Virus record (IMG/VR): IMGVR_UViG_3300013306_000025
Location: 1 to 46,077 of that record
DNA from: a virus
Length of the DNA stretch: 46,077 nucleotides
Strand: one strand, 5' to 3'
The notes beneath the pieces are model-generated. The model ran no database searches, had not been told where the DNA came from, and was given only the letters and a program-made list of their open reading frames with translations. Below, one piece after another: positions 1 through 46,077 of the stretch (positions are counted from its first letter, which is position 1; every line of letters begins with the position of its first letter). Position numbers and translations under genes: made by a program.

Positions 1-123
1 ACGATAAGCACTGGGTAGACATCCTCGGTAAGCGACAGATCTTCAAGCGCCGTGGCAGTGCTTACACTCTTCCCGAGCCCCATGCCAGCCCACACCGCCA
101 AACGCTTGGTCGCATGGATCGCC
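1..123. repeat. 123-bp exact terminal direct repeat (circular assembly join)
   Basis: Bases 1-123 are identical to bases 45955-46077. The repeat lies inside the coding sequence of the SNF2-type helicase, and the helicase frame runs through the join without a break. This is what an assembler leaves when it closes a circular or circularly permuted molecule with a word-size overlap. A genuine packaging repeat would more often lie near the terminase genes or in a noncoding site. The window is therefore most simply one full genome of about 45,954 bp. Confidence 0.9.
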
Positions 124-170
124 GACATGATTAACCCTTGGTAGACGTGAGGCTTATATTCAATTGCCAT
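1..170 (-). CDS. SNF2-type DEAD/DEAH-box helicase, N-terminal portion (continues at 44730-46077)
   Basis: This is the 5' part of the helicase whose main body lies at the right end of the window; the gene crosses the circular join. The ATG at 168-170 overlaps the TGA stop of the VRR-NUC gene as ATGA, which fixes the start. It begins MAIEYKPHVYQG, a typical opening of phage SNF2 helicases with a Q-motif-like segment, and reaches the Walker A motif GMGLGKS (about residues 29-35). Joined to 44730-46077 the product is about 464 residues. Confidence 0.9.
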   Translation of the reverse strand, partial: MAIEYKPHVYQGLIMSAIHATKRLAVWAGMGLGKSVSTATALEDLSLTEDVYPVLI

Positions 171-490
171 CAGCAAATCACCTTGAAGTCTTCGTCAACT
201 CGAACCGCCTGCTTCCAAGCGCCCCAGACCAAAATCACCCGATCTACCCCCTCTTTGCTATCCAGCCAAACCACTTCGGCACCCGCAGCACGGCGACGTT
301 CGTGATCGCGCACCTGAGCTTCCGTAGGCTTTTTGCCGGTCGCTTTCAGCTCAACGAACAACACGCGCCCGCCGAACGTGATCAGCCGATCAGGGACCGA
401 ACGTCGCTGAGGACTCGTGAATTTGTCACACAGCGCGCCAATCTCTTTGCAGCGCTTGACGAGGTAGGCTTCGATATATCGCTCTAGCAT
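170..490 (-). CDS. VRR-NUC domain nuclease
   Basis: This 106-residue protein is a stand-alone VRR-NUC domain of the PD-(D/E)XK nuclease superfamily. The core reads VPDRL (D34), then FVELKATGKKPTEAQ (E47, K49, Q59), matching the D...ExK...Q arrangement of the family. Phage members lie next to SNF2 helicases and are thought to act as structure-specific or nicking nucleases in replication or recombination. Here the stop overlaps the helicase start as ATGA, so the pair is translationally coupled. An AAGGAG Shine-Dalgarno lies about 10 bases before the ATG. Confidence 0.9.
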   Translation of the reverse strand: MLERYIEAYLVKRCKEIGALCDKFTSPQRRSVPDRLITFGGRVLFVELKATGKKPTEAQVRDHERRRAAGAEVVWLDSKEGVDRVILVWGAWKQAVRVDEDFKVIC

Positions 491-503
491 GGTTCATTTC
501 TCC

Positions 504-1214
504 TTAAACTAGGTCGCGCAGATGCGGCGCGTTGGCTTCAAATACCGCTTGGGCAAAGCCCCGTGGCGTAGCACTACGAATGTTTTTCGTGCGAAGCGAT
601 TTGCCTCCGCACCTGGCCCACCCCGGGTTGGCTCTATGCAAAGGCGGGATATGTCGGCGCACCGGCTCTTGGAATCCTTCGCCGTGCCAAATGCAGGTGC
701 CTTTGTTATATGCGTCACGCCCCGGGTAGATGTCGGGGTAAACGGGGTGCATATCATCCATGGGGAGGTAGCCCCCGAAGTCGCACGGGTTGAACATGAA
801 GTCGGGTTTTCGCCATAGGGTCGACATAACGCCTACAGGGTTCTCCAGTGCCCACGCATCACACTGGCAGGCCTTCGACACGGCAGGAATAAGCTTAGCC
901 AGGTTCATAGCCTCGATTTGGAATTGCGGATTTACGGCAGCTTTCTTGGCGAAATGTTTAGCACCGGCCACTGTCAGATGGGTGCATTCGGGGAAACCAA
1001 ATACAAAAACGACCTCCGGGCCGACCATAGTGGATATCTCGGCCGCATGCTCTTGAATTTGGTCAGGGTAGAACCACATGCCGACCTTCACTAAATTTCC
1101 TTCGCGGTTAACGCCTTCAGTGTGTTGCCCATCGAACACCCAGCATTCATAGCCTGCCTCTAACCACGGGGCGGCCATGAATCCGGTGATGTCGTAAAGA
1201 AAAATGGCTTTCAA
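504..1214 (-). CDS. DNA (cytosine) methyltransferase-like protein, TTG start
   Basis: The 236-residue product resembles a phage family annotated as DNA cytosine methyltransferase-like. It has FGFPECTHL near residue 73, which could stand in for the catalytic PC motif, and ALENPVGVMSTL near residue 122, followed by a basic C-terminal segment with CGGKS. A classical motif I (DxFxGxG) is not obvious, so activity is uncertain. The start is a TTG at 1212-1214 preceded by AGGAG at good spacing; no ATG fits as well. It may protect or mark phage DNA. It sits between the polymerase C-terminal gene and VRR-NUC in the replication operon. Confidence 0.6.
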   Translation of the reverse strand: MKAIFLYDITGFMAAPWLEAGYECWVFDGQHTEGVNREGNLVKVGMWFYPDQIQEHAAEISTMVGPEVVFVFGFPECTHLTVAGAKHFAKKAAVNPQFQIEAMNLAKLIPAVSKACQCDAWALENPVGVMSTLWRKPDFMFNPCDFGGYLPMDDMHPVYPDIYPGRDAYNKGTCIWHGEGFQEPVRRHIPPLHRANPGWARCGGKSLRTKNIRSATPRGFAQAVFEANAPHLRDLV

Positions 1215-1264
1215 ATCGAATCTCCTCTATTTGTGCGCAAGCTTATGCAAGATTCGACTTGTAG

Positions 1265-2257
1265 TCAACCTTTCCTGTAGCGATATGCTTCGAAGCCGGC
1301 TGCGGCCAGGGGGAGGCCGGTCGTCCAGTCGCAACCCGCTGACATCAGATCGGCCAGGTGTTCATGTGTGTACTCGTCGGTATCAGGCGCTTCGCTGATG
1401 ATCTCGTCGTGGACGGTCAGCACGATTTCGTAACCGGCTTTTTCGATCGAGGGGAGGGAATACGCCAATACGTCCCGGGCTACAGCTTGGCAAATATTTT
1501 CGACGAGGCGGCCCCCGTATGTGCGCAGTCGCTCCCACTTGCGGGTGAACTGGTTGACGCCCATGAAAGTGATGCCGCCGTCGTCTTCTACCCGGGGGTT
1601 CGGGTAGCACAGATAGCGGCCTGAAGGGAGCATAATGCGAAGCCATGCGCCGTCGCGCCGGATCTTGTGCATACGGCAGGTAAGCGTATGCCCCGGACTG
1701 TTGATCGCACGTCGCACGACGTCTTCGAGCTCCTTCCACCAAGCGGCGATAGCGGGGTTAGTCTCTCGCCACAGGCGTTTAAAGCTGTCGCAGACGATGA
1801 ACGCGCGATCACTCAAGCCGTATTGGCTTTTGCCCTGGCCGAGTTGCCATTCCAGGAAACTAGCGGCCTCGTCACGGGTTTCGATCGGGATAACATCCCA
1901 CGCTTTTTCCGCCATGTCTTCAAGGTCAATGCGGTAAGTCAAAGCCCCCGTAATATAAGCCCCTACACCGCCGGCATAGCCGAGCATGAGCTCCAAAACT
2001 TTTCCGATGGATCTTTCGTGCTTGCCTACATCTTCCGGGCGTATTCCAAAAGCCTTGGCGTATGCGAGCTTATACATGTCGTGGCCGTCGCGCAGATCGA
2101 AGTCCAAGAACGCTTCAAGCTTCCAGGCTTCACCTGCCAGCCAGGCTAGTACGCGGTTCTCGATACCGGCCAGGTCGGCTACGACGAATTTCTTCCCGGG
2201 CGAGGCGATGAAAACCCCCCGGATCGCGCTAGAGCATTTGTCCATTACGGTTGTCAT
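1265..2257 (-). CDS. DNA polymerase family A, C-terminal (palm/fingers) fragment encoded as a separate gene
   Basis: These 330 residues carry the polymerase half of a phage PolA-type enzyme. Motif A is VVADLAGIENR with D28, the fingers motif is RSIGKVLELMLGYAGG (R82, K86, Y94), and motif C is VHDE (H283, D284, E285). It also has the conserved TYGGRLVENICQAVARD segment. The exonuclease and the front part of the palm are missing and are encoded upstream at 2553-3626. The ATG overlaps the stop of the intervening 99-residue gene as TGATG, so it depends on coupled translation. Catalytic residues look intact, which favours a functional two-piece enzyme over a dead pseudogene. Confidence 0.85.
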   Translation of the reverse strand: MTTVMDKCSSAIRGVFIASPGKKFVVADLAGIENRVLAWLAGEAWKLEAFLDFDLRDGHDMYKLAYAKAFGIRPEDVGKHERSIGKVLELMLGYAGGVGAYITGALTYRIDLEDMAEKAWDVIPIETRDEAASFLEWQLGQGKSQYGLSDRAFIVCDSFKRLWRETNPAIAAWWKELEDVVRRAINSPGHTLTCRMHKIRRDGAWLRIMLPSGRYLCYPNPRVEDDGGITFMGVNQFTRKWERLRTYGGRLVENICQAVARDVLAYSLPSIEKAGYEIVLTVHDEIISEAPDTDEYTHEHLADLMSAGCDWTTGLPLAAAGFEAYRYRKG

Positions 2258-2556
2258 CAGTAAAGATCCTCGCTGAACAGCTCGATACAGTTCGGAGACT
2301 TTTCTCGGCGAACGTTAAGCTGCCCGGCTGCTTCGGCGACTTTATACGCCTCTCGCCGGTCCATGAAAACGCCGCGCTGATCTATGAAACCTTGCTCAGC
2401 TTTTCCCGCCACTTCAAAATCAAACAGACGATCTTCTCTCAACTGGGCCAGAACGCTGTGCATAACCAAGTCGTAGTGCCGCGCGCCACAGATAACCATT
2501 TCGCCGTATCGGCATGCAGCACACACCACGAAACGCCCTTCAATTAAGGTTTTCAC
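2257..2556 (-). CDS. Unknown 99-residue protein inserted between the two polymerase genes
   Basis: The gene starts with GTG (2554-2556), overlapping the stop of the polymerase N-terminal gene as GTGA, and ends overlapping the next start as TGATG. The protein begins MKTLIEGRFVVCAACRYGE, has a CxxC pair and ends ELFSEDLY. It resembles small uncharacterised phage proteins and I see no nuclease motif. It splits a polymerase that is usually continuous. Similar 15-bp sequences lie at both edges (2257-2271 and 2553-2567, 12 of 15 identical), which suggests insertion by recombination at a short repeat. Confidence 0.8.
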   Translation of the reverse strand: MKTLIEGRFVVCAACRYGEMVICGARHYDLVMHSVLAQLREDRLFDFEVAGKAEQGFIDQRGVFMDRREAYKVAEAAGQLNVRREKSPNCIELFSEDLY

Positions 2557-3626
2557 AACAGATCCTCCGCGTCATTTAAAAGCTCTTCAATGGCGTAGTC
2601 GACCCCTTCGGGGCTAAGCGTACCTCTTGGCAGGTTCTGGGGCTGAATTAGGCGCCCCGCCCACCTGCCGGTGCGCAACGCCCCACAGAACGCCAGCAGG
2701 CCGCGTAGGCGGCCGTCAGAACTAACGCCGTTGATAACTCGGCTGTACTTGCTGTTGGACGACTTACTGGACTGCTGGCGAACCCTGAGCAATTCCTTTA
2801 ACTCTTCGGGCATGTCCTCGTTTTCCAGGGCCTTCTCCAAGGTGCTGCCCTTCAAGTCCTTTAGTGCGATGCCATATGCTTCGAGGATGTGTTCAAGCAT
2901 CTTGTCGCGCTGGTTAGCACTGGTCACGGCGCCATCCGTCATTTCGTTAGCCTGACGCGACAGTTCCTTTTGGGCACGGTCCGACGCACGGATAGCGGCG
3001 TGCGCTAAGTCAAGATCCATCAGCACACCGCGCTCATTAATGCGCTGGTCGAGGTGCCACAACTCCTTTTCGGCGCCACGGTAATTCCACCGCGGCAACT
3101 TCTTGTATATTTCTCGCATCGCTTCAATATCGAGACGCCCGTACTCGCGAAAGGCTTCCCATTCGACCGGATGCGTTTCGCGAGTAGCGCGCCGGAGGAT
3201 CTGATTCTTTGGTCGCGGCTTGCAGAACAACTGGATAAGAGCCTTACCGGCCTTGTCCTTCGCCTTGTCCTTCGCAATCCCAAGGATGTCGCCCAGTTTC
3301 TCTAGAGCGCCCGGCAATGAATGCGCCATAGCGCACACCATCGTATCGAACGTCTCTTCTACCGGTATGGTGAAGCCGACGGCGTGCGTCATAACCGTTC
3401 TGTCAAACGCGCTGTTCTGAATGACTTTCTCGTAAGACGGGTCGGCCAGGAGTTCAAACAAATCGCTAACGTCTTCATCCCCATCGCGGATGATTACCTC
3501 GCCTTCACCGACCGCCCACTGCCACATGATGATCTCGGCGCCTTCGGCATAACGGTGCGTCCCGTTGTTGATGGGCGTTTCGCAGAACGTTTCCGTGTCG
3601 AGGAAAATGCTTTTACTGAGATCCAC
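2553..3626 (-). CDS. DNA polymerase family A, N-terminal fragment (3'-5' exonuclease and front of polymerase domain)
   Basis: The 357-residue product begins with a DnaQ-like 3'-5' exonuclease: ExoI FLDTET (D10, E12), ExoII NSAFDR and ExoIII YGRLD. It continues into the PolA palm region with SSKSSNSKYSR and TGRWAGRLIQPQNLPRG. It stops 20 to 25 residues before the place where motif A would follow; motif A begins in the separate gene at 1265-2257. I chose the GTG at 3624-3626 because GGAGG lies about 10 bases upstream. The longer frame to 3668 would overlap the preceding gene more and lacks a site. It overlaps the HTH gene by 14 bases. Confidence 0.85.
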   Translation of the reverse strand: MDLSKSIFLDTETFCETPINNGTHRYAEGAEIIMWQWAVGEGEVIIRDGDEDVSDLFELLADPSYEKVIQNSAFDRTVMTHAVGFTIPVEETFDTMVCAMAHSLPGALEKLGDILGIAKDKAKDKAGKALIQLFCKPRPKNQILRRATRETHPVEWEAFREYGRLDIEAMREIYKKLPRWNYRGAEKELWHLDQRINERGVLMDLDLAHAAIRASDRAQKELSRQANEMTDGAVTSANQRDKMLEHILEAYGIALKDLKGSTLEKALENEDMPEELKELLRVRQQSSKSSNSKYSRVINGVSSDGRLRGLLAFCGALRTGRWAGRLIQPQNLPRGTLSPEGVDYAIEELLNDAEDLL

Positions 3627-4110
3627 TTTTCTTTTTCCTCCGTTGCTGCGGCACCGGGCCGCCGCCAATTTCGTAGACCCTTTCCCAGCTCGGCCAGTTT
3701 AGCGTTAGGTCGCCGCGTTTCTCCGGTACGGCACGTATGCGAGGGCGCCCGGGGTGTTTGGAATTCATCTGCACTACAATCCCGCGCTTTATGGCTGCGC
3801 GCTTCAGCGTGTCGCACTGGCTGTACCCGATAACCCGGGCGGCGTACCCCCAGCTACGCCCCTCTGCGGCCATTCGTTCCAGAGCTTGGCGGATCGTCTC
3901 GCCCGTGTCCTTCAGGTACGCCAGCGCGATAGCGGAGGCGTCGAACGGGTCGCGTTTTGGGTTCTGCGCCAGCATTTTGCAGAAGCTGTCCGGGCGGTAA
4001 CCCAACGCCCTGGCCGTATCGAAGCGCGTGAGCCCCTGGTCCGCGAAGTCCGCTACGAGTTGCCAGAACTCGACACCCCATCGCTCTTCTATCTGACGCT
4101 TGCCGGTCAT
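3613..4110 (-). CDS. Putative DNA-binding protein with two helix-turn-helix-like segments
   Basis: The 165-residue, basic protein has two repeated segments that look like helix-turn-helix units: TRFDTARALGYRPDSFCKML near residue 28 and WGYAARVIGYSQCDTLKRAA near residue 86. The tail ends in RRKKKSGSQ. The start was chosen at 4110 because the preceding 23-codon ORF ends there with an ATGA overlap, matching the coupling seen throughout the operon. It lies directly upstream of the polymerase. It could be a replication-associated or regulatory DNA-binding protein; the family was not recognised. Confidence 0.7.
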   Translation of the reverse strand: MTGKRQIEERWGVEFWQLVADFADQGLTRFDTARALGYRPDSFCKMLAQNPKRDPFDASAIALAYLKDTGETIRQALERMAAEGRSWGYAARVIGYSQCDTLKRAAIKRGIVVQMNSKHPGRPRIRAVPEKRGDLTLNWPSWERVYEIGGGPVPQQRRKKKSGSQ

Positions 4111-4178
4111 GACGCTAACCAATACATGGTCGGCGCCCATACGAAGATCAGGCAGAAGAGAATGCATTTTGTGATCAT
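4107..4178 (-). CDS. 23-residue membrane microprotein
   Basis: A tiny ORF beginning MITKCILFCLIFVW is almost entirely one hydrophobic helix. It is supported by AAGGAG eight bases before its ATG and by ATGA overlaps with both neighbours (upstream stop at 4175-4177, downstream start at 4110). Its main role may be to couple translation between the flanking genes, or it may insert in the inner membrane. No homology is claimed. Confidence 0.55.
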   Translation of the reverse strand: MITKCILFCLIFVWAPTMYWLAS

Positions 4179-4420
4179 CTATTCAGCTCCTTTAAGCATT
4201 TCGCTAGGAGACGATCCGCCTCTACCATCCAGTCAATGGCGGATTTCCGGGTATTGGCGTTAATTAGAGACTCTCTGCAGGACTTTATGTTCTGGATGAG
4301 ATCGGCGTTGACGTCCGACAGTCGAACGAATTTTTCACCGTCTTTCGCCGTAACATCGGCCGCTTCGCAGAACAGCGAACGAAACCCGGCGAAATCGTCA
4401 CTGAATACGAAAACGTTCAC
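4175..4420 (-). CDS. Hypothetical protein of the early operon, GTG start
   Basis: An 81-residue acidic protein (NVFVFSDDFAGFRSLFCEAA near the start) with predicted helical character and no recognised domain. The GTG at 4418-4420 overlaps the upstream stop as GTGA, the pattern of this operon. A second GTG at 4427-4429 would add three residues. Function unknown. Confidence 0.65.
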   Translation of the reverse strand: MNVFVFSDDFAGFRSLFCEAADVTAKDGEKFVRLSDVNADLIQNIKSCRESLINANTRKSAIDWMVEADRLLAKCLKELNR

Positions 4421-4629
4421 GAGAAGCACCCCGGCGGAACGCCGTCTGCGATTGCCTGGTTAACCTTCTCGCAGGCCGTGTCCAGCGTCTTAGCAAACGT
4501 GGCCGGTACGCTGAGAACGACGTTGCCGCGCAGATACTCGATGTTTACCGGGACATGTAGATCGACCAGCTGGGCGAGCACATGGCGCGCGGCGGACTGA
4601 GGGACGGTACTGTTTGCGAAAGTGGTCAT
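4417..4629 (-). CDS. Hypothetical protein
   Basis: A 70-residue protein starting MTTFANSTVPQSAARHVLAQ. It is predicted to be a small alpha/beta protein and has no recognised motif. It starts one base after the stop of the previous gene and overlaps the next by GTGA. Its position in the coupled early operon supports expression. Confidence 0.65.
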   Translation of the reverse strand: MTTFANSTVPQSAARHVLAQLVDLHVPVNIEYLRGNVVLSVPATFAKTLDTACEKVNQAIADGVPPGCFS

Positions 4630-4630
4630 T

Positions 4631-4981
4631 TCAAACCTCGTACATGTTTTTAAGGAGTGCGCCGACGGCTTGTAAAGCGGTATCTACATCACGTTCGAAA
4701 AGCGCCCGTTCAATGGCGTAGATATCGTTTCGGAATTCACCGAAAATATCTTCTACAACCTGACGGCGAACAGCTTTGAGCTTGAGTTCCGCGTCCTTCC
4801 CGTTAAAGGCTATGACGGAGTGGTGACCGAAGATTGCTTCCATCCGGTATACATAAGCCATTGGCGCGGAGTAAGCGGTAGGCACTTCCTCCGAGCTGAT
4901 CTGTAAATTCAAGAGAGGCGTTTGAATGTGACGTCTTTCGTTGGTTTGCGCCGCCCGAATCCTGTCAGATAATTTGCTCAT
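4631..4981 (-). CDS. Hypothetical protein
   Basis: A 116-residue protein starting MSKLSDRIRAAQTNERRHIQ, mainly helical with a charged middle (ELKLKAVRRQVVEDIFGEF). The start is set by AGGAGAAGG about seven bases before the ATG. No family recognised; it belongs to the leftward replication operon. Confidence 0.7.
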   Translation of the reverse strand: MSKLSDRIRAAQTNERRHIQTPLLNLQISSEEVPTAYSAPMAYVYRMEAIFGHHSVIAFNGKDAELKLKAVRRQVVEDIFGEFRNDIYAIERALFERDVDTALQAVGALLKNMYEV

Positions 4982-4992
4982 AATCCTTCTCC

Positions 4993-5136
4993 TCAACGAT
5001 AGAAAACTGGGCAGTAGCACCCATGGTCGCCGAGCATGTAGTACTGCTCGGTAACACAGAAAGACGCAACGCGTCGTGCGTAGCCGGCTGACATATCGAC
5101 GGTTTGAATTCCGCTGTGAAGGCGACGGTTGTTCAT
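4993..5136 (-). CDS. Small Cys-containing hypothetical protein
   Basis: A 47-residue protein starting MNNRRLHSGIQTVDMSAGYA and ending GDHGCYCPVFYR. A longer upstream frame exists, but the ATG at 5134-5136 follows AGGAAA and directly follows the previous stop, so the short form is preferred. Function unknown. Confidence 0.55.
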   Translation of the reverse strand: MNNRRLHSGIQTVDMSAGYARRVASFCVTEQYYMLGDHGCYCPVFYR

Positions 5137-5137
5137 T

Positions 5138-5341
5138 TCAGTTTCCTGGCAGGATGAGATAAGTTTGGGTAGGCATGTCGGGACGTTTGTTTTGAACCCA
5201 CCCGTCAGGACGAGGCTGGCACTCTTCGCCAACTTTAATGTCTTCGGCTTCAAGCAGGCATTGTTCGCTGCAGCACCGGTAAACAACCTGCAAGTCTTGA
5301 CGCTGGGTTTTCAAGAATTCGATAAGCTCTGCTACGTTCAT
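5138..5341 (-). CDS. Hypothetical phage protein (MNVAELIEFL type)
   Basis: A 67-residue protein starting MNVAELIEFLKTQRQDLQVV, an opening seen in many small phage proteins of unknown role. It has three cysteines in CCSEQC. The ATG overlaps the stop of the upstream membrane protein as ATGA. Confidence 0.7.
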   Translation of the reverse strand: MNVAELIEFLKTQRQDLQVVYRCCSEQCLLEAEDIKVGEECQPRPDGWVQNKRPDMPTQTYLILPGN

Positions 5342-5508
5342 TTCGCCACCACTGATACGAGATAGTTCAGCAGGAGAGCTACACCAGAAATGGCCGTCGA
5401 TGTGACGAGACCGAAGTAAGCTGGGTAACCGTCTTTAACAGCGTGATACACGAAATAAAGAGTTGACAGCACCCATAGGATCGCTACTACCGCCAATTGC
5501 TTTTCCAT
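5338..5508 (-). CDS. Two-helix membrane protein, first gene after a promoter
   Basis: A 56-residue protein with two hydrophobic segments (VVAILWVLSTLYFVYHAV and the C-terminal ISGVALLLNYLVSVV). The ATG at 5506-5508 follows GGGAGAAGGGGA. It is the first gene downstream of the promoter at 5544-5572, which in turn follows a terminator, so it opens a new transcription unit. Likely an inner-membrane protein of unknown function. Confidence 0.65.
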   Translation of the reverse strand: MEKQLAVVAILWVLSTLYFVYHAVKDGYPAYFGLVTSTAISGVALLLNYLVSVVAK

Positions 5509-5543
5509 TCCCCTTCTCCCTACTGTTTGGTTTCGATAATCCA

Positions 5544-5572
5544 ACTGTACAACGTGTTACTTGTGTTGTCTT
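5544..5572 (-). promoter_or_regulatory. Leftward promoter with CAAGTA spacer element
   Basis: On the minus strand the sequence is AAGACA, a 17-base spacer, then TACAGT. The spacer holds ACACAAGTA and ends GTTG, shared with the promoters at 12756-12784 and 10753-10781. It follows the terminator at 5594-5621 and precedes the gene starting at 5508. Confidence 0.65.
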
Positions 5573-5593
5573 GCGTATCCCGACGAGCGGTCA

Positions 5594-5621
5594 ACAAAAA
5601 GCCCGACGCAAGCCGGGCTCT
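5594..5621 (-). terminator. Rho-independent terminator, leftward
   Basis: On the minus strand, AGCCCGGC-TTGC-GTCGGGCT forms an 8-bp stem (one G-U pair) with a four-base loop and is followed by a T run. It closes the transcription unit that ends with the 41-residue membrane protein. Confidence 0.8.
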
Positions 5622-5636
5622 CTGGTGTTGCTAGTT

Positions 5637-5762
5637 TTACGAAAGCTTGGCCACCGCTACTACCAGCAGCGCTACAGCGAGGATAAAAGGAATCCATGCT
5701 AGGGGTGCACAAGGCTCTTTGATCTGCCTCATCGGCGGCGGCTTAGGCGGTTCGCCGCTCAT
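5637..5762 (-). CDS. Small proline-rich membrane protein
   Basis: A 41-residue protein: a proline-rich start (MSGEPPKPPPMRQIKEP) followed by one transmembrane helix (WIPFILAVALLVVAVA). The ATG overlaps the stop of the ssDNA-binding protein as ATGA. It is the last gene before the leftward terminator. Confidence 0.6.
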   Translation of the reverse strand: MSGEPPKPPPMRQIKEPCAPLAWIPFILAVALLVVAVAKLS

Positions 5763-6307
5763 GCCAGGTCGTCCGCGTCAGCGCCTTCCGCGATCTCTTC
5801 GAAGTCGCTGGCGTCTGCCGAGGTGCCGCCACCGGAGAACGCTTCGCCGTCCCTGACGAACTGGATGCCTTGAAGCTGGGCGTTGACGCGCTTACCGTAC
5901 TTGTTCTCCTGTGCCCACACGTCAATGATTACGTTGACGTAAGACCCGGAGTACGGTTTGCCGTCTGCCGCCACCAGTGGGCTACGATCGCGGTCCACGA
6001 CGGTAGGTCGCACGGTGTTGTATGCGTTGAAGTACAGGTTGCCTTCGTAGCCTGCCAATGAAGCTTTGCTATCGCCGTTGTGAGTCAGCAGCTTGTCGCC
6101 GGCTTTCAATTCCTTCTTAACCGCGCCCCACTTGTCGCCCCACTTCGCTTTACCCACCTGGTCGATCACAGCATCGAGGCCGGCGATACCCGGGTGTGCA
6201 GGGTCGAACAGGAAAGCAGCGCTGAACTGCAGCGAACCGCTTTCAGATGCCTTCGGTTCGAAGATGTTTGGGAAGGAAATGCGGGCGTTGTGGAAAGTAT
6301 GTTTCAT
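5759..6307 (-). CDS. DUF2815 single-stranded DNA-binding protein
   Basis: The 182-residue protein matches the DUF2815 family of phage ssDNA-binding proteins (gp2.5-like OB fold). It starts MKHTFHNARISFPNIFEPKA, has the family's NLYFNAYN and VIIDVWAQ segments, and ends in a strongly acidic tail (DFEEIAEGADADDLA) as expected for an SSB that recruits partners. It lies downstream of the DUF2800 nuclease and upstream of the polymerase, the usual order in phage replication modules. Confidence 0.85.
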   Translation of the reverse strand: MKHTFHNARISFPNIFEPKASESGSLQFSAAFLFDPAHPGIAGLDAVIDQVGKAKWGDKWGAVKKELKAGDKLLTHNGDSKASLAGYEGNLYFNAYNTVRPTVVDRDRSPLVAADGKPYSGSYVNVIIDVWAQENKYGKRVNAQLQGIQFVRDGEAFSGGGTSADASDFEEIAEGADADDLA

Positions 6308-6345
6308 GGTAAATCCTCAGTATATGTCGTTGGTATTTCAGTGGT

Positions 6346-6498
6346 TTAAACGGCGGGTTCGCCGAGCTTCTGTGCGCCGCATTCGCAACGGTAGACACCG
6401 CGCTTCGAAATACGGATGGTGCTAGGACCGCCGCTCTGAACGATTCGGTTCAAAGCAAAAACCCATTTGTGACGCTTTCCGAGAGTGCAGGGTTTCAT
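6346..6498 (-). CDS. Small hypothetical protein with CxC pair
   Basis: A 50-residue basic protein starting MKPCTLGKRHKWVFALNRIV and containing YRCECGA, perhaps half of a zinc ribbon (a further Cys and His lie near the start). Its ATG overlaps the stop of the DUF2800 gene as ATGA. Function unknown. Confidence 0.6.
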   Translation of the reverse strand: MKPCTLGKRHKWVFALNRIVQSGGPSTIRISKRGVYRCECGAQKLGEPAV

Positions 6499-8000
6499 AC
6501 CAAGTCCTCAAAGTTGTCTTCTACTTCCACCGGCAGCTCTTCGAACTGTTCAGCGATCGCCATGCTCAAAGCTGGACGCTTATCGCTGGCCGGTGCCACG
6601 GATGGCTTGCCATCGCTACGACCAATCAATGGCTGCAACTTGGTCCACTTGCGTGGGTTAGCTTCCTTCAAGACCTTCTCAGCCGTTGTGGGACTGATCA
6701 GCTTGAAGTCGTACATTTGGTCAACCTTCAACCGCATCGCCTTCAGCGCGGCTTCGGCTTCCTCCTCGCTAGTCCAGCTACGCGCGCCCTGCCGACCTTC
6801 GACCAGCTTGTACCGAGCATCGGTGAACTTGCCGGCCAGGAGGCGCCTCTCAACTTCAGCGCGTACCGCTTTGGCGAAGCCTTCAATCATGTCGGCCGCG
6901 TCCATCAGAGTCGCCAAACGCTCATCGTCAGCGGTGGCTACCGCTTCTGTTGCCGCTTCCAAGGATGGACGAATGCTTGGCTTTTTGACAGTGAAGTGCG
7001 CCGCTTGCTCGTCGTTACTTGACAACATGCCCGGTTCGAACTCGTGATAGGTAATCGCCGCGGGCTTCACGCCGAACGATTGCGCCAAAAGCTTTTCAGC
7101 CTGCGGCATTTCCACCTTGACGAAACCCTTATCCAGATCCACGAATTCGCCCACGATTAGCTCCATAGTGTGATCGGTACGCTCGTTACATGTCGCAGCT
7201 CGCTTACAGAACTTGCACTGCTTCTCCCCGGGTGTCGCCGGAAGCATTTCGCTGGGAGTAAACGCGATTTCCTTGGACGCTTGGCGGATCAGTTCAATAC
7301 GCGCATCGAGTTCGACCCGGGTAATTACGTGTTCGTCAAAGTGCTGCAAACGCGGCTGCAGGATGTGAAGGTGGATCTCTTCCACTTCGCCCAGGAAGTC
7401 GAACTCCTGCAAACCGGCATCGGTGTACATTTCCTGCTGCTCGTTATCGGCAGCGTAGACCTGGACGCCCATGCCCCACTTCAGATCAATCGAGTGGGCA
7501 ACGCTGCCCTTTATGATCCAAACGTCAGTGGTGCCGGTGGCCGGCTCGACTTCGTCTTTTTCGTAGATCTCGTTCGTGTCGAAATCTACGAAGCAACCAT
7601 CGTCGTGCAGGAAGCAGACGGCGCCGGTGACTTTGTGCCAGTGCTCGCCGGTGATGTGCGCAATGCTGAGTTTCTGTTCGGTGTAGATCATCGCGCCATC
7701 AGCGACAGCCCGAACATAATCCAAAGCTTTCTGCATTGGGCCGATCATGTCGAGCCCGACCGGGTATTGGCCGGAGGTGTGGAACTCGGTTACGCCGTCT
7801 TTAACCCGGATGCGCAGACCTTGAAAGTGCTTCGCGTCGACGTTCTGCGATAGGCATTGCTCCATCAGGAAATGCGCTGCGGTGCCTTCGTCAGCAAAGC
7901 TGCTCGACTGGTCGGGCAACCCGCGTTCCCGATGCGGCTTAGCCAAGCAGCGAATCGCTGCTGGCATACCGCTCGGGCTCAAAAGTGCGTGTGCGCCCAT
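6495..8000 (-). CDS. DUF2800 PD-(D/E)XK exonuclease (RecB/Cas4-like)
   Basis: The 501-residue protein matches the phage DUF2800 family. It has LLSPSG near the start, DEGTAAH at 37-43, GTTDV (D159) and IDLKWGMGV (D172, K174), which form the D...DxK nuclease core, and a QPRLQHFDE motif. A cysteine cluster C262, C265 and C271 near residue 265 resembles the iron-sulfur ligands of Cas4/AddB-like nucleases. The last third contains a charged extension. It probably resects DNA during replication-linked recombination together with the DUF2815 SSB that follows it. Confidence 0.85.
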   Translation of the reverse strand: MGAHALLSPSGMPAAIRCLAKPHRERGLPDQSSSFADEGTAAHFLMEQCLSQNVDAKHFQGLRIRVKDGVTEFHTSGQYPVGLDMIGPMQKALDYVRAVADGAMIYTEQKLSIAHITGEHWHKVTGAVCFLHDDGCFVDFDTNEIYEKDEVEPATGTTDVWIIKGSVAHSIDLKWGMGVQVYAADNEQQEMYTDAGLQEFDFLGEVEEIHLHILQPRLQHFDEHVITRVELDARIELIRQASKEIAFTPSEMLPATPGEKQCKFCKRAATCNERTDHTMELIVGEFVDLDKGFVKVEMPQAEKLLAQSFGVKPAAITYHEFEPGMLSSNDEQAAHFTVKKPSIRPSLEAATEAVATADDERLATLMDAADMIEGFAKAVRAEVERRLLAGKFTDARYKLVEGRQGARSWTSEEEAEAALKAMRLKVDQMYDFKLISPTTAEKVLKEANPRKWTKLQPLIGRSDGKPSVAPASDKRPALSMAIAEQFEELPVEVEDNFEDLV

Positions 8001-8003
8001 GGC

Positions 8004-8471
8004 TCAGTCCTCGAGCTTCAGCAGATCAGCGTAGACGGCTTCCAGCTTCACCTGGTCGTTCACGGTGCTGAAGTCGTCTTCTTTGTCCAGAAGCACTTTG
8101 AGGTTTGCAATACCGTGCTTGGCGTTGAGCGCCTTGATAGCTTCACGCTGCGTCGGGGCCAGTTTTAGTACCAATTCGCGGACGGTTTCGTAAGCGATGT
8201 TTGCTTCAGCCACGGTTCCGGCATTTTCGCCCGCATCCGAAGCTGTGTCGGACTCTTCCGCCTTTGGGTCGGGCTTTTTGTCCTCGACCTTCGGTTCTTC
8301 TTTCTTCACGACCGGCTTCGGATCAGCCTTCGGCTTCTCTTCCGACTTGATAGGCGTACGCCCGGCCAGGGATAGGGTCAGCAGTTTGACCGCTTCGGTG
8401 TTCGCGAGCAGCGCTTCGGTGTTCGCGAGCAGCGCTTCGGTATGGGCTTGGATCAGGGATTCAATCGACAT
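8004..8471 (-). CDS. Hypothetical replication-operon protein with N-terminal heptapeptide repeats
   Basis: The 155-residue protein has three parts: an N-terminal helix with two perfect EALLANT heptads (a third starts as EAV), a Lys/Pro/Glu-rich linker and a helical C-terminal domain (about residues 92-155). The heptads are encoded by an exact 21-bp tandem repeat. The gene directly follows the promoter at 8529-8557 and a 22-bp tandem repeat in its leader, and ends three bases before the DUF2800 nuclease. A coiled-coil scaffold or nuclease partner is possible; this is inference. Confidence 0.7.
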   Translation of the reverse strand: MSIESLIQAHTEALLANTEALLANTEAVKLLTLSLAGRTPIKSEEKPKADPKPVVKKEEPKVEDKKPDPKAEESDTASDAGENAGTVAEANIAYETVRELVLKLAPTQREAIKALNAKHGIANLKVLLDKEDDFSTVNDQVKLEAVYADLLKLED

Positions 8472-8485
8472 GTTGCAAGTTCCTT

Positions 8486-8529
8486 TTCGGTTAAGGTGTG
8501 CCGCAGATTCGGTTAAGGTGTGCCGCAGA
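8486..8529. repeat. Perfect 22-bp tandem repeat in a 5' leader
   Basis: Two adjacent exact copies of a 22-bp unit (8486-8507 and 8508-8529; unit TTCGGTTAAGGTGTGCCGCA plus GA) lie between the promoter -10 box and the start codon of the gene at 8471. They would form most of the transcript leader. They could be protein-binding or RNA-level control sites, or a recent duplication. Confidence 0.9.
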
Positions 8530-8557
8530 TGGTAGAGAGCGGCACAAGGTATGTCAA
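8529..8557 (-). promoter_or_regulatory. Leftward sigma70-like promoter for the DUF2800 unit
   Basis: On the minus strand: TTGACA (perfect -35), 17 bases, TACCAT. CACTTG overlaps the -35 box, the same half-site seen in the palindrome at 12853-12866. The predicted start lies in the 22-bp tandem repeats. Confidence 0.7.
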
Positions 8558-8562
8558 GTGGA

Positions 8563-8772
8563 TTAATTGCTATTGCTTGTAGGTTTACAGCAGCACGATT
8601 TAGCGAGAGGCAAAAAGCCAGACGCTTCGCGCTTTTTGTTCATGGCGTCTTTGCACCCATGGTGATCGCCTGCCCAGCATTGGCAAGGACTCTGCCAACC
8701 GCAGTTGTTGCACCAATCCCCCGTAGGGCTGCGTGATGCCTTTTCAGATTTACAGCTAGGGCAAGTCGACAT
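8563..8772 (-). CDS. Zinc-ribbon protein
   Basis: A 69-residue Cys-rich protein: CPSC near residue 4 pairs with CNNCG near 22 as a zinc ribbon; CQC and CCCKP follow. The ATG at 8770-8772 follows AAGGAGAAGGAA. The longer upstream frame overlaps the neighbouring gene too far. Likely a small zinc-binding early protein; target unknown. Confidence 0.65.
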   Translation of the reverse strand: MSTCPSCKSEKASRSPTGDWCNNCGWQSPCQCWAGDHHGCKDAMNKKREASGFLPLAKSCCCKPTSNSN

Positions 8773-9082
8773 TTCCTTCTCCTTTCCAGTCATGGCAGTA
8801 CCATCCGTTTGATTGGCTGGCGCTGCCTTTTCGGTGTGGGGCGCCGTCGATCTCCCAAGGGAAACCTGAGCAGTAACACCCCAGTTGTTTGTGTTCTTTC
8901 TTCTTGCGATACCAGTCAACCCGGTACGTGCCGCCGCAGTCGCAATGCACGATCGGCTCTATGCATTTTGCTCGTGCTTCCCGGCACGCTTTGCACTTGC
9001 AACCGTTGCGCATGTTCTCGGGTAGCTGCGTAAGCGTTCTGCGGCCATCACAAGACCGGCACCTGCACGGGTAGCGGTTCAT
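8756..9082 (-). CDS. Cys-rich multi-zinc hypothetical protein
   Basis: The 108-residue protein begins MNRYPCRCRSCDGRRTL and contains CKCKAC, HCDCGGTYRVDWYRKK, and CYCSG, enough ligands for two or three zinc sites. The start overlaps the preceding stop as ATGA. It belongs to a run of small Cys-rich genes in this operon. Such phage proteins often bind nucleic acid or host polymerase, but nothing here shows which. Confidence 0.65.
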   Translation of the reverse strand: MNRYPCRCRSCDGRRTLTQLPENMRNGCKCKACREARAKCIEPIVHCDCGGTYRVDWYRKKKEHKQLGCYCSGFPWEIDGAPHRKGSASQSNGWYCHDWKGEGNVDLP

Positions 9083-9174
9083 CGGTTTAGTTCGTGGATC
9101 AGCCAAATGAATTCCATCAGTGCGATGCCGCTGGATAGTCCGCACCACAGGTAGAGCTTTTCCGTCTCGGTCAT
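9079..9174 (-). CDS. 31-residue membrane microprotein
   Basis: Starts MTETEKLYLWCGLSSGIALM; one hydrophobic helix over about residues 8-28. ATGA overlaps at both ends (with the CsrA-like gene upstream and the Cys-rich gene downstream) support translation. Function unknown. Confidence 0.55.
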   Translation of the reverse strand: MTETEKLYLWCGLSSGIALMEFIWLIHELNR

Positions 9175-9458
9175 TCTTCCTTCTCCTTTATCAGTTCGGT
9201 ACGCAGGATCTGTACTTCCCGGGGTGCGGTGAAATTGAGCTTTGCGTGGCCTTTGGCGAGGTCCACAACCTGGACGGAAATCCCTTCAGCAATTTGCAGG
9301 GAGTCCCGGAACCGGACGCGTTCGACCTGGAGCGTGGACAAGATCCGCATTTTGCAGAACCCGCCGCACACATCGAGGATGTCAACGTATTCCGCTACGC
9401 CGTCGATGATCAGCCGCACCGCTTGGCCGGCTTTGCGTGTCAATACGAGATTGGTCAT
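9171..9458 (-). CDS. CsrA/RsmA-like RNA-binding protein with duplicated core
   Basis: The 95-residue protein begins with a CsrA-like first strand, LVLTRKAGQAVRLIIDG, and ends with the CsrA C-terminal signature APREVQILRTELIKEKEE (compare APKEVAVHREEI of CsrA; R86 matches RNA-contacting R44). CsrA is usually about 61 residues. The extra length looks like a second copy of the strand 2-5 region: residues 1-54 form one unit ending VRFRDSL (R51 at the R44 position) and residues 55-91 repeat it. CsrA is a domain-swapped dimer, so this may be a single-chain version. It would bind GGA-containing hairpins in mRNA leaders. ATGA coupling on both sides. Confidence 0.7.
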   Translation of the reverse strand: MTNLVLTRKAGQAVRLIIDGVAEYVDILDVCGGFCKMRILSTLQVERVRFRDSLQIAEGISVQVVDLAKGHAKLNFTAPREVQILRTELIKEKEE

Positions 9459-9748
9459 ACGTCCTCCTCGACGATTTCGAATTTGCGGTAGCCGGCGTCG
9501 TATAGGGCTTCTGCGTACTCTAATGCGAGCTGCCCATTCGGGTACTTCACGGCCGTGCAGATCGTTTCTTTCATCTCAGCTATCGTCCCCTCCCTGTCGG
9601 AGACGAGAGGAACCATTTGCCCTTTGAAGGCATCGCCGATCCAAAGCCACTGGTGGTCCTGCCAAATCGCCCACGTCTTGTCGCCGCAGCGTTTCGCGTA
9701 CTGGTCAGAGCAAGACCATCGGTGGGTAGCGCCATTAGGAATGATCAT
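9455..9748 (-). CDS. Hypothetical protein
   Basis: A 97-residue protein starting MIIPNGATHRWSCSDQYAKR with several Trp residues in DKTWAIWQDHQWLWIGD. The start at 9748 overlaps the preceding stop as ATGA; the longer frame is not supported. Function unknown; the C-terminal YAEALYDAGYRKF segment is helical. Confidence 0.65.
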   Translation of the reverse strand: MIIPNGATHRWSCSDQYAKRCGDKTWAIWQDHQWLWIGDAFKGQMVPLVSDREGTIAEMKETICTAVKYPNGQLALEYAEALYDAGYRKFEIVEEDV

Positions 9749-9930
9749 TTGCGCATCACCTTTTCCATTATCAGATCCACTTCGAAGACAGCAGCTTGCA
9801 TGTCCATTCGTCTTTCCGGATTGTTCTTGGTCCCGACGATCAAATCTTTTTCGTTCAGTGCGTACCCGGTCTGCGTGATCCAGTGGCCGGGCAGCCATGG
9901 GGTTAAGTCAGATACTGGCGGCTGAAGCAT
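9745..9930 (-). CDS. Hypothetical protein
   Basis: A 61-residue protein starting MLQPPVSDLTPWLPGHWITQ and ending EVDLIMEKVMRK. AGGAGG lies about six bases before the ATG at 9928-9930, which excludes the longer upstream frame. Function unknown. Confidence 0.6.
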   Translation of the reverse strand: MLQPPVSDLTPWLPGHWITQTGYALNEKDLIVGTKNNPERRMDMQAAVFEVDLIMEKVMRK

Positions 9931-9938
9931 GGCGCCTC

Positions 9939-10007
9939 CTAGGAGAAGTAGAAGCCAATTAGAATTAGGCAGAGCACGGTCAGGAACATCCATTCGGCGT
10001 CGTCCAT
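9939..10007 (-). CDS. 22-residue membrane microprotein
   Basis: Starts MDDAEWMFLTVLCLILIGF: a short acidic head then one hydrophobic helix. AGGAG lies about nine bases before the ATG, and the frame starts one base after the previous stop. The stop overlaps the Shine-Dalgarno of the next gene. Plausible but very short. Confidence 0.45.
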   Translation of the reverse strand: MDDAEWMFLTVLCLILIGFYFS

Positions 10008-10008
10008 G

Positions 10009-10215
10009 TCAGGTCTCCTGCTTTGGGATCAGCCCGCTTAGGGCGACGCGGAGGGCGATACTGGTCAGGTCGTCGACCCACTCCAGTTCGTCACCGTGCG
10101 CGATCCCGATAGACGCCATGCTGTTCGAGACGAAGAAACGTGTACCTAAGCGCTCGCACGCTTCCAGCGACTCGGCCAGGGTCAATAACGCTTCAGCCTG
10201 TGCGCGGGTGATCAT
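10009..10215 (-). CDS. Hypothetical protein
   Basis: A 68-residue protein starting MITRAQAEALLTLAESLEAC. The start at 10215 overlaps the upstream stop as ATGA. A longer frame to 10344 would run over the whole preceding gene and is rejected. Helical N-terminus; function unknown. Confidence 0.6.
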   Translation of the reverse strand: MITRAQAEALLTLAESLEACERLGTRFFVSNSMASIGIAHGDELEWVDDLTSIALRVALSGLIPKQET

Positions 10216-10355
10216 TTTGAAGAACTCCACTGGATGTAAAGGCAAGTCGCGCCGAACACTGCTTGGCCGATAAGGGGCTTTAGCGAATCGCCGAGAAGCA
10301 GATCCATTACGGCCCAAACGCTGATCGACATAATGAGAATCCATTTCCTACTCAC
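10212..10355 (-). CDS. Small membrane protein, GTG start
   Basis: A 47-residue protein; after the GTG it reads SRKWILIMSISVWAVMDLLL, a basic start followed by a hydrophobic segment, and the rest (IGQAVFGATCLYIQW) is also hydrophobic. The GTG overlaps the upstream stop as GTGA. Likely inner membrane. Confidence 0.55.
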   Translation of the reverse strand: MSRKWILIMSISVWAVMDLLLGDSLKPLIGQAVFGATCLYIQWSSSK

Positions 10356-10522
10356 GGCTTGCGTACTCCTAGGAGTTGTTCGGGGACGACGCGCAGGCGG
10401 GTCGCGCCTACCGTTACGTCGTAGCTCTTCGTACCGACCTTCACGACACGCGCCAGGCACTTGTGGTACTCGCTCTGCGTGTCGTTAATGCGGACGGTCT
10501 GATTAGGTTTGAAGCGGTTCAT
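10352..10522 (-). CDS. Small basic beta-rich hypothetical protein
   Basis: A 56-residue protein starting MNRFKPNQTVRINDTQSEYH with a pattern of short strands (ARVVKVGTKSYDVTVG) typical of SH3/KOW-like barrels, which often bind nucleic acid. The start overlaps the upstream stop as ATGA. Fold assignment is inference. Confidence 0.55.
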   Translation of the reverse strand: MNRFKPNQTVRINDTQSEYHKCLARVVKVGTKSYDVTVGATRLRVVPEQLLGVRKP

Positions 10523-10719
10523 TCGAAAGGCTTCCCGCAGTCGGCGCAGAACACACGGCCGGTACCGCTATGGCCGAGAAGAGTTTCGTGTTTGCAGTTC
10601 TCGCGCTGCGCTGCTTTAGCTTCGTCTTCCGAGATGTAGACGTTTGCCGCAGCGTTCATCGCCGGGCTGCCGAGGCGCACTTCGATCGGCTTATTTACTA
10701 CGTTCAGAATCCAAACCAT
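10519..10719 (-). CDS. Small protein with C-terminal zinc-knuckle motif
   Basis: A 66-residue protein starting MVWILNVVNKPIEVRLGSPA and ending GRVFCADCGKPFE. CKHET and CADCG could supply one zinc site. It is the first gene after the promoter at 10753-10781 and has GGAGAAGG in front of its ATG. Confidence 0.6.
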   Translation of the reverse strand: MVWILNVVNKPIEVRLGSPAMNAAANVYISEDEAKAAQRENCKHETLLGHSGTGRVFCADCGKPFE

Positions 10720-10752
10720 AATCCTTCTCCTATTCTTTTACTGTGTGACTGC

Positions 10753-10781
10753 ACTATACAACACGCTACTTGCGATTGCTT
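10753..10781 (-). promoter_or_regulatory. Leftward promoter with CAAGTA spacer element
   Basis: On the minus strand: AAGCAA, 17 bases, TATAGT, with CGCAAGTA at the same offset in the spacer as in the other two promoters of this group and GTTG directly before the -10 box. It serves the gene starting at 10719. Confidence 0.65.
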
Positions 10782-10798
10782 GTAGGTCCGACGAACGG

Positions 10799-11044
10799 TT
10801 AGTGTTTCGCCTTCTTGATTAAGCGAGGATCTACCGGATGCTTAGGCGCTGGTGCCCGTCCGCAAATACAGCCGTCATTCATGTGCTCCACCGTCGCTTC
10901 AAAATCAGCCGACATTTTCGCTAAGGCTTCTCGCAGTTCATCGATCTCGTCTTGCATGTAACTGTCAGGCGAAAATCTAGACAGTCCATTTTCGTTGCTG
11001 TTTTGGTCCTCTTCGTACAACTCACGCCATGGTCTGATATTCAT
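10799..11044 (-). CDS. Hypothetical protein with central helix
   Basis: An 81-residue protein starting MNIRPWRELYEEDQNSNENG; SYMQDEIDELREALAKMSAD is probably a coiled helix, followed by CICGRAPAPKH. The start overlaps the preceding stop as ATGA. Function unknown. It is the last gene before the 10.75-kb promoter. Confidence 0.65.
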   Translation of the reverse strand: MNIRPWRELYEEDQNSNENGLSRFSPDSYMQDEIDELREALAKMSADFEATVEHMNDGCICGRAPAPKHPVDPRLIKKAKH

Positions 11045-11199
11045 TTCTTCCGATCTCCTCTACTACTTCCAATCAAAGGCTTCTGACCGTCCTTCAACGG
11101 CCAGGGTGATTCGGTATGGCAATCCGGGCAGTGAATAATGCGCAGGCTGCTCATGCGTATCACGTCCGGGTTACCGCACTTGGGGCATAGGAGGGTCAT
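11041..11199 (-). CDS. 52-residue zinc-ribbon protein
   Basis: The protein starts MTLLCPKCGNPDVIRMSSLR and contains CPDCH 21 residues after CPKCG, a classic two-knuckle zinc ribbon; the tail is basic (RGDRKK). ATGA overlaps both neighbours. Likely nucleic-acid or polymerase binding, by analogy only. Confidence 0.65.
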   Translation of the reverse strand: MTLLCPKCGNPDVIRMSSLRIIHCPDCHTESPWPLKDGQKPLIGSSRGDRKK

Positions 11200-11423
11200 T
11201 TAAACCGGCTCGCAGACTGGTCATAAGAAATGCCCTCTCCGTCCAGTAGGGTTTCCAGGTATTCAACGCGGGACATTTCGTCCTCAGTCGAAATCCCTAC
11301 GACCGTCATGCCGCAACCGGGGATATCCGCTTCCTCAGATATCGAATCGCAAATAGCGTCCCGATACGCTTTACTCGCGTCGGCATCGTTTATCTCGTAC
11401 ACAACCGTCAAAAACTTTTTCAT
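11196..11423 (-). CDS. Hypothetical acidic protein
   Basis: A 75-residue protein starting MKKFLTVVYEINDADASKAY, predicted alpha/beta and acidic. ATGA overlaps at both ends place it in the coupled early chain. No family recognised. Confidence 0.65.
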   Translation of the reverse strand: MKKFLTVVYEINDADASKAYRDAICDSISEEADIPGCGMTVVGISTEDEMSRVEYLETLLDGEGISYDQSASRFK

Positions 11424-11545
11424 GCGTTGAACCCTGAGCTGGTGGTGAAAAGCAGTTTTGCAGCTACCTGGTCGTGCATCTGACCTTTGGCGCAGTCGCT
11501 GGTGTTGACTTTGGACATCTTGGGTTTAGCTGGGCGCTTTTTCAT
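11420..11545 (-). CDS. 41-residue basic hypothetical protein
   Basis: A small protein starting MKKRPAKPKMSKVNTSDCAK with a strongly basic N-terminus. ATGA overlaps with the genes on both sides support it. Function unknown. Confidence 0.55.
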   Translation of the reverse strand: MKKRPAKPKMSKVNTSDCAKGQMHDQVAAKLLFTTSSGFNA

Positions 11546-11946
11546 TGGTCACCTTCCACGTAAACCAAAGTCGGTTCGTTGTCCTCTTCGTACAGGTGGT
11601 ATCCGATGAAGGTCCGGTCTGCACTCGATGCGCAGTAAGGCTTGACCCAGTCGAAGAACGCTTCGATCTCGCCGTCATAGTTTTTTAGATCTGCTCTCGC
11701 ACAGAGGTAGTACCCGCCGTGGATGTCGTCGAACCACAAATTGCACGTAGCGCGGGGCTGGTGGTAGTAGCTCGAACAACTGAGCACCATGCAGGCGCGA
11801 GGCAGCTTGAAGAAAGGATGTTCAGGCAGTGTTACCTCGTCATCTATCCCGAATTCGCCGTTCAGCCATTTCAACGCCGTGACAACTTCAACTGGGAGAT
11901 TGGTTTTGAATTCGATCTTTACGTAAATCTCTGTGTACATGCCCAT
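11542..11946 (-). CDS. Conserved-type phage hypothetical protein (MGMYTEIYVK)
   Basis: The 134-residue protein starts MGMYTEIYVKIEFKTNLPVE and contains PRATCNLWFDDIHGGYYLCA and a C-terminal GYHLYEEDNEPTLVYVE. This opening is common among uncharacterised phage proteins. It follows the two lipoprotein genes and is coupled to the next gene by ATGA. Confidence 0.7.
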   Translation of the reverse strand: MGMYTEIYVKIEFKTNLPVEVVTALKWLNGEFGIDDEVTLPEHPFFKLPRACMVLSCSSYYHQPRATCNLWFDDIHGGYYLCARADLKNYDGEIEAFFDWVKPYCASSADRTFIGYHLYEEDNEPTLVYVEGDQ

Positions 11947-11947
11947 T

Positions 11948-12319
11948 TCAATAAGCCCCGTTCACGTTATCAGGAAGCGAAAACATATCGCCGGTAGCTG
12001 GGTCGACCATCAGGCCCGACACCACGCTGATACAAAAGCCGACCCAGTACCATGGTGTTACGTGCGAGTCGAGTTCCACCGTCGGGCCTTTGTCGTAGGC
12101 AACCTGGTAGGTCTGCCCGTCGAAGAAACCCGCTGCAGCGTCCAGGTTAACTTTAGCCGGCGTAACGCCTGTAGCGACGCGCTTGCCGTCTTCGTCGGTA
12201 ATGCTGAAGTGCTGACCGGATGGCTCGGACGTGACCTGCACGTCGGTCATACGGTCGTTCATGATGGTCGAGCATCCGGAAAGGGTGATGATTGCGATTG
12301 AGGCGAGAAGGCGTTTCAT
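11948..12319 (-). CDS. Putative lipoprotein with PEGA-like region
   Basis: The 123-residue protein has a lipoprotein signal: MKRLLASIAIITLSGC with the lipobox LSGC (Cys16). The following TSEPSGQHFSITDEDGKRVA resembles PEGA-type beta repeats. It is the second gene of the early leftward operon. Early phage lipoproteins can block receptors or exclude superinfecting phage; that role is only suggested by position. ATGA overlap with the first gene. Confidence 0.7.
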   Translation of the reverse strand: MKRLLASIAIITLSGCSTIMNDRMTDVQVTSEPSGQHFSITDEDGKRVATGVTPAKVNLDAAAGFFDGQTYQVAYDKGPTVELDSHVTPWYWVGFCISVVSGLMVDPATGDMFSLPDNVNGAY

Positions 12320-12729
12320 TTCGGCACCACTGCGTCTTTAAGCGCTTCGGAGCTGCCTTTGAAGTCAACGTCAGGCAGGATGGTTTGTGGTTTGAAGATC
12401 ACACGATAGTGGTAGACGCTTACGTCGGCACCGACTAGTTGCTCGCTGAAGTAGGTCACGTTATCCGACAGACCGAGGCTGTGCTTCTTGTACTCGGCTG
12501 GTCCTGTCTTGCACGTCACGTCCAGTTTGCCGGCGGTGCCTGCGTCGAAGCTGCAGCGCCCTTCGATCGACAGCATGTAGCCGCCAGTAATGCCGTTATA
12601 GAAGACGATGCGTCGACTGATCTCGAAGTTGTCAGCGGCTTGGCTAAGGTTGCGAGATGCGACCCGGGCGTCATTGTCACAGCCGGCCAGGGTAGAGAGG
12701 ATTGCTGCAGCGATCAGAATGCGTTTCAT
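12316..12729 (-). CDS. Beta-sandwich-type lipoprotein
   Basis: The 137-residue protein begins MKRILIAAAILSTLAGCDND, a lipoprotein signal with lipobox LAGC (Cys17). The body resembles phage proteins annotated as beta-sandwich lipoprotein (SRRIVFYNGITGGYMLSIEG, then HYRVIFKPQTILPDVDF). The ATG at 12727-12729 was preferred to the upstream one at 12756, which lies on the -10 box. It is the first gene after the leftward promoter and so probably among the earliest expressed. Membrane or periplasmic location expected. Confidence 0.75.
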   Translation of the reverse strand: MKRILIAAAILSTLAGCDNDARVASRNLSQAADNFEISRRIVFYNGITGGYMLSIEGRCSFDAGTAGKLDVTCKTGPAEYKKHSLGLSDNVTYFSEQLVGADVSVYHYRVIFKPQTILPDVDFKGSSEALKDAVVPK

Positions 12730-12755
12730 GGTGGATCCCCGTTTGGTGTTGAGCA

Positions 12756-12784
12756 AAGTTACAATCTAATACTTGTGCTGTCTA
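12756..12784 (-). promoter_or_regulatory. Main leftward early promoter
   Basis: On the minus strand: TAGACA, 17 bases, TAACTT. The spacer holds GCACAAGTA at the same offset as the promoters at 5.5 and 10.7 kb and ends ATTG. It lies about 27 bases ahead of the first early gene. Confidence 0.65.
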
Positions 12785-12845
12785 GTAGTATTTGCCTACC
12801 GTTCATCCGGACGCACCTCGGGCCGGTTCGAAACTTTATACAAGC

Positions 12846-12875
12846 TTGCAGGCACTTGAGCAAGTGTTGTAGGAT
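12846..12875 (+). promoter_or_regulatory. Main rightward promoter overlapping a palindromic operator
   Basis: TTGCAG, 18 bases, TAGGAT, about 30 bases before the first rightward gene at 12905. The spacer contains CACTTG-AG-CAAGTG (12853-12866), a perfect 6+6 inverted repeat placed where a bound repressor would block RNA polymerase. The nearby YdaS/Cro-like gene is the natural candidate to bind it. The divergent arrangement with the leftward promoter resembles a lambdoid control region without a CI gene. Confidence 0.6.
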
Positions 12876-12904
12876 GGCGCCATCCACAAACGAGGTTTAC
12901 CCCG

Positions 12905-13108
12905 ATGGTCAACAAACATTTATCACTGCGCGACTACTTGGCAGCCAAAGCCATGCAATCTCTCTTGACTACTAGCCCCATCAGCTACGCAGACGGCAAG
13001 AACGAAGAGGAGACAAACGCGCAGCTGAACTACATAGTTTTCGAAGCGTACCGTGTCGCTGATGCGATGCTTCAAGAAAGAAAATTTAATAAGCCGGAGC
13101 AAAACTGA
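12905..13108 (+). CDS. Hypothetical phage protein (LRDYLAAKAMQ type)
   Basis: The 67-residue protein starts MVNKHLSLRDYLAAKAMQSL and is mostly helical. Many phages carry short proteins with this LRDYxAAKAM opening near their replication genes; function unknown. It is the first rightward gene and is coupled to the HTH gene by TGATG. Confidence 0.75.
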   Translation: MVNKHLSLRDYLAAKAMQSLLTTSPISYADGKNEEETNAQLNYIVFEAYRVADAMLQERKFNKPEQN

Positions 13109-13422
13109 TGGATAAGCGACTCAAAGCACTGACCGACGAGATGATCAAGACTGGCGCACCTGGCGGCCTGCTGAATGCCGTCATGGCGGCTAAGAAATAC
13201 AGTGGCATTCTCCATGCCATCGTAAAGGCAGGCGGCTTTTCACAGTTGGCGCGTGACGTGGGTGTTTCCTATCAAGCCGTCCAGCAGTGGTCGAGCCAAG
13301 GTTACGTGCCGCTGACACGCGTGACGGAGATCGAAGCGCTTTACGGCATTCCGAGAACCGAACTTATGAACCCGAAATACGCAGCCGCCCTGGCCGAGCC
13401 AAAATTCTCAGAAGACGTTTAA
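13108..13422 (+). CDS. YdaS/Cro-like helix-turn-helix regulator
   Basis: The 104-residue protein has a helix-turn-helix at about residues 43-70 (GGFSQLARDVGVSYQAVQQW) followed by the YdaS/Cro type tail (VTEIEALYGIPRTEL). This family in phages and prophages acts as a Cro-like repressor near divergent promoters. Here it is the second rightward gene, and a 6+6 palindrome overlaps the rightward promoter. No opposing CI-type gene is present. Binding to that palindrome is inference. Confidence 0.8.
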   Translation: MDKRLKALTDEMIKTGAPGGLLNAVMAAKKYSGILHAIVKAGGFSQLARDVGVSYQAVQQWSSQGYVPLTRVTEIEALYGIPRTELMNPKYAAALAEPKFSEDV

Positions 13423-13425
13423 GTC

Positions 13426-15432
13426 ATGGGGGCCGCGAAGATGGCATCTCCACTGGAGAGCCTGCGGGCGCCCGACGCTCTGCGGGACTTAAAGCAATGG
13501 CTCGTATGGAAGTTCGAGCCGAATCCTAAACCCGGGAAGAAAGACCTAAAGGTTCCTTATTACGCCAAGTCGGGCACTAAACGCGGATGGATGCCGGGCC
13601 CTCGCAGCAAGAAGGTCGGCCAGGGTTCGCCCGAAGAACTGCCGCTGCTGGTCACATTCGAGGAAGCCAAAGCCGCTGCTGTTGAACGCGGGATGACCGG
13701 CGTCGGCCTGGCAATGGTCGAAGGCTGCCCGGTTACCGCCTTGGACTTCGACCACTGCGTTACTGATGGGGTAATCCATCCCGACGTTGAAGCGCTGATC
13801 GTCGGCACCTACGCCGAGATTAGCCCATCCGGTACTGGCGTTCGCGCGTTCGTAAAGGGCAATCTCGGCGATCGCAGCGACGCGCACCCCGACGATGGAT
13901 CGTTCGGCTTTGAAACCTACGCATCGTCCAGGTTCGTGACATTCACCGGCGACATGACCGGCGACACCATCACCTTCGGCTGCGAGAACGAAGTTTCCGA
14001 ACCGTCTCCTTTGCTGCTCGAGACTTGCGAGAAGCGTTTCGGGCCGAAAGTCGTTCGCCAAATATCGATCGGCAAGAGCGACAAGGAACGCGTGGGCCTT
14101 ACCGACACCCAAATAGCAGAAGTCCTGAAATGGACCGCCGGCGGCGATCACAACCGCTGGATGGCCGTAGGGATGGCCGTGCATCACGAGACGGAAGGCG
14201 AAGGCGAATGGCTTTGGGATGAATGGAGCCAAGGCATTGCCGATTACGAAGGCCCTGACGAGATCCGCTATAAGTGGTCGACCATGGGCAATTACACCGG
14301 CAATGAAAAGACCTTTTGGTCAGTGCTGCGTGAAGCTCAAGCACTCGGCTGCCCGGTCAACGTCGATACGGCTTCACCGGATGAATTCGAAGCTTTGCCG
14401 ATGCCTGTCGGCGGGAAGTTCAAGATTACCTCCGACGACGACTTCGCGGCGCAAGAATCGTCCCTAAAATGGCTGATAAAAGGCTTCTTGCCGAAGGCTA
14501 ATCTCGGCGTACTGTTCGGCGAATCTGGTTCGGGTAAGTCCTTCGCTACGCTGGACTTGAGCGCCGCTATCTGCCGTGGTCTTGAGTTTTGGAATGGTCA
14601 CCGTGTAACCAAAGGGCGAGTGCTCTACGTGGTCGCAGAAGGCGTGTCTGGCTTCCGGCAGCGCATTAAAGCCTACTGCCATCAACAGGCGATCCCCCGC
14701 ATTGGTATGGACGTCATTTACGACATCACCCCGAACCTGACTAACGTGGCGCAGGTCACCGACCTGATTAGCGAGATCCGTCAGCGTGAGCCCTACGACC
14801 TCATTGTAATGGATACCTTCGCCCAGGTTATGGCCGGCGCTGACGAGAATAACGGACAGGATGTAGGCGTCGCATTGGCCGAGTGCAAGCGCATCGCCAA
14901 TCGTTGCGGCGCTATGGTGCTGCTGGTCCACCACAGCGGGAAGGATGCGTCCAAGGGCTCCCGCGGCCACTCGAGCATCAAGGCAGCTTGCGATGTAGAA
15001 ATCAAGGTAGAGCGAAGCAATGACACACGTAGCATCACTACCAGCAAGATGAAGGACGGCGTTGAAGGTATCGGTTACCTGTTCAAGCTGCATACCGTGA
15101 TCCTCGGGGAAGACGAAGACGGCGACGACATCACTAGCTGTATTGTCGAGTTCAAAGGCGCCGGACAGGCTAAACCGGAGCCTAAAAAGAAGACCGGTGC
15201 TAATGAACTGGCCTTCCTGGACGCTCTGCATAACGTTTTCGGACTCTCCGACGAGAAAGCAGGGGTCGAAACGGCCAGGGTTCAAGCGGAATTCTGCGCG
15301 CAGTTCGATCCTAGCAAGCGGCAGAGCTACAAAAATCAGGCTTTTAAACGTGCAATGGAAACGCTTTTGGAGAAAGGCGCCATTTTTGAGGAAAACGGGA
15401 GCATTTTCATACACGCAGAAAATGCAGAATGA
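13426..15432 (+). CDS. Primase-helicase (PriCT plus RepA-like AAA ATPase)
   Basis: The 668-residue protein joins a primase-polymerase-like N-terminal half (WKFEPNPKPGKKDLKVPYYA, ALDFDHCV and FETYASSRFVTFTG) with a PriCT-type region (RWMAVGMAVHHETEGEG) and a RepA-like hexameric helicase. The helicase has Walker A GESGSGKSF near residue 366, Walker B VMDTFAQ near 461 and LLVHHSGKD near 502. It would prime and unwind phage DNA for the split PolA. It lies just upstream of the repeat-rich origin candidate. An alternative start five codons in (MASPLES) is possible. Confidence 0.85.
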   Translation: MGAAKMASPLESLRAPDALRDLKQWLVWKFEPNPKPGKKDLKVPYYAKSGTKRGWMPGPRSKKVGQGSPEELPLLVTFEEAKAAAVERGMTGVGLAMVEGCPVTALDFDHCVTDGVIHPDVEALIVGTYAEISPSGTGVRAFVKGNLGDRSDAHPDDGSFGFETYASSRFVTFTGDMTGDTITFGCENEVSEPSPLLLETCEKRFGPKVVRQISIGKSDKERVGLTDTQIAEVLKWTAGGDHNRWMAVGMAVHHETEGEGEWLWDEWSQGIADYEGPDEIRYKWSTMGNYTGNEKTFWSVLREAQALGCPVNVDTASPDEFEALPMPVGGKFKITSDDDFAAQESSLKWLIKGFLPKANLGVLFGESGSGKSFATLDLSAAICRGLEFWNGHRVTKGRVLYVVAEGVSGFRQRIKAYCHQQAIPRIGMDVIYDITPNLTNVAQVTDLISEIRQREPYDLIVMDTFAQVMAGADENNGQDVGVALAECKRIANRCGAMVLLVHHSGKDASKGSRGHSSIKAACDVEIKVERSNDTRSITTSKMKDGVEGIGYLFKLHTVILGEDEDGDDITSCIVEFKGAGQAKPEPKKKTGANELAFLDALHNVFGLSDEKAGVETARVQAEFCAQFDPSKRQSYKNQAFKRAMETLLEKGAIFEENGSIFIHAENAE

Positions 15433-15688
15433 TAAAGGTTGCATTGCAAATAGGGTTGCAAATTGCTTATTTGCAACTCGGTTAAGGTTGCATTGCACAC
15501 ACTCCCCTTTAGGGGTGTGCAACGTGCAACCCTGTTTTTCTGCAACGCAACAGGAAAGACGCAAGAAATGCAGATTCACTGATACACGTAGAAATTGCGC
15601 GTTTAGCTGTTAACGACCCCTGGCCGATCCGCTGTTCACTGGTGGCTGGTTCTCGGGTACGCTGATCGCACATCAGCGGAGAATTGAA
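15433..15688. other. Repeat-rich noncoding region, candidate replication origin
   Basis: No gene fits in these 256 bases. The first half is packed with GTTGCA/TGCAAC words: the 14-mer AAGGTTGCATTGCA occurs twice (15435-15448 and 15484-15497), GGTTGCAAATTGC and TTTGCAAC lie between, and GTGCAACCC and CTGCAAC follow. TTGCACAC (15493-15500) and GTGTGCAA (15515-15522) form an 8-bp perfect stem around a C-rich/G-rich loop. Iteron-like repeats plus a stem directly behind a primase-helicase gene are what an origin looks like, but this is not proven. Confidence 0.5.
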
Positions 15689-15859
15689 ATGTCATGTGCC
15701 GGATGCGCTCGGCGTCGAGCGAAACTCAAAAAACTATTGGACTTAGCCAATGAACGATTCGAAGAACTCAAGCAACGGATTACTGGTACTCAAGATCCCT
15801 CAGGTTCTCGGAAAGGAGATGGTTCAGCTACTGACGGATCACATCACACCGATCGCTGA
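15689..15859 (+). CDS. Small CxxC protein
   Basis: A 56-residue protein starting MSCAGCARRRAKLKKLLDLA, with one CxxC pair, a basic helix and a polar tail. Short CxxC proteins of this kind are common ahead of HNH and terminase genes in phages. GGAGA lies eight bases before the ATG. It overlaps the next ORF in another frame by 110 bases, which is unusual and lowers certainty for one of the two. Confidence 0.55.
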   Translation: MSCAGCARRRAKLKKLLDLANERFEELKQRITGTQDPSGSRKGDGSATDGSHHTDR

Positions 15860-16163
15860 CCAACTGGGCTTAGAGCCAATGGTCTTGGATGGTGGCGCCG
15901 ATATCCGCATCGAGAAAGGCACTGACGCTTTGCTTGAGCGCGTATGCGTGGCGCTAGAGGCATTGGTCAAGCAAGGAGAGCCACCCGAGGTTAGCGAGGC
16001 TCAGATCGCACCACAGGCGCTCAACGCTAGGCCGACAGGGTTGAACAGTCGTCCTACTGAGGCCGATACGCTAAGAGCATGCATGGAGAGATCCTTCCGC
16101 GAGCGTGAGCATCGCCAGCTAGGGCAGTTCATCACCAACCTAGGGAAGCCAACCGATGGCTAA
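15750..16163 (+). CDS. Hypothetical protein upstream of HNH
   Basis: The 137-residue protein starts MNDSKNSSNGLLVLKIPQVL and has a folded-looking first part (LLTDHITPIADQLGLEPMVL) and a polar C-terminal half. No strong Shine-Dalgarno precedes the ATG, which lies within the CxxC gene. It overlaps the HNH gene by eight bases. Function unknown. Confidence 0.55.
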   Translation: MNDSKNSSNGLLVLKIPQVLGKEMVQLLTDHITPIADQLGLEPMVLDGGADIRIEKGTDALLERVCVALEALVKQGEPPEVSEAQIAPQALNARPTGLNSRPTEADTLRACMERSFREREHRQLGQFITNLGKPTDG

Positions 16164-16509
16164 GTCCCGCGTCACCATGCAGCCCACTCGCGCCAAGGAG
16201 GTCAGCACGCAGGCTGTGCAGATGCTGAACCCTGACGCATGGCGTGAAGGGCTGACCACTGCACAGCGTGGATATGGAGGCAAGTGGCAGCGTGCACGCC
16301 TTGCATACCTAACCAAGCATCCGCTATGCAGGATGTGCGAGGCGCAAGGCCGAGTCACTGAAGCTACCCTGGTCGACCACATCAAGGACCATCGAGGCGA
16401 CATGACGCTGTTTTGGGACAGCGAGGGTAACTGGCAGCCCCTGTGCAAGCCGTGCCACGGGATCAAGACGGCAGCAGATGGTGGCATCGGAGCCAACCGA
16501 AAAGGTTAG
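16156..16509 (+). CDS. HNH endonuclease (packaging-associated)
   Basis: The 117-residue protein has the HNH fold: C58xxC61, the catalytic-type VDHI (D74, H75), N92 and a second knuckle C97xxC100 H101. In HK97-like phages an HNH protein encoded beside the terminase assists cos cleavage and packaging. It lies directly before the noncoding region and the terminase small subunit, matching that role. Confidence 0.9.
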   Translation: MAKSRVTMQPTRAKEVSTQAVQMLNPDAWREGLTTAQRGYGGKWQRARLAYLTKHPLCRMCEAQGRVTEATLVDHIKDHRGDMTLFWDSEGNWQPLCKPCHGIKTAADGGIGANRKG

Positions 16510-16751
16510 GCCCACCCCTCTAAGCAAAACTAAAACGCATAAGGCCTCGATCATTCGGGGCTTTTCTTTGCGCGCAATTCCTGCGGGTTTTACGGGCCGC
16601 GATGGCTCTAGCTCGGGCCTCGGGGGGTATCTGCGTATCCTGCGGGTGCCGCCCTCCCTGATCGCGCCGACCCCTTTTAGAGATTTTTTAGTCCTACAGC
16701 CTTTTGTTGACCGTGTTAATCTGAAAACACACGTAACATGCGAGTTAACAA
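16510..16751. other. Noncoding region between HNH and terminase, candidate packaging site
   Basis: These 242 bases contain no convincing gene. They hold a terminator near the left end, then a GC-rich stretch with the direct repeat TCCTGCGGGT (16579-16588 and 16638-16647) and short inverted repeats (GCGG-GTG-CCGC). The right end turns AT-rich before the terminase gene. In phages with this gene order cos usually lies here, so the region is the first place to look for the packaging site. I cannot define the cut. Confidence 0.35.
16541..16569 (+). terminator. Rho-independent terminator, rightward
   Basis: GCCTCG-ATCATT-CGGGGC (one G-U pair) flanked by AA and followed by CTTTTCTTT. It follows the HNH gene and would separate the replication-side transcript from the morphogenesis transcript. 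Confidence 0.65.
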
Positions 16752-17240
16752 ATGCTCAGTGAATCCCAGCAAAAATTCGTGGAAGCCACCCTGCGCGGCG
16801 CCGGCCCTAAAGCTGCAGCCATTGCCGCGGGACTTAGCGAGAAAACCGCAGCGTCTGCCGGCTCGCGAATGCGCAGACACCCTACGATCGTGGCCGCACT
16901 GGAGGCTGTCGGGTTCGCTACCCCCGGTGCACCCCTGACTGTCAAAGCGCCTGCCCCAAGAGCTAACCAACCAGAAGAAAAGGAGCCTGAAGAGGTTGCG
17001 GATATCGGCTTGCCGCAGACGGAAGATTCATTGGAATTCCTTGAAGCCGTGGTCGCGAACCCGAACATTCCGCTAGGCCGCCGCCTGGAAGCTGCAAAAA
17101 CTTTGCTTCCGTTTCAGCACGCCAAGATCGGCGAGAAGGGGAAGAAAGCGACGAAAGCGGAAGGCGCAGCGAACGCCGCCGCCGAGGGCAACAAGTTCGG
17201 CGCTCGGGCAGCGCCTGCAGCGCTGAAGGCCGTTAAATAA
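16752..17240 (+). CDS. terS: Terminase small subunit
   Basis: The 162-residue protein opens with a DNA-binding helix-turn-helix region (QQKFVEATLRGAGPKAAAIA, then SRMRRHP) typical of small terminase subunits, followed by a proline/alanine/glutamate-rich linker and a basic tail. It should recognise the packaging site and load the large subunit, which begins one base before its stop ends. Length is normal for the family. Confidence 0.8.
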   Translation: MLSESQQKFVEATLRGAGPKAAAIAAGLSEKTAASAGSRMRRHPTIVAALEAVGFATPGAPLTVKAPAPRANQPEEKEPEEVADIGLPQTEDSLEFLEAVVANPNIPLGRRLEAAKTLLPFQHAKIGEKGKKATKAEGAANAAAEGNKFGARAAPAALKAVK

Positions 17241-18910
17241 TGGGAATTCCGGCATGGACCACTGCCTGCCCAAATTGGGAAGACCGGATCATCAAAGGCG
17301 AAAGCCTGATCCCGTTTGAACCTCTCTTCCCTGACTCGGCCGCCGCCGCCAGGCAGGTTTTGCATTGCCTTAGGATCGTCGACGCCCCGGGTAGCCCAAC
17401 GATAGGCGAAGCGTGCGAACCCTGGACGGACGATTTGGTTAACGCGATCTTTGGCGCGTACAACTCGGAGACCGGGGAACAGTTGATCAAGGAGTTCTTT
17501 CTTCTGATCAGCAAGAAGAACTCCAAGTCAACCCTGGCCGCGGCGATCATGATGACCGTCCTGATCCAGAACTGGCGGATGTCTGCCGAGTTCATCATTC
17601 TTGCGCCGACCAAGGAGGTAGCCGATAACGCTTTCGCCCCCGCTCGTGACATGGTGAAGAACGATCCGGAATTGGACAGCATGATGCAGGTTCAGGATCA
17701 CCTCCGGACCATCACGCACTTGGCCACCGGCGCGACACTCAAAGTCGTAGCGGCGGATACGAACACTGTCGGCGGGAAGAAGGCTGCGGTTGTTTTGGTC
17801 GATGAGATCCACTTGTTCGGCAAGAATCCGAACGCTGAGAAAATGTTGCTTGAGGCTACTGGCGGCTTGGCTTCTCGTCCGGAAGGTTTTGTGCTGTACC
17901 TGACAACGCAGTCGGATGAACCACCGGCCGGCGTATTCCGTTCCAAGCTGCTTTACGCTCGTAAGGTGCGTGACGGCGAGATCGTAGATCCTCAGTTCCT
18001 CCCAGTGCTGTACGAATTCCCGGAAGCGATGATCGAGTCTAAGGCCTACCTTGATCCGGAAAACTTCTACATCACGAACCCCAACCTTGGCCGCTCGACC
18101 AGTGTCGAATTCATCCTGCGCAAGATCAAGCAGGCCCGGGAAATGGGCGAGCCGGAATTACTGAACGTTCTAGCCAAGTATCTGAACGTCGAAATCGGGC
18201 TGGCGCTGCGGACCGATCGATGGGCGGGCGCCGATTACTGGCAAGCCCAGTCGGATCGTTCGGTAACCCTCGACGCTCTGCTAGATCGCGCTGAGGTGAT
18301 CGACGTAGGGATCGACGGCGGCGGCCTGGACGACTTGCTAGGGTTGTCCCTGGTAGGACGGGAGAGGGACACAGGCGATTGGCTGGTGTGGTGCAAAGGA
18401 TGGGCACACCCTTCGGCGATGAAACGCAACCTGCAGGAAGCGGCCAGGTTCGAAGACTTCGCCCGGGCCGGTGACCTGGTAATGGTTTCCCACATCGGTG
18501 ACGACGTGACGGAAGTCTGCGACATCGTTGAACGCGTTTACGATTCAGGCTTACTCGACAAGATCGGCGTTGACCCCGTGGGCATCGGCGCCATTTTTGA
18601 CGAACTGGTCGCGCGGTCGATCCCGGAAGACAAGATTGTCGGTATTAGCCAGGGTTGGAAACTCGGCGGCGCTATCAAGACCACTGAACGCCGCCTGGCC
18701 GAAGGGAAGCTGAAGCATGCGGAGCAGCCTTTGATGTCGTGGTGCGTATCGAACTGCCGTGTAGAGCCTCGGGCAAACTCGATCCTGATCACGAAACAGG
18801 CTTCAGGCTCGGCAAAGATCGACCCGGTGATGGCGCTGTTCAACGCGGTGTCGTTGATGGCCTTGAACCCGGCAGCAGCGCACAAAAAGTTTCAAATGCT
18901 GTTTTTATGA
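17240..18910 (+). CDS. terL: Terminase large subunit
   Basis: The 556-residue protein is an HK97-type large terminase (Terminase_1 type). The ATPase has a deviant P-loop SKKNSKST (91-98) and Walker B VVLVDEIHLFGK (D188, E189). The nuclease half includes VGIDGGGLDDLLG, where aspartates bind metal. It translocates DNA through the portal and cuts it. TAATG overlap with the small subunit. Confidence 0.95.
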   Translation: MGIPAWTTACPNWEDRIIKGESLIPFEPLFPDSAAAARQVLHCLRIVDAPGSPTIGEACEPWTDDLVNAIFGAYNSETGEQLIKEFFLLISKKNSKSTLAAAIMMTVLIQNWRMSAEFIILAPTKEVADNAFAPARDMVKNDPELDSMMQVQDHLRTITHLATGATLKVVAADTNTVGGKKAAVVLVDEIHLFGKNPNAEKMLLEATGGLASRPEGFVLYLTTQSDEPPAGVFRSKLLYARKVRDGEIVDPQFLPVLYEFPEAMIESKAYLDPENFYITNPNLGRSTSVEFILRKIKQAREMGEPELLNVLAKYLNVEIGLALRTDRWAGADYWQAQSDRSVTLDALLDRAEVIDVGIDGGGLDDLLGLSLVGRERDTGDWLVWCKGWAHPSAMKRNLQEAARFEDFARAGDLVMVSHIGDDVTEVCDIVERVYDSGLLDKIGVDPVGIGAIFDELVARSIPEDKIVGISQGWKLGGAIKTTERRLAEGKLKHAEQPLMSWCVSNCRVEPRANSILITKQASGSAKIDPVMALFNAVSLMALNPAAAHKKFQMLFL

Positions 18911-18944
18911 GTTACAGTGCGCGTAATTTACCGGAGCTGTATAC

Positions 18945-20912
18945 ATGAACAGAGCCTATAGCGTTCTTGACGTAAAAGCGGTTAACGCTGAAACGCGGAC
19001 CATCACCGGATGGGCGACAACCCCGGGTGTCGATCGTGTAGGCGACATCGTGGAACCGCTCGGCGTGCAGTACAAAAACCCGCTTCCGCTCCTGTGGCAG
19101 CATGATCACCAGCAACCTGTGGGCCTGGTCGAATTCGGCAAGCCGACCGCTAAAGGCGTTCCGTTCACCGCGACTTTCGCCGAAGTGACAGAGCCTGTAG
19201 GCTTGTTCAACCGTATCGAAGAGGCATGGCAGTCGGTTAAAGCCGGCTTGGTTCGTGCGGTGTCGATCGGCTTTCGCGACATGGGTTCGGAACCGATCAA
19301 AGGTAGCTGGGGCACCCGATTCCTGAAAACTGAAGTTTACGAATTGTCACTCGTCACCATTCCCGCAAACGCGGAGGCGACGATTACCAGTATCAAAGCG
19401 TTCGACATTGGAGCACCTGCCGCGTCCGGCAAAAAGGAATTCACTGTCGTCAAGCTTGAAAAACCCGCCGGCGCTTCGGCACCCGTTGTAAAACACATTC
19501 CTGTAGTTCCGAAGCCCGAGGAGGGCCAAGACATGAAATTCGGTGAACAAATTAAATCGTTCCAAGCTGCCTTGGAACTGAAAATGGCTCGACAAACCGA
19601 GCTGATGGAAAAAGCGGGCGAAGAAGGCCGTAGCCTGGACGCTACCGAGTCGGAAGAGTTCGACACCCTGTCGGACGAAATCACCGCCACCCAAACCCAC
19701 ATCAAGCGCTTGGAAGTGATGGAGAAGTCCAACGTTGCCGCCGCTAAGCCCGTGGTAGACACAACTGGTATGCAGGAACGCAACCGCGCTCCCGCAATCG
19801 TCAAATCGGTGAAGAACGAAGAGAAAGGCGTGGGCTTCGCCAAGTTCGCCCTGGCGATGTACGCCGGTAAAGGCGATGTGTCAAGCGCCAAGGCCTTCGC
19901 GGAACACAAGTTCCCGGACGACGTCCGTCTGCAAGGCATCATGAAAGCCGCCGTAGCCGCGGGCACCACTACCGACCCAACTTGGGCGGGCAACCTGGTC
20001 GATTACACCAACCTTTCGTCGGAATTTATCGACTTTTTGCGTCCTCGCACAATTGTAGGTCAGTTCGGCGCCGGTAACGTGCCGTCGCTGCGCCGTGTGC
20101 CGTTCAACGTGCGCATCCCCGGCAAAACCTCTGCGGGTTCCGCAGCGTGGGTTGGCGAGGGCTACCGCAAGAAAGTGACCAAGTCCGGCTATGAAGCCCA
20201 AACCCTCACCTGGGCGAAAATCGCAGCAATCTCCGTCGTCACCGACGAGCTGTCGCGCTTCTCTGACCCAGCTATCCAAACCCTGGTGCGTGACGACCTG
20301 GCAGACGCCGTGATCGAGCGTATGGACGTGGATTTTGTCGATCCAGACAAGGCAGTAGGCACCGGCGCTTCGGCTAGCCCCGCTTCTATCACCAACGGCG
20401 TCACCCCAATTCCGTCCAGTGGCACCGATGCTGACAGCGTTCGCGCTGACATCGCGGCTCTGTGGGCCGAGGCGGATGCTACCAACCTGCCTACGGCTAG
20501 CGCGGTCTACATCACCGACGCCAAGACTGCTCGCGCTCTGTCGCTCCTGCGTAACCCGCTCGGCGCTACTGAGTTCCCGGGCGTCACCATGGCCGGCGGC
20601 AGCATCGATTCGGTTCCGTTGATCGTGTCGAACTACGTACCGTCTGACTCCAGCGGCTCTCTGTTCATCCTGGCTTTTGCCAGCGAGATCTACCTGGCTG
20701 ACGACGGCGTGGTGACCATCGATCTGTCGAAGGAAGCAACAATCTTCCTCGACGACGACGCTGCAAACGCCACGCCAACTGCTGCGCAGCTCGTCAGCAT
20801 GTTTCAAACTAACCAAACGGCCATACGCGCCGAGCGCTGGGTACGATGGCAGAAGCGGAGACCGCAGGCTGTGGCCTTCCTCGATTCGGTGAATTGGGGG
20901 GTAGGACCATAA
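18945..20912 (+). CDS. Prohead protease-major capsid protein fusion
   Basis: The 655-residue chain starts with a U35-type prohead protease (HDH at 53-55 in LLWQHDHQQP, S107 in VRAVSIGF) and continues without a stop into an HK97-fold major capsid protein: a helical delta-like scaffold (about 200-290) and the shell domain (for example DELSRFSDPAIQTLVRDDLA). Usually these are two genes. An in-frame ATG at 19533 (M197) with GAGGAGGG about seven to nine bases upstream would give a 459-residue capsid-only product, so one gene could supply few protease-bearing chains and many capsid subunits. Confidence 0.9.
   Translation: MNRAYSVLDVKAVNAETRTITGWATTPGVDRVGDIVEPLGVQYKNPLPLLWQHDHQQPVGLVEFGKPTAKGVPFTATFAEVTEPVGLFNRIEEAWQSVKAGLVRAVSIGFRDMGSEPIKGSWGTRFLKTEVYELSLVTIPANAEATITSIKAFDIGAPAASGKKEFTVVKLEKPAGASAPVVKHIPVVPKPEEGQDMKFGEQIKSFQAALELKMARQTELMEKAGEEGRSLDATESEEFDTLSDEITATQTHIKRLEVMEKSNVAAAKPVVDTTGMQERNRAPAIVKSVKNEEKGVGFAKFALAMYAGKGDVSSAKAFAEHKFPDDVRLQGIMKAAVAAGTTTDPTWAGNLVDYTNLSSEFIDFLRPRTIVGQFGAGNVPSLRRVPFNVRIPGKTSAGSAAWVGEGYRKKVTKSGYEAQTLTWAKIAAISVVTDELSRFSDPAIQTLVRDDLADAVIERMDVDFVDPDKAVGTGASASPASITNGVTPIPSSGTDADSVRADIAALWAEADATNLPTASAVYITDAKTARALSLLRNPLGATEFPGVTMAGGSIDSVPLIVSNYVPSDSSGSLFILAFASEIYLADDGVVTIDLSKEATIFLDDDAANATPTAAQLVSMFQTNQTAIRAERWVRWQKRRPQAVAFLDSVNWGVGP
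19515..19535 (+). promoter_or_regulatory. Internal ribosome binding site for separate capsid protein
   Basis: GAGGAGGG followed by CCAAGAC and an in-frame ATG (19533) within the protease-capsid gene. The strength and spacing are better than at most true starts in this genome, and the position is exactly between the protease and scaffold domains. Expected product: residues 197-655. Confidence 0.6.
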
Positions 20913-20915
20913 CTG

Positions 20916-20943
20916 TAGACAGACACTTTTAGTCTGGTACACT
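20916..20943 (+). promoter_or_regulatory. Possible promoter after the capsid gene
   Basis: TAGACA, 16 bases, TACACT with an extended -10 (TGGTACACT). It lies between the capsid stop and a terminator that it would have to read through, so its role is unclear. Confidence 0.35.
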
Positions 20944-20977
20944 AAAGGCCGATACAGAATTCTGTACCGGCCTTTTT
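20944..20977 (+). terminator. Strong rightward terminator behind the capsid gene
   Basis: AAGGCCGATACAG-AATT-CTGTACCGGCCTT forms a 13-bp stem with one A-C mismatch, followed by TTT. It limits read-through from the capsid gene into the homing endonuclease and portal genes. Confidence 0.85.
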
Positions 20978-20997
20978 CATTTCCACGAGAAATATCC

Positions 20998-22101
20998 ATG
21001 ACTGATTACATTTATGCGCTGTTGTGCCCTCAGGGGGAAATCCGCTACATAGGGAAAAGTACGAATCCTACCTCTAGATTACGATCACACATCTCACGTG
21101 CTAGATCAGGGGAGACTAAACACCACGCAGCGAACTGGATACGATCTCTCCTCACAAAAGGAGAAAAGCCCTCCGTCGAGGTTTTGTTGCAGGTGCCGGA
21201 AGGAGAGCCGTGGGAACCGTACGAAATTCGACTTATCGCGGAGTTCAAAGAAGAAGGGCATCGTCTGACTAATTCGACAGGGGGCGGCGAAGGGTTCTTC
21301 GATGTAAGCCCTGAGGCTATCGCCAAGAGGGTCGCAGCGAACAGGGTAACCAGAATGCAACCAGCGCATCGCGCTCGCATGAGCGCAATAATGACGGAGG
21401 TTAGGAATCGGCCCGAGTTCGTAGAGTACATGTCAAAGCGCCTTACTGAAGCGTGGCAAAACGAAGTTTTAAGGAACAATATCCTAGAGGGTATGCGGCA
21501 GCCGGATGCCGTAGAACGTCGTAAAGCCGCTTCTGCGAGGAGATATGAAGACCCCGCCTACACCGCCGCGCATGCAGAAAGAAGGCGTAAAGAGTTTCAG
21601 GAAAATCCAGAAGCTTTTGCGGCGTTCCAAGAAGCGTCACAGTCAGAGGCTACCAAGGCCAAACGCCGAGAGTCTTTGGCGGCGGTCCGGGCCACGCCCG
21701 AATACCGGGAGAAGAACCTGGCCGCACTGGCAGAGATTAAAGACCGACCGGAAGTGAAGGCCAAGAAGTCCGCTGCGGCCCGTGCTAACTTCTCAGGCGG
21801 CGCTTTGGAAAAGTGCGTACAATCCGAAGAATTTAAAGCCGACCAAGCGGAAAGGCTTAAGGGCCGCTGGAAAGATCCAGAAGCGAAGGCCAAGATGCAC
21901 GGCGCACGCTGGACTGAAGAACAACGAGCGGCGCAGGCCGCGGCACTAGAAGCGCGCCGGGAAAAGATGGCGGCAGCCATGACGCCAGAAGTCCGAGCCA
22001 GGCAAGGCGCCAAGATGAAAGAGTATTGGGCGCGGAAAAGAGCCGAAAAAGCCGCTAAGCTTGCCGCAACAACGCCCGCCCCGTACACTGAATCAACCTA
22101 A
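20998..22101 (+). CDS. GIY-YIG homing endonuclease with NUMOD-like repeats
   Basis: The 367-residue protein starts with a GIY-YIG nuclease domain (YIYALLCPQGEIRYIGKST, with Y6, R16 and G19; EIRLIAEF follows). From about residue 100 on it has many helical, Lys/Arg-rich units of the form RPEVKAKKSAAARANFS, resembling NUMOD3 DNA-binding repeats. It is free-standing, between the capsid and portal region genes, bounded by a terminator upstream. Such genes spread by cutting phage genomes that lack them and are not needed for virion assembly. Confidence 0.85.
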   Translation: MTDYIYALLCPQGEIRYIGKSTNPTSRLRSHISRARSGETKHHAANWIRSLLTKGEKPSVEVLLQVPEGEPWEPYEIRLIAEFKEEGHRLTNSTGGGEGFFDVSPEAIAKRVAANRVTRMQPAHRARMSAIMTEVRNRPEFVEYMSKRLTEAWQNEVLRNNILEGMRQPDAVERRKAASARRYEDPAYTAAHAERRRKEFQENPEAFAAFQEASQSEATKAKRRESLAAVRATPEYREKNLAALAEIKDRPEVKAKKSAAARANFSGGALEKCVQSEEFKADQAERLKGRWKDPEAKAKMHGARWTEEQRAAQAAALEARREKMAAAMTPEVRARQGAKMKEYWARKRAEKAAKLAATTPAPYTEST

Positions 22102-22113
22102 AGGGGAACCCCT

Positions 22114-22398
22114 ATGTCAAAAGTCGAATTCATCTACTCCAAAGGCGGCAAGAAAGTCAAAATGGCTAGCCGCACGGCGGAAGCCCTGCGCAAGATGGGC
22201 TATGGTACTTATCAAACCCGTATGCTTACCGCGGAGCCGCCGGCGCCCGTGATCGAAGAGCCAAAAGCATCCGTAGCTATCGCTGAATTCGCCAAGGAAA
22301 ACGGCGTCGATATCGACAAAGTGGTCGGCACCGGCAAAGATGGTCGGATAAAAAAGTCTGACGTTGAAGCGGTGATCTCGGCGCAGGATCTTGCCTAA
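22114..22398 (+). CDS. Small structural-region protein with E3-binding-type domain
   Basis: The 94-residue protein has a basic N-terminal part (MSKVEFIYSKGGKKVKMASR), a Pro/Glu linker and a C-terminal peripheral subunit-binding (E3-binding) fold at about 53-88: AEFAKENGVDIDKVVGTG, then DGRIKKSDVEAV. In bacteria this domain docks dehydrogenase complex subunits; in phages it occurs in small head-region proteins of unclear role. It is coupled to the portal gene by TAATG. Confidence 0.75.
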   Translation: MSKVEFIYSKGGKKVKMASRTAEALRKMGYGTYQTRMLTAEPPAPVIEEPKASVAIAEFAKENGVDIDKVVGTGKDGRIKKSDVEAVISAQDLA

Positions 22399-23771
22399 TG
22401 CGAATTTTCGGCCGAGAGCTGACCTTTAAGCGTGCGCCAGTCTCGGGCCGAGTACCTGGTTCCGGCGGCTGGTGGCCGATCATCCACGAGCCATACACTG
22501 GAGCATGGCAAAAGAACGACGAGTGGCGCACTGAAAGCGTGCTCGCGCACTACGCCGTATATGCCTGCGTCACGCTGATCGCGAACGACATCGGCAAGTT
22601 GCGCCAGCGCTTGATGCAACTGGACGCGAACGGGATCTGGAAAGAGACTTCTAGCCCCGCTTTCAGCCCAGTGCTGAAAAAGCCGAACCCGTACCAGAAC
22701 CATATCCAGTTCAAACAGTGGTGGCAGACTTCCAAGTTGACCAACGGCAACGCCTACGGCTTGAAGCAGCGAGACCAGCGGGGCGTCGTCACGGCTATTT
22801 ACCTTTTGGACCCGTGCAAAGTCACTGTGCTAGTCGCGCCGGATGGCGAAGTTTTTTACCAATGTAACGGCGACGACCTTAACGAACTAGGTAGCGAGGG
22901 GGTAACAGTCCCAGCGTCCGAGATGATCCACGATCGAATGAATTGCCTTTTTCACCCCCTGGTCGGTATCTCTCCGTTGTACGCTTGCGCCCTAGCGGCC
23001 TGCCAGTCGTTGAAAATGCAAAACGATAGCTCGACCTTCTTTGAGAACGGCGCACGCCCAGGCGGCATTCTGAGTGCCCCCGGCGCTATCAGCGACGAGA
23101 CAGCGGCACGGCTCAAAGCACATTGGGATGCAAACTACACCGGCACGAATGCGGGTAAAGTGGCCGTGGTCGGCGACGATCTGAAGTTTCAGCAGATGCG
23201 GATGAGCGCGACCGATTCGCAGTTGATCGAGCAATTCAAGCTGACCGCTGAAATGATCTGCACTGCGTTCCACGTACCAGGCTTCAAAGTCGGCGTAGGC
23301 CCAATGCCAGCCGGCACCGCCAAGATCGCGGACCTCAATCAGATCTATTACTCCGATTGCCTGCAAAGCCTAATCGAAGAGTTCGAAGCGTGCATGGATG
23401 ACGGTTTGTCGCTTCCTGACCGTTACGGTGTAGAGCTTGACCTTGACGGCCTCCTGCGGATGGACCTCGGCTCCCTGGTCGAAACGCTGAAACTCGCAGT
23501 AGGCGGCACTATCATGTCACCGAACGAAGCCCGCTACCGGATGAACCTTCCACCGGTACCAGGTGGCGATTCGGTACTCAGCCAACAACAAAATTTCAGC
23601 GTAGAGGCTCTGTCGAAACGAGACGCGCAAGCGGACCCATTCGCTACCGGCGCGGCGCAATCTGCAGCTACCGAAAGCACACCGACAGAACCAAGTGACG
23701 AACAAATCCAAGACAGCGCGAAAATGCTCGCTCTGCTGATCGAAAAGAGGCTCGCTAATGAACCTGCGTGA
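22398..23771 (+). CDS. Portal protein
   Basis: The 457-residue protein matches HK97-type portals: YAVYACVTLIANDIGKLRQR near residue 50, the KQWWQTSKLTNGNAYGLKQR segment, DRMNCLFHPLVGISPL, and the stem/clip region ending MSPNEARYRMNLPPVPGGD. Twelve copies would form the DNA entry vertex and bind the terminase. It overlaps the next gene by 14 bases. Confidence 0.95.
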   Translation: MRIFGRELTFKRAPVSGRVPGSGGWWPIIHEPYTGAWQKNDEWRTESVLAHYAVYACVTLIANDIGKLRQRLMQLDANGIWKETSSPAFSPVLKKPNPYQNHIQFKQWWQTSKLTNGNAYGLKQRDQRGVVTAIYLLDPCKVTVLVAPDGEVFYQCNGDDLNELGSEGVTVPASEMIHDRMNCLFHPLVGISPLYACALAACQSLKMQNDSSTFFENGARPGGILSAPGAISDETAARLKAHWDANYTGTNAGKVAVVGDDLKFQQMRMSATDSQLIEQFKLTAEMICTAFHVPGFKVGVGPMPAGTAKIADLNQIYYSDCLQSLIEEFEACMDDGLSLPDRYGVELDLDGLLRMDLGSLVETLKLAVGGTIMSPNEARYRMNLPPVPGGDSVLSQQQNFSVEALSKRDAQADPFATGAAQSAATESTPTEPSDEQIQDSAKMLALLIEKRLANEPA

Positions 23772-24663
23772 ACTTGAAGCGCAAGCCGAATTCCTCGCGC
23801 CGGTTATCGCCGCAGCGGTGGCGAAGGCTGTTGCACCGCTGAACCTCGAACTGGCCGACCTTCGAAAGTGCTTGGCCGATCGTCCTGAGCCAGTGGCGCC
23901 GGAACCGGTAAACCTTGAAGCTTTGGCACAGTCCGCCGCGGCGCTCGTCGTGCTGCCAGAAGTGAAGGACGGCAAAGACGCTGATCCGGTCGACCTGGAA
24001 GCGTTGGCAAAGGCTGCTGCGGAGTTCGTCCAGTTGCCTAAAATTGATATCGCTCTGCTTGCCGCTGAAGCGGCGAAGCTCGTTGACGTTCCTGAACCGC
24101 TGCCCGGCAAAAACGCCGACCCGGTAGACCTTCAAGCTTTGGCACGTTCTGCTGCTGAGCTTATCCACGTTCCGGAAGTTCGCCAACCCCAAGATGGCCG
24201 CGACGCGCTGCACCTGGAAATCCTTCCGACCATCGATGAAGCGAAGACCTACGCGCGCAACACCTACGCCAAGCATGACGGCGGCCTGTGGCGCAGCTTC
24301 GAGCAGACTAGCGGCATGAGGGGCTGGGAATGCATCGTGGAAGGTCTGAAAGCCGTATCGGTGACGCAGGACAGCGAGCGGGAATTCTCTGTGACCCTCT
24401 CAAAATCGAGTGGGGCTGAAGTCGTCCAGAAGTTTGCGATGCCGATCCAGATTTACAAAGGGGTGTTCCGCGAAGAGCAAACCTACGACGCTCATGACAA
24501 CGTAACGTGGGCCGGCAGCCAGTGGACTTCGACCAAAGCGGAGAACACCGATAAACCGGGCTCTAGCGATGCGTGGACCCTGGTCGTTAAGGCCGGACGT
24601 AACGGTAAAGACCTTCGCGAGAACGCAAGCACCTTCGACCCGGCGAAAGGGGTCAAGCTATGA
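23758..24663 (+). CDS. Putative structural protein with Ala-rich repeats and carbohydrate-binding-like C-terminus
   Basis: The 301-residue protein has two related repeats in its N-terminal half (GKDADPVDLEALAKAAAEFV and GKNADPVDLQALARSAAELI) and a C-terminal region of CBM5/12 character (TYDAHDNVTWAGSQWTSTKA) seen in many virion proteins. It lies between portal and connector, so it may decorate the head or portal region. A precise role cannot be given. Confidence 0.6.
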   Translation: MNLRELEAQAEFLAPVIAAAVAKAVAPLNLELADLRKCLADRPEPVAPEPVNLEALAQSAAALVVLPEVKDGKDADPVDLEALAKAAAEFVQLPKIDIALLAAEAAKLVDVPEPLPGKNADPVDLQALARSAAELIHVPEVRQPQDGRDALHLEILPTIDEAKTYARNTYAKHDGGLWRSFEQTSGMRGWECIVEGLKAVSVTQDSEREFSVTLSKSSGAEVVQKFAMPIQIYKGVFREEQTYDAHDNVTWAGSQWTSTKAENTDKPGSSDAWTLVVKAGRNGKDLRENASTFDPAKGVKL

Positions 24664-25034
24664 TGTACGTCACCCTCGAAAGGGGGAAGCAGCATCTCAA
24701 CATGGACCATAACCTGGACGACGTGCTTATCACGGCGTACATCGGCGCGGCTTCTGAAGCTGTGAAGAACTATCTGAAGAGTGCTTCGCCTTATGAGGTA
24801 GAGCGCGACAGCAACGACGACCCTATTCTGGACAGCTCAGGCGATCCGATATACGTAGTTGACAGCTCAGGCGATAAAGTAGTGCGCTATGCTGTCCAGG
24901 CGGCTACGTTGCTTCAACTCGGGTTTCTCTACCGGGACCGCGACGAGAACAGCGATGGCGCCTATGAAATGGGGTACTTGCCTAAACCGGTTACCGCTTT
25001 GCTCTACCCACTCCGCGATCCAGCACTGAGGTAA
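24660..25034 (+). CDS. Head-tail connector (gp6-like)
   Basis: The 124-residue protein has the helical pattern of HK97 gp6-like connectors: KQHLNMDHNLDDVLITAYIG at the start and the closing AYEMGYLPKPVTALLYPLRD. It would form a ring under the portal. Its position after the portal and before the adaptor supports this. It overlaps the preceding gene as ATGATG. Confidence 0.8.
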   Translation: MMYVTLERGKQHLNMDHNLDDVLITAYIGAASEAVKNYLKSASPYEVERDSNDDPILDSSGDPIYVVDSSGDKVVRYAVQAATLLQLGFLYRDRDENSDGAYEMGYLPKPVTALLYPLRDPALR

Positions 25035-25040
25035 ACTGTC

Positions 25041-25778
25041 ATGGCAGACAAATTCGCACGCGTCTTCGGAAGCTTTCTCCGACGCATCGTCGACATGGGC
25101 GACGGCACCTGGGCGGAACGCGTAGTAGCTGCGCCACCTGCGGATATGGTCTCCGGGGATCGTATGAAAGTCGAACTGGACGAGCCTATCGCCGTTACGC
25201 TGCCTGCGTCGCCGTTGCCGGTCCACATCAACGATCAACCGATCGCCATTACCCACCCAGCGAACTTGGTTACCGGAACAACGAAGCCGCGGCTGCGCGT
25301 GGACGTAGGACAGACCGGTTTTTTCGAAAAGCGGGAATTTGAGCTTTTCCGTGAATTCGCGACGGCCACGACTGCTACGTATGTGATGCGGGTCGTATCG
25401 CCGGTCAACTTTATTCTTCAGGATCTCGCCATCGAACTCGAGGCGGGATCAGTACGACTCGCCACGTTCCAGGGCGGCACACCAACCGGATCGTTTAGCG
25501 AAACGCTACCATATATCGCGGCCAATACCATGACTGAAACTCCAGCTGCGTACACTCCGCAAATTGTCATTACCGCTATACCCACAGGCGGCTCCCTAGC
25601 CGGAGGTACTGCAATACGGGTAACCAGGGTAAAATCTGCGGACAATTCCAATTTCGCGTCAAGCGTCGGCAGCACACCTGATCTCGTAGCAGGTCGGGCC
25701 CCAGGGACGTATTACCTGGTTCTTCAGCTTAATGCCGCGGTCGGAGTTCTTAAAGGCCGAATTGAGGAGCGCCCATGA
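25041..25778 (+). CDS. Hypothetical virion protein in the connector region
   Basis: The 245-residue, beta-rich protein starts MADKFARVFGSFLRRIVDMG and has Thr/Ala-rich strands in its second half (TPQIVITAIPTGGSLAGGTA). I do not recognise a family. It could be a head decoration protein or capsid fibre, judging from position between two connector genes. Confidence 0.6.
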   Translation: MADKFARVFGSFLRRIVDMGDGTWAERVVAAPPADMVSGDRMKVELDEPIAVTLPASPLPVHINDQPIAITHPANLVTGTTKPRLRVDVGQTGFFEKREFELFREFATATTATYVMRVVSPVNFILQDLAIELEAGSVRLATFQGGTPTGSFSETLPYIAANTMTETPAAYTPQIVITAIPTGGSLAGGTAIRVTRVKSADNSNFASSVGSTPDLVAGRAPGTYYLVLQLNAAVGVLKGRIEERP

Positions 25779-26113
25779 GCCGCGCCGGCCAGTACCGCCA
25801 TCGAGTGGACATTCAGGACTGGACCGAAGTCCGGGACGAAGAGACGGGCGGCTTCACTGAGGCGTGGGTAACCGTATTCGAGAACGTCCCCGCGCGCATT
25901 GCTCCGGCCAGTGGACGGGAATTCCTGGCCGCTGCGGCGATTCAGTCGGAGATCATCGCGCGCATTGTGATCCGCCAGCGCCCCGGCCTGAATGCCAAGC
26001 AACGCATTTTGCACAATGGCGATATCTACAACGTACATGCGTGGCTGCCGGATCAGGAAAGCGGGCGAGATTACTGCAGCGCTCCTGTGAGTCTCGGCTT
26101 GAATGAAGGGTAA
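25775..26113 (+). CDS. Head-tail adaptor / head closure protein
   Basis: The 112-residue protein fits the SPP1 gp16-like head closure family: AGQYRHRVDIQDWTEVRDEE at the N-terminus, WVTVFENVPARIAP in the middle and a final beta strand region. It seals the connector after packaging. ATGA overlap with the preceding gene. Confidence 0.85.
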   Translation: MSRAGQYRHRVDIQDWTEVRDEETGGFTEAWVTVFENVPARIAPASGREFLAAAAIQSEIIARIVIRQRPGLNAKQRILHNGDIYNVHAWLPDQESGRDYCSAPVSLGLNEG

Positions 26114-26127
26114 ATGCTTGCTAGAGT
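26099..26127 (+). promoter_or_regulatory. Candidate promoter for the Gp49-like gene
   Basis: TTGAAT, 17 bases, TAGAGT with an extended -10 (TGCTAGAGT), at the end of the adaptor gene and about 37 bases before the next start. Confidence 0.45.
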
Positions 26128-26163
26128 TCAGCTTCCCTTAGCTCATCCCACAGAGGAAGAATC

Positions 26164-26472
26164 ATGAGCGAATCTGAAGCTGCAATCGAAAAAGAAATCC
26201 AAGACAAGGGCCTTAATGCGCCACGTCTTACCCCCGACTTGATCGACGCTGCGATCAAGTCGGAGGACTACCACATTTTCCCTAGCACCACTTTGACAGT
26301 TTGCGCGCTGACTCTGCAAAACGGTTTCATCGTGACCGGCGAAAGCGCCGCGGCCTCGCCTGCGAACTTCGACGTTGAACTTGGTCGCAAGATCGCCCGC
26401 GACAATGCGCGGAACAAGATTTGGGCTTTCGAAGGTTATCTGCTCCGGCAGAAGCTGCACGACGAAGCCTGA
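26164..26472 (+). CDS. N4 Gp49/Sf6 Gp66 family protein
   Basis: The 102-residue protein matches the Gp49/Gp66 family, found in many phages with unknown function: DLIDAAIKSEDYHIFPSTTL near residue 25 and FVVTGES-like GFIVTGESAAASPANFDVEL. It is flanked by a candidate promoter and a strong terminator, so it may be its own transcription unit. Confidence 0.85.
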   Translation: MSESEAAIEKEIQDKGLNAPRLTPDLIDAAIKSEDYHIFPSTTLTVCALTLQNGFIVTGESAAASPANFDVELGRKIARDNARNKIWAFEGYLLRQKLHDEA

Positions 26473-26487
26473 TTCTTAGGGCAAAAC

Positions 26488-26511
26488 GAAAACCCGCTTC
26501 GGCGGGTTTTC
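26488..26511 (+). terminator. Rho-independent terminator
   Basis: AAAACCCGC-TTCG-GCGGGTTTT: a perfect 9-bp stem with a UUCG loop, ending in a T run. It marks the left border of the accessory island. Confidence 0.9.
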
Positions 26512-26526
26512 TATGCGAGGTGTAAA

Positions 26527-27078
26527 TTGAAAACCTTCGTTTGCATCGCCTCCGGCCCGAGCCTGAACGCGCACGACTGCGAACTGGTCCGCGCCGCCGG
26601 CCTTCCCACAATCGCCGTGAACAACTCCTGGCAGCTAGCCCCATGGTGCGATCACCTTTATGCAGGTGATCTCGCGTGGTGGGATGCAAACGTCCAGTGG
26701 GTCACCCCGGGGCTTAAGCGTTGGAGCTGTACGCGCCAGGCAGTGGCAAAGCACGGGTTGAACTGGCATGAAGCCTACGGGGAGTACAATAGCGGCCTAC
26801 GGGCAATCGAACTGGCCTTCAAGCTCGGCGCAGAACGCGTCCTGCTTCTTGGGTACGACTGCACAGTGTCCAACGGTACGCACTGGCACGGTGACCACGC
26901 CAACACGAAGAACCCGGACGAACTCCGGTGCCGCAAATGGGCAGCGCAACACGCCCGGCTGCCGCAAAAGGCTCAAGTCGTGAATTGCAGTAGAGAAACA
27001 GCCCTCGAAGCGTATCGTTTAGGCACGCTGGAAAAAGAGTTGCAAAAGGTTGTTGACACTTGTGATGCGACTGACTAA
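26527..27078 (+). CDS. Norphogenetic-type phage protein (Rossmann-like), TTG start
   Basis: The 183-residue protein resembles phage proteins annotated norphogenetic protein: FVCIASGPSLNAHDCELVRA at the start, then LPTIAVNNSW, YAGDLAWWD and LLLGYDCT. The GPSL segment and alternating strands suggest a nucleotide-sugar or DUF115-like Rossmann fold. The start is a TTG at 26527 with GAGGTG seven bases upstream. It lies beside a glycosyltransferase and a methyltransferase, which hints at surface-glycan or virion modification; its biochemical role is unknown. Confidence 0.75.
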   Translation: MKTFVCIASGPSLNAHDCELVRAAGLPTIAVNNSWQLAPWCDHLYAGDLAWWDANVQWVTPGLKRWSCTRQAVAKHGLNWHEAYGEYNSGLRAIELAFKLGAERVLLLGYDCTVSNGTHWHGDHANTKNPDELRCRKWAAQHARLPQKAQVVNCSRETALEAYRLGTLEKELQKVVDTCDATD

Positions 27079-27081
27079 AGT
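27053..27081 (+). promoter_or_regulatory. Sigma70 promoter for the tRNA/ncRNA unit
   Basis: TTGACA (perfect), 17 bases, TAAAGT, inside the last codons of the norphogenetic-type gene. A CACTTG half-site overlaps the -35. Transcription would cover both tRNAs and end at the terminator at 27689. Confidence 0.7.
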
Positions 27082-27168
27082 TTGTTTCAACAGCGCGGTT
27101 CACCGGCTCGCAGATCCGGCCAGACTAATAGCTTCGATTAGACCGAAGGTCGTGCTGCCAAAGAATTT
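27082..27168 (+). other. Leader of the tRNA unit with tRNA-like folding
   Basis: A noncoding stretch before tRNA-Gly. AGCGCGG (27092-27098) can pair with TCGTGCT (27150-27156), followed by GCCA. Inside are mutually exclusive hairpins CTAAT-AGCTTCG-ATTAG and CTTCG-ATTAGAC-CGAAG. No normal T arm is present, so this may be a degenerate tRNA or a processed spacer. Confidence 0.3.
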
Positions 27169-27238
27169 GCGGTTGTCCCTGGGGGTGTTTTTGCCTTCCA
27201 AGCTAAAAGACAGGGTTCGACTCCCTGCAGCCGCCCCA
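27169..27238 (+). tRNA. tRNA-Gly (UCC), shortened D arm
   Basis: The acceptor GCGGTTG pairs fully with CAGCCGC (one G-U), the T arm CAGGG-TTCGACT-CCCTG is perfect, and CCA is encoded. The anticodon loop CTTCCAA gives anticodon UCC, and GCCTTCCAAGC is identical to the bacterial tRNA-Gly(UCC) core. Oddities: the D arm is only about 12 bases, the anticodon stem has a U-U mismatch, and base 73 is C rather than the usual U. It may be a decaying or modified phage tRNA. Confidence 0.65.
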
Positions 27239-27535
27239 AACGCAGGATGAACCAGGCCGAAAGGTTGACGCCCTGAACCGGGAAAACAGATAGCATCTGA
27301 ATTCTAGAGGTTGTCAAAGCGCATAGGTGACCGCCGGAAAGACGGCAACGAATCAAAGACTTACCCAGTCACACCGGCAAAAGCCGGATCAGGGTTCCGG
27401 GGAAGGTGACACTAAGCCGGCTGTCCTAGGCACGTAGCAGCGCCGTTATCGCCTGGCGCGGTAGGCCCCTAGGAGGTAAGCGATACGAGATGAACTGCGG
27501 TGCGCACTCGTTAAAAAGCGCATCACAACGAATTT
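27239..27535 (+). ncRNA. Structured noncoding RNA region between two tRNAs
   Basis: These 297 bases hold no credible gene but many local stems: CCGGC-AAAA-GCCGG (27374-27387), GGCC-GAAA-GGTT with a GNRA loop (near 27257), CAGAT-AGC-ATCTG, GCCG-GAAAGA-CGGC, and a long hairpin in which TCCTAGG (27424-27430) pairs with CCTAGGA (27468-27474) around an inner GCGCC/GGCGC stem. CCCTGA (27271-27276) can also pair at distance with TCAGGG (27389-27394). It shares one promoter and terminator with the tRNAs. Large phage RNAs near tRNAs (GOLLD type) are a possible comparison; identity is not established. Confidence 0.45.
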
Positions 27536-27611
27536 GTCCGGGTAGTGTAATTGGCAACATGCCGGCCTCCAAAGCCGTGCGTTCTAGGTTCGAATCCTAG
27601 CCTTGACGCCA
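27536..27611 (+). tRNA. tRNA-Trp (CCA)
   Basis: A 76-base cloverleaf: acceptor GTCCGGG/CCTTGAC (one mismatch and one G-U), D arm GTGT-AATTGGCA-ACAT, anticodon loop CTCCAAA with anticodon CCA, T arm CTAGG-TTCGAAT-CCTAG, discriminator G and encoded CCA. All these fit tRNA-Trp; G73 is the expected identity base. Confidence 0.85.
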
Positions 27612-27688
27612 GTCGACCAACGCCGCAAAGAGGACCGGGAGCCTCGATAAAAATTCCCGGGCATATTTCCTCGCCGTGCCCTCACTTG

Positions 27689-27714
27689 ACCCCGCTTCGG
27701 CGGGGTTCTTTTTC
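27689..27714 (+). terminator. Terminator of the tRNA/ncRNA unit
   Basis: CCCCGC-TTCG-GCGGGG followed by TTCTTTTTC: a 6-bp perfect stem with UUCG loop and T run, 78 bases behind tRNA-Trp. Confidence 0.9.
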
Positions 27715-27728
27715 AGCGGAGTCGACCA

Positions 27729-27893
27729 ATGGCAAAAATTAATCTTACTGCCGACATAAAGCAGAAATGGTGGGTAAAACCGTTGGTGTACACGGCGGCA
27801 TTCGTGTACACATTAGCGGGCAAAAGCGAATTCCCGGAAGCGTTCACGGACTTCATCGTGCAATACGGCTTTAAGATCGAGATCAAGAAATGA
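27729..27893 (+). CDS. Hypothetical protein of the accessory island
   Basis: A 54-residue protein starting MAKINLTADIKQKWWVKPLV, with a central hydrophobic stretch (LVYTAAFVYTLAG) that could be a membrane helix. Its TGA overlaps the next ATG as ATGA. Small proteins with this KWWVKP segment occur in phages; function unknown. Confidence 0.65.
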   Translation: MAKINLTADIKQKWWVKPLVYTAAFVYTLAGKSEFPEAFTDFIVQYGFKIEIKK

Positions 27894-28720
27894 TCATCCA
27901 TGGAATGCGCGGCCTCGGTGACAATCTCTTCATGCGCCCTTTCATAAAAGCTTTGCCCAAACCCGTCTACCTCGATACCCCCTGGCCGGAAATTTACAGC
28001 GACATTCCCGGCGTTCACTTCATCCGCCCGCAAACCACGCTGCGCACCCAGGCGAAGAACATCGCGCGTCACGACACATGGACGATGCCACCAACGCGTC
28101 AACCGACTCGACAGATCCGCTACGGCGCCGAGGGAATTATCCCCGGGATGATCGCCAGCTTCGGCGTAATGCCGGGCGAGTTCGACCTCCCACCGCTGCC
28201 AGCTTCGCCTGAGTCCGGCCCCTACGTCGTCGTGCGCCCGGCCACGGTGCGCAGTGAGTGGCGCGCCGATACACGTAACCCTGATCCTGAGTACGTTATG
28301 CGCGCTGCGGTTAAGGCTTCGGCTAGGGGATATAGAGTTGTCAGCGTTGCCGACCTGGTAGAAGGGCAAGAGTGGGCAGTAGAGCCACTTCCGCATGCAG
28401 ACAGGCGATATCACAAAGGCGAACTGCCAGTCGAACAACTCTTGTCGCTTGTCGCTAACGCCGCGGCGGTGATCGGCGGTATAGGGTGGTTGGTGCCGGC
28501 GGCGCTCGCGGTCAAGGTTCCGGCATGGATCATCTGCGGCGGCCAGGGCGGCTTCAATTCCCCGCAGCAGATTTGCCCGCCGGGCAGTACAATTACCTTT
28601 GCGGTTCCTGACAACTTTTGTCGCTGCCGCCTTAAGACCCACAACTGCGACAAGAGGATTTCCGATTATGACTCAAAGCTTACCGCGTGGGCTGATCAAG
28701 CCATCCCTATGGTGGTCTGA
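27890..28720 (+). CDS. Glycosyltransferase family 9-like protein
   Basis: The 276-residue protein starts MIIHGMRGLGDNLFMRPFIK, where GLGD matches the N-terminal glycine loop of GT9/heptosyltransferase-type enzymes. A second Rossmann half includes PVEQLLSLVANAAAVIGGIG and the tail has CRCRLKTHNC. It probably transfers a sugar to phage or host surface glycans. It sits in the accessory island within the morphogenesis operon. Acceptor and donor are unknown. Confidence 0.75.
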   Translation: MIIHGMRGLGDNLFMRPFIKALPKPVYLDTPWPEIYSDIPGVHFIRPQTTLRTQAKNIARHDTWTMPPTRQPTRQIRYGAEGIIPGMIASFGVMPGEFDLPPLPASPESGPYVVVRPATVRSEWRADTRNPDPEYVMRAAVKASARGYRVVSVADLVEGQEWAVEPLPHADRRYHKGELPVEQLLSLVANAAAVIGGIGWLVPAALAVKVPAWIICGGQGGFNSPQQICPPGSTITFAVPDNFCRCRLKTHNCDKRISDYDSKLTAWADQAIPMVV

Positions 28721-29288
28721 GGAACTCGGCTACGGCTGGCACAGCGCGCCACCGATGACATACAGCGGCGAGTATTTCGCCCATTACCAGAAGCTTGACG
28801 AGACACCAATGGGGGGCCTGCTGACCAAAGCCCGGCTGGAACTGGTCGAGAAGTACACGAAAGCTTCACTCGGCGTGGACATCGGTATCGGCGGCGGGCG
28901 CTACGTCAAGGAGTCGTGGGGTGACGGCTACGACGTGAGTAGCGAAGCGGTGGAGTGGTTGAAGAAAACCGGATCGTACAAAGACCCGTACTCCGAAAAG
29001 GTTTCGCATGTCACCTGCTGGGATAGCTTGGAACACATCCCTGAGCCTGAAAAGCTTCTCGCCCAAGTAGACGACTGGTTCTTCGTTTCGCTACCAACGT
29101 TCGAGAGTGCGGAAGAGGCTTTGCAGTCCAAGCATTTCAAGCCAGCGGAACACCTTTGGTACTTCTCAATCCCCGGGTTGATCCGTTGGTGCGAAGACCA
29201 AGGCTTCCAGGTTATGGAAGTGAACCATGCCGAAACGGAATTGGGCCGGGAAGGTATAACGTCCTTTGCGTTCAAGCGAGTGGCGTAG
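28668..29288 (+). CDS. SAM-dependent methyltransferase (class I)
   Basis: The 206-residue protein has the class I methyltransferase motif GVDIGIGGGRYV, then GYDVSSEAVEWL, and CWDSLEHIPEPEKLL at the motif IV position, typical of Methyltransf_23-type enzymes acting on sugars or small molecules. I used the ATG at 28668; the frame extends upstream but runs into the glycosyltransferase gene. The coupling to a glycosyltransferase suggests modification of the same glycan. Confidence 0.8.
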   Translation: MTQSLPRGLIKPSLWWSEELGYGWHSAPPMTYSGEYFAHYQKLDETPMGGLLTKARLELVEKYTKASLGVDIGIGGGRYVKESWGDGYDVSSEAVEWLKKTGSYKDPYSEKVSHVTCWDSLEHIPEPEKLLAQVDDWFFVSLPTFESAEEALQSKHFKPAEHLWYFSIPGLIRWCEDQGFQVMEVNHAETELGREGITSFAFKRVA

Positions 29289-29436
29289 TAGGATAACTCC
29301 GCACACCACGCGTTCCCTGTGATAACCGATAGGCCTATCGAAGAAGCCCAAATCTTTCGGTGCTGTACCAAAGCCGCCTAACTAGGGCGGCTTTTTCTTG
29401 CCTGTGGTAAACTCCGCTCAAACCGAGGGTGACGAC
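29289..29436. other. Short intergenic region with terminator and possible promoter
   Basis: Holds no gene. A terminator lies at 29368-29396, followed by TGGTAAACT (29406-29414), an extended -10 without a clear -35, about 23 bases before the tail-completion gene. Confidence 0.5.
29368..29396 (+). terminator. Rho-independent terminator closing the accessory island
   Basis: AAAGCCGCC-TAACTA-GGGCGGCTTTTT: GCCGCC/GGCGGC stem with A-U pairs below it and a T run. It marks the right border of the accessory island. Confidence 0.9.
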
Positions 29437-29886
29437 ATGGCCGGTAAAAGCTGGATCACTTACAACCTGAAGGGCGCCGATGAGCTTAGTCGGGTCTTCA
29501 AGACGCTGCCGCAGGAACTGCAGCGTCAGGTAGTAGTGCCGGCCGCGAAAGACGCCATGGACATCGTGCTTAAGGACGCCATCCAGCGCGCCAGCGCTAT
29601 CGATGATCCGCGCACTATTCCGGATATTTCGAAAAACATTGCGCTGATCGAAGACACGAAGTTTTTCAACGAAACTGGAGCCACGAAAATATCGGTCGGT
29701 GTTCGTAAGACAAAACGCGGACAGCGCGGCGGCAATACCTTCTATTGGTGGTGGGTCGAGTTGGGGACCAGTCGCATTCGTGCGCAACCCTTCATGCGTA
29801 ACGCGCTCGGGCAGAACCAGCAAGCCGTGTTCCAAGAATTCATTTCAAGCGCGAAATTCCAACTTGTGAAACTGGGGCTCAACTGA
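29437..29886 (+). CDS. HK97 gp10-like tail completion protein
   Basis: The 149-residue protein fits the gp10/tail-completion family: LKGADELSRVFKTLPQELQR near the start, a basic variable middle, and the signature WWWVELGTSRIRAQPFMRNA. The ATG at 29437 follows GAGGGTG; the upstream frame start at 29398 falls on the terminator tail. It joins head connector to tail together with the next gene. Confidence 0.9.
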   Translation: MAGKSWITYNLKGADELSRVFKTLPQELQRQVVVPAAKDAMDIVLKDAIQRASAIDDPRTIPDISKNIALIEDTKFFNETGATKISVGVRKTKRGQRGGNTFYWWWVELGTSRIRAQPFMRNALGQNQQAVFQEFISSAKFQLVKLGLN

Positions 29887-30251
29887 TGGACGTACCTTTC
29901 TACACGGTGTGCAAAGCTGACCCTACCGTTCAAGCGCTGCTCGGCGGCACGTCACCTCGGATATATCCTTTTTCTACCGCACCACAGAACGTCACCAAAC
30001 CCTACGTCGTCTACCAGTGGATCGGGGGCGCCCCGTTCAATATGTTGAACTGCCGTCCTGACGCCGATCAGGCGAGCCTACAAGTGGACGTGTACGGCCT
30101 GACCACGCAGTCGACAACCGCTGTCGCAAAAGCGATCCGATACGCCATCGAACTCGACAGCTACATCACAAGCTACCGCGGCGATACACGAGAGGAAGAC
30201 ACGCTCCTGTACCGAACCAGCTTCGACCTGGACTGGATCGTCAACCGCTAA
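29886..30251 (+). CDS. Tail terminator-like protein (DUF3168)
   Basis: The 121-residue protein fits DUF3168: PRIYPFSTAPQNVTKPYVVY, then RPDADQASLQVDVYGLTTQS and the closing YRTSFDLDWIVNR. It would cap the tail tube and meet the head connector. It overlaps the preceding gene by one base (TGATG). Confidence 0.85.
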   Translation: MDVPFYTVCKADPTVQALLGGTSPRIYPFSTAPQNVTKPYVVYQWIGGAPFNMLNCRPDADQASLQVDVYGLTTQSTTAVAKAIRYAIELDSYITSYRGDTREEDTLLYRTSFDLDWIVNR

Positions 30252-30252
30252 T

Positions 30253-30280
30253 TTGCGAAACCCAAACGGCATGGTATGCT
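30253..30280 (+). promoter_or_regulatory. Candidate promoter for the tail tube gene
   Basis: TTGCGA, 16 bases, TATGCT with an extended -10 (TGGTATGCT), 38 bases before the start of the major tail protein. Extra promoters ahead of abundant tail tube genes are common. Confidence 0.5.
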
Positions 30281-30317
30281 TCCGTCGAACGTTCATTACT
30301 CCGACGAGGCTTCACCC

Positions 30318-30800
30318 ATGACCATCAAGAGCCAGGGCACAGACCTGTATGCGATTGACCCCGATACCGGCACTCTGCTGGACGTGGGTTGCATTACCTC
30401 CATCGACGGTATCGACACCGCGATCGATCAGATCGAAACGACCTGCCTGAACGACCTGTCGCGCACTTACGAAGCCGGCCTGGCGACTCCTGGCGCCGCT
30501 ACCTTCGGCCTGCAATTCGACCCTGCCGATCCAGCGCATATCCGTCTGCACCAGTTGAAGACCTCCGGCGTTACCCTGCAGTGGGCTATCGGTTTTTCTG
30601 ACGGCACCGTCGCACCGACCGTAGGCACCGACAGCAACGGCGACGACGAATTCGTTCTGCCACCGACCCGCAGCTGGCTGACCTTCGAAGGCTATATGAA
30701 CAGCTACCCGTTCACCTTCGGCCTGAACACCATGGTCACCTCGACCGTTGGTATCCAAGTCTCCGGCGAGCCGGTTCTCATTCCTAAGTCGTCGAGCTAA
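30318..30800 (+). CDS. Major tail tube protein
   Basis: The 160-residue protein resembles lambda gpV-like tube proteins: MTIKSQGTDLYAIDPDTGTL, then DGIDTAIDQIETTCLNDLSR, a family motif, and VLPPTRSWLTFEGYMNSYPF. The ATG at 30318 was chosen over an upstream in-frame one (30276) that sits on the -10 box. Hexameric rings of this protein form the tail tube. Codon usage is GC-rich and even, as expected for high expression. Confidence 0.85.
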   Translation: MTIKSQGTDLYAIDPDTGTLLDVGCITSIDGIDTAIDQIETTCLNDLSRTYEAGLATPGAATFGLQFDPADPAHIRLHQLKTSGVTLQWAIGFSDGTVAPTVGTDSNGDDEFVLPPTRSWLTFEGYMNSYPFTFGLNTMVTSTVGIQVSGEPVLIPKSSS

Positions 30801-30803
30801 TCC

Positions 30804-31184
30804 ATGGCCTTCAACCTTAAAGACCTCGTGGAAGCCGGCGCTTTCGTTAGCGCCGCCGAACCGTTCGTGAAGCGCGAAATCAAGTGGCACAACACCGAAG
30901 GCGTAGAACAGGAAGCTACTATCTACGTGCGTTTGGCGTCGTACCATACTATTACCAATACCTGGAAAGCTGCTGAAGGCAATCAGGAACACCTGGCCGC
31001 GCGGATCGCTACAATGATCTGCGACGAGAACGGCGCTCCGGTTTTCACGACGGCTGATGTGCTTGGCACCGCTTCGCCGGATCGCGGTCCGATCTGCGAC
31101 ACGCTGTTCCTGGCGCTGATCACCGCGGTTAACGAAGCGCAATCGGCAAAGACGAGCCCCCGGAAGACCTCTGGTTCGAACTAG
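30804..31184 (+). CDS. Tail assembly chaperone (gpG-like)
   Basis: The 126-residue protein is placed and shaped like lambda gpG: it follows the tube protein and precedes the tape measure, with LVEAGAFVSAAEPFVKREIK and YHTITNTWKAAEG segments of the chaperone family. Near its end a C run (31157-31161) would allow a -1 shift into the next frame, which continues PEDLWFELVMNGIGG. The fusion would be the gpGT equivalent. The chaperones coat the tape measure during tube assembly and are absent from virions. Confidence 0.8.
   Translation: MAFNLKDLVEAGAFVSAAEPFVKREIKWHNTEGVEQEATIYVRLASYHTITNTWKAAEGNQEHLAARIATMICDENGAPVFTTADVLGTASPDRGPICDTLFLALITAVNEAQSAKTSPRKTSGSN
31154..31163 (+). promoter_or_regulatory. 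Candidate programmed -1 frameshift site
   Basis: GAGCCCCCGG: the zero-frame codon CCC (31158-31160) can re-pair as CCC at 31157-31159 after a one-base backward slip. The -1 frame is then open into the downstream ORF through DLWFELVMNG. AAAG at 31148-31151 is a weaker alternative slip site. Confidence 0.5.
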
Positions 31185-31186
31185 TT

Positions 31187-31468
31187 ATGAACGGCATAGG
31201 CGGTCGAACGATCGCCGAAGCCCAACAGAACATGTCACTGGTCGAAGCGCGGCAATGGGCTCGGTACTTGCAGCGTCACGGGGGCCTGAACATTGCTGAA
31301 CGGATCGAGCAAGCCGCCGCGCTGATTTGCACCACCGGCGCGCAGTTGATGGGCAACAAAAAGGTAAAGGTCGCAGATTTCATCCCTAACAGGGAATCGG
31401 ACGACGAACTCAGGTACGCCACGCCGCAAGACTTCTTGCGAGTGTTGCAAGCATCCAGGAAGCCCTAG
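31187..31468 (+). CDS. Tail assembly chaperone T part (frameshift product)
   Basis: The 93-codon frame starts at an ATG (31187) but has no good ribosome site, and its reading frame runs upstream into the end of the gpG-like gene, as in lambda G/GT. Recognisable features are GGRTIAEAQQNMSLVEARQW and the closing YATPQDFLRVLQASRKP (DUF4035-like). It is most likely made only as a fusion with the preceding ORF. Confidence 0.75.
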   Translation: MNGIGGRTIAEAQQNMSLVEARQWARYLQRHGGLNIAERIEQAAALICTTGAQLMGNKKVKVADFIPNRESDDELRYATPQDFLRVLQASRKP

Positions 31469-31470
31469 CT

Positions 31471-34365
31471 ATGGCGGTAGGATCACTCGGGCAGCTCACG
31501 GTTGACCTGGTAGCGAACACCGCCGGTTTCGAACGCGGTATGGATCAGGCCGAACGCGCTTTGGCGTCGGCTACCCGCGAAGCCAAGAAGCAAGGCGACG
31601 CGCTCGATCGACTGGTCGGGCAGATCGATCCGACCATTGCTGCGTATTCCCGCCTCGATAAGATGGAGCAGCAGCTCAAAGCGCACCGTGACGCCGGACG
31701 GCTGCCAACCGACGACTACAATGCGTACCTGGCCAAGCTGAACGAAACTCGTAAGTCTGTTGAGTCCACTAGTAACGTTTTGGCCAAGAACGCCAAGCAG
31801 TTCGACGCCAATGGTCTGACGGCAAAGCAACTGGCTGCTAACCTGCGCGGCGTCCCCGCTCAGTTCACTGACATCGCAACGTCCATTGCCGCCGGGCAGA
31901 ACCCGCTGACGGTGCTTCTGCAACAAGGCGGCCAGCTCAAAGACATGTTCGGCGGAATAGGTCCAGCGGCCCGAGCTTTAGGGGGCTACGTCCTCGGATT
32001 AGTAAACCCCTTCACCCTGGCCGCAGCGGCAGCGGCTGTGCTGGCTCTCGCTTATAAGCAAGGCAGCGACGAGACAACCGCATTCACCAATGCGCTGATC
32101 CTGAACGGCAACGCCGCGGGGACGAACGCCGACGCACTCGCCAGTCAAGCGCAGTCGGTAAGCCAGTCCGTCGGTACTGTCGGCGCGGCCGCGGCTGTCC
32201 TAGCGCAACTGGCGGCTTCCGGTAAGATCCCGGCATCCTCGTTCGACAGTATCGCTATCGCCGCGCTGAAGATGCAGGAAGCAACCGGCAAAGCGGCTGA
32301 AGAGACCGTCAAGGATTTCGAGAAACTGGCGAAGGACCCGGTCAAGTTCTCAAAAGAGTTGAACGACTCCCTGAACTATTTGACCACTTCGACATATGCA
32401 CAGATTGAAGCACTGCAACGTCAAGGCGATGTGCAGGGCGCCGCCAACCTGGCCGAGCAGGCTTACGCCGAAGCACTGACGACCCGAGCCGACCGCGTAC
32501 GGGATAACCTCGGTTACGTCGAATCTGCCTGGCTGGCTGTGAAGAATGCGGCTAAGGACGCGTGGGACGCGTTCCTCGACATCGGGCGAGAGTCCACGCT
32601 CGAGCAGAAACTCAAAGTGCTGAACGACCGGCTACAGGACATCGCCAACGCGGACGCGATTAACAACGCCCCGGGCAGTGGATTCGGCGCTACCCCAAGC
32701 GACGACTTGCGCCGAGAGCAAACCGAAAAGGAAATTACAGATCTGCTCGTGCAGCAGGAAGAGAGCCGCAAGCGCGCCACCGTTCAGGCGAACGTTGTCG
32801 CACAGGACAAACGCGGCATCGCTGCCGTCGAAGCCTTGAACAAGTCCCTGGACGAAACGGCGCCGAAGACCGACAAGCTCGCTAAGCGTTTCGCGGAAAT
32901 CGATAAGCAAGTCGCCGCAGCAGCGGCTCGCGGAGTTCAGTACAGCGAAGCGCAGATCGCCCAGCTGCGCAAAGCTGCGGAAGAGCAGTACAAAGCCGCC
33001 GCTGCGCCGAAGGTTAAAGCCGTTCGTGAAGATGCGGGGCAGAAGATGCTCGACAGCTTGCGTCAGCAGGCCGCCGCGCTTCAGCTCCAGTCGGAGACCA
33101 GCGAAAAGCTCGGCACCCAGGCGCAAGCTCTAGCGAAGTTTCAGCAAGAAATCGCCGACATCAAGTCGAAGGACATTCAGACCGCCGACCAGAAGTCGCT
33201 CCTCGCTAGCGAAGCGCTGATCACTGCCCAGCTAAAGCGCAACGTGGCGCTAGAGCAGGAAGTCGCTGCGCGTAAGCAGGCGACGGAGGAAGCCGGCAAG
33301 CTGGCCGCGTTCCAAGAGAACCAGCAATCGAAGCTGCAGAGCGCACAGGAGGGCCTAGACTCGCAACTGGCCGGACTGGGCTCTGGTGAGAAGCTGCGCG
33401 AGCGGTTGAAAGAAGACTTGGCGATCCGCAAGGAGTACCAGTCGGAAGTCGATAAGCTGAATAAGCAACTCAACACGGGGCAGATCAATGAAGATCTGTA
33501 CCAGCAAGAAACAGACATCCTCGAAGAGAACCTGGCATCGCGTTTGGTGATGCAGCAGGACTACTACAACCAGCTGGACGAAGCGCAGGGTTCTTTTTTC
33601 CTCGGTGCGTCTGAGGGTTGGGCAAACTGGGCTGAGGAAGCAACCAACTACAGCGCGCAAGCGGCCGAGTTTGTTACCGGGTCTTTGGACACGCTTTCCG
33701 ACGGCCTCGCTGACACATTCATGTCGATCCTCGACGGCACTAAGTCGGTAGGCGACGCGTTCGCGGATCTCGGTGCAACCCTGGTTAAAGAGATTGTTGG
33801 CGCACTTGTGAAGATGGCCGCGCAGTGGGTTGTGTACCAAGGCGTCGTTCTCCTCACAGGGCAGGCAGCTCAGGCCAGTGCAGCGGTGACACTCGTAGCA
33901 AACGCCCAAGCGACAGCGTTCCAGGCTTCCCTGGCGGCGTTCGCCTCGACGGCGGCTATCCCTATCGTTGGCCCTCTCCTAGCCCCGGCAGCAGCGGCCA
34001 GCGCCGCCGCCTTCGCAGCTCCTCTAGTGGCCGGTGTCTCTACCGCGGCTCTCGCTGGTATGGCGCACGACGGTATAGATTCCGTGCCGGAGACCGGCAC
34101 TTGGCTGCTTCAGAAAGGCGAACGCGTGACCACGGCGCAGACCAGCGCTAAGCTGGACAAAACGCTAAACGATATGAAAACCCCAACCGGGACGGGCAAC
34201 ACTACGGTAAACTTGATCGAAGATGCATCGCGCGCCGGGCAGCAAGAGACGCGCGAAGAGGACGGTCAGAAATTTATCGACCTGTGGATCGCCAAACTCT
34301 ATTCGGATGACGATGTGATGGAAGCATTGAACCGCAAAACCGGCTTGCAAGGCGTGGGGCGTTAA
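31471..34365 (+). CDS. Tape measure protein
   Basis: The 964-residue protein has the lambda-type tape measure opening (LTVDLVANTAGFERGMDQAE), long helical stretches rich in Ala, Gln and Glu, a hydrophobic region near residues 155-200 and another near 780-870, and the conserved C-terminal MAHDGIDSVPETGTWLLQKG followed by ERVTTAQTS. Its length sets the tail at roughly 140 nm if the usual 0.15 nm per residue applies. It follows the chaperone pair directly. Confidence 0.95.
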   Translation: MAVGSLGQLTVDLVANTAGFERGMDQAERALASATREAKKQGDALDRLVGQIDPTIAAYSRLDKMEQQLKAHRDAGRLPTDDYNAYLAKLNETRKSVESTSNVLAKNAKQFDANGLTAKQLAANLRGVPAQFTDIATSIAAGQNPLTVLLQQGGQLKDMFGGIGPAARALGGYVLGLVNPFTLAAAAAAVLALAYKQGSDETTAFTNALILNGNAAGTNADALASQAQSVSQSVGTVGAAAAVLAQLAASGKIPASSFDSIAIAALKMQEATGKAAEETVKDFEKLAKDPVKFSKELNDSLNYLTTSTYAQIEALQRQGDVQGAANLAEQAYAEALTTRADRVRDNLGYVESAWLAVKNAAKDAWDAFLDIGRESTLEQKLKVLNDRLQDIANADAINNAPGSGFGATPSDDLRREQTEKEITDLLVQQEESRKRATVQANVVAQDKRGIAAVEALNKSLDETAPKTDKLAKRFAEIDKQVAAAAARGVQYSEAQIAQLRKAAEEQYKAAAAPKVKAVREDAGQKMLDSLRQQAAALQLQSETSEKLGTQAQALAKFQQEIADIKSKDIQTADQKSLLASEALITAQLKRNVALEQEVAARKQATEEAGKLAAFQENQQSKLQSAQEGLDSQLAGLGSGEKLRERLKEDLAIRKEYQSEVDKLNKQLNTGQINEDLYQQETDILEENLASRLVMQQDYYNQLDEAQGSFFLGASEGWANWAEEATNYSAQAAEFVTGSLDTLSDGLADTFMSILDGTKSVGDAFADLGATLVKEIVGALVKMAAQWVVYQGVVLLTGQAAQASAAVTLVANAQATAFQASLAAFASTAAIPIVGPLLAPAAAASAAAFAAPLVAGVSTAALAGMAHDGIDSVPETGTWLLQKGERVTTAQTSAKLDKTLNDMKTPTGTGNTTVNLIEDASRAGQQETREEDGQKFIDLWIAKLYSDDDVMEALNRKTGLQGVGR

Positions 34366-34907
34366 TGGCGATTCCAGTCTACCCGGAAGGGCTGCCCTGC
34401 CCGCTGCGGGAGAACTACGGGTTCACGCCGGTCAATAATATCCGGCGTACGCCGATGGATAGCGGTCGTGCTCGCCAGCGCATAGAGTTCCCGAACGCTC
34501 CGGCCATGGTGTCGCTTAGCTGGATCATGACCGGGCCTCAGGCCATGTTGTTTGAAGCGTGGGCCGCGCAGGTTGTAGGCGCCGGCTGGTTCACGATGAC
34601 GCTGCTGAGCCCGATGGGGTATAACGAACATGAGATCCGGTTTACCGAAGTGCCCGTGGGTGGTGAGCTGACCGGGAAATTCCTTTGGCGCTACCGAACT
34701 ACGTGCGAATTGCGTAACCGACCATTATTGCCGCCAGGGTGGGCCGAATTGCTACCATCGTTTGTATTGAACCCGGAAATTTTCGATTACGCCATGAACC
34801 GCGAATGGCCTTTGTTCGATCAGGGCTCCGTTGTTCAAATGCTGCTTGAGGACGGGACGCCAATGCTTCTCGAAGACGGCTCACCTTTTTATCTGGAGAA
34901 CTCCTAA
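34365..34907 (+). CDS. Minor tail protein
   Basis: The 180-residue protein starts MAIPVYPEGLPCPLRENYGF, an opening common in phage minor tail proteins encoded behind the tape measure. Two direct near-repeats MLLEDGTP and MLLEDGSP lie near the C-terminus. It overlaps the tape measure stop (TAATG) and the next gene start. Confidence 0.75.
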   Translation: MAIPVYPEGLPCPLRENYGFTPVNNIRRTPMDSGRARQRIEFPNAPAMVSLSWIMTGPQAMLFEAWAAQVVGAGWFTMTLLSPMGYNEHEIRFTEVPVGGELTGKFLWRYRTTCELRNRPLLPPGWAELLPSFVLNPEIFDYAMNREWPLFDQGSVVQMLLEDGTPMLLEDGSPFYLENS

Positions 34908-35812
34908 TGGCTGGAAAACTAACAGAGCAGCCAGTTGCCGGCGCAGGCACAGAGGACGATCTCTATCTAGTCGTTCAAGCCGTCCAGAGCCGTAAGCAAA
35001 CCCGCGCCCAGCTTCGCACGGCGATTCTCAGCGCATGGCAAACGTTTATCCGTACCTTTCTCGCGTCCTCCACGCCAGCGAATGCGCGCACCGCGCTTGG
35101 CGTTACGATCGGCACAGATGTCCAAGCTTATGATACCGATCTAGCCGCCCTGGCGGGGATCGGCACCGCAGGCCTGTTGGCTCGCACGGGCGCAGGCACT
35201 GCTGCCGCTCGAACGCTTACCGGCACGACCAACAAGGTCACCGTATCTAACGGTGACGGCGTTTCCGGGAACCCGACGTTGACTCTACCTGACGCACTGG
35301 CACTGGTCACACCGACGATATCCGGCCTGCTGAGTCTTACCGGAGGGCAGGCAGCGTTCCCTGCTACGCAAATCCCTTCGGCGGACCCCAACACCCTGGA
35401 CGATTACGAGGAAGGGACCTGGACACCGACGATTAGTTTCGCCACACCGGGGGATCTCAGTGTTGTTTACAGCACCCAAAGTGGCCGCTACACGAAGATC
35501 GGGCGTGCGTACATGTTCGACGCAACCGTCACTACTTCGACGTTTACTTTCACGACAGCGACAGGTTCGCTTCGCATTAGCGGTCTGCCACTCGCGCCCG
35601 CTAGCGGTATACCCGCGGTCGCCCTCTCGCGATGGACAGGCGTAGTATCGGCTGTCGCTACCCCGCAGATCGTTGCGATGGTAAGTTCGTCCAACATTTT
35701 GCTTGAAGTGATGAACGTTGCTGCAGGCACTGCGGCGTCGCTAACGCAGGCTAATGCTGCGAGCGGCGTGCAGAAAAGCATTTTCCTAACTGGTCACTTC
35801 CCGTCCGCATAA
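34907..35812 (+). CDS. Putative tail fibre / adhesin
   Basis: The 301-residue protein has a helical start, an alanine- and threonine-rich fibre-like middle (AAARTLTGTTNKVTVSNGDG) and a beta C-terminal domain opening DDYEEGTWTPTISFATPGDL, a motif frequent at the ends of phage fibres and receptor-binding proteins. It lies directly ahead of the tailspike. It may form a second adhesin or a branch of the tail tip. Confidence 0.7.
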   Translation: MAGKLTEQPVAGAGTEDDLYLVVQAVQSRKQTRAQLRTAILSAWQTFIRTFLASSTPANARTALGVTIGTDVQAYDTDLAALAGIGTAGLLARTGAGTAAARTLTGTTNKVTVSNGDGVSGNPTLTLPDALALVTPTISGLLSLTGGQAAFPATQIPSADPNTLDDYEEGTWTPTISFATPGDLSVVYSTQSGRYTKIGRAYMFDATVTTSTFTFTTATGSLRISGLPLAPASGIPAVALSRWTGVVSAVATPQIVAMVSSSNILLEVMNVAAGTAASLTQANAASGVQKSIFLTGHFPSA

Positions 35813-35822
35813 GGGGCTACCA

Positions 35823-36107
35823 ATGATTTACAGAAAAACAGTATTGGACCAACCCGAACTGCACCGCTCGGGCCTGCTCCAGATCCGCCTCGGCCTACTG
35901 ATGGTCGAGGACGATGCGGAGCTTTCTTGTCAGTGGCACCGCACTGCCGTCGAGCTTACTGGCGATGTGCAGCAGCAGATGGACGCCGTTAACGCCCACC
36001 TGGCCGTGATGGAACCGCCGATGCCTGCATTGCCGCAGGAGGAAATCGACTTCCTGAAGGAATGTCATGCTCTGCTGAAAAGCCGATTCACTGAAGGGGC
36101 CGCGTAA
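35823..36107 (+). CDS. Small hypothetical protein between adhesin and tailspike
   Basis: A 94-residue helical protein starting MIYRKTVLDQPELHRSGLLQ. It is coupled to the tailspike start by TAATG. Its position suggests an assembly factor or chaperone for one of the adhesins; there is no direct evidence for that. Confidence 0.6.
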   Translation: MIYRKTVLDQPELHRSGLLQIRLGLLMVEDDAELSCQWHRTAVELTGDVQQQMDAVNAHLAVMEPPMPALPQEEIDFLKECHALLKSRFTEGAA

Positions 36108-38146
36108 TGGCGAACACGTACCCAACCACACAGTTCCCGCTCGGGTCGACCGAAGTCAAGGTGTTGTACAACAACGCCTCCAACCTGGACGACGCGGTAA
36201 ACGGCACACCCGTTACCTGGGTTGACCGATTCGGCAACGTCCGTAAGTCGTGGGCTGGTATCGAACTGGACTTCGAAAACTTCCTATTGGCGAGCGGGTA
36301 CGAGTTCATCGGTGACTACGACGATGTAGGCGAGCTGACCTTTACGCGCCCTAACCAGATCATGTCGAAGGATGGTGAATACTGGCGCCCTGGGCCCGCC
36401 CTGGCGTTGCCGTACACGACCGTTAACAACTGGGTAATCGATCAGCCGAAGTTCGTGTCGACCGGCGACGCTTCGTTGCGTGCTGCCCTGGCGGCTTCCA
36501 ACGGCACCACTATCATCGGGTTCGGCAATCGGACGCTGTTCGATAAACTGGGCGAACACGTCAGCTGCAAGGACGCCCCGTTTAACTGTGTGGGTGACGG
36601 CATCGCGGATGACACCGCCGGCCTGATCGCCTTTGCGGCCTACCTGGACTCAGTACGCCAGTCGGGACCGACCACTTCCGGTCCGCTGACTTCGTCTTAT
36701 ACCGGCACCTTCCCGACGGCGTACATCCCGCCGGGCACTTACCTAAAGAACGGCGCGATTCCGTGGGGGCCTTATACCAAAATCGTCGGCGACAACGCGA
36801 TCATCAAAGAAATCGACAACGATACTGACGGCTTCGTGGTCGATCAGTACCAGTTCGAGATGACCGGCGTTCAGTTTGTCGGCGGCCGGCACCACCTGGT
36901 GTTCTCTAACGCCAACATCAACTCCTCAATGATCAAGGTCGACTACTGCCAGTTCTTCCTGTCGCGCAGCTACTCGATCAAGACGTTTGCCACTGGCGGC
37001 ACGTTCACCCACATGTCCTGTAATGCTGTATTCAACCACTGTCGCTGGGTATCGAATAACAAGATTATGGACAACTGCTGCGACTCTATGGTCGTCAATG
37101 ATCCTTGGGTGCAGCCGAGCGTAACGAACCTGACCGCCAGTACCGCGCAATTCAACAATAAGGGCGCTTCGGCTACGGACCTGGATGCACAAACTCGTCT
37201 GTTCTTCAACCGCGGATTCTTTATCCCGGATGTCGGCACCTTCGGCGTAGATCGCCCCGCTAACATTCGATGGGTCGACAACTGGGGTTCCTTTATCTCG
37301 CATGACGTCCGTTACGGCGGTGAATTCGCAGGGATGCGAATCGTAGACCACCTGGCCGTGCTGGATACCGCGCTACCATGGAACACGACCGAAATCACTA
37401 TCCGCGGCGGCTTGGTTTTCTGCGGTCCAGACGCCGATACCACGGCCTGCATCGTCGGCCTTCAGGGTCAAGCGCCGCAGCGAATGAACATCGGTGGGTT
37501 CAGCGGGACGGTCAGCAGCCCTATCGTCCGCAACCTATCTTCGCTGGACCTGCCGGCGTACTACGCAGCCTTCGAAACGGCTACCGGCCGGTCCGCCACG
37601 GAGTACTTCAAGTACGACATCAGCGACATCATCACCAACGTCCGGGCGTTCTCGCCTACGCGTCCGATGCTGCCAAATGAAATGTACAAATACCTCATCC
37701 GTGGCCGGAACACCCGGATCGCCACGATCGGTACGCCCGCTATGGTTAACGGGTCGGCAAACAACATCATTTCCTTCGGCACCACGCCGGAATACGACGC
37801 GGTACTGGGCGCCTTCGTGGCTGCCACGCCGAGCCGTCTGATCATGCCGAACGGCTGTTCCAAGATGCGGATCGAAGTCGAAGCGGTGCTCGATGCCGGG
37901 GACAGTCTTGCCAAGGCGATCACCGTCCAGCTTCAGGACTCGGGCGGCACCCGCTGGAAAGGCGTAAGCGCCATTTACGGTTATGACGGAAAAGCGAACC
38001 CGTTCGGTGACAGCATCCACTTCACCGCAGATGTTTACGGGGTGCCCGATTCCTACTGGCAGCTCAACATCAAGCATAACGGGACGACGAACAGAAACCT
38101 TCTGAGCTGTCGAGTAATCATGACCCCGTTGGATATGATCATCTGA
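36107..38146 (+). CDS. Tailspike (right-handed beta-helix)
   Basis: The 679-residue protein starts like phage tailspikes: MANTYPTTQFPLGSTEVKVL, then WAGIELDFENFLLASGYEFI and GDYDDVGELTFTRPNQIMSK, a particle-anchoring head. VSCKDAPFNCVGDGIADDTA is the pectate-lyase type entry into a parallel beta-helix (about residues 150-480), followed by a beta-rich trimerisation and binding part. It probably recognises, and perhaps cleaves, a host surface polysaccharide. Such genes usually vary between related phages. Confidence 0.85.
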   Translation: MANTYPTTQFPLGSTEVKVLYNNASNLDDAVNGTPVTWVDRFGNVRKSWAGIELDFENFLLASGYEFIGDYDDVGELTFTRPNQIMSKDGEYWRPGPALALPYTTVNNWVIDQPKFVSTGDASLRAALAASNGTTIIGFGNRTLFDKLGEHVSCKDAPFNCVGDGIADDTAGLIAFAAYLDSVRQSGPTTSGPLTSSYTGTFPTAYIPPGTYLKNGAIPWGPYTKIVGDNAIIKEIDNDTDGFVVDQYQFEMTGVQFVGGRHHLVFSNANINSSMIKVDYCQFFLSRSYSIKTFATGGTFTHMSCNAVFNHCRWVSNNKIMDNCCDSMVVNDPWVQPSVTNLTASTAQFNNKGASATDLDAQTRLFFNRGFFIPDVGTFGVDRPANIRWVDNWGSFISHDVRYGGEFAGMRIVDHLAVLDTALPWNTTEITIRGGLVFCGPDADTTACIVGLQGQAPQRMNIGGFSGTVSSPIVRNLSSLDLPAYYAAFETATGRSATEYFKYDISDIITNVRAFSPTRPMLPNEMYKYLIRGRNTRIATIGTPAMVNGSANNIISFGTTPEYDAVLGAFVAATPSRLIMPNGCSKMRIEVEAVLDAGDSLAKAITVQLQDSGGTRWKGVSAIYGYDGKANPFGDSIHFTADVYGVPDSYWQLNIKHNGTTNRNLLSCRVIMTPLDMII

Positions 38147-38640
38147 TGAGCCAAATCCTTGCTGAAGTAAACGCAGGGGCAAACGGGCGTCTTGATGCGA
38201 TCATCAGGACGCTTGAACTCAACTGCGACGCATGGGCCGAACCGGTGTTTATCTGCAACGGTTTCGAGGACGTAACGGCGGTCACTGAAGACGCGCGCAC
38301 CGTTACTTTCATCGGCGCGAACATCGACATCGCCCTGGCCGCTAAGAACAACAAGGGGAACCAAACCCTGGCCTTCGCGGTAGACAATACGACCGGCGAA
38401 GCGTCACGCCTTATCGACGCCGCCATCTCCGCGAACGCCAGGGTCACCGCCGTTTACCGGACGTACCTGAACACAAACCTATCTGCCCCGGCGGAACGGC
38501 CTTACTTCCTGACGTTGCTGTCCGGTTCCATCCAGGGGCAGGAAGCGCAGTTACAAACCGGGTACTACAACATGATCGGTGTCGCTTGGCCGCGCGCGTT
38601 GTACACTACGACTTTCGCACCGGCACTCAGGTATCTGTGA
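38146..38640 (+). CDS. DUF1833 minor tail protein
   Basis: The 164-residue protein fits DUF1833, found just ahead of NlpC/P60 and tip proteins: an N-terminal DAWAEPVFICNGFEDVTAVT, LAFAVDNTTGEASRLIDAAI in the middle and a C-terminal RPYFLTLLSGSIQGQEAQLQ. It is part of the tail tip assembly. Overlaps at both ends by a few bases. Confidence 0.85.
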   Translation: MSQILAEVNAGANGRLDAIIRTLELNCDAWAEPVFICNGFEDVTAVTEDARTVTFIGANIDIALAAKNNKGNQTLAFAVDNTTGEASRLIDAAISANARVTAVYRTYLNTNLSAPAERPYFLTLLSGSIQGQEAQLQTGYYNMIGVAWPRALYTTTFAPALRYL

Positions 38641-39035
38641 TGGACTTCGTTAATAAGTACCTTTCATGCGTCTATGAAGACGGTGCCCGGGGGCCTGACC
38701 GGTACGATTGTTGGGGCCTCGTTCGGCACGTCCGCCATGCGGAACTAGGTGAGCGCCTACTGGCCGAATATGGCAGCTTGCGCAACACCGATCCGAGAGA
38801 GTTCACTAGGGCCTACGAAGCCGAGTCTTCTCAAATGGAGTTGTGCGAACCTGAACCGGGCGCGATCGCTTCTGTAATGATCGGCCGCATCTGCACTCAC
38901 GTTGCACTAGTGGTAGAGTCGCCGGACGGTATGCGAATTCTGGAGATCAATCCGACCAGGGGGCCTCGCTGCCTTCCGCTGCACCGCTGGCTGCGGGACC
39001 ACTCAACGGTTACTTTTCACCGGGACAAACCATGA
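38640..39035 (+). CDS. NlpC/P60 family tail tip peptidase
   Basis: The 131-residue protein matches lambda gpK-like NlpC/P60 domains: RYDCWGLVRHV with catalytic C24, CTHVALVVE with H87, and EINPTRG with N104. It would cut cell-wall peptides during genome entry. The ATG at 38640 overlaps the upstream stop as TGATG; a longer frame to 38586 is unlikely. Confidence 0.9.
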   Translation: MDFVNKYLSCVYEDGARGPDRYDCWGLVRHVRHAELGERLLAEYGSLRNTDPREFTRAYEAESSQMELCEPEPGAIASVMIGRICTHVALVVESPDGMRILEINPTRGPRCLPLHRWLRDHSTVTFHRDKP

Positions 39036-41740
39036 TCGAGATTTACGCCAGTCGCTTGTCGGATGAAGGCAAAGAGACCTACAAGATCCGTAAGCCGCAG
39101 ACGATGGTCGAGTGGCTGTACCGCCATGGTATTTCCCGCGATACGGATTTGGGTAAGCTGGCGATCAGCCTCTATGTGAACGGCGAACGCCTTTTGCCGC
39201 GCCAGTGGAAGACAGCGCGGATATCTGCCGAAGATAAAGTCGAGATCTACCGGGAGCCGAAGGGCACCGACCCCTTCACGATTACCTTCGCGCTGATCTT
39301 TGGCGCTATCGCCGCAGTGTCACTGCTCACCCCGAAAATTCCCGGTATTAGCGGTTCGCGTTCTTCTGGCGGCAACCCGCTAGATCAGGGGAGCAGTAAG
39401 GGCAACAAGGTCAAGATTAACGACGTGCGCCCGGAGCTGTTCGGCTACAACCCGCAGCGCTTCCCGGATTACTTGATTCCCCCACGGGCGTACTTCGCGG
39501 ATCTCCGAGAGCCACGCACCGAGATGTGCCTGGGCGTCGGCCAGGGTTCGTATCAAATCGACTTGGAAGACATTAAAACCGGGCAGACGCCGCTTCTATC
39601 CCTGGGCGCAGATGCTTCCTTTACTATCCACGCGCCGGGTGCGGACATATCGTCTGAACCGGCGCACTTTTTCTGGTACACGGCGCCTGAAGTGGGGGCC
39701 AGTAACACCGGGGCTGCCGGATTGGAGCTGACGGTAGAAACTACCTTGACAGCATCGGCCTCAGCGTCTGTCTTCACGTTTAACGGCGACGTGGTAGGTA
39801 TCCCAGTAGGCGCCGGCACGTTCCCTGCTGACTGGGTAGCAGGAACGCTAATCAACCCAGTAGCGCCTTACAACTTCACCATCGACGATGGCACCGGTAC
39901 GGGGGGCCGCGATGTAATCAACGGGCCTATCGCCCAGTTCAACTTCGTCATAGGTGATGAGATCCAGATCATCGGGGACAACGAAGGGTTTTACGTCGTA
40001 AGCGATGTGACGGCAACGACGTTGGAACTGGACTATGAAGGCGGCGCGCCCGGCGTAGGCCTGGTTATCGGCCCTGTCGTGATGGGCATGTCTTACCGCG
40101 GCTTCCGGTTCCGCATCCTTAGCTACGCGGCTCAAGCGCTTCAAGTTAAGCGGCTTACCGCCGGTGGTGCGGATGACGACGACTGGCCTGGGTGGGATAG
40201 CCTTTCGTCCAACGTAGCACAAGTCCGTCTCGACAGTTCTAATCTGCAGGGGGGTTACCGGGGGCCGTTCCCCGCGTGCCCTGAAGGCGAAGTCGTTACC
40301 GATATCGAGTTCGACATGTTCTTCCCGAGCGGCATCGTTGGCCTCGGTTCGCAAGGCGAGTACATCTTCATCCAGGCGAACTACTCTTTCGAGTACCGCG
40401 ACATGGCGATCGGCGGCGCATGGACGGCCGCGACGTTCTTCACGGTTAACAACTCGCTTGACGCCATCGGTAAGTCCCATCGGGTAGAGTTGCCGTACTC
40501 GATGCGCCCAGAGTGCAGGATGAAGAAACTGAACATTCCGCAAGGCAGTCTGCGCCCCGAGGAGATCCATGACGTTACGATGTGGCTACGGCTTAAGGGC
40601 TTAATTCAAACATCCTCTCCTCCCAGCTATCCCGGTATGACGGTGATGACCTGCGACATCCGTGGTGGTGACCGCATTTCGTCGCAAAGCGAAAGCTTGG
40701 TCAACCTGGCCTGCACCCGGATTCTTCCTGTGCTCCGTGGCGGCGTATGGCAAGACCCCGAACCGACTCGGGAGATCTCCGCAGCGGTCGGGCACATCAT
40801 CCGTAACGTCGGGTACTCGGACACCGCTGATATCGACCTGGTTGAACTGGATCGGCTTGAGTCGACTCGCTGGACGCCGCGCGGAGACACGTACGATCGA
40901 ATCGTCATGGAGTCGAAGACGGTGAAGTCGAACCTCCTGGACGCGTTGACCGTAGGCTTCTCGGAACTGACCATTGATCGCGGCCTAATGGTGCCAGTGC
41001 GAGACGAGCCCCGCGGGCCATCGTTCGACCACGTTTACAACCCACATGTAATGCTCGAGCCATTGTCTTATGAGTTCACCATGCCGGATCAGCCGGACGA
41101 CTTCGACGGCGTGGACGTTGAATATTACGACCACGTTACGAAGCAGAATGAGACGGTCGAGTGTCGCCTGGACGGTGACGCCGGGGAGCGTGTCGAGAAG
41201 CTGAAACTTGAAGGCGTCGGTAACCGCACAAAAGCGTGGCAATGGGGTATGCGCCGTCGACGCGGCCAGTTGTACCGCCAGCGGCAGTACAGTTTCCGTA
41301 CGGAACTGGACGCGTTGAACAGCGCTTACTTCGACTACGTGGCGCTCGGCGTTGCGACGCCAGGATATGGGCAGAGTGCGGAAGTCGTCGGTTACACTGC
41401 GGGTCCGCCGGTCACGCTGGAGTCGTCACAGCCACTCGACTGGTCCGTACCCGGCGTCTACAAAGTCGTGGTGCGCCGTTTAGATGGCTCGGCATCGGGA
41501 CCTTACGATGCGACGCGCGTTGACGATTATACGTTCACGATTCCAACCCTGGACTTCGTACCAGACTTGTCGGGCAACATCGATACGCCGCCGATCATCC
41601 AGTTCGGACATGAATCTACATGGGCGTTTCCTGCGCTTATCACGGACGTGTCACCGAGCGGAACGCGGACCTGTAGCGTTAAAGCAGTGAACTATGACCC
41701 GAGGATGTACCTGAGCGACGACGCGTTGCCGCCATCCTGA
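39032..41740 (+). CDS. Tail tip / host specificity protein (J-like)
   Basis: The 902-residue protein has a small ubiquitin-like start (MIEIYASRLSDEGKETYKIR), a hydrophobic segment (FALIFGAIAAVSLL, about 90-103), then DVRPELFGYNPQRFPDYLIP and MCLGVGQGSYQIDLEDIKTG, all features of J-like central tip proteins. Later parts include KTVKSNLLDALTVGF and a fibronectin-like C-terminal end. It closes the tail tube and organises the adhesins. Confidence 0.9.
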   Translation: MIEIYASRLSDEGKETYKIRKPQTMVEWLYRHGISRDTDLGKLAISLYVNGERLLPRQWKTARISAEDKVEIYREPKGTDPFTITFALIFGAIAAVSLLTPKIPGISGSRSSGGNPLDQGSSKGNKVKINDVRPELFGYNPQRFPDYLIPPRAYFADLREPRTEMCLGVGQGSYQIDLEDIKTGQTPLLSLGADASFTIHAPGADISSEPAHFFWYTAPEVGASNTGAAGLELTVETTLTASASASVFTFNGDVVGIPVGAGTFPADWVAGTLINPVAPYNFTIDDGTGTGGRDVINGPIAQFNFVIGDEIQIIGDNEGFYVVSDVTATTLELDYEGGAPGVGLVIGPVVMGMSYRGFRFRILSYAAQALQVKRLTAGGADDDDWPGWDSLSSNVAQVRLDSSNLQGGYRGPFPACPEGEVVTDIEFDMFFPSGIVGLGSQGEYIFIQANYSFEYRDMAIGGAWTAATFFTVNNSLDAIGKSHRVELPYSMRPECRMKKLNIPQGSLRPEEIHDVTMWLRLKGLIQTSSPPSYPGMTVMTCDIRGGDRISSQSESLVNLACTRILPVLRGGVWQDPEPTREISAAVGHIIRNVGYSDTADIDLVELDRLESTRWTPRGDTYDRIVMESKTVKSNLLDALTVGFSELTIDRGLMVPVRDEPRGPSFDHVYNPHVMLEPLSYEFTMPDQPDDFDGVDVEYYDHVTKQNETVECRLDGDAGERVEKLKLEGVGNRTKAWQWGMRRRRGQLYRQRQYSFRTELDALNSAYFDYVALGVATPGYGQSAEVVGYTAGPPVTLESSQPLDWSVPGVYKVVVRRLDGSASGPYDATRVDDYTFTIPTLDFVPDLSGNIDTPPIIQFGHESTWAFPALITDVSPSGTRTCSVKAVNYDPRMYLSDDALPPS

Positions 41741-41756
41741 TTACGCGTGGTATCAT
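41732..41756 (+). promoter_or_regulatory. Candidate promoter for the lysis cassette
   Basis: TGGTATCAT (41748-41756) is a good extended -10, 25 bases before the holin start; the -35 (TTGCCG at 41726) is weak and 19 bases away. Confidence 0.4.
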
Positions 41757-41781
41757 CCCCGAAACACATTAGGGGTGGGAT

Positions 41782-42165
41782 ATGCGGGAGCAATGTGAAC
41801 TTTACGCATACCTTTGGGTCTGCGCTCTGCTGGCAGGCGTGAATGGGTACGCCGCAGCGGGCGCCGCCATCGGTTGTTGTTTCTTCCTCGCTGCGCCGAA
41901 AGCCACCACGCTACGGGAACGCTTTCTGCTCTCCGTGTTCTCATACGGTATGGGTTACGGCGGTGGGGTCTACTGGTACGGTGGCGGTCCTCCTTTCGAC
42001 GAACGTGCCCTATTCGTTGCTGGCGCCGTCGCCGCGCTAATCGCCGTAGTGTTTACAGCACTTGGTTATATGGTAGAGAAAGATGGCCCAGTGCCAGAGT
42101 GGATAAAGACCATTATCGGACTGATTCCATTTTTCAAAAGCCGGGGTGGCAATGATGGAGCTTAA
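41782..42165 (+). CDS. Holin-like membrane protein 1
   Basis: The 127-residue protein has about three hydrophobic segments (LWVCALLAGVNGYAAAGAAI, a glycine-rich YGMGYGGGVYWYGGG loop, and LFVAGAVAALIAVVFTALGY) and a basic tail, like putative phage holins. It is the first gene of the lysis cassette and overlaps the next by 14 bases. Confidence 0.7.
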   Translation: MREQCELYAYLWVCALLAGVNGYAAAGAAIGCCFFLAAPKATTLRERFLLSVFSYGMGYGGGVYWYGGGPPFDERALFVAGAVAALIAVVFTALGYMVEKDGPVPEWIKTIIGLIPFFKSRGGNDGA

Positions 42166-42460
42166 CGTTATTCTGCTTTGGGTAGAGTGCGTGATCCACT
42201 TTGCCACTTTTCTAATACTGTGGGTCTACCGCGACCACAGTTCTAGACAACGCTGGGGCGTCTCAATGCTCGCCGTCGGCCTGGCCGCAGCGAACGTCGG
42301 CCTGTTCACCCTCATCCTTTTCAACATTGTTAAACCTGGGCCGGCAATGGTACACGCGTTGCTGATCCTGGCCTTCGGCTGTGTCCTCGGGTTGCTGATC
42401 AAGGCTAAAGGAAACGTCGCGAAGATGATCCCTCCTATGACAACGAGATTCCTGCTATGA
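42152..42460 (+). CDS. Holin-like membrane protein 2
   Basis: The 102-residue protein has three hydrophobic helices (VILLWVECVIHFATFLILWV, GLAAANVGLFTLILFNIV, ALLILAFGCVLGLLI) and fits three-helix phage holins. It might be the antiholin or the main holin. Paired ATG codons at 42152 and 42155 are both possible starts; GGGGTGG precedes them. Confidence 0.7.
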   Translation: MMELNVILLWVECVIHFATFLILWVYRDHSSRQRWGVSMLAVGLAAANVGLFTLILFNIVKPGPAMVHALLILAFGCVLGLLIKAKGNVAKMIPPMTTRFLL

Positions 42461-42987
42461 CACCAGCTCAGCTATCCGAAGTAATGAATATTCCTTTGGC
42501 CCGCGCTCAGAAGTGGGCAGACGCACTTACCGCAGCGATGGCCGGCGGGCAGATCAATACCAGATTGCGTATCGCGGCCTTCTTGGCGCAGATCGGCCAC
42601 GAGTCCGGCTCACTGGTCTATTCGAAGGAACTGGGCGGCCCTAGCTACTTCGCGAAGTACGACGGACGTAAGGATCTTGGGAATACCGAACCGGGTGACG
42701 GAGCGCGGTTTGCGGGCCGCGGGCTGATTCAGGTAACCGGCCGCGCGAACTACCTGAAAGCGAGCCAAGCATTGTTCGGCGATGATCGCCTGCTGCGTAA
42801 ACCGGATCTGCTGGAAGTACCGGATTGGGCTGCGAAGTCCGCTGTCTGGTACTGGACGACACGCAACCTGAATGCGCTGGCGGATCAGGATCGGTTTACC
42901 GATATCACCAAAGCTATCAACGGTGGCACGAACGGCCTTGAGGATCGCAAAGCGCGATACAAGTTCGCGTTGGCGGTGCTGAAGTGA
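42457..42987 (+). CDS. Endolysin, GH19 chitinase-like muramidase
   Basis: The 176-residue protein has a GH19 lysozyme-like domain: FLAQIGHESGSL with catalytic-type E49, KYDGRKDLGN, and the signature GDGARFAGRGLIQVTGRANY. No signal peptide is visible, so release should depend on the holins. ATGA overlaps with genes on both sides. Confidence 0.95.
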   Translation: MTPAQLSEVMNIPLARAQKWADALTAAMAGGQINTRLRIAAFLAQIGHESGSLVYSKELGGPSYFAKYDGRKDLGNTEPGDGARFAGRGLIQVTGRANYLKASQALFGDDRLLRKPDLLEVPDWAAKSAVWYWTTRNLNALADQDRFTDITKAINGGTNGLEDRKARYKFALAVLK

Positions 42988-43448
42988 ACTCCGCTTACGG
43001 CTACGCGCTGGCGCTTCTCGTAGGGGCTGGCGGCGCGTGGTACGTCCAGGGGTTGCGCTGGGACAACGACGTACAGGCCGCCGAGCTGGCGACTGCTACG
43101 GCGATAAGCGCGAACGTGGACGCAGTGAACCAACAGCTAATCGCGGCACGCGCACAGACAGAAGCCATCCGGCAAACTTTCATCGAGTACAAGGCGGGTA
43201 AAGAGAATGAGACGAGTGCTCTTGAGCGGGCTGTTGCTGATGGTTCTAAGCGGCTGCGGATCAAAGCAACCTGTCCCCCAGCAGTGCGCGCCGATGGAAC
43301 CGTTTCCGGCGGAACTGGAAGCGGAACCGCAGAACTTGACGCCTCTGTTAGATCGGATTATTTCGAATTGAAGCGAGGACTCGACCGGCAGTTCGCCGAG
43401 TTGCAGTTCTGCCGGTCGGAATTGAGGAAGAGGTCAGCTAAAGAGTAG
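42984..43448 (+). CDS. Rz: i-spanin (Rz-like)
   Basis: The 154-residue protein begins with a membrane anchor (YALALLVGAGGAWYVQG), followed by a long coiled coil (AAELATATAISANVDAVNQQ and onward), as in inner-membrane spanins. The o-spanin gene is nested inside it in another frame. Its 3' end overlaps the convergent leftward gene by 11 bases. Confidence 0.9.
   Translation: MNSAYGYALALLVGAGGAWYVQGLRWDNDVQAAELATATAISANVDAVNQQLIAARAQTEAIRQTFIEYKAGKENETSALERAVADGSKRLRIKATCPPAVRADGTVSGGTGSGTAELDASVRSDYFELKRGLDRQFAELQFCRSELRKRSAKE
43207..43371 (+). CDS. Rz1: o-spanin lipoprotein (Rz1-like), nested in Rz
   Basis: A 54-residue ORF lies wholly inside Rz in another frame. It starts MRRVLLSGLLLMVLSGCGSK: a lipoprotein signal with lipobox LSGC (Cys17). 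The mature part is proline-rich (QPVPQQCAPMEPFPAELEAE), as in Rz1. It would sit in the outer membrane and bind the coiled coil of Rz to fuse the membranes at lysis. Confidence 0.9.
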   Translation: MRRVLLSGLLLMVLSGCGSKQPVPQQCAPMEPFPAELEAEPQNLTPLLDRIISN

Positions 43449-43776
43449 CGCCGAGCTGTGCGGCAGCTTGGACGATCGCGTAACGCAGTTCTACGTCGCC
43501 GATGGCCGCTACGGAAGTGGCGCCCATAGATCCGGGAAGAGAGCACATAACACTATCCATTTCGTCGACGTATTCAATCTGGATACGCAACTTGATCATG
43601 AGCCGAAAAGCGTCTCCGTCGTCTAGTATTGGATTCCACTGCTTGTAGTTGCCATATTTATCTTCCTTTACCCAAAGCTCGTCACCCCACACTTTTAAGC
43701 CTAGGTACTCAAGGTCGGTGCAAACGTATAGGCGCGCACCCTTCGCCGCTAGTTCGAGCAACTCACGATTATTCAC
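43438..43776 (-). CDS. DUF2591-like phage protein, GTG start
   Basis: The 112-residue protein reads NNRELLELAAKGARLYVCTD after a GTG start and ends IGDVELRYAIVQAAAQLG; together with WNPILDDGDAFRLMIKLRI this resembles NinX/DUF2591-type phage proteins of unknown function. AGGAG lies eight bases before the GTG (43774-43776). It is the last gene of the leftward block and overlaps Rz tail to tail by 11 bases. Confidence 0.7.
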   Translation of the reverse strand: MNNRELLELAAKGARLYVCTDLEYLGLKVWGDELWVKEDKYGNYKQWNPILDDGDAFRLMIKLRIQIEYVDEMDSVMCSLPGSMGATSVAAIGDVELRYAIVQAAAQLGATL

Positions 43777-43915
43777 AGTAATACTCCTCTTCCTCAGTTG
43801 CATTTTGCGCAGCGGCTGTCGCCTGGCAGATAACCTGGGCGTCCTGCGTGAAGTACGCGGCCACTGGCACCGGGCCGTTTGCAGTTAGCATGTAGAGCAT
43901 GGCTAGGATTTTCAT
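43769..43915 (-). CDS. 48-residue hypothetical protein
   Basis: Starts MKILAMLYMLTANGPVPVAA and ends TEEEEYYCE. The N-terminus is hydrophobic and might be a signal peptide. ATGA overlap with the upstream gene; its end carries the ribosome site of the next gene. Confidence 0.55.
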   Translation of the reverse strand: MKILAMLYMLTANGPVPVAAYFTQDAQVICQATAAAQNATEEEEYYCE

Positions 43916-44100
43916 TTAGTCCGCTCCAAATAACGCTTAAGCTTCGCAAGGTGTGCCGGGCCATGGTTCGCGTCGCATATCTCTGCGGCCAAGTGAAGAT
44001 GATATTTAGCGTCGCCCTTCGTAGCTTTCAGATCAGAAGTCCAAAGGCCGTACCCGATACGATGACCTTTACCACGCTTATAGTGTTTTGGCTTACTCAT
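43912..44100 (-). CDS. Small basic hypothetical protein
   Basis: A 62-residue Lys/His-rich protein starting MSKPKHYKRGKGHRIGYGLW. ATGA overlaps both neighbours. Possibly nucleic-acid binding because of its charge; not recognised. Confidence 0.65.
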   Translation of the reverse strand: MSKPKHYKRGKGHRIGYGLWTSDLKATKGDAKYHLHLAAEICDANHGPAHLAKLKRYLERTK

Positions 44101-44156
44101 TCCGCTTCACTCCTTTTCGCGGCCCGCACCATGCGAGCGCCGAAGAAATTGGTCAT
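44097..44156 (-). CDS. 19-residue microprotein
   Basis: Starts MTNFFGARMVRAAKRSEAE and links the DUF3310 gene to the next gene with ATGA overlaps at both ends; it also places an AAAGGAG ribosome site ahead of the next start. It may serve only as a coupling peptide. Confidence 0.4.
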   Translation of the reverse strand: MTNFFGARMVRAAKRSEAE

Positions 44157-44437
44157 TTGGTTTTTGCCTCTTCGAACTCGATCAGCATGTCGATGACGTG
44201 CTTCGCCTTCTTCAAGTCCTCAATGCCGCCCTTGTCACGGAACCGGCTGATGTACTTGATCGCGGTGTGCTGGCACGCGTCCAAGCCATTCTTCATGGAG
44301 TATTCCATCGGCTGGATTGCCATGTCTTTGTAGTGGCCGCCGCCGATCTGCACGTCCAAGGCGCTTTTAGGCGGCGCTGCTGGTGCCGGCGGACGGATTA
44401 CCCCTTCAGGCATCGGTGTCGGTTGTTTAGCGCTCAT
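44153..44437 (-). CDS. DUF3310 protein (nucleotide kinase-like)
   Basis: The 94-residue protein has the DUF3310 core: IGGGHYKDMAIQPMEYSMKN, then AIKYISRFRDKGGIEDLKKA and KHVIDMLIE. Members of this family are linked to T7 gp1.7-like nucleotide metabolism. The N-terminal 30 residues are a proline-rich extension. It lies just behind the helicase in the leftward replication block. Confidence 0.85.
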   Translation of the reverse strand: MSAKQPTPMPEGVIRPPAPAAPPKSALDVQIGGGHYKDMAIQPMEYSMKNGLDACQHTAIKYISRFRDKGGIEDLKKAKHVIDMLIEFEEAKTK

Positions 44438-44733
44438 GCTGCGTCCCCGTTGGAGTTGTAGATCCGGGAAGGAATTTCCTTACCTTCGTCGTCTTTGCAC
44501 TTCCCGAAATGCGGTTCGCCACACTCGAAAGCGTAGTGAATTTGGCAGCCCGCCAAGATCATGTTGCCGATCTCGATGTACCAGTTAGTCGAACGGGCGT
44601 TGGTCTTCAGGCCGAGAACTTCGCTATCAGTGCGAACCGCTTTCACAGTTCCCCATACCGCACGATAGCTTTGGCCGTCGGGCGCGAAGAACCAGTTGTC
44701 GCAAGTGATCAGTACAGTGCTTCCGATATTCAT
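44434..44733 (-). CDS. Hypothetical phage protein (MNIGSTVLITCDNWF type)
   Basis: The 99-residue protein starts MNIGSTVLITCDNWFFAPDG and is beta-rich in its first half (YRAVWGTVKAVRTDSEVLGL), with a Cys-containing second half (CGEPHFGKC). Similar small proteins occur in other phages without a known role. ATGA overlaps with helicase and DUF3310 genes. Confidence 0.7.
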   Translation of the reverse strand: MNIGSTVLITCDNWFFAPDGQSYRAVWGTVKAVRTDSEVLGLKTNARSTNWYIEIGNMILAGCQIHYAFECGEPHFGKCKDDEGKEIPSRIYNSNGDAA

Positions 44734-46077
44734 GCTGCATCCTCTATTGGGTTGAACCCGTTATCACGCATCGCGCGTAACAGAATGTCTTGGATCTCAC
44801 GTTTGGTTTGCAGGCGCTCTAGCACCAGTTCGTCCACGGTGTCTGCTGCCAGGATAAAGTGGTGGAACACCGGACGGTTGTGGCCGGCCTGCAACTGGCG
44901 CACCGGACCGTTACGCTCGATGATTTGTTGGTGCTCTTCCAGGTTCCAATTGACGCTGAAGAACACCAGAATGTTGCCGCCGTCTTGCAGGTTCAGGCCG
45001 TGCCCGGCACTGGCCGGGTGGGCAAACATGATCGGGATCTCACCGCGGTTCCACGCATCGATCGTTTCCGGCTTCTTGTCCAGGTGGCGACCTTGCGGGA
45101 ACCGCGCCAATAGCCTTTCCAAATCGCTCTTGAAGTGATAAGCCACCAGCACAGGCATACCGGCTGCTTCCTCTAGAATCTCCTCGAGTGCGTTTAGCTT
45201 TTCGTCATGGATCTTTTTCCACGCCGGGCCGCCCTCTACGTACGCTGCCCCACTGGCAATCTGCAAACACTTCTGCGTCTTCGCAGCCGCGTTTAGCGCC
45301 TCAACCTGCGACCCTTCAAGGTCCATGAACATCTGCTTTTCCATGTTCTTGTACAGGACGCGCGCGGCCGGCGGCAGCTCTACGCGGATAACGTTCACGA
45401 TCGGCTCTTTGAGGTCGAACCAATCTGCAGCGTCGATCGTTATACACACGTCGCCCAAAGCTTTCTGGATCTGCTCTTGCGCCTGCTCGGTCGCTTCGAC
45501 GCCAAACCCAGTATGCGAAGCCCTGAACCAGCGTTGCTTGAAGGCGTCGTAGGTACGTCCGAGACGATCGCCCTTATCCACGAACCACATCTGCCCCCAA
45601 AGGTCTTGAAGGCCGTTAGGGCTCGGCGTACCCGTCAGTAGAATGATTCGCTTGATCTTGGTATGAGCAACACGGGCAAGGGCTTTAGCACGGCGCGTAC
45701 CCTGGCGCAGCCGGAAGCCCTTGAGCTTGGTCGCTTCGTCAACTACCACTGTGCGGAACGGCCAGTTGTCGCCTAACTGCTCGACCAGCCATTCAAGCTG
45801 TTCGAAGTTTACCGTGTAGATATCCGCCTTAGTGCGCAGTGCCGCTTGGCGTTCTTTGGCCGTGCCGCAGATCGTCACGACGTTGCGATGCTTCAAGTGG
45901 CTCCACTTCCGGTACTCCTGCGGCCAGGTGGTGCGTGCTACCCGAAGCGGCGCAACGATAAGCACTGGGTAGACATCCTCGGTAAGCGACAGATCTTCAA
46001 GCGCCGTGGCAGTGCTTACACTCTTCCCGAGCCCCATGCCAGCCCACACCGCCAAACGCTTGGTCGCATGGATCGCC
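44730..46077 (-). CDS. SNF2-type DEAD/DEAH-box helicase, main part (N-terminus at 1-170)
   Basis: The frame is open to the right edge and continues at position 170 through the circular join; the complete protein is about 464 residues. Walker A is GMGLGKS, the DEAx box is VVVDEATKLKG (about D129, E130 of the full protein), and motif III is LLTGTPSPNGL. The second lobe has VLVAYHFKSDLERLL and HQQIIERNGPVRQLQAGHNR (motif VI). It would remodel or translocate on phage DNA, working with the coupled VRR-NUC nuclease. Confidence 0.95.
   Translation of the reverse strand, partial: AIHATKRLAVWAGMGLGKSVSTATALEDLSLTEDVYPVLIVAPLRVARTTWPQEYRKWSHLKHRNVVTICGTAKERQAALRTKADIYTVNFEQLEWLVEQLGDNWPFRTVVVDEATKLKGFRLRQGTRRAKALARVAHTKIKRIILLTGTPSPNGLQDLWGQMWFVDKGDRLGRTYDAFKQRWFRASHTGFGVEATEQAQEQIQKALGDVCITIDAADWFDLKEPIVNVIRVELPPAARVLYKNMEKQMFMDLEGSQVEALNAAAKTQKCLQIASGAAYVEGGPAWKKIHDEKLNALEEILEEAAGMPVLVAYHFKSDLERLLARFPQGRHLDKKPETIDAWNRGEIPIMFAHPASAGHGLNLQDGGNILVFFSVNWNLEEHQQIIERNGPVRQLQAGHNRPVFHHFILAADTVDELVLERLQTKREIQDILLRAMRDNGFNPIEDAA

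Follow-up and report, generated by a model that had tools for sequence, protein, structure and literature searches.

The locus described here, a DNA polymerase gene interrupted by a small unrelated gene, raises the question of whether it still provides a polymerase and whether the small gene was responsible for breaking it. We have analysed it in the 46,077-base virus record IMGVR_UViG_3300013306_000025, the whole of which is referred to as the window, and in its relatives.

Polymerase genes of the window

The polymerase is encoded on the minus strand in two genes. The N-terminal half (N-half, positions 2553 to 3626, 357 aa, with a GTG start at 3626 and a TGA stop ending at 2553) comprises the 3'-5' exonuclease, the thumb and the initial part of the palm through QPQNLPR and the next helix. 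The C-terminal half (C-half, 1265 to 2257, 330 aa, with an ATG start at 2257 and the stop at 1265) contains the remaining palm and the fingers, with motifs A, B and C. The former matched PF01612 (3'-5' exonuclease, E 1.3e-9) and phrog_17 DNA polymerase (7.5e-51), the latter PF00476 (DNA_pol_A, 7e-13) together with phrog_7766 and phrog_17 DNA polymerase. In the translations, the exonuclease motifs DTET, NSAFD and YGRLD are followed by QPQNLPR in the N-half, and motif A (ADLAGIENR), motif B (RSIGKVLELMLGYAGG) and motif C (TVHDE) are present in the C-half, i.e., the exonuclease domain and the three polymerase motifs in the conserved order of a family A (Pol I/Klenow-type) enzyme. An earlier inspection of the letters alone (the sequence-only reading) had described a polymerase in two genes with all its catalytic motifs kept; translation and the Pfam and PHROGs searches bear out both the coordinates and the motifs.

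Alignment of the halves to an intact phage PolA had been proposed as a check. The N-half is 53-57% identical to the intact PolA of the nearest cultured phages, including Bordetella phage BPP-1, and the C-half is 59% identical to that of BPP-1. Both map to adjoining coordinates of the single BPP-1 gene with zero gap; they are complementary, and the insert in the window is therefore exactly 298 bp. Between them lies, as first noticed, an ORF of 99 codons, intact (ORF99, 2257 to 2556, minus strand, GTG start) that overlaps the N-half stop as GTGA and the C-half start as TGATG.

Distribution and age of the split

A search of IMG/VR with each half provided 35 further contigs carrying close halves on one contig. 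Polymerase proteins were identical in two contig pairs of this set. In 34 of the 36 contigs (the window and its 35 IMG/VR relatives) the break falls at one and the same residue; the remaining two (L072/L009 and L073/L007) have a continuous frame. The split cannot be put down to an assembly error private to the window, since it recurs in 33 other IMG/VR contigs. Its examples all come from metagenomes, with no cultured member among the matches found, and a search of genome contigs for the host gave just one distant match, in a Bacteroidia MAG.

The next-nearest relatives, reached from the deep member L099, all have a continuous polA (70 of 70), and 32 of them served as the outgroup for the trees. 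In the tree of N-half residues 1-267, the split set and the two fused genes formed one clade with a support of 96. For the tail of the N-half plus the C-half, a single clade was not rejected (AU p 0.67), and the constrained tree outscored the quick search. The split is old and common to the clade, most likely with a single origin in its ancestor; since recombination is visible in the trees, the case for a single origin depends on clade tests made with mosaic sequences. The two fused genes nest within the six-member subclade of the window and are 94-96% identical to it by half. With a fused pair inside a split subclade, a frame-restoring re-fusion is the simplest reading, and polA has probably been re-fused in these two nested relatives. 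The junction of L079 is empty, yet over both halves this contig shares 96% identity with the window. The idea that the entry of the small gene caused the split thus fails, the split being ancestral to the clade and many relatives, L079 for example, being split without any insert.

The gene between the halves in the window

ORF99 is a member of the T4 Arn.3 family (phrog_839, E 2.5e-35) and has the conserved GARH, EQGFIDQ and C-terminal SE(x)LY of that family. Over the C-terminal 92 residues of T4 Arn.3 the identity is 39% (E 5e-15), extending through the final SEDLY. A family alignment of 25 relatives from other viral contigs showed EQGFIDQ to be invariant and the sequences to close with an SE(x)LY-type motif; with small variations, SEDLY ends the members of the family wherever they are found. 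In Aeromonas phage TSW001 the relative follows nrdB with a 4-base overlap, and the copies of T4 and of an Enterobacter phage are located in the arn-motA region. T4 Arn itself is an anti-restriction protein that inhibits McrBC. The label "anti-restriction nuclease" carried by homologues is an annotation only, the sequence likeness being to Arn.3, and an anti-restriction role for ORF99 is suggested solely by this gene neighbourhood. An AlphaFold2 model predicts a confident small alpha/beta domain (pLDDT 87). Comparison with the PDB gave no significant match by sequence (E up to 10) or by Foldseek fold search, and the absence of a Foldseek match does not establish a new fold.

Among the 36 contigs compared, this is the only one with ORF99 in the polA junction. 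The sequence-only reading had suggested that its product holds the halves together, which is unlikely given that homologous halves lacking ORF99 carry unrelated genes or nothing between them. Two findings had been named in advance as jointly speaking against that reading, relatives of ORF99 located elsewhere and halves that do not complement each other; the former was found, whereas the halves are complementary. ORF99 is best read as cargo, rather than as a polymerase subunit or a splicing element.

The junction as a site of gene exchange

The junction is occupied in 24 of the 34 split contigs and empty in 10, where it is reduced to a bare ATGA, TGATG or TAATG join (e.g., L079, L076, L088, L090 and L105). 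All the inserts are coding; at their start they overlap the N-half by NTGA, and at their end they overlap the start of the C-half. Cassette families were assigned via Pfam and PHROGs. HNH-AP2 genes occur in L070, L081, L085 and L106, and with phrog_757 in L083; NUMOD4-HNH in L078 and, assigned by similarity, L082; an N6/N4 methyltransferase in L071, L095, L074, L089 and L093; and a C5 methyltransferase with an overlapping partner ORF in L091 and L096, and with DUF7220 in L087. The junction holds phrog_757 in L084, L097, L092 and L104 (with DUF7220 in L101), phrog_12600 in L094 and L099, a 39-aa ORF in L100 and ORF99 in the window. An HNH or methyltransferase-type gene is present in 20 of the 24 occupied junctions, phrog_757 being called a methyltransferase by PHROGs alone, without a Pfam match. 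The window has a phrog_757 gene too (504 to 1214, minus strand, E 4.7e-73); it is located directly downstream of PolA, outside the polymerase, yet the same family lies within the PolA junction in six relatives.

Turnover at this position is fast. Parsimony on the combined tree gave 22 changes of junction state, and the state differs in 28 of the 33 pairs with near-identical N-tail and C-half. Because inserts differ between such near-identical flanks, ORF99 did not create the split and is unlikely to bridge the halves. The genes adjoining polA on the outside are also mixed small ORFs, with 17 families among 30 downstream and 19 among 33 upstream. Given such variable outer neighbours, the inner junction may be no more special than the gene boundaries of the region; it is distinctive by its type of cargo, and the outer boundaries turn over too.

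As a separate observation, a C5-methyltransferase ORF is overlapped for most of its length by a second long ORF in another frame (phrog_1008/phrog_31772), which is likewise overlapped for most of its own length (L091:7071-8229, L096:7101-7890, L087:7286-8075, L107:5092-5994 and L075:9089-10052). The conservation of this overlap in several contigs makes it an apparent case of dual coding.

Sequence of the joins

The upstream join of the window (2553 to 2567, minus strand, GAGGATCTGTTGTGA) contains the final codons of the N-half (E-D-L-L-stop), a Shine-Dalgarno sequence and the GTG start of ORF99. The downstream join (2255 to 2271, minus strand, GAGGATCTTTACTGATG) contains the native C terminus of ORF99 (S-E-D-L-Y-stop), a Shine-Dalgarno sequence and the ATG start of the C-half. 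The similarity of 2257-2271 to 2553-2567 (12 of 15 positions) is correct as first reported, but the recombination at a short repeat that had been read into it does not follow, and a scar is not demonstrated. The stretch common to both edges, GAGGATCT, encodes E-D-L at the end of the N-half and in the C terminus of ORF99, where SEDLY is native to the family, and it holds the Shine-Dalgarno for the start of the next gene. A scan over all relatives found a Shine-Dalgarno of this kind before most C-half starts. As the repeat consists of native E-D-L coding plus a Shine-Dalgarno, no insertion scar is needed.

Edge similarity over the 24 occupied junctions is modest (a mean of 6.75 matches in 15, against 4.0 at other ATGA sites) and consists largely of the Shine-Dalgarno plus D-L codons. 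Short homology at these motifs could still help cassette exchange. An origin of the edge repeat by target-site duplication was discarded, given the SEDLY native to the ORF99 family and the modest edge similarity.

Do the halves belong together?

The dN/dS values against the nearest relatives (split or fused) are 0.03-0.06 for the N-half and 0.02-0.05 for the C-half, and none of the 36 N-halves has an internal stop. What was ancestrally a single ORF is now two complementary ORFs, each under purifying selection, as in other genes in pieces. Complementary halves, intact motifs and strong purifying selection, taken together, make a two-chain enzyme the best reading.

A way to look at the relationship between the halves is to compare their inheritance region by region. 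The trees of the N-half and the C-half conflict strongly. Pairwise distances over N-half residues 301-357 correlated with those of the C-half at 0.77, in contrast to those over residues 1-240 (r about 0.05-0.2). The inheritance boundary lies inside the N-half, at residues about 260-300 (window about 2730-2850, minus strand), and N/C swapping exactly at the gene boundary was accordingly rejected. Within the C-half, correlation with the remainder is lost again over the final ~60 residues. The N-tail, which completes the palm, is thus inherited with the C-half despite the changing gene between them, as expected if both are part of one folded unit. Since they are neighbours, linkage alone could contribute to this pattern.

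The AlphaFold2 model of the intact relative L073 (pLDDT 90.6, pTM 0.87) has a Klenow-like fold, superposing on Klenow 1kfs_A with a Z of 27.2 over 529 aligned residues. The position of the split falls in a loop (351-361) between the helices 339-350 and 362-373. These observations imply a polymerase that would be obligately two-chain, or three-chain in eight of the relatives, and whose gene slot is exchangeable.

In those eight contigs (L075, L084, L089, L092, L097, L098, L100 and L104) the C-half is cut again just before motif C, by EAWRP-stop or ETWRP-stop overlapping a new start, leaving the polymerase in three pieces (L084:3125-3322, L098:5388-5585, L092:5014-5211 and L089:9622-9819). This second split also maps to a loop of the model (632-634). 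In addition, intein-like in-frame blocks with C...HN-C boundaries are found at motif B in L069, L075 and L104 and before motif C in L069, L089 and L101 (L069:3789-7538, L075:7071-8882, L104:4737-6545, L089:7787-9634 and L101:7990-9894). In four of the five, polA is split as well.

Alternative explanations

The sequence-only reading had a small gene inserted by short-repeat recombination, creating the split and encoding a bridge between the halves. The precise ORF size of the insert, its overlaps at both ends and the reality of the 12-of-15 repeat agree with it, but we consider it very unlikely in view of the relatives split with nothing or with unrelated inserts, the two near relatives that are fused without ORF99 and the SEDLY end native to the Arn.3 family. 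A start by homing endonucleases is possible, if doubtful. HNH cassettes would have come first and been replaced later, the empty junctions being deletions. Endonucleases that split essential phage genes are a known route (PMC2988022), and seven contigs have an HNH-AP2 or NUMOD4-HNH cassette in the junction. However, the three deepest branches hold phrog_12600 (L099), the 39-aa ORF (L100) and nothing (L107), none of them an HNH gene, and the empty ATGA state can be explained by a one-base frame change with no insert required. The gap of the window has no homing-endonuclease gene either (ORF99 is phrog_839), and an HNH gene seen in seven relatives is not a feature of the whole clade.

Could the two genes nevertheless give a single chain? 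Phage polA genes can contain introns and inteins, and several relatives have the intein-like blocks in the C-half mentioned above. Removal of the cassette by RNA or protein splicing (an intron or split intein) is nevertheless extremely unlikely here: stops separate the parts, the inserts are coding throughout and many junctions have no insert but do have the frame break. A ribozyme or an intron of group I or II was rejected, as no Rfam match was found around the insert (E up to 1, positions 1000-4200) or in six related loci. An intein or split intein was rejected as well, since the window junction, which reads EDLL-stop / MTTVMDK, has no intein Cys or HN-Cys; the intein-like blocks of the relatives are only elsewhere, in the C-half. 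Programmed -1 frameshifting, which would yield a full-length polymerase besides the two chains, is compatible with the -1 offset of the N- and C-frames at the empty ATGA and TGATG overlaps. But an X XXY YYZ heptamer is not visible at the empty junctions inspected, and with a cassette in between the N-half cannot be joined to the C-half, making this mechanism highly improbable. Finally, the breakage of polA into up to three pieces in some relatives might be taken for decay, with the halves as pseudogene fragments; dN/dS values of 0.02-0.06, N-halves free of internal stops in all 36 contigs, intact catalytic motifs and the preserved overlaps and Shine-Dalgarno sequences leave practically no room for it.

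Comparison with known split polymerases

Split phage polymerases with an intervening gene are already known, from T4-like gene 43 and from the family A enzyme of MEP401. In the OM43 phages MEP401 and MEP402 (Zobellviridae), a small ORF separates the two ORFs of a family A polymerase (gp13-gp14-gp15) (PMC10580990), which is split, as in the window clade, between the QN motif and motif A. Theirs is a distinct polymerase lineage, with 24.8-31.2% identity to HMO-2011-type polymerases according to the authors, who suggest an intron and do not describe cassette exchange (PMC10580990). The break precedes the motif A Asp by a few residues there and by about 28 in the window, and the small ORF is not ORF99-like by eye. 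In Salmonella phage SS3e, a family A polA is also in two ORFs, with an HNH endonuclease gene between; its break is in the motif B region and has intein-like ends, so that one spliced product is expected, unlike at the window junction, which lacks an intein. The nearest studied homologue, BPP-1 PolA (bbp42), is a single continuous gene within the same order as in the window (exonuclease, SSB, PolA, endonuclease, helicase).

In the T4-like phages 25 and 44RR, gene 43 is divided into 43A and 43B with an endonuclease gene or spacer between them, and the phage 25 pair co-purifies and is active (reviewed in PMC2988022). This is a family B enzyme, the gap of which holds a homing endonuclease or untranslated sequence only, and not a many-gene slot. 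A homing-endonuclease origin has been proposed for this split and shown for Aeh1 nrdA/mobE, where a gene inserted into that for an essential ribonucleotide reductase has divided the enzyme into two chains that still function (PMC2988022); this is another enzyme, with one insert type. Our literature search, which covered subscription papers poorly, found no report of the present split-PolA clade. As far as that coverage goes, the clade-wide split of a family A PolA, the exchangeable slot and the co-inherited palm parts are new, as are the probable re-fusion and the three-piece versions.

Other features of the window

Outside the polymerase locus, the window terminase (17240-18910, plus strand) is 64% identical to that of Pseudomonas phage vB_PaS_IME307; a terminase nearest to IME307 and a PolA nearest to BPP-1-type phages point to a mosaic genome. 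A gene resembling a fused capsid protease/major capsid gene (18945-20912) directly precedes a 367-aa ORF (20998-22101, plus strand) that resembles a GIY-YIG-type endonuclease with a long repetitive tail. There is also a tRNA-Trp gene with a CCA anticodon (27536-27611, plus strand) and a weak tRNA-like match (27169-27235, plus strand).

Proposed mechanism and biological meaning

With a probability of roughly 0.83, we interpret the locus as encoding a two-chain Klenow-type PolA whose ancestral split is now a gene boundary with exchangeable cassettes, ORF99 being cargo. The replicative polymerase would be made as two separately translated chains that assemble, chain 1 providing the exonuclease, the thumb and the first part of the palm, and chain 2 the remaining palm, the fingers and the three polymerase motifs. 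The break sits in the inter-helix loop shortly before motif A. It most likely arose once, in the clade ancestor, for which a one-base frame change creating an ATGA stop/start overlap could suffice. The overlapping stop and start codons and the Shine-Dalgarno sequences would couple translation, keeping the chains co-produced, and cassettes are probably exchanged via recombination in the polA sequence on either side of the gap. Since the junction now places a gene boundary within a conserved and essential gene, cassettes of unrelated origin come and go at this point and leave both chains unbroken.

One practical consequence is that gene callers and marker-gene surveys that expect a single PolA ORF will misread such phages. 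Close relatives also offer a natural series of one polymerase in fused, empty split, cargo-bearing split and doubly split forms, which makes it possible to test the tolerance of the enzyme to cutting, the unaided assembly of its chains and the interchangeability of halves between phages.

Tentatively, the split may have been maintained because the junction is a useful cargo slot for modification, nuclease or counter-defence genes. If so, a gene in the slot would be translated in a fixed ratio with an essential polymerase and would be safe from loss, since such a deletion would also take polA. The lineage would gain a plug-in position for anti-restriction functions, flanked by palm parts passed on as a matched pair, and the Arn.3-like ORF99 would be a counter-defence protein. 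Within this essential gene, the slot exchanges its DNA-methyltransferase and nuclease genes more rapidly than the sequence on either side changes, which is relevant to the ways in which phages pick up genes for modification or counter-defence.
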